Source: a virus
Direction: 5' to 3' (one strand)
Virus record (IMG/VR): IMGVR_UViG_3300047300_000510
Location: 1-33,495 of that record
DNA: 33,495 nucleotides
Part shown: positions 1 to 33,495 of the stretch, piece by piece
Layout of the letters: the number at the start of each line of letters is the position of its first letter
Numbering within the stretch: the stretch's first letter is position 1
Translations under genes and position numbers: made by a program
Notes under the pieces: model-generated
Databases searched by the model: none
Seen by the model: the letters and a program-made list of their open reading frames with translations, nothing else
What the model was told of the DNA's origin: nothing

Positions 1-77
1 GGGCGGGTGCTGCCAGGGGTCTCACTTTCGTTTGTTTGCGGTCGTTTACGTGTTGTAAGCTTGCGTTTCGGATCGTG
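1..77. other. Left terminus, probable cos flank
   Basis: No gene was found here. The stretch lies downstream of the leftward HNH gene. If the two window ends are joined, the small terminase start at 33394 follows after about 100 more bases. An HNH gene followed by a short non-coding gap and then terS is the usual cos neighbourhood in HK97-like phages. The exact overhang cannot be read from the sequence alone, so the cos assignment is inferred from gene order. Confidence 0.45.
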
Positions 78-374
78 TCAGAGTCTGCGCTTGATCCTGT
101 TTTGTCGTTGCGTTTCGTGTCCTTCGTTACTGGACTTGAACCGGTGACAGTGTGGTGGGGTCCGGTCGTGTACGGCTTTCAGGTTGCTGAGTGAGTGATC
201 GTCGTTTGGTATTACGTGATCGACTGTATCAGCGCCGGTTTCTCCGCAGAGATAACAGACCCCGCCATCCCGTTTCAAAACTACAAGACGTCTCGTAGCC
301 CAGTCCCGGGGTAGTCTTTGTTTTCTGTTAGATCCTTGCCATCGAGGTTTCTGGTGTTGAGCGCACCGGCCCAT
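78..374 (-). CDS. HNH endonuclease (cos-associated)
   Basis: Small HNH nuclease of 98 aa from the first ATG. A CxxC pair (CYLCG) is followed by the DHVIP segment and a PHCHRFKSSNEG segment, the usual beta-beta-alpha-metal HNH core. In cos phages such proteins act with terminase at packaging. It is the last leftward gene before the window end, and terS follows across the ends. The frame stays open upstream of this ATG to 431 and encodes PCLEPGC, then the GRCAQH of the predicted protein, which matches the N-terminal zinc-binding part of this family. The real start is therefore probably upstream, although no ATG, GTG or TTG is present there. An ATC at 426-428 preceded by AAGGGCGG is a candidate non-canonical start (116 aa). 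Confidence 0.85.
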   Translation of the reverse strand: MGRCAQHQKPRWQGSNRKQRLPRDWATRRLVVLKRDGGVCYLCGETGADTVDHVIPNDDHSLSNLKAVHDRTPPHCHRFKSSNEGHETQRQNRIKRRL

Positions 375-427
375 GGCTGTGACGTGGTTGTGGCAGCCAG
401 GTTCTAGGCAAGGGGTTGGAGCTAGGA

Positions 428-610
428 TTACTTACCGCCCTTAGGCTTTGAGACTCCCATGCGGTAGGCCCAGTCGTTGTTGGCCTGGACTTGAGCGCCG
501 AGCCCGAAGGTTCTGTAGCTGGAAGTCGACTTAGGCATTGGCTTCTCGGACTTCTTCTTTCCAGATCCGCTGCCTTTTGAATACTGATTGATGCCCTTAG
601 GGTTTGGCAT
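428..610 (-). CDS. Small basic phage protein, twin of upstream gene
   Basis: A 60-aa, Lys/Ser/Gly-rich protein of unknown function. Its first 13 residues (MPNPKGINQYSKG) are identical to those of the gene just upstream, while the rest is unrelated. The codons for the shared stretch differ at about seven synonymous positions, so the identity is at protein level and not a recent DNA copy. The start overlaps the upstream stop as TAATG, indicating translational coupling. It lies between the promoter-like site at 864-891 and the HNH gene, next to cos. A role in packaging or the virion is possible but is only inferred from position. Confidence 0.75.
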   Translation of the reverse strand: MPNPKGINQYSKGSGSGKKKSEKPMPKSTSSYRTFGLGAQVQANNDWAYRMGVSKPKGGK

Positions 611-813
611 TACTTGCCCTTCTTCTTCGTGAAACCGAAGTAGTTCAAGGCCTGGTCGCGTTCAGGGCCTGGCTTGTGGGACATGGTGATGCCCTTCAAG
701 AGTTGTTCACTCTCGAAACGAGATCCAGACTTCTTCATGTGACGCGCAATCATCTCACTCTTAGAGTTGCCGCCACCCTTGGAATACTGGTTGATACCCT
801 TTGGGTTAGGCAT
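610..813 (-). CDS. Small basic phage protein with PNPKGINQYSKG start
   Basis: A 67-aa lysine-rich protein of unknown function. It begins with the same 13-mer as the next gene and ends in a basic tail (FTKKKGK). The body is predicted helical, with MIARHMKKSGSRFES in the middle. A clear ribosome-binding site, GAAGGAAG, lies about 7 bases before the ATG. It is the first gene after a gap of roughly 160 bases that holds a promoter-like sequence, so it probably opens a short operon of this gene, its twin and HNH that could continue across cos into the terminase genes. No enzymatic motif is visible. Confidence 0.75.
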   Translation of the reverse strand: MPNPKGINQYSKGGGNSKSEMIARHMKKSGSRFESEQLLKGITMSHKPGPERDQALNYFGFTKKKGK

Positions 814-863
814 AGTTTTCTTCCTTCTTTTCGGCTGCCATAACTAACTCTATGGCGAGAAGA

Positions 864-891
864 TGTATAAACCCACCAACCGACCCCTCAA
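864..891 (-). promoter_or_regulatory. Promoter-like sequence before cos-proximal genes
   Basis: On the minus strand TTGAGG (886-891) and TATACA (864-869) are separated by 16 bases, close to the general bacterial -35/-10 consensus. A transcript would start near 857, giving a leader of about 45 bases before the ATG at 813. The surrounding gap, 814 to 975, otherwise contains no gene I can support; the open frame through it (806-1297) is mostly a shadow of neighbouring genes. This could be the late promoter, reading through HNH and cos into terS. Confidence 0.4.
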
Positions 892-975
892 CACGATGCC
901 GAGAAGCTTTGAGCGTGGCACTCGTGGAGACACCTTCTAAAGAAAGGAGAGCGGTTTTCGGGCCCAAAAGTAAAC

Positions 976-1152
976 CTAAAGATTGAACTTTATTGCTAAA
1001 GCTTTCACCGGTTCTAGTTGCTCTCTCAGATCCTGAAGTTCTAGCATCAAGGCCGGATAGATGACGTTGGTCGGCGAGATAGCGTCGAGAGTGTCCTCCA
1101 GGTTCTGGATCTTCTGCTCGATGTCGCGGATCTCTAGCTGGATCTCGTTCAC
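976..1152 (-). CDS. Small coiled-coil protein
   Basis: A 58-aa protein starting at GTG 1152. Heptad-like EIQLEIRDIEQKIQNLEDTL indicates a coiled coil, with a second helical half ending KALAIKFNL. A longer frame exists upstream (to 1218), but the GTG is preferred: it overlaps the upstream stop as GTGA and has GGAGAAA about 7 bases before it. Function unknown. It is the last gene of the long leftward early operon before the promoter-like gap. Confidence 0.65.
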   Translation of the reverse strand: MNEIQLEIRDIEQKIQNLEDTLDAISPTNVIYPALMLELQDLREQLEPVKALAIKFNL

Positions 1153-1472
1153 TTGCGTTTCTCCAGGTTGATCCCTGATACCCAGATCTCGGCCGGGTCG
1201 CCGCCCCAAGCGTCCCAAGCGACTCGTCCCGGTGTCGGGTAGCCTGACTCGCCTCGGTTGAACCCGGTGGCCTTCTTGTCGACGGCGTGGCGCGCAAAGT
1301 AGGACTTCATGCGTCGGATCGTGTCCTCGCTGATCTCTGCCCCTCGAGCAAGCTGGCCAGCTCTGACTCGGCCAACAGCGGTGAACCCGTCGCCGGCCTT
1401 GCCTTCCTTGATCCAGTCCAGAGCTCGCTGAGCGGCTTCTTGAACGAGCTTTGGCGGCTTATACGTTGCCAT
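1149..1472 (-). CDS. Conserved phage protein, SYFARHxVD family
   Basis: A 107-aa protein of a pattern I recognise from many phages and prophages but cannot name. An N-terminal helix (VQEAAQRALDWIKEG) precedes VGRVRAGQLARG, then TIRRMKSYFARHAVDKKA, and a C-terminal PGRVAWDAWGGDPAEIW. The Arg/His/Trp-rich core is typical of the family, whose biochemical role I do not know. A textbook Shine-Dalgarno (AGGAGG) sits before the ATG. Its first bases overlap the stop of the small cysteine-rich gene upstream, and its stop overlaps the next gene as GTGA. Confidence 0.8.
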   Translation of the reverse strand: MATYKPPKLVQEAAQRALDWIKEGKAGDGFTAVGRVRAGQLARGAEISEDTIRRMKSYFARHAVDKKATGFNRGESGYPTPGRVAWDAWGGDPAEIWVSGINLEKRK

Positions 1473-1590
1473 TGTTCTCCTCCTGTTGTGATCCGGTGTG
1501 GCAGCCGCAGCCGCATGTCAGACCGGACGGGGTTGTTGTCGGGCACTTGTGACAAAGCTTGTCTAGGCACCAACCGAAGAAGCTAGTCAT
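1459..1590 (-). CDS. Tiny cysteine-rich protein
   Basis: A 43-aa gene found by reading the gap. It has six cysteines at positions 8, 13, 16, 26, 28 and 30, including CHKC and the cluster CGCGCH, suggesting a metal-binding knuckle. GAGGAGG lies eight bases before the ATG. It overlaps the 3' end of the upstream Zn-ribbon gene by 8 bases and runs 14 bases into the next gene, the same dense packing as its neighbours. The product is not recognised. It is likely real because of the strong ribosome-binding site and perfect fit between neighbours. Confidence 0.65.
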   Translation of the reverse strand: MTSFFGWCLDKLCHKCPTTTPSGLTCGCGCHTGSQQEENNGNV

Positions 1591-1786
1591 GGACGAGCCT
1601 CCTCGCATGGTCAAGTAGGCGGCCGAGTTGAGCGTCGGTCAGTCCTGAAGACTTAGGGCGCGCGATGTCTCGGCAGTCAATGCAGAAGTGGCGGGTGCCT
1701 CGGTTCTCGCGCTGCTTGTAGCTCATCAAGGTGATGCGTTCCTGGATCCCGCAGCGTGGACAGGTCACGGTCATGGTTTCGTTCAC
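1583..1786 (-). CDS. Small zinc-ribbon protein
   Basis: A 67-aa protein starting at GTG 1786. Two CxxC knuckles (CPRCG near residue 9 and CIDC near residue 35) spaced by a basic loop form a classic zinc ribbon, followed by a helix (LTDAQLGRLLDHARRL). Such proteins often bind nucleic acid or act as transcription modulators, but the exact role is unknown. GGGGAGA precedes the start, and the start codon overlaps the upstream stop. Confidence 0.7.
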   Translation of the reverse strand: MNETMTVTCPRCGIQERITLMSYKQRENRGTRHFCIDCRDIARPKSSGLTDAQLGRLLDHARRLVHD

Positions 1787-1974
1787 TAGATCTCCCCGTC
1801 GATGAGCTCTAAAGCTCGCTCTAGGCCGTCGATGAACTCGCGGTCGACTAGGACTGGCTGAGTCTTCAGGTCCACGATCTCGGCCTCGATCAGATCGCCG
1901 AGACGCTTCCGTTCAGCTATGACACCAGTCTCGAACGCGATGTCGGTCAATGAGCCTGGCTCACCGGCGCTCAC
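1786..1974 (-). CDS. Small acidic helical protein
   Basis: A 62-aa protein of unknown function starting at GTG 1974, which overlaps the upstream stop as GTGA. The sequence has the form FETGVIAERKRLGDLIEAE followed by a second helix FIDGLERALELIDGE. This pattern (a charged helix beginning with a G-x-x-x-ER motif) occurs in many small phage proteins, but I cannot assign a role. Ribosome-binding site GAAGGG is moderate. Confidence 0.6.
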   Translation of the reverse strand: MSAGEPGSLTDIAFETGVIAERKRLGDLIEAEIVDLKTQPVLVDREFIDGLERALELIDGEI

Positions 1975-2153
1975 TTCTTGCCCTTCAACTGTTGCCCGTC
2001 AAGCATGATCCGAACAGACTGGCCGTCAGCCGAGACGTAGATCTCAACCTTGCGACCGTCCTTCAGAAACACGCCTAGAACTTCCCTAGCCGTGTCCTCT
2101 TCCTGGCCCAGATAGATCGAAGCGAAGTGCTTGCTTTCGCTGCTTAGACTCAT
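1971..2153 (-). CDS. Small hypothetical protein
   Basis: A 60-aa protein with a likely beta-rich C-terminal half (VEIYVSADGQSVRIMLDG) and a short polar N-terminus. No motif is recognised. The ATG at 2153 overlaps the stop of the 49-aa gene upstream as TAATG, and its own stop overlaps the GTG of the next gene, so it is translationally coupled on both sides within the leftward operon. Confidence 0.6.
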   Translation of the reverse strand: MSLSSESKHFASIYLGQEEDTAREVLGVFLKDGRKVEIYVSADGQSVRIMLDGQQLKGKK

Positions 2154-2302
2154 TAGTCATTCCTTTTCATTCTCTCGGCAACCATGCCCTCGGCGTAGCC
2201 TTGGCGGTAGCCTTGTTGTCTTGCCACAGCGTTCGCGCCGTAGATGTCGAAGCCCATCAGTTTGCAGGCCAGGCGATACTTGATCCGCTGCCACTTGCTC
2301 AT
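2153..2302 (-). CDS. Tiny basic protein
   Basis: A 49-aa protein found by reading the gap. It starts at ATG 2302, overlapping the stop of the upstream gene as ATGA, and ends overlapping the next ATG as TAATG. The sequence opens MSKWQRIKYRLACKLMG and continues ARQQGYRQGYAEGMVAERM, a charged helix. No family assigned. The ribosome-binding site is weak, so translation probably depends on coupling to the upstream gene. Confidence 0.6.
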   Translation of the reverse strand: MSKWQRIKYRLACKLMGFDIYGANAVARQQGYRQGYAEGMVAERMKRND

Positions 2303-2478
2303 TGTGCGCTCGCTTCAGTGATCCTGATTGCCGGCCAGCACGGATCGCCGCCGGTCTCCCAAGCTTCACGTTCCTCATCGGTCATCCCAGGATCTTCGTC
2401 GTGGGTGCCGCAGAACGGTTCAGTGATCCATCCCTTGCTTATGCCGAAGGTTAGCCATTCGAAGAAGTCGTCAGTCAT
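2299..2478 (-). CDS. Conserved small phage protein with FCGTHD and GGDPC motifs
   Basis: A 59-aa protein. The pattern WITEPFCGTHDEDPG followed by EEREAWETGGDPCWPAIRI is familiar from small proteins in many actinophages. The Cys, His and second Cys could bind metal, but the function is unknown to me. Start ATG 2478 lies shortly after the methyltransferase stop and is preceded by GAGAAAGA. Its stop overlaps the start of the tiny basic gene. Confidence 0.65.
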   Translation of the reverse strand: MTDDFFEWLTFGISKGWITEPFCGTHDEDPGMTDEEREAWETGGDPCWPAIRITEASAQ

Positions 2479-2491
2479 TTTCTTGTCTTTC

Positions 2492-3688
2492 TCAGCAGCA
2501 CTGTTCTAGCGTGAATAGCGGCTCGGGGAGATCCGCTGGCGGTTGGTTGTCTTTCAGCCACTTCTCGACGTTGATCACGTATTCGCGTTCGCCGAGCTCG
2601 GTGCCGGTGAGGCGGCCGAAGTTGCCGTGCATGTAGTTGGCAGCCTGTTCGGCTATCCAGCGGCCAGATCCGACGGGGATGCCTTTGCCCCACCAGAACA
2701 TGCCTCGTTCGCCAGCTTCGACGGCCGGTGCGCAGTTCCACTCGTCGGGATAACCCATGATGCGAGCGACTTCTCGGTGAGTGATGAACCGCGGCAGGGT
2801 CGGGTGGACAAACTCGGTCAGAGCTTTGCCTGTCAGGACGGGTGCCGGCCGGTCGTAGTGCATACGGGCCGGCGCGAACTGGCTCGTGCCGATCTCAACC
2901 GTTGACGTGTGCTCCCAGTCCAGGGCGACGCCGAGATCCTGAGCTCGCTTGTACGCGGTGCCGGACTTCTCTCCAGGCAGCCACTCAACTTTGGCGGCCA
3001 GCTCGGACAGGCGTCTGGTTCGTGGAGTGTCGCGGCCGACGTGACCTTCGACTGCGCCTGGTTCTAGATCCTCTAGATCACCGATCGCGTCTCGGACAGT
3101 CAAGCGTCGTTCCAGGGCCGGAACGTTGACACTGAACGGCTGATCGCTGACAACCCAGAAGTAGCGGTTGCGCTGGGCATAGCCGCCAAGTGATCCGTTG
3201 GAGTGCAGGACGTGCGTCAGGTAGACCTGACGGCCGGTGAGCTTTTCGAACTCGTCTCTGAGCTCACGCATCAAGCTGAGCCCGCCAGTGTAGGCCTGTT
3301 GGACCGACTCGAAGATCGCGACCTGTGGGTTGCACTTGGCCGCGTAGCGGACGAAGTCCCACATGCACGAGTTGGCCGGCGAGTTGACGCCGCGATAGTC
3401 GACGATGTTCTCGTGACCGGTTCCCGAGTAGATCCGCGAGGATCTGGTTGAGAAGCCTGCGCATGGCGGGTTGCCGAAGACGAGATCGGCAGCCATCGAC
3501 GTCCAGGTGTCGGCGTCTCCAGCTTCGAGCTCCCATTCGGTGCCGAGCAGGTGCCGGTTGCCAAAAGCGAGCGGTGATCCGAAGCCGCCAGCATGCTCGC
3601 GCTTGGCTATGACTTTGAATCCGGCTTGGTTCACTCCGAGGGAGAAGCCTCCCGCGAAGCTTTGGCAGTCTATGGCTGTCAGTGTCAT
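2492..3688 (-). CDS. DNA (cytosine-5) methyltransferase
   Basis: A 398-aa enzyme that would transfer a methyl group from S-adenosylmethionine to C5 of cytosine in DNA. Motif I is FAGGFSLG near the N-terminus and motif IV is GNPPCAGFS with the catalytic Cys at about residue 76. A motif VI equivalent FESV replaces the usual ENV. Motif VIII is QRNRYFWV, motif IX RPAPVLTG and motif X MGYPDEWN. The ATG at 3688 is chosen because it follows the upstream stop by four bases and directly precedes motif I; a longer frame to 3760 would only add sequence antisense-independent of the family and overlapping the neighbour. It probably protects phage DNA from restriction. Target sequence unknown. Confidence 0.88.
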   Translation of the reverse strand: MTLTAIDCQSFAGGFSLGVNQAGFKVIAKREHAGGFGSPLAFGNRHLLGTEWELEAGDADTWTSMAADLVFGNPPCAGFSTRSSRIYSGTGHENIVDYRGVNSPANSCMWDFVRYAAKCNPQVAIFESVQQAYTGGLSLMRELRDEFEKLTGRQVYLTHVLHSNGSLGGYAQRNRYFWVVSDQPFSVNVPALERRLTVRDAIGDLEDLEPGAVEGHVGRDTPRTRRLSELAAKVEWLPGEKSGTAYKRAQDLGVALDWEHTSTVEIGTSQFAPARMHYDRPAPVLTGKALTEFVHPTLPRFITHREVARIMGYPDEWNCAPAVEAGERGMFWWGKGIPVGSGRWIAEQAANYMHGNFGRLTGTELGEREYVINVEKWLKDNQPPADLPEPLFTLEQCC

Positions 3689-3692
3689 GTTG

Positions 3693-3977
3693 CTAAGCGG
3701 CCTTCCAAATGATCGCCTTACGGCCGGAGTCCAGAACGGCGCGAAGTCCGGTGTCCACAACCAGGCCGCGCTTGACGAGCTCGGCTCGACGAGAACGGAT
3801 CCCAGACTCGGAAGCCCGAGGCGCGTTCTTCAGGTTGCGGTAACGCTCGACAAGCGCAACGTCGGTTGCGGGACGCTTCAGAGCTTTCAGGATCGCCTCT
3901 TGCGTCGCTGTCGGGTCCTTGACGGAGTCGGCAGCCTCGTGACTGGTGATCGGGTCGGTTTTGCGTGCGTGTGCCAT
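3693..3977 (-). CDS. Winged-helix DNA-binding protein
   Basis: A 94-aa protein opening with DPITSHEAADSV, typical of small phage winged-helix proteins. The segment ATQEAILKALKRPATDVALV is followed by RASESGIRSRRAELVKRGLV, the likely recognition helix, and a beta wing with GRKAIIWKA. A strong GAGGAGA precedes the ATG. It sits just before the methyltransferase, with the tiny membrane-protein gene upstream overlapping as TAATG. It is likely a regulator or replication accessory; the target is unknown. Confidence 0.75.
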   Translation of the reverse strand: MAHARKTDPITSHEAADSVKDPTATQEAILKALKRPATDVALVERYRNLKNAPRASESGIRSRRAELVKRGLVVDTGLRAVLDSGRKAIIWKAA

Positions 3978-4153
3978 TAGTTTCTCCTCATGATTGCGCG
4001 GCCGGCAGCGATTAGGGCCCAGAACAGGGCGGTGAAGAAGACTCCCGCAAAGAAGTCATAGTTGAGAGCGACGATCCAGTTCAGGAACACTCCCAAGCCG
4101 ATGATGGCAGCCATAAAAGCTGCGACAAGAATAAAGTCTAGAAGGTTGCGCAT
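3977..4153 (-). CDS. Tiny two-helix membrane protein
   Basis: A 58-aa gene found by reading the gap. Two hydrophobic stretches are visible: LLDFILVAAFMAAIIGLGVF and, after a short polar turn, FFAGVFFTALFWALIAAG. A basic end (RAIMRRN) follows. Both ends overlap neighbours as TAATG. It lies in the early left arm, far from the lysis genes, so it is not an obvious holin. Such proteins may change the host membrane or exclude other phages, but this is conjecture. Confidence 0.6.
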   Translation of the reverse strand: MRNLLDFILVAAFMAAIIGLGVFLNWIVALNYDFFAGVFFTALFWALIAAGRAIMRRN

Positions 4154-4464
4154 TACGCGGCCGCCTTGCTGATCTCAAGGTAAGGGTTCTCTGCAGTCTT
4201 GAAGGTGACGATGTAACCGTGCTTGGCAAGAACTTCGGCTGCGGCGGCTAGCTTCATAGTGATAGTCAGCTTCTCTTCAGCGGTGTGAAGTCTGAAGTGG
4301 CCCGCGAACAGCCAAGTGACGTGCACGACGTCGCCGGTCCAGTTCAGCTCGGTGTCGAAGCCGTCGTTCCAGGTGCTCACCATCGGCTTGCGCCACTGGG
4401 CCCGGTCGAAACCGGCTGCCTTCAAGATCCTAGTAACCGATCTAGCGTTTAGTTTGGTGCTCAT
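4153..4464 (-). CDS. Hypothetical protein under shared leader 1
   Basis: A 103-aa protein. The N-terminal TKLNARSVTRILKAAGFDRA is a helical segment. The middle is aromatic and beta-like (VVHVTWLFAGHF), and the C-terminus has a helix (KLAAAAEVLAKHGY) and a strand. It resembles proteins often found in actinophages, but no function is known. Its ATG has AGGGAAAA upstream, part of a composite leader shared with two unrelated genes at 8791 and 16816, so it is probably co-regulated with them. Confidence 0.65.
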   Translation of the reverse strand: MSTKLNARSVTRILKAAGFDRAQWRKPMVSTWNDGFDTELNWTGDVVHVTWLFAGHFRLHTAEEKLTITMKLAAAAEVLAKHGYIVTFKTAENPYLEISKAAA

Positions 4465-4564
4465 TTGTTTTCCCTATCTGTCAGGCTATTTGCCTAACAA
4501 GATCAACATTACTGTGAAATAAGGATCGCAAAGCACATTTATGCCAGTGTTATCAAACTGTTAC
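4465..4564 (-). promoter_or_regulatory. Shared leader module, copy 1
   Basis: Upstream of ATG 4464, reading leftward: a 16-bp operator-like motif GTAACAGTTTGATAAC (4549-4564), 12 bases, GTGCTTT (4530-4536), 18 bases, TAATGT (4506-4511), eight bases, a 6-bp hairpin with loop AAATA (4481-4497), then AGATAGGGAAAA before the ATG. The same order recurs upstream of 8791 and 16816. The operator overlaps the end of the rusA-like gene. The promoter reading is inferred; the repeats are seen directly. Confidence 0.55.
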
Positions 4565-5023
4565 ACTCAGTAACAATGCATTGTTTTTATCTTCTTCGGC
4601 AGCCAAGCGAACCCTGACGTGAACGCCCGCGTCTTCAGGTCGAGGCGCGTAAAGCTTTGTTGCCTCCCACCTGACGATCAGGCTGTCGTCCTGGATCGCT
4701 TTCGCGTCAATGCTCAACGCGTCACCAAGCGCACGACAAAGCTTGTCCGTGTCCGGTGCCACTGACGGCCAGATCCGCTTCACCGTCTTCGGCTTCGGTA
4801 AGTAAAACGTGGCCTGGACGACGACGGGATCCGTGAACGGTCGAGAGTCACCGGATCGCACCCACTCCGCAAACACTGCCTTCGCGATTGCTTGCCGCCA
4901 CGGCTTCACGTCCGAAGCTTCAACAAACCTTGGAGCGCCAGAAGGTGAAACGCCTAAGTAACGCTTGGACCCCTGCGGTCTAGGAGTGCCAAGCGCTACG
5001 AAGGCGAGCTCTTGATCAGTCAC
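4553..5023 (-). CDS. rusA: RusA-like Holliday junction resolvase
   Basis: A 156-aa protein with the RusA pattern: GTPRPQGSKR near the N-terminus and the acidic metal-binding region PDTDKLCRALGDALS followed by IQDDSLIVRW. These Asp residues are the catalytic ligands in RusA. It would cut four-way junctions during recombination or clear branches before packaging. The start is GTG 5023, overlapping the upstream 51-aa gene by 8 bases; the ribosome-binding site is weak, implying coupling. It sits with SSB and the replication protein. Confidence 0.85.
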   Translation of the reverse strand: MTDQELAFVALGTPRPQGSKRYLGVSPSGAPRFVEASDVKPWRQAIAKAVFAEWVRSGDSRPFTDPVVVQATFYLPKPKTVKRIWPSVAPDTDKLCRALGDALSIDAKAIQDDSLIVRWEATKLYAPRPEDAGVHVRVRLAAEEDKNNALLLSVTV

Positions 5024-5171
5024 GAGCTTTGATCCATCCGAGGATCGCGCCCATGCCGACGAAGTAGATGCCGGCCACCATGTCGATGACTTGCAGCAGC
5101 GGAGTTGCGGTGTTCACCGAGTTCACAATAAACAGGAACCCGACCGCGAAAGTGAACACGACCTGGCCCAT
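5016..5171 (-). CDS. Tiny two-helix membrane protein
   Basis: A 51-aa gene found by reading the gap. Two hydrophobic segments are seen: VVFTFAVGFLFIV and, after a polar turn, VIDMVAGIYFVGMGAILGW. The ending is KARD. The start overlaps the SSB stop as TAATG and the end runs into rusA. It is the second tiny membrane protein in the replication operon; the two share topology but no clear sequence similarity. Function unknown. Confidence 0.6.
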   Translation of the reverse strand: MGQVVFTFAVGFLFIVNSVNTATPLLQVIDMVAGIYFVGMGAILGWIKARD

Positions 5172-5530
5172 TAGAAGGGAACGTCCTCACTTGCGCCGAG
5201 AACGCTCTTGATCACGCCGACGGGATCCTGCGAAGCTCGGTCAATCGGGAAGATGTCGACTGCTCGAACCTTCAGGCTGACGCCAGTCGATCCGTCCTGC
5301 TTCTGATACGTGCCGGCCTTGAGATTACCAACGACGCGAACCTTCGAAGCTCCGTCGATGGCTGCCAACTGCTCGGCAGTGATAGTGACGTCAAGATAGT
5401 CCTTGCCGACAGTCTCCCACTCGCCACTGTCGTTGCGGGCCCGCTGATCGTGCGCGACCTTTGCGACGTGTCCCCAGTCGAACGACTTCACGTCGTTCAG
5501 CCAAGCGTCAAACTCAACCTTGATTGCCAT
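5171..5530 (-). CDS. ssb: Single-stranded DNA-binding protein
   Basis: A 119-aa protein. The strand pattern YLDVTITAEQL, KVRVVGNLKAGTYQKQDGS and VSLKVRAVDIFP fits an OB fold. The C-terminus EDVPF matches the acidic tail by which SSB proteins recruit partners. It is shorter than host SSB, as in many actinophages. It would coat single-stranded DNA in replication and recombination. It is placed between the replication protein and rusA. The ATG is preceded by AAGAAG. Confidence 0.75.
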   Translation of the reverse strand: MAIKVEFDAWLNDVKSFDWGHVAKVAHDQRARNDSGEWETVGKDYLDVTITAEQLAAIDGASKVRVVGNLKAGTYQKQDGSTGVSLKVRAVDIFPIDRASQDPVGVIKSVLGASEDVPF

Positions 5531-5584
5531 TGTTTTCTTCTTTCTGTTTGGGTCCCAACAAAACGTCGGGCACTGATTAGAACT

Positions 5585-6454
5585 CTATTGCGCAGAAGCC
5601 GGTCGGGCCGGTCGCGAAACAGGGTTACAAGTGGTGCAAATAACTGCGACGCGATTATGCTCGCAGCGTTCGATTGGGTTCAGTTCACGATCACGGCGCA
5701 GACGCTCAGCTTCAGCTTCCTGCTCCGCTTTCATCCTGGCCCGCTCCTGACGATCCTTCTCGATCCGCTCGAGCTTCTCCGCCTCTTCCTTCAGCTTCCG
5801 CTCTTCAGGCGACAACACTCGGACCGGATACGGATCATCAAGCCAACCTTCGCGGTTCAACCAGGTTGATGCGTGAGGCACGAACTGGACCGGTGGGAGA
5901 TTGGGATCAGTCGCAAGCTTGACGGCACCCTCGACGATCAGCTCGCCATCGGCAGCCGAAGCAGCCTTGACAAAAGCCTTCCAAGCCGATCCTTTGCCGA
6001 CCTTCCTGGGGTAAACCGACCAAAACTCTGCGAACAGTCGCTCAAGCTTGGCTTGAGCAAGATCTTTCTTCTCTTCAGTCTTCTTCTCTATAGTATTCTT
6101 TACCCCTGCATCGCCCGCTGGCGGGTTATCCGCCGGCGCAAAATGAACCGACGGTGCGAACGGGTCCTTCGTGATCCAGAGAGCCGGTCCCATCCGGCCG
6201 TCCTCGTGGCGCGTCTGAGACCTTTCTAGGTATCCAGCGTCCTCTAACTCCTGGATAGCCGTTCTGATGGCTCTATCGCCATCCTGGCCGTTCCTAGCTA
6301 GCCTCTCGCGCGACACCTCGAAGCCAACCGCGTGACTCATCAGCTCGGCCAGCAGTCCGCGAGCCTTGTAGCTGAGTCTGGTGTCACGAACCCAACTGTT
6401 GGGCAACTGTGTGAAATGCCCGTCGAACGAGTGCTTCCCACGAATAATCGGCAT
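5585..6454 (-). CDS. Replisome organiser-like winged-helix protein
   Basis: A 289-aa protein. The N-terminal part (about residues 15-95) is a winged helix: TQLPNSWVRDTRLSYKARGL, then LMSHAVGFEVSRERLARN and ELEDAGYLERSQTR. A linker leads to FAEFWSVYPRKVGKGSAWKA, a hallmark of phage replication initiators and helicase loaders of the DnaD-like type. A long charged coiled coil follows (about 215-265). The C-terminus holds CEHNRVAVICTTC, a possible zinc knuckle. It probably loads the host helicase at the phage origin. The start overlaps the dUTPase stop as TAATG. Confidence 0.78.
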   Translation of the reverse strand: MPIIRGKHSFDGHFTQLPNSWVRDTRLSYKARGLLAELMSHAVGFEVSRERLARNGQDGDRAIRTAIQELEDAGYLERSQTRHEDGRMGPALWITKDPFAPSVHFAPADNPPAGDAGVKNTIEKKTEEKKDLAQAKLERLFAEFWSVYPRKVGKGSAWKAFVKAASAADGELIVEGAVKLATDPNLPPVQFVPHASTWLNREGWLDDPYPVRVLSPEERKLKEEAEKLERIEKDRQERARMKAEQEAEAERLRRDRELNPIERCEHNRVAVICTTCNPVSRPARPASAQ

Positions 6455-6882
6455 TAGGCGACCTCACGGCAGCCGGCCTCAGAACAGGTCACAGCCTTGT
6501 CGTCCAAAGCTCGCTTGCAGTCAGGGCACTTACCGGTCACGCCGTCGTATCCGGCCGCCTGACGAGCCGCGTTGATGCCACGCTTCTCGAAATACTTGGC
6601 CAGGAACTCGTCAGCGTCACAGTCGACCACGAGCATCAGGTTCATCAGGAAGTGGAACGCGTCCACCAGCTCCGAAACGTAAGCGTCACGGTTCACGTGC
6701 TTGCTCTTGGCCCACGGCTTCCAACCAGTCTCAGCCAAAGCTTCGTGCAGCTCGTCCTGGAGCGCGAGCACGTTCCATCTGATCCACTCAAGCTTCTGCT
6801 CGTCGTTGAGATCCTTCGGATCTGCGCCGAACGAGTTCACCTGAAGGTTCCACTGGGCGTTGAGTGCGTCTTGTAGTGTCAT
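6454..6882 (-). CDS. All-alpha dUTPase / MazG-like with zinc ribbon
   Basis: A 142-aa enzyme probably hydrolysing dUTP to dUMP and pyrophosphate. The helical core has ALQDELHEALAETGWKPW and YVSELVDAFHFLMNLML, the acidic metal-binding pattern of dimeric all-alpha NTP pyrophosphatases. The C-terminal 25 residues add a separate zinc ribbon (CPDC and CSEAGC). GAGGAGA precedes the ATG. With dCMP deaminase, the thymidylate-synthase-family enzyme and the dNMP kinase next door, it would feed dUMP and keep uracil out of phage DNA. Confidence 0.8.
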   Translation of the reverse strand: MTLQDALNAQWNLQVNSFGADPKDLNDEQKLEWIRWNVLALQDELHEALAETGWKPWAKSKHVNRDAYVSELVDAFHFLMNLMLVVDCDADEFLAKYFEKRGINAARQAAGYDGVTGKCPDCKRALDDKAVTCSEAGCREVA

Positions 6883-6895
6883 GTTGCTTTCTCCT

Positions 6896-7363
6896 CTAGT
6901 TGATTACTACAACCTGGAGACCGCACGCCTCCAGGAACTTGATTGGTGTTTCAATGTCTGCGTGAGCGTCTTCGGGCCCTGAGCGGAACACGACACGAGT
7001 CACGCCAGAGTTGGCGACAAGCTTCGCGCATTCCCAGCAGCACGGGTTGGTCACGTAGATCGTGCCGCCCGCATAGTCGCGACGATCCGCAAACAGCAGC
7101 GCGTTAGCTTCGGCATGAACCGAGACGCAGTTGGCGTAGCTCGAGGATCGGTCGACGTACGGGTTGGCTTCTTTGCTTCGGGGACAGAACGCGGCGCACG
7201 AACTGGCTGCCTTGTAACCGGCCGGTGATCCGTTATAGCCGACCGACACTGGACGGTTGGACTGGTCCACGACGACGGCACCGACCTGACGGTTAGTGCA
7301 CTTGCTTCGTCCAGCTATCGAGTCGGCGACACGCATCCACGTCTCGTCCCAGCTCTGCCTCAC
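6896..7363 (-). CDS. dCMP deaminase
   Basis: A 155-aa zinc enzyme converting dCMP to dUMP. HAEAN (residues 83-87) carries the zinc His and catalytic Glu, and CWEC (109-112) gives the two zinc Cys. An extra Cys/His-rich insert SSCAAFCPRSKE near residue 55 is common in phage and ComEB-type enzymes and may bind a second zinc. The start is GTG 7363, overlapping the upstream stop as GTGA, with GAGGTGA before it. It is the middle of a coupled nucleotide-metabolism cluster. Confidence 0.9.
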   Translation of the reverse strand: MRQSWDETWMRVADSIAGRSKCTNRQVGAVVVDQSNRPVSVGYNGSPAGYKAASSCAAFCPRSKEANPYVDRSSSYANCVSVHAEANALLFADRRDYAGGTIYVTNPCCWECAKLVANSGVTRVVFRSGPEDAHADIETPIKFLEACGLQVVVIN

Positions 7364-8049
7364 TTGGTCACCTCAGGGAACGGATCGCCTGTCTCGATGT
7401 AGTGATCCAAGATCCAGAAGTGGCGCTCGTAGATGTGCAAGCTCGCGGCGTGCCAAATAACCTGGCCAGGTTCAACGAAGACGCCATGCTCGGCAAGATC
7501 CTTGATGATCTGGTCTTGCGTCCATCGGTGCCAAGCGTGGTCGTTCCGATAACCGAACACGACGTCATTGCTTCGCATCTGAACCACGACGACAAGCTGA
7601 CCATTGCGGATCAGATACTGGACCGCGTTAGTGCAGATGAAGTCGCTCATGCCGTCACGGTTCCAATCGGTGTGGATCGACGGGCGAGTGTAGACAGCCG
7701 TCGCTCTGCGAGTGTTCTGATCCTGAACCAACGCTTTCACCACGTTTTCCATCTGGCTGCCGTTAGCTTCGTCAAGCAGAAGGAACCCGTAGTTGCTGTT
7801 GATCTCACCGGCCGGAGTCGCGACACGCTTCCAGATCGCGGGAGCGCCGCCAGGAATGTCGTTCACGTTCAGGCTGCCTGACAGATACCAGGCCAGCTCG
7901 CGCTCGATGTAGTCGCCGTTAGGCTTGCCGAAGATGCTCGGCTCGTCAGCGATAAACGACTCGCCCACCAGCTCAAGCGTGCCGGCCACGACGGGCCCGG
8001 TCTTGCGTAGCTGAGCGAAACGGTCTCTAAGAGTATTGGCGAAGATCAT
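7360..8049 (-). CDS. Thymidylate synthase-family enzyme (possible pyrimidine hydroxymethylase)
   Basis: A 229-aa member of the thymidylate synthase fold, shorter than the host enzyme (about 265). The catalytic Cys is at 139 in DFICTNAVQYLI, MRSND at 158-162 holds the phosphate-binding Arg/Ser, and HIYERH at 205-210 matches the late His/Tyr motif. Where thymidylate synthase has Asn in PFNIA, this protein has Asp170 (RNDHA); Asp at this place marks dCMP hydroxymethylases. It may therefore make a 5-modified pyrimidine nucleotide rather than dTMP, though dUTPase and dCMP deaminase neighbours favour a dUMP substrate. The ATG overlaps the kinase stop as ATGA. Confidence 0.82.
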   Translation of the reverse strand: MIFANTLRDRFAQLRKTGPVVAGTLELVGESFIADEPSIFGKPNGDYIERELAWYLSGSLNVNDIPGGAPAIWKRVATPAGEINSNYGFLLLDEANGSQMENVVKALVQDQNTRRATAVYTRPSIHTDWNRDGMSDFICTNAVQYLIRNGQLVVVVQMRSNDVVFGYRNDHAWHRWTQDQIIKDLAEHGVFVEPGQVIWHAASLHIYERHFWILDHYIETGDPFPEVTK

Positions 8050-8555
8050 GCTAGTTGATCCTTGACGAGCGACACGACGTAGTTCAGATCCTCATCGTTA
8101 GGGTCCGACAGTCGCGTGTAGTCGAACACTTTCGCGTAGGCTTCATAAAACTCCCAGACCTGACGAACATGATTCGCCTGTAGATAGTCTTCTCCGCGAG
8201 TCTTCAACCGGTAAACGATCTGCTCGAGGGAAGTGGTCATGATGATCCGCTGAGCTTCGATCTCGTCCAGGAACGACTCGAACGATCCGATGATCGGCTT
8301 CATCTTCGACTGGCCGCGATACAGCGGACCGTAGATCATCTCACCGACATGCCACCGGTCAGCGACCAAGACGTCGTTACGGCCCAAAGCTTTGAGCGGA
8401 TCGAAATACTCGACCAACATGCTGTCGTTCTCTGGAACGCCCTTGTGGGCCCTGATCACGTTAGCGTCGGTTTCGTTGATTAGTTTCTCTGCTACACGAT
8501 CCGCGAAAGTAGACTTTCCGGAACCGTCCACACCTTCAATGATGATGACTGGCAT
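8046..8555 (-). CDS. Thymidylate/deoxynucleotide monophosphate kinase
   Basis: A 169-aa P-loop kinase. The Walker A is GVDGSGKST at residues 8-16, and VADRWHVGEMIYG is the DR(Y/W) motif of the thymidylate kinase family. A lid-like basic segment RLKTRGEDYL follows near residue 117. It would phosphorylate dTMP, or a modified nucleotide made by the neighbouring thymidylate-synthase-family enzyme. The start overlaps the upstream stop as TAATG. It is short for the family, but motifs are intact. Confidence 0.82.
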   Translation of the reverse strand: MPVIIIEGVDGSGKSTFADRVAEKLINETDANVIRAHKGVPENDSMLVEYFDPLKALGRNDVLVADRWHVGEMIYGPLYRGQSKMKPIIGSFESFLDEIEAQRIIMTTSLEQIVYRLKTRGEDYLQANHVRQVWEFYEAYAKVFDYTRLSDPNDEDLNYVVSLVKDQLA

Positions 8556-8791
8556 TATGCGGCCTTTCTCAGGATCGCGCCAACGCCGTCATAGTCGTCA
8601 ATGCTAAAAGTTGCAACGTTGCCGTCACTGGAAACAACCGTCCAGTAGTGGCGCGCACCACGGGCCCTGGCGGCCTGGTAATAGATCGCGTTGCCATTGT
8701 TATCTACTAGGTAGACGTCTTGGTCAGCACGAACAAACTTCAGGTCGCGCTCAATAGCTCTAGCTAATAGTTCAGCTTGCTTGTAGTTCAT
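8555..8791 (-). CDS. Hypothetical protein under shared leader 2
   Basis: A 78-aa protein. Start ATG 8791 is chosen over a longer frame (8809) because GAGGAGA lies just before it. An N-terminal helix (YKQAELLARAIERDLKFV) is followed by strands (QDVYLVDNNGNAIYY, ARHYWTVVS, NVATFSIDDYDGVGAIL). No function is recognised. It is the first gene of the nucleotide cluster transcript and carries the same composite leader as the genes at 4464 and 16816. Confidence 0.65.
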   Translation of the reverse strand: MNYKQAELLARAIERDLKFVRADQDVYLVDNNGNAIYYQAARARGARHYWTVVSSDGNVATFSIDDYDGVGAILRKAA

Positions 8792-8889
8792 TTTCTCCTC
8801 TATCTGCAAGCCTTTTGACTTGCATAAATAACTATACGAGAAAACGAGGGACTAACTGCACCAAAACAGTCCAGTTATCAAAATGTTAT
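8792..8889 (-). promoter_or_regulatory. Shared leader module, copy 2
   Basis: Reading leftward: operator-like ATAACATTTTGATAAC (8874-8889, 14 of 16 bases as copy 1), 12 bases, GTGCAGT (8855-8861), 18 bases, TATAGT (8831-8836), seven bases, a hairpin GCAAGT..GCTTGC (8806-8823), then AGATAGAGGAGAAA before ATG 8791. Spacing between operator and GTGC is identical to copy 1. It probably drives the dNTP-metabolism genes down to the replication genes. The operator overlaps the end of the HNH-like gene. Confidence 0.55.
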
Positions 8890-9201
8890 GACGCGCGTCC
8901 AGTCGTCGCCCAGATACCAAGTCTTTCCCGTCCGCAGATCCTTCACAGGAATGGCTCTCGGGTTTTGCCAGCGTTCAAGCTTCCAACCGTGCTCGCGGGC
9001 CAGGTCAGCCATTACTGGATCGGCTTCGATGAGGAAGTTCATGCGGCTGCACAACAGGACAAGGTTCGACGGGACGTCCAAAGCTTTCGATCCGCCCATG
9101 CCTCTGTTGGCTCGATGGTTAGGGGAGACGCGTTCCGTCTCGCCACAGTGCAAGCAATACCCGTCCCGATCCTGAAGCCGGCGAAACTGTCTAGCGTTCA
9201 A
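8878..9201 (-). CDS. HNH-like endonuclease
   Basis: A 107-aa protein. RDGYCLHCGETERV gives the first zinc knuckle, SPNHRANRGMGGSKALD the His-containing strand, and NLVLLCSRMN the second half of the HNH fold. A C-terminal extension contains the RTGKTWYLGDDW segment. It starts at TTG 9201, overlapping the upstream stop; no ATG lies before the HNH core. It lies in the recombination cluster, so it may be a Holliday or flap nuclease, or a selfish or defence-related nuclease. Unlike the gene at the left end it is not next to cos. Confidence 0.75.
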   Translation of the reverse strand: MNARQFRRLQDRDGYCLHCGETERVSPNHRANRGMGGSKALDVPSNLVLLCSRMNFLIEADPVMADLAREHGWKLERWQNPRAIPVKDLRTGKTWYLGDDWTRVITF

Positions 9202-9538
9202 TGCCGGCCGTCTTCCACTGAAGCTCGATCATGCGAGCCGACGTCTGAACCGCCATCATCGACTCGCTCAGGCTCTTCAGCTTCGTCTTGATGTAGTTCA
9301 CTTCAACCTTCGCCAGTTCGGCAGCCTCACGAGCCGGCAGAGCTTGGATCTTCGCGACCGCTTGCCGATCCGCAACAGTGCCTTGCGCGTCCAGGAACGC
9401 GGCAGCCTCAGCACGCTCGGCAGCCAGAGTCAAAGCAATGAGCTTCTGCTCAGCTTCGCGCAACAAGCCGACACCGCGTTCGGACTGGGCCCGAATGTTC
9501 GCTAGTTCAATAACAACGTCGTGTGGAGTCTCAATCAA
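9191..9538 (-). CDS. Helical coiled-coil protein of the recombination cluster
   Basis: A 115-aa, almost all-helical, Ala/Glu-rich protein with heptad-like stretches (LREAEQKLIALTLAAERAEA and EVNYIKTKLKSLSESMMAV). Start TTG 9538 overlaps the upstream stop. No family is assigned. Its place between the annealing protein and an HNH protein suggests a recombination accessory, by position only. Confidence 0.65.
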   Translation of the reverse strand: MIETPHDVVIELANIRAQSERGVGLLREAEQKLIALTLAAERAEAAAFLDAQGTVADRQAVAKIQALPAREAAELAKVEVNYIKTKLKSLSESMMAVQTSARMIELQWKTAGIER

Positions 9539-9722
9539 TGTCTTGCTCTTCTATCTGTTTCTGAACGGCTATCAAGCGCTCGCTCAGCCGCTTAGCTTCG
9601 AGCGCGTAAGGTAACGCGTTCATTTCGTTGTCCCGGTAAGCCTGCGACAGGAACATGACCTGTCGCACGGCCTCCAGAAGGATCTGACGATCACGCTGCA
9701 ACGGGTGCAGTTCGTCAGGCAA
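9531..9722 (-). CDS. Small helical protein
   Basis: A 63-aa, mainly helical protein, opening PDELHPLQRDRQILLEAV and ending with a charged helix LSERLIAVQKQIEEQ. It starts at TTG 9722 with AAGGGCGAA before it, and overlaps both neighbours by 8 bases. Function is unknown; it is co-translated with the ERF-like gene. Confidence 0.55.
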   Translation of the reverse strand: MPDELHPLQRDRQILLEAVRQVMFLSQAYRDNEMNALPYALEAKRLSERLIAVQKQIEEQDID

Positions 9723-10221
9723 GGCTTTCGCCCTTAGTCTTGATCGCCGCTAGAACTTGCTGGCCAGCATTGCTAGTCCTGGCCTGGTCGTACAGGGCGC
9801 GAGCTTCAGCCTTGGTTGTGACACCTTCAAGCAATGCTTCCCAGTCGCGAGCCGGTCGCGGAGTCACAGCTCGCTCAACCTTCGCCATCTCTTCGCGGGT
9901 AGCTCGCTTGTTGCCCGAGTAGCCAGCGTTCGCGAGCGCGCGCCCGATGCTGCTCGTTTCGCAGTTCTCCAGAGCCGACGTCTTGTTCGCCATGCCGTTG
10001 ACGCCGTCGATCTCGAAAGCGTGACCGGTCGCCTTAGGAAGCTGACGCTCCTGATCCGCGTCCGTCAGGTAGATCGTCGTCTTGACAACCCACATGTTCA
10101 CGGATCGGTCGGCTGCCGTAGTCAAGTTCTCGGTGATGATCCTGCCGTCAGGGTGATCCTTCAAGAACCGAGCTAGACGCTCTTCGACTGTCTCGTAGTC
10201 GTTCAAGTTGAAGTTAGCCAT
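9715..10221 (-). CDS. ERF-like single-strand annealing protein
   Basis: A 168-aa protein. The segment SALENCETSSIGRALANAG is a hallmark of the ERF/Sak-like branch of phage recombinases (Rad52-like annealing proteins). Before it are beta segments MWVVKTTIYLTDAD and GHAFEID. The C-terminal part is helical and variable. It would anneal complementary single strands produced by the YqaJ-like exonuclease encoded two genes upstream. GAGGAGA precedes the ATG at 10221. The short length is typical for actinophage versions. Confidence 0.72.
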   Translation of the reverse strand: MANFNLNDYETVEERLARFLKDHPDGRIITENLTTAADRSVNMWVVKTTIYLTDADQERQLPKATGHAFEIDGVNGMANKTSALENCETSSIGRALANAGYSGNKRATREEMAKVERAVTPRPARDWEALLEGVTTKAEARALYDQARTSNAGQQVLAAIKTKGESLA

Positions 10222-10408
10222 TTTGTTTTATCTCCTCTATTTGTGTTTCGTTTGTTATTGCTACGTATCCGGGGATCCCGAAGAACTTGATCTGAACCGG
10301 TTCGCCCTTGTAGATGTCTTCAACGGTTGCAGTGATGTCGATCGCGTGACCGAAAACGACTGGCCGCCGAAAGCGGATCGTGGCGCCCTTTTCAGGTATC
10401 TGTGTCAT
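10214..10408 (-). CDS. Small beta-rich protein
   Basis: A 64-aa protein between the exonuclease and the annealing gene. The strands ATIRFRRPVVFG, IDITATVEDIYKG and PVQIKFFGI suggest a small barrel. No family is recognised. It has GAGGATAG before the ATG and runs 8 bases into the next gene. Conservation of position suggests a recombination partner, but nothing proves it. Confidence 0.6.
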   Translation of the reverse strand: MTQIPEKGATIRFRRPVVFGHAIDITATVEDIYKGEPVQIKFFGIPGYVAITNETQIEEIKQNG

Positions 10409-10412
10409 GTTG

Positions 10413-11315
10413 CTATCCTCGCTTGTTCACTAGGTAAGGCGTGCCACCGTTCCTGGCCTGGCGCGTCACAACGACCACGCCGTCAAACAGACCGCGCTTC
10501 GCGCTGCCCATCGCGGCCAGGACTCGGGAACGCATCTCGTTCGCGTGCTCGACCGCTTGCTTCTCGTCGTGGATCGCGAGCGCGTAATAGGTGTAAAGCT
10601 GACCGAGCTCAACCTCGTTGTCTTCGATCATCGGGTGCATCTCGCGGATCGTCTGGAACGTGCTCGTGGCACCGTCGAAGTCGGGAGCCAGGTCGAACTC
10701 CAGATAACCGCGGAACTCGATGACACGGTTCAGGTTCACTTCAGCTTCGAAGCTGTCGAACTCGACCTCGAACTCGCGATACTTAGAACCAGAGAACAAA
10801 GCGACCACAATCGCCTTCTTGAAACCAAACGTCTGCAGATACCAGAGAACCTGCGTCCGGTAGTAGGCCGGCACGCCCTTCGCCCAGTCGTCCTCGTAAC
10901 GAGCCGTCTTCACTTCGATGATGATGTCGTTGCCGTCCAGATCCGTCGCGACAGCGTCAGGGTTTGCAAGCTGCCAGGCCCGATCCTTGTTGTGCCAAGT
11001 GCCGACGTTCCGGTGAAGCTTCAGCTCAGGATGCGACTCCTCGAACTTGTCCAGGATCACGCTCTCAAGACGCGTTCCCCACTCCATAGCTTCGCTGCTC
11101 TGGATCTTGTCCTCGAACCGGCCGGTCTTCTTCGCCCACAAAGTGAACGGAGACTGCCACGGGTTCAAGCCGCAAATAGTTCCGACGTCGCTGCCGCCGA
11201 TACCTGTCGCACGCATCGCATGCCACTGCTCGGACTGGTTCTCAGCAATACCAAGAAACACTGCGTCGCCCCAAGTCTTCACAGACAAAGGCTCTGTTAC
11301 GATCTTTTTAGTCAT
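10413..11315 (-). CDS. YqaJ/RecE-like 5'-3' exonuclease
   Basis: A 300-aa nuclease of the YqaJ (lambda exonuclease-like) fold. IGGSDVGTICGLNPWQSPFT is the N-terminal signature, ANPDAVATDLDGN carries the metal-binding Asp and IIIEVKTARYEDDW the EVK catalytic residues. It would resect double-stranded DNA ends to give 3' single strands for the ERF-like protein. GAGGAG precedes the ATG at 11315. It is the first gene of the leftward recombination operon, starting from the region divergent to whiB. Confidence 0.87.
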   Translation of the reverse strand: MTKKIVTEPLSVKTWGDAVFLGIAENQSEQWHAMRATGIGGSDVGTICGLNPWQSPFTLWAKKTGRFEDKIQSSEAMEWGTRLESVILDKFEESHPELKLHRNVGTWHNKDRAWQLANPDAVATDLDGNDIIIEVKTARYEDDWAKGVPAYYRTQVLWYLQTFGFKKAIVVALFSGSKYREFEVEFDSFEAEVNLNRVIEFRGYLEFDLAPDFDGATSTFQTIREMHPMIEDNEVELGQLYTYYALAIHDEKQAVEHANEMRSRVLAAMGSAKRGLFDGVVVVTRQARNGGTPYLVNKRG

Positions 11316-11341
11316 CTGACTAATCTCCTCGGTTAGATGGC

Positions 11342-11383
11342 AAGAGAGTCGTTGAGCGAAATGTTCAGCGGCTCTCTTTTTTT
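11342..11383 (+). terminator. Intrinsic terminator or attenuator before whiB
   Basis: A long hairpin with arms AGAGAGTCGTTGA and TCAGCGGCTCTCT (wobble pairs allowed) is followed on the plus strand by a run of seven T. This is a canonical plus-strand terminator, yet no plus-strand gene lies upstream. It lies in the 124-base divergent gap between the exonuclease and whiB. It may attenuate whiB transcription from a promoter further upstream, or stop antisense transcription. Read on the minus strand it has no T run. Confidence 0.65.
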
Positions 11384-11439
11384 ATAGTAAGTTGATCTTA
11401 TGCCGCTCATGCGACATTTTATTTAGTTTGAGGAGAAAC

Positions 11440-11769
11440 ATGTTTTTTGAAAACGACGACCAGAAAGCGGATCTGAAGAAACTGCTTGATGCCCAGTGGG
11501 AAGCAGATGAGATCGTCCCGTGCGTCAACTATCCCGACGCTTACTTTCCCGAGCTTGCGTCAGACGCGCTCGACATTGCGGAGCAGGCCAGGAAGATGTG
11601 CTACGGCTGCCCGATCGTGGCCCAGTGTCTTCAGTACGCCATCAAGTGGGAGGTCTACGGCGTTTGGGGCGGAACCTCAGCGAACCAACGAAAGCTTTTC
11701 CGACGATCCGCAGGCTTGCCAATCCCGTCGCGCACGCCGTTTCACGACTGGGCCGGAGAAGGCGCTTAG
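11440..11769 (+). CDS. whiB: WhiB-like iron-sulfur transcription regulator
   Basis: A 109-aa WhiB-family protein. The four cluster ligands are C28, C54, C57 and C63 (CYGCPIVAQC), followed by the GVWGG turn at 74-78 and a basic tail QRKLFRRSAG for DNA contact. Start ATG 11440 has GAGGAGAAAC before it; a longer frame to 11392 lacks this support. WhiB proteins carry a 4Fe-4S cluster and usually bind region 4 of the primary sigma factor. It is the only plus-strand gene in the left arm and ends overlapping the sigma-like gene tail to tail by four bases. It marks the host as actinobacterial. Confidence 0.92.
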   Translation: MFFENDDQKADLKKLLDAQWEADEIVPCVNYPDAYFPELASDALDIAEQARKMCYGCPIVAQCLQYAIKWEVYGVWGGTSANQRKLFRRSAGLPIPSRTPFHDWAGEGA

Positions 11770-12359
11770 AGCCGGTTGCCGGCCAAAGCGTCCGACAGAC
11801 GCTGAACGGCACGATCCACACGCTTCTTAGCTCCAACCTTGCTGATGCCCTCGAGCTCAGAGATCTCTTGCAGAGTCAGACCGTCACGGAAGCGCCAATA
11901 CAGCACTTCCTTAGTCTCCCTAGGCAAACCGTGGAACGCTCCAGACACGTCAGCCAGGATCGCTTGAGCCATGCCGTGCTCGTTAGGGACGAACTGAGGC
12001 TCGCCAGTGACAGGGTTCACTATGACAAGCGTCTCTGGCGTGTCCTCGAACATGTACGGCAAGATCCGAGACACTCTGGCCGGATCGTAGAAGTTGTCGT
12101 CACGCAAACCGCGGCCAACCTTCAGCTTCTGCTCTTCGGCAGCAAACTTGTTGCCCTCACGGCGAAGCGCCACGTAAAGCTTACCGGTGCCGCCAGGCTC
12201 GTCCCGATACTTGCGCACGGTGCCAGCGTTCTCGATAAGCCACAGGAACAGCGTCGAAGCGATGTCATCCTCTTCGACCGCTCTCCAGCGTGAAGCGATC
12301 CGTCGAGCTACGCGGTTAGCTAGCGCGATCTCGTCAGCGGTAATCGTGTTGCGTTCCAA
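11766..12359 (-). CDS. Sigma factor-like protein
   Basis: A 197-aa protein. The N-terminal helices (ANRVARRIASRWRAVEEDD onward) resemble a reduced sigma region 2. The C-terminal 55 residues (LPRETKEVLYWRFRDGLTLQ, then EISELEGISKVGAKKRVDRA) are a sigma region 4 helix-turn-helix. The middle is a variable linker. It would redirect RNA polymerase or act as a DNA-binding regulator. It starts at TTG 12359 with GGAG nine bases upstream. It faces whiB, whose family members normally bind sigma region 4. Confidence 0.72.
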   Translation of the reverse strand: MERNTITADEIALANRVARRIASRWRAVEEDDIASTLFLWLIENAGTVRKYRDEPGGTGKLYVALRREGNKFAAEEQKLKVGRGLRDDNFYDPARVSRILPYMFEDTPETLVIVNPVTGEPQFVPNEHGMAQAILADVSGAFHGLPRETKEVLYWRFRDGLTLQEISELEGISKVGAKKRVDRAVQRLSDALAGNRL

Positions 12360-12362
12360 AGC

Positions 12363-13631
12363 TTAGGCTCCAATGTTTCTAGTTGCTGTTGTGGTTCTGG
12401 GCCAGAAGTAAGGCATGACTGACTCGATCCTCTGGGCCCTCGTGATCGTTCCGCGCAGCAGACACGGATCTGAAACCAGACCGGCCGACTGGCTGAACCA
12501 AGCTGACGTGTCGCACAACGCGCCGCCCTGAACCCAATACGTGTCACCGATCAAGCTCTGGAAGCGCGGGTGGTGATAGTGACCAGTGAACAGGATGTCC
12601 GAGTCGCCGATCGGGTCCCGAGTGGCAGCCATAGACTTGAACCAACCGAGGATCTTCCCCTCGACGCCGTTGCCATACTTCGCGACGTGGCCGTGAGTCA
12701 GGCCGACGATCCAACCAAGCACTTCAACAGTCAAGCTCAGACGCTCCTTCTCAGGCAGACTGAACGTCACCGAGTCCAGGCCGGCCAGAGCGAACGCTTC
12801 CGCGATCTGCTCCACGACAGCCAAGTCGTCGTTGTCGTTCAAGCTCGTGAACGCTTTGCCGTTGTGACGGTTCTCGCCGTGGTTACCTGGAACGGCAGCC
12901 ACATGCACCGGCAGACCAAGCTTCGCGACAGCGACAAGGATCTCCGACAGCAGACGCCTGACAAGCTTCACTTGGTCGCGACGATCCAGCTTGACGCTGA
13001 ACGTCTGCATCTCATACCAACCGATGATGCCTTCCACCAAGTCGCCAGTGATCGGGACGAAGATCTGAGACGCCGGCCGGCCAGACCTGGCCAGGTTCGC
13101 CAAGTCGTCCGCCACGATGTCAGAGATCTGCAAAGCTCGGTTCACCATGCCCTGCACGGCGTCGCCGTCAGCCTGGCCAGCTTGCAGATCCGTAATGTGG
13201 ACCCAGTAAACGCGTTCCTCGTCAACAAGTTTGGCAGCTTTGACCTTCGTCTTCTTGGCCAGCTCGATGATGTCTGTCAGATCACGGTCGACAACAGAGT
13301 TCTTGCGGCGCACACGCGCCTTGAAGTAGTAGAAGCGTTTGATCTCGCCCATCCCGACGTTGCCGTCCCAGGCGCGCATCTCAACGCTAGATTCGTCGAC
13401 TTCGAACAGACTTCGATCCATGCTTGGCGGAAGAAGCTCGTCAAGGAACTGCTCCCAGTCTGCGGGCGGTTCAGCTTGCGGCGGCGTGGTGATGTATCCA
13501 CCGGTTTCGCCAATGTTTACGGGTTCCCAACCGACAGGATGAGTCTTGCGCCGACGAGAAACGTCGACCGCTGATCCTTCAGTCCCCACTTGAAGCAGAG
13601 CGTCTAGCTCTGGTTTTGATGACTCCATCAT
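12363..13631 (-). CDS. Calcineurin-like metallophosphoesterase
   Basis: A 422-aa protein. The phosphoesterase motifs are in order: TDLQAG with Asp near 148, GDLVEG at 196-201, GNHGE at 249-253, LTHGH near 315 and GHYHH near 350. The first motif lacks the usual DxH, having Asp-Leu-Gln, as in some phage members. The N-terminal 130 residues are a separate, partly disordered and basic part. It may process DNA ends (SbcD-like) or cyclic nucleotides. The stop of the upstream gene abuts its ATG, and AAAGG lies before the start. Confidence 0.82.
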   Translation of the reverse strand: MMESSKPELDALLQVGTEGSAVDVSRRRKTHPVGWEPVNIGETGGYITTPPQAEPPADWEQFLDELLPPSMDRSLFEVDESSVEMRAWDGNVGMGEIKRFYYFKARVRRKNSVVDRDLTDIIELAKKTKVKAAKLVDEERVYWVHITDLQAGQADGDAVQGMVNRALQISDIVADDLANLARSGRPASQIFVPITGDLVEGIIGWYEMQTFSVKLDRRDQVKLVRRLLSEILVAVAKLGLPVHVAAVPGNHGENRHNGKAFTSLNDNDDLAVVEQIAEAFALAGLDSVTFSLPEKERLSLTVEVLGWIVGLTHGHVAKYGNGVEGKILGWFKSMAATRDPIGDSDILFTGHYHHPRFQSLIGDTYWVQGGALCDTSAWFSQSAGLVSDPCLLRGTITRAQRIESVMPYFWPRTTTATRNIGA

Positions 13632-13889
13632 TTACCTTTCTGTCGGACATGTGCACACGCCGCGTCTGTGACGGCTCAACATGGTTGCGCTGCAAGTGAG
13701 TCCTGCGTGCTGCATCAGCTTCGACAAGGCCGTCTCGGTCAGGCCGCCATCGGCCCAACGAGTGTTCACCAAGTCACGAAGCTTCGACCTGTACGGCTCG
13801 TCCAGCCCGTCAATGGTTCGCTTCACGATGCACGGGTTCCCGATGCTTCCGTCAATCTCGCCACTAAGCAAAACGTTCAGATCCGTCAT
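13632..13889 (-). CDS. Small helix-turn-helix-like regulator
   Basis: An 85-aa protein from ATG 13889, preceded by a near-perfect GGAGGTGA. It contains a helical core RSKLRDLVNTRWADGGLT followed by ETALSKLMQHAGL and SATMLSRHRRGVC, a likely recognition helix; the Cys at the ends (CIVKRT, CTCP) may bind metal. I recognise the general pattern from actinophages. A second start is possible at GTG 13973 (113 aa), which also has a good AAGGAAGGG site and GTGA overlap with the upstream stop. Target unknown. Confidence 0.65.
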   Translation of the reverse strand: MTDLNVLLSGEIDGSIGNPCIVKRTIDGLDEPYRSKLRDLVNTRWADGGLTETALSKLMQHAGLTCSATMLSRHRRGVCTCPTER

Positions 13890-13969
13890 AATCACCTCCA
13901 TGTAGAGATCCGTCATTTCTAATACTATCGACGCATTTCTCTCAGGCAGGAGTTGAACGTTTCGGTGTG

Positions 13970-14380
13970 TCACTTTTCGCCCTTCCTTGTGTGATGTTGC
14001 GTTGGGATCCGAGAAACAGCGGCCGCGACCCGACGAACCCGCTCCAGTCTGGCTGCCAGATGAGCTTGCTGCTCTGCCAGAGCATCAGCCCTTGACTGCT
14101 TGACGTGTAGCCGTTCCAGAAGCATCAGATCCCTGCCGTCGGCAAGGTTCACTAGGATCGACAACAGAGCTTGATCCTGAGCCGCGATCCAGGTCATCAC
14201 CGCGTCTTCGCCGGCCGTGAACGGTTTGGTCGCGCACACGATCATGTCTGCGCCGACGTACGCTTCCGAACCTCCGCACGAGAAGGATCGGGCCCAGAAG
14301 TCGGACCAGGCGAGCTCGGCCAGGCCTGGATGGTTCAGCGTCTCGTCATGGTCGAACGTCAGCACGAAGACGTCTCGCAC
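13970..14380 (-). CDS. Hypothetical protein
   Basis: A 136-aa protein starting at GTG 14380, with AAGGGGGC about 9 bases before it. The N-terminal half is mixed (DVFVLTFDHDETLNHPGLAE, then ARSFSCGGSEAYVG). The C-terminal half is a long Arg/Ala/Gln-rich helix (ADALAEQQAHLAARLERVRR). No family is recognised. The region 13890-13969 before the next gene contains only the alternative N-terminus of that gene and AT-rich sequence. Confidence 0.6.
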   Translation of the reverse strand: MRDVFVLTFDHDETLNHPGLAELAWSDFWARSFSCGGSEAYVGADMIVCATKPFTAGEDAVMTWIAAQDQALLSILVNLADGRDLMLLERLHVKQSRADALAEQQAHLAARLERVRRVAAAVSRIPTQHHTRKGEK

Positions 14381-14391
14381 CGGTTGCCCCC

Positions 14392-14850
14392 TTACTCGTC
14401 TAGTTCGTCGATCTGGATAGTGCGCTTTCGGATCGGGATCCCGTTCTCACCGTCGCCGATCTCGTCAGCATCGACATAGATGAAGCCGGTCCCGTCAGGG
14501 CAATAGGCAACGACCAGTTCTCGCTCTTCCAGGCTCGTCAACCAAGCGTCCAGACGCTGGCTCTCGTCTTCGATCAGATCCATGCCCAGCCGCCGCCGGC
14601 CAAGCAGCCTGAGCATCCGAGCTGGATACTGCGTCAGGTGCTCAGCTTTGACCCGCCACGGGATCTCGTCTCGGTAGCGCATCCCAGTCCTTGTCAGTCC
14701 GGCCCTGCTCAGGGCAGCTGAAACGGCACTACGGGCAACAACGACGTTGTAGCGGTTCTTGATCCAGTCCGCGATCTGAGCGTGCGTCAGGCCCTGATCG
14801 ACCAGTGTCTGAAGTTCCTGAGTAGGCGGCAGAAGCCTCGGTGCCGGCAT
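14392..14850 (-). CDS. Helix-turn-helix protein divergent from integrase
   Basis: A 152-aa protein. An N-terminal helix-turn-helix is seen at about residues 10-55: TQELQTLVDQGLTHAQIAD, then ARSAVSAALSRAGLT. The conserved middle is DEIPWRVKAEHLTQYPARML and RRLGMDLIEDESQRLDAW, a pattern familiar from actinophages. GGAGGGATC precedes the ATG. Transcribed away from the integrase, it shares with it a 217-base region containing inverted TGCAAC repeats, so it may be the lysogeny or early-gene regulator. It does not look like a classical CI repressor. Confidence 0.7.
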   Translation of the reverse strand: MPAPRLLPPTQELQTLVDQGLTHAQIADWIKNRYNVVVARSAVSAALSRAGLTRTGMRYRDEIPWRVKAEHLTQYPARMLRLLGRRRLGMDLIEDESQRLDAWLTSLEERELVVAYCPDGTGFIYVDADEIGDGENGIPIRKRTIQIDELDE

Positions 14851-15067
14851 CCCTTGATCCCTCCGCTGTTCACGCGCTGCAAGGTATCAGTGACGTGCTG
14901 CAACGCAAAGTTGTGGTGTGTTGCAATCGCAGACTGGCTCAGACGGGGCATACCACTCGTCGCAAACTCGCGCTAAAGTGCCTGGTGGCGAACGCTGAGT
15001 GAGTTGATGCAACATGACAGTACGATCCTTGTGACATGTTGCATTGACCCGGACCTGAGGAGAGTCT
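14851..15067. promoter_or_regulatory. Divergent control region with TGCAAC inverted repeats
   Basis: The gap between the HTH gene (leftward) and the integrase (rightward) holds four copies of one core: TGCAAC at 14899-14904 and 15008-15013, GTTGCA at 14920-14925 and 15038-15043. They form two inverted pairs. The second is a perfect 10-bp repeat, ATGCAACATG (15007-15016) and CATGTTGCAT (15035-15044), separated by 18 bases. These could be operators or integrase arm sites. No tRNA-like att core is evident to me. Confidence 0.5.
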
Positions 15068-16054
15068 GTGGCACGACGGTTACGACTGACCGAAGCTCGG
15101 GACGAGTATGTGAAGCACTGCCAGGCCAGGAACTTGACGGCCGGCACCGTGAGATCCAACAGGCAAGCCGTGGACGCCCTGCTCGAAGCTGTAGGGGACG
15201 TCTGGGTCGACAAGATCGAGCATCAGCACCTAGACAAGGTGTTCGCGATCCACACGTGGCAGACGTCCACTAGGAACCAGCGACTGGGCCAGTTCAAGCA
15301 GTTCTTCAAGTGGTGCCGAGCTCGCGGCTTGATGCGACCGAACTCTGATCCGCTGTTCGGATGGCGCAACGAGAAGGTGCCTGTCACGCCTCGGCTACTG
15401 ATCCCAAGATCCGAGTGGGGTAGACTGTTCGCCGCTTGTGGGCACCCGCAAGAGACGATGCTTGTCGCCACGGGGTTGTTCCTGTTCCTTCGCGGCAGTG
15501 AGCAGCGACTGCTTCAGCTGAAGCATGTGCACTTGGACAAGGGAGAGATCCAGGTGTACAGGACGAAGACGAAGGAACACGACGTCATGCCTATCTCTTC
15601 CGAGCTTGCTGAGCACTTGCGCGAGCATCTGCGCTACTTGGCAGCCGAGCACGGATCAGATCCGAACTTCTACTTGATCCCCAAGCGGGCCAACAACAAC
15701 CGAGGGCCCAACGGCAAGTACGTGCCCTGTCACGGCATCGTCCCGACCAAGCCAGTCCACCTGCCGCACCTGGCTTTGCAACGCGTCTACGCCAGAGCCG
15801 GCTATCCCACGATGCGCGAAGGCGAACACACGTTACGCAGGTCGGGTGCCCGAGCTTACTTCGACTCGCTAGTGGATCAAGGCTACGACGGAGCGCTGCG
15901 CAGAGTTCAGTCCATGCTCGGCCACGCCCACTCAGCTATGACCGAGCGGTATCTTGGCCTCGACCTGGACCGAGCATCACGCAACGCGGATCTGCGGCTC
16001 AAGCCTATGTTCCCGACGGCCGGCGAGAACGTCGTTCAACTGCGGAAGGCCTAA
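15068..16054 (+). CDS. int: Tyrosine integrase
   Basis: A 328-aa tyrosine recombinase that would join phage and host att sites. The SAM-like core-binding domain lies at about residues 5-90. The catalytic residues are all present: R142 (LFLRGSEQ), Lys in RTKTKEHD near 167, H254 and R257 (HTLRRSG), H286 (LGHAHS) and Y295 (MTERYLG). Start GTG 15068 has GAGGAG 6-7 bases upstream. It is on the plus strand, first of three co-directional genes closed by the terminator at 16516-16556. It supports a temperate lifestyle. Confidence 0.95.
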   Translation: MARRLRLTEARDEYVKHCQARNLTAGTVRSNRQAVDALLEAVGDVWVDKIEHQHLDKVFAIHTWQTSTRNQRLGQFKQFFKWCRARGLMRPNSDPLFGWRNEKVPVTPRLLIPRSEWGRLFAACGHPQETMLVATGLFLFLRGSEQRLLQLKHVHLDKGEIQVYRTKTKEHDVMPISSELAEHLREHLRYLAAEHGSDPNFYLIPKRANNNRGPNGKYVPCHGIVPTKPVHLPHLALQRVYARAGYPTMREGEHTLRRSGARAYFDSLVDQGYDGALRRVQSMLGHAHSAMTERYLGLDLDRASRNADLRLKPMFPTAGENVVQLRKA

Positions 16055-16056
16055 AC

Positions 16057-16317
16057 GTGGCAAAACGATACGTGAGCGTCTGCGACCTTGCCGACAAAGA
16101 CGAACGACCTTGCCACGGAGACGTGCAAGAGTTCAGAATCTGGTTCGAGGGCGAACGATCCGCGTGGGGAGTGGACCTGTGCGAGACGCACAGCGAACCG
16201 GTGAGGGCTCTCCTCGGTGTGGCTGCCGAGATAGAACTGCCAGCAAGACCGCGCCAGTCCATGCAAGTGACCAAGCTCAAGCCGACTGACGCGACACGCC
16301 ACCTCAAGAAAGGCTGA
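16057..16317 (+). CDS. Lsr2-like small protein (tentative)
   Basis: An 86-aa protein starting at GTG 16057, two bases after the integrase stop, with GGAAGG about 8 bases before. RYVSVCDLADKDERPC, then EFRIWFEGERSAWGVDLCE and THSEPVRALL, resemble the N-terminal dimerisation domain of Lsr2-type nucleoid proteins with added Cys. The C-terminus lacks the usual RGR DNA-binding end but is basic. It may be a nucleoid-like silencer or a directionality factor for the integrase. Position and length allow either. Confidence 0.6.
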   Translation: MAKRYVSVCDLADKDERPCHGDVQEFRIWFEGERSAWGVDLCETHSEPVRALLGVAAEIELPARPRQSMQVTKLKPTDATRHLKKG

Positions 16318-16322
16318 CAAAC

Positions 16323-16502
16323 ATGGCTCGAAGGCTCCGCGCATCGAACGGATCGAAAGCAACAAGACGCAAGCCCGAACCAGTCGAGGTTCGCAACATA
16401 GCCCACCCGCGCGTGTGGCAGACTGCGATCAAGCTGGCCGGCGGCGACAAGGACAAGATCCAGGTCGAGAGCTTCTGCCGAGTGGCGGTGATCCTCGACT
16501 GA
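16323..16502 (+). CDS. Small conserved HPxVW protein
   Basis: A 59-aa gene. A basic N-terminus (MARRLRASNGSKATRRK) is followed by NIAHPRVWQTAIKLAGGDKD and a final beta-like part (QVESFCRVAVILD). The HPxVWxxAlxLAxGD pattern is one I recognise from small phage proteins, but the function is unknown. It starts five bases after the previous stop and is the last gene before a strong terminator. It may be an excisionase-like DNA binder, judging by position and charge only. Confidence 0.6.
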   Translation: MARRLRASNGSKATRRKPEPVEVRNIAHPRVWQTAIKLAGGDKDKIQVESFCRVAVILD

Positions 16503-16515
16503 TCCAGAAGTAACG

Positions 16516-16556
16516 AAAGGGCCCCTAGTCATCTCGTGACTGGGGGCCCTTTTGTC
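16516..16556 (+). terminator. Intrinsic terminator of the integrase operon
   Basis: A 16-bp stem is seen, with outer arms AAAGGGCCCC and GGGGCCCTTT perfectly paired and inner arms TAGTCA and TGACTG (one wobble), a five-base loop, then TTTTGTC. It follows the stop at 16502 by 14 bases. The leftward gene ending at 16589 also converges on it, so it may work in both directions. Confidence 0.88.
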
Positions 16557-16588
16557 TTCCCCACCGATAGGGGAGAAGTGAGGAAGCT

Positions 16589-16816
16589 TTAGTTGTTGGT
16601 GTAGAAGTCTTCGAGACCCTGAGCTTCGGCTAGGATCATGTCGATCTCAGTCTCGGCATACCAAGCGTCATAGTCGCCTTCACCGTTCCAGACGACGACT
16701 TCGTTTGTCTCGTGCTCGTAGGTGAGTTCAACATTGTCCGAGATGGCCCAGCAGTTGACTGTCTTAGCCTTCTCGATTGCTTCGAGGATCTGTTCCTTGG
16801 TGAATACTACTGACAT
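16589..16816 (-). CDS. Acidic hypothetical protein under shared leader 3
   Basis: A 75-aa strongly acidic protein. A helix FTKEQILEAIEKAKTV is followed by strands CWAISDNVELTYEHE, EVVVWNGEGDYDAWY, and an acidic helix. Its small size, acidity and own promoter-like leader suggest an inhibitor or a DNA mimic, but that is conjecture. It stands alone between the integrase terminator and the late terminator. Its leader has the same elements as those before 4464 and 8791. Confidence 0.68.
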   Translation of the reverse strand: MSVVFTKEQILEAIEKAKTVNCWAISDNVELTYEHETNEVVVWNGEGDYDAWYAETEIDMILAEAQGLEDFYTNN

Positions 16817-16920
16817 TTCTTTTCCCTATCTATCAAGCGCTTTGCTTGATGTATTTATCTAATCAGAAAACAAACAAAATGCACAAACTAAGTGCACTTT
16901 ATTCGTAACAGTTTGATAAC
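16817..16920 (-). promoter_or_regulatory. Shared leader module, copy 3
   Basis: Operator-like GTTATCAAACTGTTAC (16905-16920) is identical, in the opposite orientation, to the 16-mer of copy 1. Next come GTGCATT (16878-16884), TAGATA (16856-16861) 16 bases on, a hairpin TCAAGC..GCTTGA with loop AAAGC (16833-16849), and AGATAGGGAAAA before ATG 16816. The operator-to-GTGC distance is 20 instead of 12 bases. A second GTGCAC lies closer to the operator. Confidence 0.55.
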
Positions 16921-16968
16921 AGAAAAGAAGAACCCTCCGACCTGGCCAGGAAGCCAAACCGGAGGGTC
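16921..16968 (-). terminator. Terminator of the late structural operon
   Basis: On the minus strand, ACCCTCCG pairs with CGGAGGGT (16960-16967 and 16932-16939), around a loop with its own GGCC core, followed by TTCTTCTTTTCT. It lies 14 bases after the holin stop at 16982 and closes the leftward structural/lysis block. The shared-leader operator begins directly beyond it. Confidence 0.78.
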
Positions 16969-16981
16969 CTTCAGTTAGTGA

Positions 16982-17206
16982 CTAGCGCTCAGTGAACGCT
17001 TCATCAAGCTCGTCTTCTGTGAGCTCGCCGTCTTCGTAGTAACTACGACCTATCGCAGCCCAGACACTTAGCGCCGCGGAGATGGCAGCCATCACAGCCG
17101 CCTTCCAAGCTTCGACGTCCATCACAGATCCGGCCGCCATGATCGTTGCAACCTCGACACCGATCAGCGCAGCAGTCCGCTTTATCGCATCCCAGATTAG
17201 CTTCAT
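16982..17206 (-). CDS. Holin
   Basis: A 74-aa protein with two hydrophobic stretches (AALIGVEVATIMAAGSVM and AAVMAAISAALSVWAAIG) split by a short charged turn, and a very acidic C-terminus (DGELTEDELDEAF). Size, topology and position straight after the endolysin fit a small phage holin that would form holes in the inner membrane to trigger lysis. It is the last gene of the late operon. The ATG has AGGAACAGAG before it. Confidence 0.78.
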   Translation of the reverse strand: MKLIWDAIKRTAALIGVEVATIMAAGSVMDVEAWKAAVMAAISAALSVWAAIGRSYYEDGELTEDELDEAFTER

Positions 17207-17231
17207 CTCTCTGTTCCTGTTCTGCGGTCAT

Positions 17232-17777
17232 TTAGTTAGCTTTCGATACGGAGCCAGCTCCAACGACTGGCTTAGGTTCAGGCTTGTCCAGGATCTCCCA
17301 ACGAGGATGAACCACGGCGACGATGTAACGGTAAGGACGCGTCTTGAAGTAGACGCCGTCACCGTTCTCTTGGTCGCCAGTTCCGTCAGGGTTCACTGTG
17401 TTGCCTTCGACGCAATACAGCACCTTGCCTTTGACGTCGTTACGGATCACAATCCCGACGTGAGCGGCAGACTTGCCGCCGGTGAAGTTCATGAACACGA
17501 TGTCGCCGGCCTGAGCCTTCTTGACTGGGACGATCCGCTTCCACTTCTTGAAGAACGTCACGGCAGCACCGCACGAAGCGAAACCCTTCTCAGTCTGGGC
17601 CCTGATCAGCTTGCCGGCACCGGCCTGATTGAAACAGTAAGACACGAACATTGCGCACCAAGGGGCGTGGTTCATTCCATACCACTTGCCGAAGATGCTG
17701 TCGTTGTTCTTGCCTTCCTTGTATTGCTCCTTCGCGAACCTCGTCGCGATGGCAAGCACTTGAGCGGGAGTGGCCAC
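17232..17777 (-). CDS. CHAP endolysin
   Basis: A 181-aa lysin with a CHAP (amidase/endopeptidase) domain. The catalytic Cys is C41 in HAPWCAMFVSY, with His106 (SAAHVGIV) and Glu124 (CVEGNT). It would cut peptide cross-links or stem peptides of the cell wall. It lacks a signal peptide and depends on the holin. No wall-binding domain is fused; a LysM-like segment is encoded by the separate gene just upstream. Start GTG 17777. Confidence 0.88.
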   Translation of the reverse strand: MATPAQVLAIATRFAKEQYKEGKNNDSIFGKWYGMNHAPWCAMFVSYCFNQAGAGKLIRAQTEKGFASCGAAVTFFKKWKRIVPVKKAQAGDIVFMNFTGGKSAAHVGIVIRNDVKGKVLYCVEGNTVNPDGTGDQENGDGVYFKTRPYRYIVAVVHPRWEILDKPEPKPVVGAGSVSKAN

Positions 17778-17780
17778 GTT

Positions 17781-18035
17781 CTACTTCTTTCGGATCAAAG
17801 TTCCAGGGTAAACAGGGTTCTCGTTGTTGAGCTTCCAAAGCTCTACAGCGTCGACGCCGAGACGATCCGCAATCACTGCGTAGTTGTCTCCGTCAAGCGC
17901 AAACAGGAAGCCTTTAGGAGCCTTCTCAGGAACAGCCGGTTCCTGGATCTCCTCGACAGGGCGTTCGAACTCGGTGCCCTCTTGCACCAGGCCGTCGCCG
18001 TCGCCGTCTATCGCTTCAGGGTTGAACTCGGTCAT
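17781..18035 (-). CDS. LysM-like protein linked to the endolysin
   Basis: An 84-aa protein. Near the N-terminus is DGDGDGLVQEGTEFERP, a calcium-loop-like repeat often seen in actinophage lysis proteins. The C-terminal 40 residues (NYAVIADRLGVDAVELWKLN, then PVYPGTLIRK) are LysM-like, suggesting peptidoglycan binding. GGAGG precedes the ATG. Three bases separate it from the CHAP gene, so the two products may form a split lysin. Confidence 0.7.
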   Translation of the reverse strand: MTEFNPEAIDGDGDGLVQEGTEFERPVEEIQEPAVPEKAPKGFLFALDGDNYAVIADRLGVDAVELWKLNNENPVYPGTLIRKK

Positions 18036-18275
18036 TTATCCTCCAACTAGTTTTGCCATTACAGCGCCCACGCCGCCCGACGCGAGCGAGATACCAACAA
18101 GCAGCCATTTGAACTGCTCGAGCTGACGTATGCGCGTCTCATGATCCTCAGCCTTAGCTTTCTGCGCGTGCAGATCCGAACGCATCTCGATGAGCATCTC
18201 CTTCGTCTCCCGAAGCTCCTTGTAGAGCATCAGCATGGTTACGCGAGCTGAGGACTCTTCTTGGATCTCAGGCAT
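18036..18275 (-). CDS. XhlA-like membrane protein
   Basis: A 79-aa protein with a long coiled coil (ELRETKEMLIEMRSDLHAQK, then EDHETRIRQLEQFKW) followed by one C-terminal membrane helix (LLVGISLASGGVGAVMAKLV). This layout is that of haemolysin XhlA-like phage proteins, which act with holins. It probably assists lysis. The start overlaps the adhesin stop as TAATG. Confidence 0.7.
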   Translation of the reverse strand: MPEIQEESSARVTMLMLYKELRETKEMLIEMRSDLHAQKAKAEDHETRIRQLEQFKWLLVGISLASGGVGAVMAKLVGG

Positions 18276-18952
18276 TACGCACCCACATACTCGACGACAA
18301 ACTTTGACGGGGCCGATGCGGTTGCCACCCAGTCAAGAGTTGCGCCTGAAGTCTGGAACGCGCCTGGAGTCAACGTCGCGCTCGCTGCCAAGCTCAGGCC
18401 AGGAACGCTCAGCATCATGTAAGAGCCTTGCGAGTTCACTGGAGCTGTCGAGTTCCAGTAGACAGGGCCTGCGCTAGTGCCGACGCGGATTATGCGAGTG
18501 CCCGACGCGGTGGCCTGCGATGAAAACGCCATCTGAAGAAAGACGTTGTAACGGCCCGCAAACGGGACGGTTACGACACCACCGGAGACCGAGAAGCCGC
18601 CGCGGTTCTGAGTCGTTGTCCACGAGTTGAGCGTGGTTACAGTGTTGTTTAGGAAGAAGCCGCCAGAGCCGGCCGTGTTGGTCAGCTCGATGCGAGGCGG
18701 AGTGCCAGTCGGCTGCAGAACCCAAGCCGATCCGTCGTACTGCCAGAACTGGCCAGTCGACTGCTCCCAGACCATCAGGCCAGCAAACAGATCCGCACCA
18801 GTCAAAGATGTGCGCAGCGTCGAACCGGTGAGGATCTTCACCGACGCGTAGTTGTTAGCGACCCAGTTCGACAAGGTGTTGATGTCGTTGACGGGGTTGA
18901 ACGAGTCCGTCGTCTGAACGATTGGTTGGTTCTTAGCTCCAACAGTTGCCAT
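18275..18952 (-). CDS. Tail fibre/adhesin with jelly-roll C-terminus
   Basis: A 225-aa protein. The N-terminal 75 residues (NDINTLSNWVANNYASVK, then WEQSTGQFWQYDGSAWV) resemble tail-attachment parts of phage fibres. From about 85 on, the chain resembles a C1q/TNF-like jelly roll: PRIELTNTAGSGGFFLNN, GGVVTVPFAGRYNVFLQM and TSGATLDWVA. These domains form trimers and bind cell-surface sugars. It is likely the receptor-binding protein. The ATG overlaps the upstream stop as TAATG. Confidence 0.75.
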   Translation of the reverse strand: MATVGAKNQPIVQTTDSFNPVNDINTLSNWVANNYASVKILTGSTLRTSLTGADLFAGLMVWEQSTGQFWQYDGSAWVLQPTGTPPRIELTNTAGSGGFFLNNTVTTLNSWTTTQNRGGFSVSGGVVTVPFAGRYNVFLQMAFSSQATASGTRIIRVGTSAGPVYWNSTAPVNSQGSYMMLSVPGLSLAASATLTPGAFQTSGATLDWVATASAPSKFVVEYVGA

Positions 18953-19689
18953 TAGTTACTCCATCCGATTCTTAGCGTGCCGTACGGCAAGCCGTTGCTG
19001 ATAACAGCGGTATTAGTGCTAGTTGAAATGCCAACACCAAACTTTGTGAGGTTGCTCTGCATGACGCTGTTCCAGGTCGTAGGCAAAGCAACCCAGCCCG
19101 AAGCTGAGCGAGTTACTGGCGTGCCAGAGAAGCCCGCGACGCCGCCAGGCCTGGTCGCGTACAAGTGGTAAGCCACGTTCAACGGATACGAGCCCGACGT
19201 GAGCGGCGGCAGGTAGACTTCGATCGACTGGATCGTGCGACTCGACAAAGAGCTGAACGCTGAAGCTCCGAAGAACCACGCGCCACCAGTCGTTGAGCTT
19301 TGCGTGAAGCTCGATGTGGCGGCCGAGAACGTTCCGCTCGTGTCGTCGTAAGCGCCGAGACCGATAGGGCTGAAGTTTGAGTAACCAAACCCTTGAGTCG
19401 AAGGCTTCGGAACCGGCGGGTTGCTGAAGCCGCCAGTCCAAGCTCCAGACGCTGACCGGCTGACAGTGTTGACAGATCCAATAATAAAGCCCGAGTTGCC
19501 GTAAACCTGGCAAACCACAGTCGAACCAACCGCAATCGTGGTGCTCACCGAGTCAAGCATCGGAAGCGTCATCTGTTGGCCTTCGATCGCGACCGTTGCC
19601 AGAGATCCGGTGTACGACACCAGAACGCCAGTCTTGACTCTAGGCACGCTCGGTTTCAGCGACTGAGCAAAGCTCTTGCGATACGTCAT
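18952..19689 (-). CDS. Minor tail protein
   Basis: A 245-aa protein from ATG 19689, overlapping the upstream stop as TAATG; an in-frame extension to 19770 lies within the neighbour. The N-terminus (VKTGVLVSYTGSLATVAIEG, then GSTVVCQVYG) looks like an OB-fold hub. A Gly/Ser-rich linker (PPVPKPSTQGFG) leads to a beta-rich C-terminus (IQSIEVYLPPLTSGSYPLNV). It is part of the tail tip or side fibres. Confidence 0.68.
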   Translation of the reverse strand: MTYRKSFAQSLKPSVPRVKTGVLVSYTGSLATVAIEGQQMTLPMLDSVSTTIAVGSTVVCQVYGNSGFIIGSVNTVSRSASGAWTGGFSNPPVPKPSTQGFGYSNFSPIGLGAYDDTSGTFSAATSSFTQSSTTGGAWFFGASAFSSLSSRTIQSIEVYLPPLTSGSYPLNVAYHLYATRPGGVAGFSGTPVTRSASGWVALPTTWNSVMQSNLTKFGVGISTSTNTAVISNGLPYGTLRIGWSN

Positions 19690-20822
19690 TATGCGATCCA
19701 GTTCTGAGGCATCGACAGGACGACGTCCATTTCGCCTCGGCTCTTGTAAGTGAAGCCGACCACACGGCAAGACACTGGCGAAGGCGAACCCTGAATAGTC
19801 AGCGTCGCGTAGTCACCAAGCTCGATAGCTGGGTTTGGCAGCGCAGTGATCGGAACCGTCTGCGTGTTGCGCTGGCCGATCGTCGAAAGCTGCGCATCCG
19901 CGTAAGCCTGGATCGACGCGACCGTGTTCAACAGATCCGTGTCATAGAAGACAGGTCTGGGCCCGAAAGAACCGTAGAACGAGGTTGGCCCGTCGGTCTG
20001 GATCGAGTAGGCGACAACGTTGAGCTGCTGAGTGTTCTTGCCGCGAGCGACCACAATGTTGAAGACGTCCTCGCGAGATAGGCTCTTGCGATACTTGCTC
20101 ACGTTGATGTTCCAACCGAACGTCGGCGCGGTGTTGCTCGAAACCTGGCCAGGATTGAGCAGACGAAGCGTCAGCTTGCCTGTTGGTGTCATGACCGGCT
20201 CGGCACCGAACACGGCTGCCAAAGCTTTGACCGCTTCTAGACGATCCTCGCCATAGGTCAGCGTGCTAGGGATTGACACGTCGCTGAAGCCGGCCCATGA
20301 CGGGGTTTCAGTTCCAACCACGTCAGACACGAGCAAAACGATCTCGGCCCAAGCAGTGCCCTGCGTCGGGGCGGTAGGCACCAGGAACTTGTAGTCGGCG
20401 ACCTTCTGCATCAGGTCTCGGCCGGTCAGAGTGATCCGACTGCCGTTACGGATGAGCGTTGTCGAGCCGGTGCTGTCGGTGTAACTCTTCCAAGCTTCCT
20501 CGATCTCCATGTCCCAGACGATGAACCAACCAAGGCTGACGAGCTCTTCAGCCGCGCCAACCTTGAAGCCGGCCCTGACGTTGATGACAGATCCGAACGG
20601 CGTCAACGGCGAGCCCATGGACGTTGGCGTGAGAGTTCCGTCCGCGTCAGCGACCGTGAGCTTTATCGCGCCCTGAATGTCAGAGTTCGCGTCGAACGAA
20701 GCTTCGCCAGACTCAAGCGGCAAAGTGGCGACAAGGTTGTTGTCTTTCCACAGGTCCGCGTAGAAGACGGGCCTGGTCGATCCTTGAACGGCTGCCAGAA
20801 AGTTAGAGCTGACGGTCTGCAT
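19689..20822 (-). CDS. Minor tail / baseplate protein
   Basis: A 377-aa protein from ATG 20822 (TAATG with the previous gene). N-terminal SSNFLAAVQGSTRPVFYADL matches a domain (DUF5047-like) common in actinophage tail tips. The middle carries DRLEAVKALAAVFGAEPVMT and LNPGQVSSN, and the C-terminal part LGDYATLTIQGSPSPVSCRV is Tal-like. It would form the tail hub together with the distal tail protein upstream. Confidence 0.75.
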   Translation of the reverse strand: MQTVSSNFLAAVQGSTRPVFYADLWKDNNLVATLPLESGEASFDANSDIQGAIKLTVADADGTLTPTSMGSPLTPFGSVINVRAGFKVGAAEELVSLGWFIVWDMEIEEAWKSYTDSTGSTTLIRNGSRITLTGRDLMQKVADYKFLVPTAPTQGTAWAEIVLLVSDVVGTETPSWAGFSDVSIPSTLTYGEDRLEAVKALAAVFGAEPVMTPTGKLTLRLLNPGQVSSNTAPTFGWNINVSKYRKSLSREDVFNIVVARGKNTQQLNVVAYSIQTDGPTSFYGSFGPRPVFYDTDLLNTVASIQAYADAQLSTIGQRNTQTVPITALPNPAIELGDYATLTIQGSPSPVSCRVVGFTYKSRGEMDVVLSMPQNWIA

Positions 20823-22186
20823 TAGAGCGGCGGGTTCCTCACTGCGTTGATGTAAGTCGTTGATCCGTAAGCGGCGTTCGCTGCCGTGTAGCTGGAGTAA
20901 CGAGACTGCCAATACGCGTACGAGTAGAAAGTCAGAACTATGTCCAAGCTCTGCGGCTCGACCTCGGTCAGCGTGAGCTTCCAGCGAGTCAACGGAGCGG
21001 TCTGGCTAGACAGGTGCCAGTCGATCGGTTCCTCAGAACCTTCGATCACTCCGTAAAGCATTCTCGGGACGTTGCCAAGCTGGCCAGGAACGCGAACCAT
21101 GAGCGGAGCGACCGAGAGCAAGTCGTACAGCTTGCTGTTACCGGCAGCCTTCGCGAGCACGTCGAAGCTCAAGCCTTGGATCGCCTTCTCGCCGTAGAAC
21201 TGAAGCACCGGCCGGCTCTTGCCCAACACGCTTGTGCGGTTGTAGTCGTATTCGCGGCTGATCGAACCAAACGAGCCTTGTCCCAGAGTCGCGTCGTTGT
21301 CGCCGTCCAGGAAGATCTGCATCGTGTTGGTCAGGTCGAGCGGATCGTGAATCCAGATCTCCTGAACGTCCACGGTCGTGACGTTGGTCGAGCTCAAGCC
21401 TTGGCTTGTTCCGCTGGCGAAAGTCTCGGCCCAGTAGGTGACCGGCTTGCCGAAAGGCACTTCAAAGTCGTTGACCAGGAACGCGCCTGAAGCGGTCACG
21501 TTCTTAGCTCCGCGGACGATGCTCGTCTCGCCGTCGCAGAGACGGTAGACAGTGACATTTGTCGGCGTGGTCGATGGTGTCGCGGTTCCCGCGTAGTAGT
21601 CGTTCACAACCGACTCTTGCTCAGCAAGCACACCAGTGAAGTCGTAGGTCGAACCGACAGGAGCAGAAACCCAAGCGGCTGAGTAGGTGTAGCCGATGAA
21701 GCGAGCTCGATCCGTTCCGGCCGGCGCAACACCAGACGCGCTGATCCGAGTCCAAGTGTTAGCGGGGATGGTCACGTCAGGCATGGTGATGGTGCTGACC
21801 AGAGTCGTGCCGTTGAACCAGTCAAGCTGCGGACGGGCCACGGTAGCGACCGAGGTTCTGATCCACATTGAGTGCGTGTGCACCAGGCCCGCAGTGGCCG
21901 GCGCGAAGCTCGTGCTCTGCGAACGGTAAGCACCGACGAAGAAGCCTGTTGGCATCGTTGAGAAAGTCATGCGACCGTAACCGGCAGCCGCTGTGGTCGG
22001 CCCGCCAGAAGTCGGGTAAGACAGCGAGCCTGCGCCACCCGTTCCATAGTTCACAACCCAGCCGGTCGTCGAAGTCGGGACCGTGTTAGCTGGGTAAAGG
22101 TTCTTGCGCTGCAGATCCGACAGATAAACTTCGACGTAAGGAAGCGGTGTCGACTTGTAAGTCAGCGTCGGCTGAACTGAAGGCAT
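20822..22186 (-). CDS. Distal tail-like protein with carbohydrate-binding-like insert
   Basis: A 454-aa protein. The segment of about residues 28-210 (KNLYPANTVPTSTTGWVVNY, AAAGYGRMTFSTMPTGFF, TSVATVARPQLDWFNGTT) looks like a CBM4/9 or concanavalin-like beta sandwich inserted into a Dit-type protein. The rest (DVQEIWIHDPLDLTNTMQIF, GKSRPVLQFYGE, TRWKLTLTEVEPQSL) fits the ring-forming tail protein. The insert may bind wall polysaccharide. The ATG overlaps the tape-measure stop as TAATG. Confidence 0.75.
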   Translation of the reverse strand: MPSVQPTLTYKSTPLPYVEVYLSDLQRKNLYPANTVPTSTTGWVVNYGTGGAGSLSYPTSGGPTTAAAGYGRMTFSTMPTGFFVGAYRSQSTSFAPATAGLVHTHSMWIRTSVATVARPQLDWFNGTTLVSTITMPDVTIPANTWTRISASGVAPAGTDRARFIGYTYSAAWVSAPVGSTYDFTGVLAEQESVVNDYYAGTATPSTTPTNVTVYRLCDGETSIVRGAKNVTASGAFLVNDFEVPFGKPVTYWAETFASGTSQGLSSTNVTTVDVQEIWIHDPLDLTNTMQIFLDGDNDATLGQGSFGSISREYDYNRTSVLGKSRPVLQFYGEKAIQGLSFDVLAKAAGNSKLYDLLSVAPLMVRVPGQLGNVPRMLYGVIEGSEEPIDWHLSSQTAPLTRWKLTLTEVEPQSLDIVLTFYSYAYWQSRYSSYTAANAAYGSTTYINAVRNPPL

Positions 22187-23985
22187 TAGCGCGCTCCTCT
22201 AGTGATGCTCGAGATTTCCGTGTTGAAGACGAGAGTCGCCTGGCCCTTAGCCTCTTCGCGAAGCCAACCGAGCAGACCGATGCCGTCGGCGTAGATAGGA
22301 CGATCCGAAGCTGACTTCTCGCCCAGGCCCATCATTCGTTCAAAGTCGCGCAGCGGCGTGACCACTTCCGGGCCAGCTTCACCGATGATCGCCGTGGTCG
22401 GCTTGTCGACGAAGCCACCCTTGGCCAGCATCGGAACCTTAGGGATGTTGATGCCCCATGTCTGGCCGCCGAACATTGGAACCCAGTCGGGCACGTCCAT
22501 CTGGATCGTGTTCAAGCCGCCGATAATCCAGTTGATCAAACCGATCCACGTGTTCACGTATCCCTTGAACGCGTTCGCGATGAAGTCGAACACGCCTGTG
22601 AACGTGTCGGCGATGCCGTCCCAGACGCCTGAGAAGAAGTTGCTGATCTTCTTGCCGGTATCGGTGAAGAACCTAACGATGCCGTTCCAGATGCCAGACA
22701 TGAGCTTGACCTGGCCCTTGAAGTAGCCGACGATGCCGGCCCAGACCTGACCGAAGAACGCGCCAACAGCTTTGATCGCGGTTCCGATGAAGTCGGTGAA
22801 CGCCTTCCAGATCTGCTGCCCAACCTTGGTCTGAGTAAAGAACCAGACGAGAGCCGCCACGAGGGCCGTGACGGCGATGATCACGAGCACGATCGGGTTA
22901 GCCGCCATGACAACGTTCCAGGCCGCCTGGATCGCGATGCCGATCTTCGTGATGTTCTGCCAGAGCAGCAAAGCACCGTTGTAAAGCTTCCAACCGGCGA
23001 CGAGAGTTCCGATAGCGACGCTGAGCGTGCTGATCCAGGTCCAGTTGTCCTTGATGAAGTTGAAGACTGCCGAGATGCTGTTCAGCACGTCGTTCAGCGG
23101 AGTCTTGCCGGCCTTGAAGTCCTCGAAGAACTGGCTCACGACAGGGATAACGCTCGTGTTCAGGAAGCTGACAAAGTTTGTCATCGTCGGCAACAGAGCT
23201 TCGCCCAAGCTGGCCTGCGCGTCAGCGAACGCAGCAGACAGGATGCGCTGCTGGTTGGCCAGGCCGTCCGAGGTTCGAGCAAAGTCGCCCTGTTGCGTCT
23301 TGGTCTGTTCGAAGATCGCAGCGTTGGCAGCCAGAACCTTGTTCTGTGGCGAGAGCGCTTCCTTAGTGCTGTTGATCAGGCCCATCTTCAGAGCCTGAGC
23401 CTTCAGCGTGTTCTCGCTAAGAAGAACACCATAACGACGAAGCGGTTCAGACTCGCCACGAAGACCCGCGCTCAAAGCCATCAGAGCTTCGTCAACAGAC
23501 GTATTGTTGAACGAGGCAAGGTCGGTCGCCAAGCTAACCAACGAGGTCGAGAACTTCGCGTTGTCCTTCTCGCCCAGGCCGGCAGCCTTACCGAATACAC
23601 CGAAGCTCTTAGAAGCTTCGAAGATCTGAGTCCTCGTCTGGCCAAGCTTGTCAGCCGCGCCACTCGCGAACTTCTCGATGATCTTAGATCCGTCACCGAA
23701 CACTGTACGAGTAGCCGAAAGCTGCTCGTTGAGATCCGAGGCACCTTGCACCGCTCCAGTCAGGAACTGAGAGACGCCGGCCACGCTGACCGCGCCGATG
23801 AGGGGCGCAGCAAAGCCGCGCATGACACCGCTAAAGCGGTTCTTGAAGCTTGATCCGAACTTGCCACCCGCTTGCTGGCCGGCACCGGCAGCCTGTTCAC
23901 CGAGCCCAGACTTCAGATACTGCTCGACGGCTTTAGTGCCTGGAACAATGTTCACATAGGCAGTTGCTAAGGCTCTCTCAGCCAT
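22186..23985 (-). CDS. Tape measure protein
   Basis: A 599-aa protein, the longest gene here. It has a Gly/Ala-rich N-terminus, a membrane-like stretch (ANPIVLVIIAVTALVAALVW) at about residues 358-377, and Trp/Phe repeats of roughly 11 residues (FFGQVWAGIVGYF, GIWNGIVRFF, FFSGVWDGIADTF). The C-terminus carries GGFVDKPTTAIIGEAGPEVV, a typical tape-measure ending. At about 0.15 nm per residue the tail would be near 90 nm. AAGGAG precedes the ATG, and the start overlaps the chaperone GT frame. Confidence 0.92.
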   Translation of the reverse strand: MAERALATAYVNIVPGTKAVEQYLKSGLGEQAAGAGQQAGGKFGSSFKNRFSGVMRGFAAPLIGAVSVAGVSQFLTGAVQGASDLNEQLSATRTVFGDGSKIIEKFASGAADKLGQTRTQIFEASKSFGVFGKAAGLGEKDNAKFSTSLVSLATDLASFNNTSVDEALMALSAGLRGESEPLRRYGVLLSENTLKAQALKMGLINSTKEALSPQNKVLAANAAIFEQTKTQQGDFARTSDGLANQQRILSAAFADAQASLGEALLPTMTNFVSFLNTSVIPVVSQFFEDFKAGKTPLNDVLNSISAVFNFIKDNWTWISTLSVAIGTLVAGWKLYNGALLLWQNITKIGIAIQAAWNVVMAANPIVLVIIAVTALVAALVWFFTQTKVGQQIWKAFTDFIGTAIKAVGAFFGQVWAGIVGYFKGQVKLMSGIWNGIVRFFTDTGKKISNFFSGVWDGIADTFTGVFDFIANAFKGYVNTWIGLINWIIGGLNTIQMDVPDWVPMFGGQTWGINIPKVPMLAKGGFVDKPTTAIIGEAGPEVVTPLRDFERMMGLGEKSASDRPIYADGIGLLGWLREEAKGQATLVFNTEISSITRGAR

Positions 23986-24603
23986 CGGTCTCCTTAGGTC
24001 TCATTGCGTCCAGGATCTCCCGAACCTTGTTCTCGGAGATCGTCGGCTTGCCCATCACCTTCGGGTATTCCCAAGGCATAGGCGTCCGCTTAGGACGTGT
24101 CTTGCTGTTAGCAGCAACGAATGCGTCAAAGTTCTGAACCAACATGATCCACTCGGGACTAGCTGGGAACTTCCACTCGTTCACGGCGGCCTGTAACCAA
24201 GACGTTGAGTCTTGTAACAGGATCTCAAGAAGCAGCACGGCTTCTCGGTAAGTAATCTTGGTGCCCACGTCGTCGATGCTCAGGTTGAACCTGGCCCGAA
24301 AGTCGTAAGCGAAAGCTGCGGGATGCTCCTCGATTAGCTCTCGGAGCTTACAGATTCCCCCGGCGTCGCGCCCTGCATCCACTGCTCGATGACAGCGTTG
24401 AAAGCTTCCGGCTCGAGCTCGTCAAGAGCGGCAAGCTCTGGGCTGTCCTCGCCTAGAACGATCTCAAGCAGAAGAAACGCCTTGTCCATCTCGTCAGTGC
24501 CCTTGCGAGCCTTACGCCAAGCGCCAGGCTTGACTTCCTGGATGTTTGGCAGCGAGTAGGTCTTGCCGGCGTGTTCAAAAGTTACGGGGTTGTTTGCGGT
24601 CAT
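23978..24603 (-). CDS. Tail assembly chaperone GT (-1 frameshift product)
   Basis: The second chaperone frame (open from 24382 to 23978) lacks its own ribosome-binding site and overlaps the end of the first frame. A -1 shift on a run of five G (24357-24361; GGGGGAA) changes the reading from TPGESVSS to TPGGICKLREL. The extended protein (about 208 aa) binds the tape measure during tail assembly. The T part contains FNLSIDDVGTKITYREAVLL and ends RPKETDG. The layout (G, GT, then tape measure) is the standard one for siphophages. Confidence 0.8.
24334..24603 (-). CDS. Tail assembly chaperone G
   Basis: An 89-aa protein, unshifted product. VTFEHAGKTYSLPNIQEVKP is followed by helices (MDKAFLLLEIVLGE, AFNAVIEQWMQG), typical of this family. 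AAAGGAAA precedes the ATG. Its frame ends shortly after the slippery G run, so both G and GT are made from the same start. Confidence 0.82.
   Translation of the reverse strand: MTANNPVTFEHAGKTYSLPNIQEVKPGAWRKARKGTDEMDKAFLLLEIVLGEDSPELAALDELEPEAFNAVIEQWMQGATPGESVSSES
24357..24361 (-). other. Slippery site for -1 frameshift
   Basis: In the minus-strand mRNA, ACG CCG GGG GAA TCT is read in the zero frame. A P-site slip of GGG by one base within the run of five G places the ribosome in the GT frame (GGA ATC TGT). The zero-frame stop is about 25 bases further on. A -1 shift matches the phase relation of the two frames. Confidence 0.65.
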
Positions 24604-24647
24604 GCTTGTTTTCCTTTAGCGGTTCAGCGGTCAAGAAGGGGTGAAGA

Positions 24648-24682
24648 CTGGGGAGAAGATGACCGCTCTATCTCCTCCCCAG
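24648..24682 (-). terminator. Hairpin after the major tail gene
   Basis: On the minus strand, CTGGGGAG (24675-24682) pairs with CTCCCCAG (24648-24655) over a 19-base loop. It lies 10 bases after the major tail protein stop. No T run follows directly, so it may be a partial terminator or an mRNA-stabilising hairpin that raises major tail protein relative to the chaperones. Confidence 0.5.
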
Positions 24683-24691
24683 CCAGCTTAG

Positions 24692-25234
24692 TTACGCAGC
24701 GAAGTCGCTCGAGAACTTGGTGAAGGCAACGCCAGACGAGTTCGGGAACGCGGTAACGGTCATGCCGTAACCAACAACCTCACCGTTAGCCGACTTGATC
24801 GGCTCAACAGCAGTAACCTCGCCCGAGGCGATGTAGGTGCGGATCACAGAAGCACCGTCAACGGTGTTCAGTACGAACGACTTGCGTCCACCGGTTGCCG
24901 AAGGGTTCACGTCGACCTTGGTCGAAGTGGTCGATCCAGAAGCGGTCGTGCCGTAGTAAAGCTCGACAACAGCCTTGGTGGTTTCCATCAGCATGAACTT
25001 GAAAGTCGCGGTCGACTCGGTGATGACCTCGCGGATCAGGTCGCCGTTCTGCCATGCGCGGATCTGAGAAGTCGAGGTGTCGATCGACTCTTCAATGCCG
25101 TCAGGGCTGACATAGCCGAGCTCGGTGAAGCCGGTCAGCGAAGAGACAGACGAGGTAGGTGCGGTTGCGGAAGTAGCACCAACCCAGACTGAGCCTGTAA
25201 CGCCGACCTTTACTGCAGCAGCAGTGTTTGGCAT
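24692..25234 (-). CDS. Major tail protein
   Basis: A 180-aa tail tube protein. The pattern VGVTGSVWVGATSATAPTS, then GFTELGYVSPDGIEESIDTS, and TATFKFMLMETTKAVVELYY is typical of siphophage tube proteins. The C-terminal part has GRKSFVLNTVDG. AAGGAG precedes the ATG. It is flanked on both sides by hairpins (25263-25294 and 24648-24682), as expected for a highly expressed gene. Confidence 0.88.
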   Translation of the reverse strand: MPNTAAAVKVGVTGSVWVGATSATAPTSSVSSLTGFTELGYVSPDGIEESIDTSTSQIRAWQNGDLIREVITESTATFKFMLMETTKAVVELYYGTTASGSTTSTKVDVNPSATGGRKSFVLNTVDGASVIRTYIASGEVTAVEPIKSANGEVVGYGMTVTAFPNSSGVAFTKFSSDFAA

Positions 25235-25262
25235 AGTTGTATCTCCTTATTTCGAAATGAGT

Positions 25263-25294
25263 GAGCCAACGGCTCGTTTTCGGCTCAGCCGAAA
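25263..25294 (-). promoter_or_regulatory. Tandem hairpins before the major tail gene
   Basis: Two adjacent perfect inverted repeats are seen: TTTCGGC..GCCGAAA (25278-25294, 3-base loop) and GAGCC..GGCTC (25263-25275). They fill the gap between the tail terminator gene and the major tail protein. They may stop part of the upstream transcript or protect the 5' end of a processed major tail mRNA. Confidence 0.5.
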
Positions 25295-25298
25295 CTTG

Positions 25299-25691
25299 CT
25301 AAACTGTCGTGCCTTTCACGAGCAGTTCGACGTCAAGCATGCGGTGCTCTTGACGAGTGTTGTCAGATCCGCGAACCGGGCCCAGACGAACAGTTACTTG
25401 CTTCACAGGATCGCCGGCCAGATCTCTGATCTTCGCCTCGGTCCAGAGAGCCAGTCCTGAAGCGGTCGCGTAGTCGTCAGCCCAAACGTCCAGAGTCAAG
25501 CTGGCCAGCTTCGTGACGTAGTTCAACTCGCCGTTGTAGGCCACGTTTACGACGATCTGCTTGCTTGGCTGAGTCTCGTCAGGCAGCGCCTTCTTGGTGG
25601 CAACCCTGGTGCCCGAGAACGAGGAAGACGCAAGCTGAGTGTTCAGGAACGAGACGACAGTCTTCTCAATGTCGGGGAACTGAACCGCCAT
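25299..25691 (-). CDS. Tail terminator protein
   Basis: A 130-aa protein. It opens FPDIEKTVVSFLNTQLASSS and has IVVNVAYNGELNYVTKLASL and LTLDVWADDYATASGLALW, the pattern of tail-terminator/neck proteins (gpU-like). It would cap the tail tube and join it to the head. GAGGTTAG precedes the ATG. It is in the canonical position just before the major tail gene. Confidence 0.78.
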   Translation of the reverse strand: MAVQFPDIEKTVVSFLNTQLASSSFSGTRVATKKALPDETQPSKQIVVNVAYNGELNYVTKLASLTLDVWADDYATASGLALWTEAKIRDLAGDPVKQVTVRLGPVRGSDNTRQEHRMLDVELLVKGTTV

Positions 25692-25693
25692 GC

Positions 25694-26032
25694 CTAACCT
25701 CTGTCTGTGATCTTGTAAAGCGCCGCGCGAAGATGCGCCACGCCGTCACGCTTCTGCGTGTAAAAATGAACCGCTGTCGCAGTCTTCGTGTCCGCGTTAG
25801 ACACAATGTCAATACGAGGACGACGGCCGCGCATGATCCAGCGGATCGTGAAGCCGGCTTGCGCATAACCGGTCAGACGACCCTCAGGGCCCTTCTCGGC
25901 TGCCGAAGCTGTTGCTTCAGCGTTCGCCTTGACCTGTTGGGCCTGGTCGTTCAGAAGGTCGCGGATCGGCTTATTAGAGCGAAGGAAGTCAGCGACCCCT
26001 TGCGGATCGACCTTCACCTTCACTTTAGCCAT
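25694..26032 (-). CDS. HK97 gp10-like neck protein
   Basis: A 112-aa basic protein. VKVDPQGVADFLRSNKPIRD leads into QAQQVKANAEATA, then beta segments FTIRWIMRGRRPRIDIVSN and TAVHFYTQKRDG, the gp10-like minor neck/tail-completion pattern. It is placed between head closure and tail terminator genes. It overlaps the previous gene by 8 bases. Confidence 0.75.
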   Translation of the reverse strand: MAKVKVKVDPQGVADFLRSNKPIRDLLNDQAQQVKANAEATASAAEKGPEGRLTGYAQAGFTIRWIMRGRRPRIDIVSNADTKTATAVHFYTQKRDGVAHLRAALYKITDRG

Positions 26033-26360
26033 TGCGCTTCTTAACCTTTACAACTACACCGACATTGAAGTTGAACGGTGGCTCCCAGTTCTGAGAGTTG
26101 CCGTCCAGGATGAACTCGGTTCCACGGATCATGAACCGGTCGCCAGGTTGGATCTGGGTGCCGTTGGGCATGTAGATCGTCAAGCTCTGATCCATAGCTT
26201 CACGGTTGGGTTCCAGAAGCTCGTTCTGAGTATCGAACCCGATCATGCAGTTGTTGACGGTGATCGTCGTCAGCGAGAAAGTCTTGTTGCCGTAGTCATC
26301 GGTCGAGTTAGCCGAACGGCGTTTGATGACTACTGTTTCAGATCCGCGGAAGAAACTCAT
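26025..26360 (-). CDS. Head closure (stopper) protein
   Basis: A 111-aa protein from ATG 26360, overlapping the upstream stop as ATGA; a longer frame to 26396 is less likely. RGSETVVIKRRSANSTDDYG, then SLTIYMPNGTQIQPGDRFMI and GTEFILDGNSQNW match the small beta-barrel head-tail joining family. It would seal the portal after packaging. Confidence 0.72.
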   Translation of the reverse strand: MSFFRGSETVVIKRRSANSTDDYGNKTFSLTTITVNNCMIGFDTQNELLEPNREAMDQSLTIYMPNGTQIQPGDRFMIRGTEFILDGNSQNWEPPFNFNVGVVVKVKKRNG

Positions 26361-26791
26361 GGTAGCTGCGTAAAGCCCTCTCCGGTCTCCCACCAAGTCA
26401 GCGGTTCCATGATCCGTGCGTTAGGGGCAACGTTCACTTCGAAAGCCTTGCCGCGTTTCTTAGGGGCGAGCAGGTTCTTCTCGTCGTCAGTCAGGAAGAT
26501 GTCGGAACCGGCAGTTCCGAAGTTCCTGGCCTGGCCGAACGGGCCGGTGGTCTGCTGCCAGTAGGTCAGGTTCTCGGGGTTGCGTAGAACGCGAGACACC
26601 ATGCGAACCGTGACAAGCTTCACTAGGTTCAGCGGCAAGCTGTCGTTGTCGATCCTGGCCTGGATCGCGGGGTATTCGGCAAGGATCACGGCCTCAGCGT
26701 CGTCAATCAGAGCTTCGACGAGGTTCTGATCCGTCGGCACGTCGTTGCCGGCCCAACGGTCTGTCACGTCGGAGAAAGTTGTCCAAGCCAT
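26357..26791 (-). CDS. Head-tail adaptor protein
   Basis: A 144-aa protein. WTTFSDVTDRWAGNDVPTDQ, then VEALIDDAEAVILAEYPAIQ and LVKLVTVRMVSRVLRNPENL give the helical bundle typical of gp6/gp15-like adaptors that bind the portal. The C-terminal part contains FLTDDEKNLLAP, a frequent ending in this family. GAAAGGC precedes the ATG. Confidence 0.8.
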   Translation of the reverse strand: MAWTTFSDVTDRWAGNDVPTDQNLVEALIDDAEAVILAEYPAIQARIDNDSLPLNLVKLVTVRMVSRVLRNPENLTYWQQTTGPFGQARNFGTAGSDIFLTDDEKNLLAPKKRGKAFEVNVAPNARIMEPLTWWETGEGFTQLP

Positions 26792-26799
26792 GTCTTGCC

Positions 26800-26849
26800 T
26801 TTCAAAAAGTCTTTGGGGTGGGAGGGGACCAGTTACCCGGCCCCCTCCC
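26800..26849 (-). terminator. Hairpin after the major capsid gene
   Basis: On the minus strand GGGAGGGG (26842-26849) pairs with CCCCTCCC (26820-26827) over a 14-base loop, 18 bases after the capsid stop. A short T run (CTTTTT) follows 12 bases later. It is probably a partial terminator that lets capsid mRNA outnumber downstream connector mRNA. Confidence 0.55.
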
Positions 26850-26867
26850 GGTTGCCGAAGCTAGGGT

Positions 26868-27683
26868 TTAGCTAGCAGGCAGGTAGGTCTGAACGGCGGT
26901 TGCGCGAAGCACCTTTGCACCGTAGACGTTTAGAGCGCGGATGTAGTCGGCGAAAGCCAGCTCCATGCGTCCCGACTCAACCTTGTCAAGCTGACCGACG
27001 AAAGCAACCGAAGGGCCGTGGTAGGCGATGGCTGCAGGGCGGTTAGCGGTGTGGGTTAGAAGCGGGTGCTCGATAACGGTGAAGCCGAGCAGGTTGCCCA
27101 GTACGCCGTTGCGAAGCTCGCCAGCGGTGGTAGCGTCAGCCGAGGTCAGCTTCGAGCCTTCAGCAAGAAGAAGCGAAGCGAACTCTGGAGACACGACCAG
27201 GAAGCGCTGCGATGCAGGAACCTTAGCCTTGGTCAGAGCCTGACGAAGGGTTACAACAGCACCGAAAGCAGCGGCAGCGGTGGTGATCGCACCGGTTCCA
27301 GCCGAGGTTCCGTTAGCCTTCATCTGACCGATGACGTAAGCCTCAGCGTCCTCAGCAAGAGCACGGCCGGCGTCCATGGTTACAGGGTCGAACGAACCAG
27401 CAGCCTGAACACGGTCAACGTCGTCCACCTTGAACGAGATCGCCTTCATCTGGTCGATGGCAAGCGACTGAGTGGTGTCAGACAGAGCGTCGATGGTGAG
27501 GCTACGGCTTGAGCTGTAGTCCTGGATCGACGGGGTGGTGATGCCGGTGATCTTGACGATGTTGCCTTGAGCAACTTCGCCTTCGTACTGGCGGTTTAGG
27601 GTTGGGATGATTACCTGAGAAACCTTGAAAGCTTCAAGGATCGCAGCCGACCAGATGGTCGGGATGAAGTTAGAGATAGCCAT
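26868..27683 (-). CDS. Major capsid protein
   Basis: A 271-aa capsid protein. It starts ISNFIPTIWSAAILEAFKVS and continues NIVKITGITTPSIQDYSSS, then FKVDDVDRVQAAGSFDP and SQRFLVVSPEFASLLLAEGS, the pattern of HK97-fold coat proteins of the actinophage/P22-like branch, without a fused delta domain. The scaffold gene precedes it. Sequence ends at AVQTYLPAS. Confidence 0.9.
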   Translation of the reverse strand: MAISNFIPTIWSAAILEAFKVSQVIIPTLNRQYEGEVAQGNIVKITGITTPSIQDYSSSRSLTIDALSDTTQSLAIDQMKAISFKVDDVDRVQAAGSFDPVTMDAGRALAEDAEAYVIGQMKANGTSAGTGAITTAAAAFGAVVTLRQALTKAKVPASQRFLVVSPEFASLLLAEGSKLTSADATTAGELRNGVLGNLLGFTVIEHPLLTHTANRPAAIAYHGPSVAFVGQLDKVESGRMELAFADYIRALNVYGAKVLRATAVQTYLPAS

Positions 27684-27706
27684 TCGGCGTTACTCGCTTT
27701 CTTTGT

Positions 27707-28249
27707 TTAGTGTTTGCCTAGCAGCTCGTCGAGACGGCCCTCAGCTCGAGCTCGCATGATCTCGGTCGGCGACATGCCGTCAAGATCCGCTTCGGTGAGC
27801 TGGCCGACAGTAGCCGGAGCAGGCTTGCCCTGGTTGACGTCAGGCATAGGCAGCTTATTTTTGGTCTGTTCTCCAATGAGCGAGAGCAGCTTGTCCGCCG
27901 CCGTCTCCAACTCTTCACGAGTCGATCCGGTCAGCAGGTCGAGAGCCTCGGCCGGGATGCCCTTCTGAGAAGCAACCTCGTACCGAGTAAGACGAGCAGT
28001 AGCCTCAGAAGCCAACTGCTCAGCGGCAGTCAACTTCTCAGCAAGCTTTTCGTGCTCGCTCTTCTGTGACTGCTCGTATTCCCGCCACTTGTCGGCTTGC
28101 TCCTTGAAAGCCTGAGCTTCCTTGGCACGAGCTTCCCACTTGCGGGCTTCCTTCTTCCAGTCAGTCTCGGCCTGGCCCTGCGGCTCTGCTTCGATAGTGG
28201 TGTCAGGGGTTTGAGTCTCTACAGACTCGTTGGCGATTTCCTCGCTCAT
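27707..28249 (-). CDS. Scaffolding protein
   Basis: A 180-aa, acidic, highly charged helical protein. A disordered acidic N-terminus precedes a coiled coil (ARKWEARAKEAQAFKEQADK, then KLAEKLTAAEQLASEATARL) and a C-terminal capsid-binding-like tail (TPTEIM-like SPTEIMRARAEGRLDELL). Size and position just before the coat gene fit a capsid scaffold. AGGAG precedes the ATG. The 69-base gap upstream (28250-28318) holds small CTGCTG/CAGCAG and CAGCC/GGCTG hairpins but no gene. Confidence 0.85.
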   Translation of the reverse strand: MSEEIANESVETQTPDTTIEAEPQGQAETDWKKEARKWEARAKEAQAFKEQADKWREYEQSQKSEHEKLAEKLTAAEQLASEATARLTRYEVASQKGIPAEALDLLTGSTREELETAADKLLSLIGEQTKNKLPMPDVNQGKPAPATVGQLTEADLDGMSPTEIMRARAEGRLDELLGKH

Positions 28250-28318
28250 TGTTTTCTCCTATGCAGGATCAGTGATCAGCCATGCGGCTGCCTTGCTGCT
28301 GCGGTCCAGCAGAAGTCT

Positions 28319-28474
28319 TTAGAAGGGCGTCCGGTCGTATGCGATAAGAAGCTTGTCGTAAGCGTCTTTGAACGCGATCCGGTCGTCTTGGGTCCAGAAC
28401 GTGTCGTCGTAATCCAGGCCACGATCCTCGATGAAAGCTTTGACAAGAGCTTGGTAGGCTTCGATGAACGTCAT
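28319..28474 (-). CDS. Tiny acidic protein after MuF
   Basis: A 51-aa protein found by reading the gap. It overlaps the MuF stop as ATGA. The sequence opens MTFIEAYQALVKAFIEDRGL and continues TFWTQDDRIAFKDAYDKLLI, two acidic helices. Its tight coupling to the MuF/GNAT-like gene raises the possibility of an immunity or chaperone partner for that C-terminal domain, but no homology was recognised. Confidence 0.62.
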   Translation of the reverse strand: MTFIEAYQALVKAFIEDRGLDYDDTFWTQDDRIAFKDAYDKLLIAYDRTPF

Positions 28475-30033
28475 AGTTTCTTCTCGCCTTCCCAATACTC
28501 TTTATGCAGAAGCCATCGACCAAACGGCATGCCGTCGATCTCTGGGCCTTGCATGTTCGCAAGCTCAAACGGCTGCGGGTAGTTCTCATAGTCGATGGTG
28601 TAGTTGTCCATGACTTCGCGGATCGCGCGCAAGCGTTCAGCTTCCTTTGTCAAGCCGCGTTCTTCGAGATCCCAGATCTTCTCTTTCGAGATGACCACTG
28701 GTTCAGATCCGGTGCGCCACGTGTAACCGGCCTTAGCCCATGTGTAAGCTCCGTCTTCCAGACCAGCATCAATCTTGATCTTCTTGATACCGATCGACCG
28801 GTAGAAGTCTTCAGAGAACTTGCTGAACTCAGTCGAAAAGCCTTGTCCTCGGTATCGACGCTCTAGAGACAGAAGCTCGTGCTTGACAAAGATCGATCCA
28901 TCCGCGTCCCTGTCGAACCAACGCTCGATTGTTCCAGCGTCTCCGCCATCAGGCCCGATGATGTCGCCCTTCACGATTGCCAGATAGTCTTTAGGGCCGC
29001 GTGACGAGGTATACTCTACTTTGAAGCCAGCAAAGTCCCGGCCTTGAAACACTTCGTTGATCGCAGCGATTCTTTGATCCTTATCGGCGCTCATAAAGCT
29101 GGCCAGGTCGAACTTAGGCAGTTCAGCCTGTGGAGCAGCCTTAGGCAGAACCTTGTCGGTGCCGGCCGGTCTGATCCGACGCATCTCACGAACAACGTCT
29201 CGATAGTCTCTTGAGCCGACTTCCTTCGTCGCATCCTTATACTGCTTCTCGAAGTCGTCGTAATACGGCGGCCGAACTGGATCTTCGCCAGCGTAAAGCG
29301 GCTGGATCGTGCAGTGGCAGTTGTCGTGAAACTTGATTGCGTACGTTGACACGCGGACTCTGCCGTCTGTCGAACCAAGCGCCATCATGCGACAGAACTC
29401 GCAAGCCGAAGCTTGAGCTACACGCTGCACACGCTCCACGAACGGATCGAGAGCCGAGTTGAACAGGATCGTGTCGTGATGATACGAAGCGACTTCGCGA
29501 GTCATCGCCTTGTTCATGGCGTCAACCGAAGGCTTGTGACCGGATTCGGCCCTGACCTTCATGGCGTAACCGATAACGCGCTCAGACTTCTCAGCGAGCT
29601 TGTAGTCGGCGGCAAACCTGGCCTGGAACTCTTCGAAGCTCATCTGACCCAAAGACACGGCGCTCTTCGTGACGGCTGTCGCGTAGCGGTTAGCTCTGGC
29701 TCTTGCAGACGAGCGAGAAACCTCACGGTTAGCTTGTGATCCGTAAGCCTTCGCATACAGCAGACGCGAGTTGTCGTAGAAGTCCATCGCCGCTTTCGCG
29801 TTGACGGTCCCATACTGGTCGAGCAACTGAGGCACGATGCTGCGAAGCAAACCGCCGTAGTCTTGCTGGCCCAGCGTTGCTCCAGTCGAAACCGAGCGGG
29901 TCGCCGTGTCCATCACGATCTCGTTGACCTGGCGAAGGATCGCTTCTTGCTTCAACGTCTCCAGATACTTAGCTCTGGCGTAACTGACTTGCTTGCCCTC
30001 GTACTCGACGAGCTTAGGCTTGCGTTCCGCCAT
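28471..30033 (-). CDS. MuF-like capsid protein with C-terminal GNAT-like domain
   Basis: A 520-aa protein. Residues 1 to about 290 form a MuF/minor head module: a helical N-terminus, then CEFC (211-214) and HDNCHC (236-241), the usual zinc-binding part. A linker (about 290-310) leads to an unrelated C-terminal half. Within it RRYRGQGF (392-399) fits the acetyl-CoA-binding RxxGxG motif of GNAT acetyltransferases, followed by IGIKKIKIDAGLEDGAYTWA and KAGYTW. Phage MuF proteins with toxin-like C-termini are known; the enzyme could enter the cell with the DNA. Its substrate is unknown. The next gene (51 aa) is coupled. Confidence 0.82.
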   Translation of the reverse strand: MAERKPKLVEYEGKQVSYARAKYLETLKQEAILRQVNEIVMDTATRSVSTGATLGQQDYGGLLRSIVPQLLDQYGTVNAKAAMDFYDNSRLLYAKAYGSQANREVSRSSARARANRYATAVTKSAVSLGQMSFEEFQARFAADYKLAEKSERVIGYAMKVRAESGHKPSVDAMNKAMTREVASYHHDTILFNSALDPFVERVQRVAQASACEFCRMMALGSTDGRVRVSTYAIKFHDNCHCTIQPLYAGEDPVRPPYYDDFEKQYKDATKEVGSRDYRDVVREMRRIRPAGTDKVLPKAAPQAELPKFDLASFMSADKDQRIAAINEVFQGRDFAGFKVEYTSSRGPKDYLAIVKGDIIGPDGGDAGTIERWFDRDADGSIFVKHELLSLERRYRGQGFSTEFSKFSEDFYRSIGIKKIKIDAGLEDGAYTWAKAGYTWRTGSEPVVISKEKIWDLEERGLTKEAERLRAIREVMDNYTIDYENYPQPFELANMQGPEIDGMPFGRWLLHKEYWEGEKKL

Positions 30034-31390
30034 TTACCGGTCCCGGGTTGGTTGCTGCTCGAGCCGCGTCGGCAAGGTTGGCAACCAAAGCTTGAGCGGC
30101 TGAAGCCTTCTTCTCGTTCATCAAAACTTGCTTGTCCGAGTCGCTCAGCCCGATGCGTGCGTACGTGATCTGCGAGTCAGGAAGAAGCACGCCGGCCTGG
30201 ATCAGCTTCACAGCCTCGTCGGCAGCCGCAGCACGAGTAGGTGTTGCAGCGTCACGCCAGACAGCGCGAACGTTCTGGATCCCGTCAGGCAGCTCACCGT
30301 CGCGGACGAGCAGAGCAAGCTTGGCGACCTCGTTCCAGGTGCGACCGAACTGGCGCTGACGACGCTCGGCACGCTTCACCAGACGAGCTTCCATCTGACG
30401 GATCGCGTCCGCAGACGAAGGGTTGTCGGTCTGAAACCCGAGATACGAGGCAGGGATTGCCGTCTCGGCAGCGAAGAGCTGGGCGTACTGACGGATCTGC
30501 TCGAAGTAGGGAGCCGGCGAGTTGGCAGCAAACTGGCCAACAGTCGGCATGACGTTGTCGTCCTCGTTGTAAGGCACGCCAAGCATCCGGCCCTGAATAA
30601 CTGACCAAGCGTCAAGGTTGTTGCCGTCCGAGTCCAGGAACATGTCCTCTTTGGCACCCAGAACGTAACGCTGCGGGGCCGAGTAGAACTCGCGAGCAAC
30701 CTCGGCACCGAGAAGGGTTCTCATGGCTGAGTCGGTGTACGAGCGAACCGCTTTGGTGATCTCCGACCGGCCGTCAGGATCTCCCGAGCGCGGGTTGTTG
30801 ATCAACGGAGCTACAGGAACACGACCTAGGTTGTGCACGTCGCGCAGAACGTCCACAGGACGGCCTTTAGAGAAGTCTAGGAACACTGTCTGGTCTGGAA
30901 GGTATAGAGAACCAGTCTCAGGCATTCCGCGGCCATCTCGGGCCACGAGGAGAGCGGCAGCCAGACGACGAGTTCTCATGTCGTAGACGGCAGTCATCTT
31001 CTTCGGCGACTCAATCGTGATCAGCGGATCAGCTTCGCCTTCCATGCCCTTACCGACAACCACGAAGCCCACGCCGTAGATGAGCGCGTCCTTGTGGCCC
31101 AGCGAAGCTTCCATGTCCAGGTCGTTCGCGCGGTAGATCTCGTTCAGGCCAAAGTCGTCTCCGATGTAGCCTTCAAAGTCCAGACGCTCCTCAAGAACGT
31201 CAACAGCCGTGCCGGCCCAACCAACAACCGAGTCGACAAGCTTCAAACTTGGCGGGATCGAGATGTTGAGATCCTTCAGGCGGTTCTTGCCTTCGTAGTA
31301 GCGTTCAAGCTCACCGTTCTTGCTGTCGTGGTGAGTGATCTTCTTGAGCAGGTGCTGGATTAGACCGAGCTCGTCCTGAGATAGGCTCAT
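30014..31390 (-). CDS. Portal protein
   Basis: A 458-aa protein of the SPP1 gp6-like portal family. LGLIQHLLKKITHHDSKNGE opens the chain; SLGHKDALIYGVGFVVVG and PLINNPRSGDPDGRSEITKA are characteristic, and the C-terminus AAAADEAVKLIQAGVLLPDS is the crown helix region. It forms the dodecameric DNA channel at one capsid vertex. The ATG overlaps the terL stop as ATGA, and its end overlaps the MuF start. Confidence 0.9.
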   Translation of the reverse strand: MSLSQDELGLIQHLLKKITHHDSKNGELERYYEGKNRLKDLNISIPPSLKLVDSVVGWAGTAVDVLEERLDFEGYIGDDFGLNEIYRANDLDMEASLGHKDALIYGVGFVVVGKGMEGEADPLITIESPKKMTAVYDMRTRRLAAALLVARDGRGMPETGSLYLPDQTVFLDFSKGRPVDVLRDVHNLGRVPVAPLINNPRSGDPDGRSEITKAVRSYTDSAMRTLLGAEVAREFYSAPQRYVLGAKEDMFLDSDGNNLDAWSVIQGRMLGVPYNEDDNVMPTVGQFAANSPAPYFEQIRQYAQLFAAETAIPASYLGFQTDNPSSADAIRQMEARLVKRAERRQRQFGRTWNEVAKLALLVRDGELPDGIQNVRAVWRDAATPTRAAAADEAVKLIQAGVLLPDSQITYARIGLSDSDKQVLMNEKKASAAQALVANLADAARAATNPGPVNGGTQA

Positions 31391-32907
31391 AGAATAACTG
31401 CCCTTCGGGTCGTAGTCTTGCGGTCTTTGGAAGCATGTCTGGCCCCGTTAGCTAGAACCGCACATGCGAGTAAGTCAACTTTGCGCGGTGATCCGCGCTT
31501 CTCTTTTCTAAAGCTTCCCGACTCGGTAGCCACGGCGTTTAGAACGTGACGTTGAAGTCTGGGATCTCCGTCGTGCCCGATCTCCTTAGAGATCAGATCC
31601 GACAAAAACTGTTGTGCCATCGGCGCGATGCGATGGTTGGTCGGCGGGATACGCTCGACGCGTCGCTTCCAACGCTTCGACCATTCCAGGACGTCCGGCT
31701 CGTAGAAGCTCGGATCGGCCCAGAGCATCTGCACGTTGTACGTGTCGAACATTTTCTCAACGGCAGCGTTCACGTCGGCCCTGTCGACGGTCCATTCTGG
31801 ATCGTTCGGGTCCGGCTCCCACACCGCGATGACCTTCATCAGGCCCGTGTTCACGTCAACGGCAACTAGTCCTGTGGCGTCTCCTGACACCGAACCGTCG
31901 AAGCCGGCCGTAACCGTAGCTCCGGCTGGGATCGTGCCTTCTCGGCGAGCCTCTGACCAGTGATAAGGACTTACGAAGTCCTCACCGGCCAAACGAACCC
32001 ACTGGTTGAGACGGTAACGCTGGAAGCCCGCGAAGCCTGCAGATCCCGCTTGCGCGATGGCAGCTTCGAAGTCTCCCTGGTCAAGAAGTCCCTCAGCCAG
32101 GTTCGGGTTAGCAATGCGCCAGACGTCGGGATCCGTAGGATCTGCGTCCTGGCCAGCTTCCCACCACCAGAAACCGAACTGACGATCGTCAACCTCACCG
32201 ACAGCGACACGCTTGCCGTGTTCATAAAGTCTTCCGAGCAACGTGTCAGTGTTGCCGCCGGCGGTTGTGATACCTACAACGAGGCTTTCTGGACGGTCGG
32301 CGCTTCCTTGCGTCAGTGCTTCCCAAAGTTCGTCACCTCGCGTATTACTGGCAGACGATGGCCAGGCGTGAAGCTCATCAGCGACTACGAGGGACGGAGC
32401 TAAACCGTGAGCACGCATAGCGTCGGCCGACAGGGCCCGATAAACGGATCCCTTAGACGGCAACTCCATCGCGTCGCGGTAAACCTTGATGATCCTCGAC
32501 AACGCGGGGTTGTCCAGAACCTGCTGCCTAGCTTCGCCGAACACGATCTTCGCCTGTGACCGGTCAGAAGCGGCAGAATAAACTTGTGCACCTTGCGGCC
32601 CGTAGACCAGATGCTCAAGCGCTATCGCGGTGCCAAGCAACGACTTCCCGTTCTTACGCGGGAGCCCGACGAGTGCACGCCTATAGCGCAGCAAACCTGT
32701 TTCAGGATCGAGCTCGAGGAGACGATCCAGAAGCCAACGCTGCCAAGCCGTAAAGCTCAGCGGCTCACCGGCCTTGAAACCTCGGCTAGCCTTCAACAGA
32801 GTGGCAGCAAAGTCTGTGACGTCGACGCCCTTAGTTTTCTCACTGAAAGACGGAACGCTCCAAGCCGGTGCCCAAACTTCACTTGGTTCCGGCAGCGCGT
32901 TCATCAC
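31387..32907 (-). CDS. terL: Terminase large subunit
   Basis: A 506-aa packaging motor. The ATPase part has Walker A LPRKNGKS (82-89) and Walker B LVVADELHAW; the nuclease part has Asp residues in GFDGSVSGDATGLV, WADPSFYEPDV and KVDLLACAVLANG. It cuts concatemers at cos and drives DNA into the prohead. It starts GTG 32907 or ATG 32904, inside the terS gene by about 29 bases. All motifs look intact. Confidence 0.95.
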   Translation of the reverse strand: MMNALPEPSEVWAPAWSVPSFSEKTKGVDVTDFAATLLKASRGFKAGEPLSFTAWQRWLLDRLLELDPETGLLRYRRALVGLPRKNGKSLLGTAIALEHLVYGPQGAQVYSAASDRSQAKIVFGEARQQVLDNPALSRIIKVYRDAMELPSKGSVYRALSADAMRAHGLAPSLVVADELHAWPSSASNTRGDELWEALTQGSADRPESLVVGITTAGGNTDTLLGRLYEHGKRVAVGEVDDRQFGFWWWEAGQDADPTDPDVWRIANPNLAEGLLDQGDFEAAIAQAGSAGFAGFQRYRLNQWVRLAGEDFVSPYHWSEARREGTIPAGATVTAGFDGSVSGDATGLVAVDVNTGLMKVIAVWEPDPNDPEWTVDRADVNAAVEKMFDTYNVQMLWADPSFYEPDVLEWSKRWKRRVERIPPTNHRIAPMAQQFLSDLISKEIGHDGDPRLQRHVLNAVATESGSFRKEKRGSPRKVDLLACAVLANGARHASKDRKTTTRRAVIL

Positions 32908-33394
32908 GACGTCTCTGCAGCTCGTCTAAAGCGTCACGAACCCTCACCTCGGCCAGGCCCAAACGAGCACGATCCGCAGGGGAGAAACCTAAAGCAGACA
33001 ACCAAGCGGTCATCTGGGCCCTGATGTCCTTCATCTGGGCGATGTACGGGTGAGACACAATCGACCCGTTCGACGTGACGTAGGTTCTCTCAGCCTCGCC
33101 AGTCAGAAACGACAGACGCATCGTCTGCAGCTCGTCTTCGGCCTGGCAGAGCAACGTCACCAAAGTGCGGTCGGCGGCCGGAGCTAGCCAAGTACGGCCG
33201 GCCTCCCAAACGTGAGACCAAAGCTCCAGGCCGGCAGGGCCCAGATCCGCAGGGGGAGTAGGCAGCGAAGACACGCCTTCGAGAGCCTGGCCAGGAAGTG
33301 GAGCGGCCGGAAGGGAACGGTGGCCAGGATTGCCTAGTGCTCGTTGCACCTCGGCAGGCTTTGCGGGCCTTCCATTCGGTCGTCCTGTTGCCAT
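32879..33394 (-). CDS. terS: Terminase small subunit (P27-like)
   Basis: A 171-aa protein. ALGNPGHRSLPAAPLPG near the N-terminus and the helical core (ADRTLVTLLCQAEDELQTMR, then SNGSIVSHPYIAQMKDIRAQ and LSALGFSPADRARLGL) fit the P27 family of small terminases. It would recognise the cos region, in its immediate upstream DNA. AAAGGATAG precedes the ATG. It is the first gene of the late block when read leftward. Confidence 0.85.
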   Translation of the reverse strand: MATGRPNGRPAKPAEVQRALGNPGHRSLPAAPLPGQALEGVSSLPTPPADLGPAGLELWSHVWEAGRTWLAPAADRTLVTLLCQAEDELQTMRLSFLTGEAERTYVTSNGSIVSHPYIAQMKDIRAQMTAWLSALGFSPADRARLGLAEVRVRDALDELQRRRDERAAGTK

Positions 33395-33495
33395 GCGGCT
33401 ATCCTTTGCTGCCCGTGCGGGCGAGATCCTGTAACCACCCCTTTTGCTTTTGAGATCGGGTGTATATGCTAACCGCGCCGTGCTCGTCCGAGTGG
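33395..33495. other. Right terminus, probable cos flank and terS leader
   Basis: No gene was found. The region carries the terS ribosome-binding site and a perfect short inverted repeat GCCCG-TG-CGGGC near 33413-33424, which may be a terminase recognition or leader hairpin. Joined to the left end it makes a gap of about 178 bases between HNH and terS. The cos assignment is by gene order. Confidence 0.4.

Follow-up and report, generated by a model that had tools for sequence, protein, structure and literature searches.

The sequence analysed here, called the window, is a virus record of 33,495 bp from IMG/VR (IMGVR_UViG_3300047300_000510), placed in the bacterial host group. Table 1 lists the features considered. 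The open reading frame of main interest runs on the minus strand, encodes 229 amino acids, and has an ATG start that overlaps the stop of the upstream kinase ORF. On the plus strand, frame 1 of this interval is interrupted by stops, so the strand, unstated in the original prediction, matters. Four genes follow one another along this operon: kinase, hydroxymethylase, deaminase, and dUTPase_2, with overlaps or short gaps between them.

Table 1. Features of the window and the evidence for each assignment.
Feature	Position	Strand	Evidence
HNH endonuclease, left record end	78..374	minus	PHROG 333, E 5.3e-22
Divergent cytosine-C5 DNA methyltransferase homologue, linked METHYLTRANSFERASE	2492..3760	minus	Pfam PF00145, E 8.3e-15
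Helix-turn-helix protein, probably replication; one cassette boundary	5585..6454	minus	PF13730, E 1e-6
dUTPase_2-family pyrophosphatase, candidate dCTPase/dUTPase like T4 gp56	6454..6882	minus	Pfam PF08761, E 2.3e-12
dCMP deaminase; HAE and CxxC zinc motifs by eye	6896..7363	minus	Pfam PF00383, E 1.3e-20
Predicted T4-type dCMP hydroxymethylase, 229 aa	7360..8049	minus	PDB phmmer, AlphaFold2/Foldseek, tree
Asp170 codon (= T4 Asp179, cytosine selector)	7540..7542	minus	Alignments; hand count from the start at 8049
Cys139 codon (= T4 nucleophile Cys148)	7633..7635	minus	Alignments; hand count
P-loop thymidylate-kinase-like nucleotide kinase, candidate hydroxymethyl-dCMP kinase; GVDGSGKST loop	8046..8555	minus	PHROG 761 thymidylate kinase, E 6.5e-18
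Small HNH-like protein (label by eye, without Pfam match); other cassette boundary	8878..9201	minus	Sequence, sibling gene order
Transcriptional repressor-like protein, divergent from the integrase gene	14392..14850	minus	PHROG 3929, E 1.7e-22
Tyrosine integrase; R, K, HxxR, H, Y catalytic set by eye	15068..16054	plus	PF00589, E 1.7e-11; PHROG 1, E 2.3e-32
Terminase small subunit, right record end	32879..33394	minus	PHROG 83, E 6e-22

The product of the 229-codon ORF belongs to the thymidylate-synthase family, as had been proposed. Pfam Thymidylat_synt matches it at E 1.1e-13 and PHROG 160 at E 5.4e-45. With the PDB E-values, these matches exclude chance. Among solved structures searched by sequence (PDB, phmmer), the best match is T4 gp42 (E 1.2e-69). 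The next families are MilA, a CMP hydroxymethylase (E 1.8e-8), and thymidylate synthase (E 2.1e-6). The identity to T4 gp42 is 47-48%. Compared with the T4 protein, the N-terminus is shorter and the enzyme stops short of the T4 C-terminus. In the predicted model, it has the T4 dCMP hydroxymethylase (dCH) fold without the C-terminal tail of thymidylate synthase.

The motif FGYRNDHA is present and its aspartate is residue 170. The claim that this residue sets T4-type enzymes apart from synthases agrees with the alignments. Asp170 aligns with Asp179 of T4 gp42, whereas the synthases of Arthrobacter phage Hankly and Escherichia phage EcWhh-1 have asparagine at the selector position. Passages of PMC6400193 name roles for T4 Cys148, Glu60, Asp179, Asp145, Ser94, Tyr96, Arg123, Arg124, Lys28, and Tyr218. 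According to them, Asp145 and Ser94 hold the hydroxylating water, and Arg123 and Arg124 contact the phosphate. We compared 25 mechanism-guided positions, 22 of them named in those passages and three (T149, R168, and H216) added by us. The window enzyme agrees with T4 gp42 at every one of them. More precisely, C139, E51, and D170 correspond to T4 Cys148, Glu60, and Asp179, and D136, S85, R114, and R115 to Asp145, Ser94, Arg123, and Arg124. The positions of Asp145 and Ser94 are occupied by leucine and proline in the Hankly and EcWhh-1 synthases and in the enzyme of Microbacterium phage Eden. An earlier look at 12 positions showed differences from T4 at 126, 127, 180, and 224, four positions without known role. 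The MetaGPA study (PMC8670742) found that phage contigs with modified cytosine are best told apart by two positions, 177 and 147 in the numbering of the E. coli synthase; at 177, the modified contigs mostly carry aspartate. The window enzyme presents aspartate at the 177-equivalent and threonine at the His147-equivalent.

The AlphaFold2 model, built with 35 sequences, reached a pLDDT of 93.7 and a pTM of 0.89. The original prediction called for a structural model compared with both families. The Foldseek TMq was 0.94 to T4 dCH (6l18, 1b5d, 1b49, 6a9a) and 0.67-0.75 to other families among the matches listed. In the enzyme tree, from which MilA was left out, the window enzyme grouped with those of two relatives, G005 and G002 (98/99), inside the T4-type group. 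Sequence, active-site positions, predicted fold, and tree place the enzyme in the T4 dCMP hydroxymethylase group, and it is almost certainly of this type. From this placement, the product should be hydroxymethyl-dCMP and not an undefined pyrimidine. The class of enzyme is already known, and we infer the dCMP assignment firmly.

Two other reactions were weighed for this enzyme. The first is that of a dCMP methyltransferase, which would form 5-methyl-dCMP. An Asn-to-Asp change alone can make such an enzyme of a thymidylate synthase, a switch cited in PMC8670742. The Eden enzyme combines the aspartate selector with the synthase-like leucine and proline at the T4 Asp145 and Ser94 positions, so forms of this kind seem to exist. 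(The Eden protein, at L023:4809-5702, is encoded near a dihydrofolate reductase gene and annotated as thymidylate synthase; we consider it a candidate dCMP methylase producing 5mC.) However, the window enzyme keeps the water-activating pair Asp136 and Ser85, and it is far closer to T4 gp42 than to any synthase seen. We rejected the methylase reaction on residues and fold, and consider it very improbable. The second is that of an ordinary thymidylate synthase that makes dTMP and tolerates the aspartate. Membership in Thymidylat_synt would fit, as would the many relatives annotated as thymidylate synthase. Against it stand the aspartate selector, the threonine at the His147 position, Asp136 and Ser85, and the T4-type predicted fold. 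Likewise, all 80 of the viral loci fetched with a canonical synthase (by motif pattern) have asparagine. This reaction was rejected on the same grounds and seems slightly more improbable still.

Relatives of the enzyme are widespread in phages. Matches were found in 1308 of 50,697 phage records; 1132 of them cover at least 80% of the query, all with less than 60% identity. Erwinia phage FBB1 is the best among the matches listed (55.7%). Plasmid records gave 20 matches, and the best 15 of the 20 are at most 32% identical. Bacterial genome contigs held four hydroxymethylase loci. The deaminase was the sole other window-like gene there, in three.

The neighbours named in the original prediction (its own kinase, a dCMP deaminase, and a dUTPase) are all present by Pfam and PHROG matches. 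For the kinase, Pfam Thymidylate_kin gives E 4.5e-6 and 26.9 bits, slightly below the 27-bit cut-off. Its homologues are 48% identical in G005 and 53% in G002. The deaminase matches the deoxycytidylate deaminases 2w4l (E 1.1e-15) and 1vq2 (E 1.1e-14) in the PDB; we take the latter to be the T4 dCMP deaminase. The dUTPase_2 protein resembles T4 gp56, which is annotated dUTPase/dCTPase (BLASTP E 3e-9 in a single comparison, 27% over 106 columns), and both proteins match PHROG 18650. In the PDB sequence search, it had no strong match: the best was unrelated (E 0.073), and the dimeric dUTPase 1w2y gave E 0.41. So, the candidate dCTPase role comes solely from the similarity to T4 gp56. Specificity of the kinase for hydroxymethyl-dCMP and of the dUTPase_2 protein for dCTP are candidate assignments, short of proof. 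The original prediction was silent on this gp56-like character of the 'dUTPase', as it was on the integrase, the repressor, and the divergent C5-methyltransferase homologue.

We collected 50 IMG/VR records (L116-L165, many of them short fragments) whose terminase large subunit is at least 75% identical to that of the window over the matched part. The hydroxymethylase and cassette occur in two, G002 and G005, and both have all four genes in the same order. Where the cassette is missing, the two flanking genes overlap or lie no more than about 30 bp apart in all five readable relatives (G011, G014, G018, G027, and G047); G039 was left out of this comparison, the region being too divergent. As the flanking genes adjoin in relatives without it, the cassette is a presence/absence module. 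The exact set of four is not general, since BLAST with the window proteins in 101 other hydroxymethylase loci found the deaminase in 52, and relatives of the kinase and of the dUTPase_2 protein in one each. Between the kinase and the HNH-like gene sits an ORF of 84 amino acids (8555-8809, minus). It has a weak recombination-directionality-factor match (PHROG 7506, E 0.0027) and no homologue in the eight siblings compared.

Other DNA-modification genes occur in siblings that lack the cassette, which may mean that modification modules are exchanged within the lineage. G027 encodes a Mom-family protein and an N6/N4 methylase (L204:3646-4320 and 4295-4966, minus), and G039 and G036 have two C5-methylase matches each. 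Proteins with a PAPS-reductase domain are present in G018 (L202:2322-3377 and 3630-4310, minus) and G011 (L212:1865-2917); in G018 they have as a near neighbour a protein that matches ParB_N below the cut-off. In G005, a protein at L198:16201-16851 (minus) matches the helical domain of 5-hmdU DNA kinases (PF18723, E 5.6e-10) and has no homologue among the window proteins compared. It could possibly add another step to the processing of hydroxymethylated bases.

The window is probably a complete siphophage-like genome of 33.5 kb, opened near its packaging site. In seven sibling records the terminase small subunit gene adjoins the HNH gene with a gap of 143-225 bp, and the same gap summed across the two ends of the window is 178 bp (101 + 77). 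The ends of the window share no repeat 9 to 200 bases long. It encodes both a tyrosine integrase and a repressor, the pair that marks a temperate phage, and lysogeny would be expected from these genes. The integrase has homologues in G014 and G027 (aligned with that of the window), and the repressor is 60% identical in G014 and 69% in G027. The tyrosine integrase family was found in none of 50 other hydroxymethylase-bearing viral contigs, many of them fragments, drawn as mostly the longer ones from 97 hydroxymethylase loci. Among the 50 terminase relatives it occurs in two, one below the family cut-off. The cassette and lysogeny are not tied, because G005 has the cassette and no integrase match.

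No DNA polymerase or glycosyltransferase family appeared in the 30 ORFs scanned with Pfam or the 30 scanned with PHROGs, of 158. A T4-like host-DNA nuclease was not seen in the window, which was inspected without a dedicated search, and no tRNA was found in it. A sigma-factor-like protein (11766-12359, minus; PHROG 354, Sigma70_r4) has homologues in six of eight siblings, with or without the cassette. A search with the terminase large subunit (E 1e-60) found no host prophage: of 396 genomes from the phylum to which G102 belongs, a single one matched, at 37%, and none did among four genomes that hold hydroxymethylase loci. The neighbours of single genes suggest an actinobacterial affinity. In the titles and abstract openings covered, outside subscription journals, a temperate phage with a T4-type hydroxymethylase was not reported. 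The passage of PMC13230107 consulted has the term in question only as an entry in a list of gene categories.

The C5-methyltransferase homologue likely starts at the ATG at 3688, where its homologues begin. It keeps the PPC nucleophile motif. In motif VI, ENV is replaced by ESV, with the glutamate kept, and in motif X, GN is replaced by GK. It thus departs from the canonical set of PPC, ENV, and GN. We found 31 named phage records that match it, 15 of them Gordonia, Micrococcus, or 'Actinomycetia'. Eleven of the 31 were examined; they were chosen from the matches, not at random, and the Gordonia phages are mutually related. In all six of Kurnik, GMA2, DSL-LC01, Sixama, GodonK, and Forza, a gene for MazG or a dUTPase is found no more than about 1.5 kb away, and glycosyltransferase genes are near in five of these six (Forza viewed over 5 kb only). 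PPC, E[SC]VQQ, and the motif X GK are common to these six phages, the window, and G002 (8/8). In contrast, the comparison phage C5-methylases have PC, ENV, and GN (5/5), and their five phages have no match to the hydroxymethylase.

All eight genomes of the GK clade encode a thymidylate-synthase-family protein with Asp, Thr, and Asp at T4 positions 145, 149, and 179. At the Ser94 position, GMA2, Sixama, GodonK, and Forza do not have serine. Their Asp-type enzymes could make either hydroxymethyl or methyl groups. The protein annotated 'thymidylate synthase' in GMA2 belongs to the Thy1 (ThyX) family, and the Asp-type enzyme is encoded elsewhere in that genome. Two clade members lie at L210:5978-7186 and L213:14989-16371, and a ninth member is a fragment. 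Outside the eight-genome count, the 6.8-kb fragment G001 (L116), with one end of the methyltransferase gene, shows no hydroxymethylase.

We also searched the loci with profiles of the clade. The broad profile, built partly from matches in the same 101 loci, found homologues in 36 of 101 hydroxymethylase loci, compared with 2 of 80 canonical (Asn) synthase loci and 0 of 78 terminase loci. For a narrow profile built without those loci, the counts were 35/101, 1/80, and 0/78. The terminase control leaves out L116 and L117, both of which carry the window's own methyltransferase. By clusters of similar DNA, the counts were 19/43 and 2/64 (Fisher p 1.7e-7). In the hydroxymethylase loci, the homologues all lie on the same strand and have 364-423 amino acids, except one cut at the locus end. 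Most of those found by profile form a second group with the motifs CPC, GENAP, and QNVP. The order in L004 is kinase, hydroxymethylase, deaminase, T4-type alpha-glucosyltransferase, and methyltransferase homologue. The homologue in the window probably works in the same pathway as the cassette, and it may act on hydroxymethylated DNA. With a pLDDT of 65.5, its predicted model is of low confidence; the first Foldseek match is M.HaeIII, CmoX is tenth, and this order settles nothing about the reaction.

C5-methyltransferases can remove or exchange a hydroxymethyl group in vitro. The clade might consist of enzymes of the C5-methyltransferase fold that act on 5-hydroxymethylcytosine in DNA and are not methylases of plain cytosine. 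By attacking C6, they would remove the hydroxymethyl group, swap it, or attach a group donated by a charged SAM-like cofactor that the motif X lysine holds in place. Here, such an enzyme would replace the role of the T4 glycosyltransferase. We regard this reaction as speculative and rather unlikely. A somewhat better chance, still below even, goes to a simpler arrangement, compatible with the hydroxymethylase assignment. Hydroxymethyl-dCMP would be made, cytosine would be replaced in part, and the cytosines left over would be methylated by the homologue within a sequence motif, giving a second protection that does not depend on the first. The PPC nucleophile and the motif VI glutamate are kept, as this needs, and neither a phage DNA polymerase nor a host-DNA nuclease that would enforce full replacement was seen. 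However, the change from GN to GK in motif X is invariant in the clade (8/8), and the co-occurrence with Asp-type enzymes in all eight genomes would be needless for a generic defence methylase.

For the cassette as a whole, we favour the dCMP hydroxymethylase explanation, with a probability of about 0.85. Cys139 would attack C6 of dCMP, and Asp170 would recognise the cytosine and protonate N3. Methylene-tetrahydrofolate would donate the carbon, and the water held by Asp136 and Ser85 would complete the hydroxymethyl group. During lytic growth, the flux through the cassette would swap dCTP for hydroxymethyl-dCTP. The dUTPase_2 protein would cleave dCTP and dUTP to monophosphates, the hydroxymethylase would convert dCMP, and the kinase would phosphorylate hydroxymethyl-dCMP. 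A host nucleoside-diphosphate kinase would make the final triphosphate. Incorporation is attributed to the host DNA polymerase, because no phage polymerase was found in the ORFs scanned. The deaminase would divert the remaining dCMP to dUMP for dTTP. Since the genome carries an integrase and a repressor, replication of the prophage would use ordinary cytosine, and 5hmC would be present in virion DNA only. There, it could protect against restriction in the next host.

On these genes, the virion DNA quite likely contains 5hmC. The genes do not point to replacement on the full scale of T4, because no glycosyltransferase or DNA polymerase family matched in the ORFs scanned and no host-DNA nuclease was seen. 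Cytosine replacement may be partial; this is possible because the C5-methyltransferase homologue has no ordinary substrate if every cytosine is hydroxymethylated.

Large lytic phages of the T4 kind are the best-known case of cytosine replacement by 5hmC. The kind of enzyme is not new. What is new is the setting: a small integrase-bearing phage, a modular cassette, no glycosyltransferase or polymerase found, and a linked divergent methyltransferase. If the explanation is true, one genome alternates between ordinary cytosine in the prophage and 5hmC in the virion, seemingly using the host polymerase. The cost and benefit of base replacement would then be testable within one system. The hydroxymethylation cassette is compact and transferable, with four genes in a 33.5-kb phage. 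In many viral contigs, divergent C5-methyltransferase homologues lie close to hydroxymethylase genes; they are a concrete candidate for a step of cytosine hypermodification that has so far gone unrecognised.

Compared with known systems, the methyltransferase homologue shares its fold family and the PPC nucleophile with CmoX, M.HaeIII, and M.HhaI. It presents a basic lysine where CmoX has Arg350 and M.HhaI has Asn304. According to PMC12783734, this arginine of CmoX binds the extra carboxyl of the cofactor. The homologue does not fit the CmoX pattern of SPPC and Arg350, having NPPC and lysine. No CmoA was recognised among the ORFs scanned, and ESVQQ and GK are specific to the clade.

Other actinophages combine part of these genes. 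The Microbacterium phages Fulton, Endor, and Inventa, which we take to be cluster EA, have genomes of 40-42 kb with an Asp-type enzyme, a kinase, and MazG in one region. However, their enzymes are 32-36% identical to that of the window, and they have annotated glycosyltransferase(s). The abstract on Morrigan, a phage of cluster EA6, describes it as lytic. Micrococcus phage Kurnik (OR756649) is closer, with 53% identity for the hydroxymethylase, 56% for the deaminase, 29% for the kinase, and 43% for the methyltransferase clade, and with an annotated MazG-type pyrophosphatase. It differs in its size (56 kb), its own DNA polymerase, and its two annotated glycosyltransferases, and no integrase is annotated within the 31-kb stretch viewed.

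The T4 dCTP-replacement pathway consists of gp56 and gp42, presumably with gp1 and cd, and of the glucosyltransferases. In the window, a gp56 relative, the hydroxymethylase, a nucleotide kinase, and a dCMP deaminase are present and adjacent, and no glucosyltransferase or phage DNA polymerase was found among the ORFs scanned. With T4 gp42 (1b49, 1b5d, 6a9a), the window enzyme shares the fold by model, the catalytic cysteine, the glutamate, the aspartate selector, and the Asp/Ser water pair. The T4 gene lies in a genome of 169 kb, beside the beta-glucosyltransferase and near the DNA polymerase, whereas the hydroxymethylase of the window lies in an integrase-bearing siphophage-like genome of 33.5 kb, beside its own kinase and deaminase.
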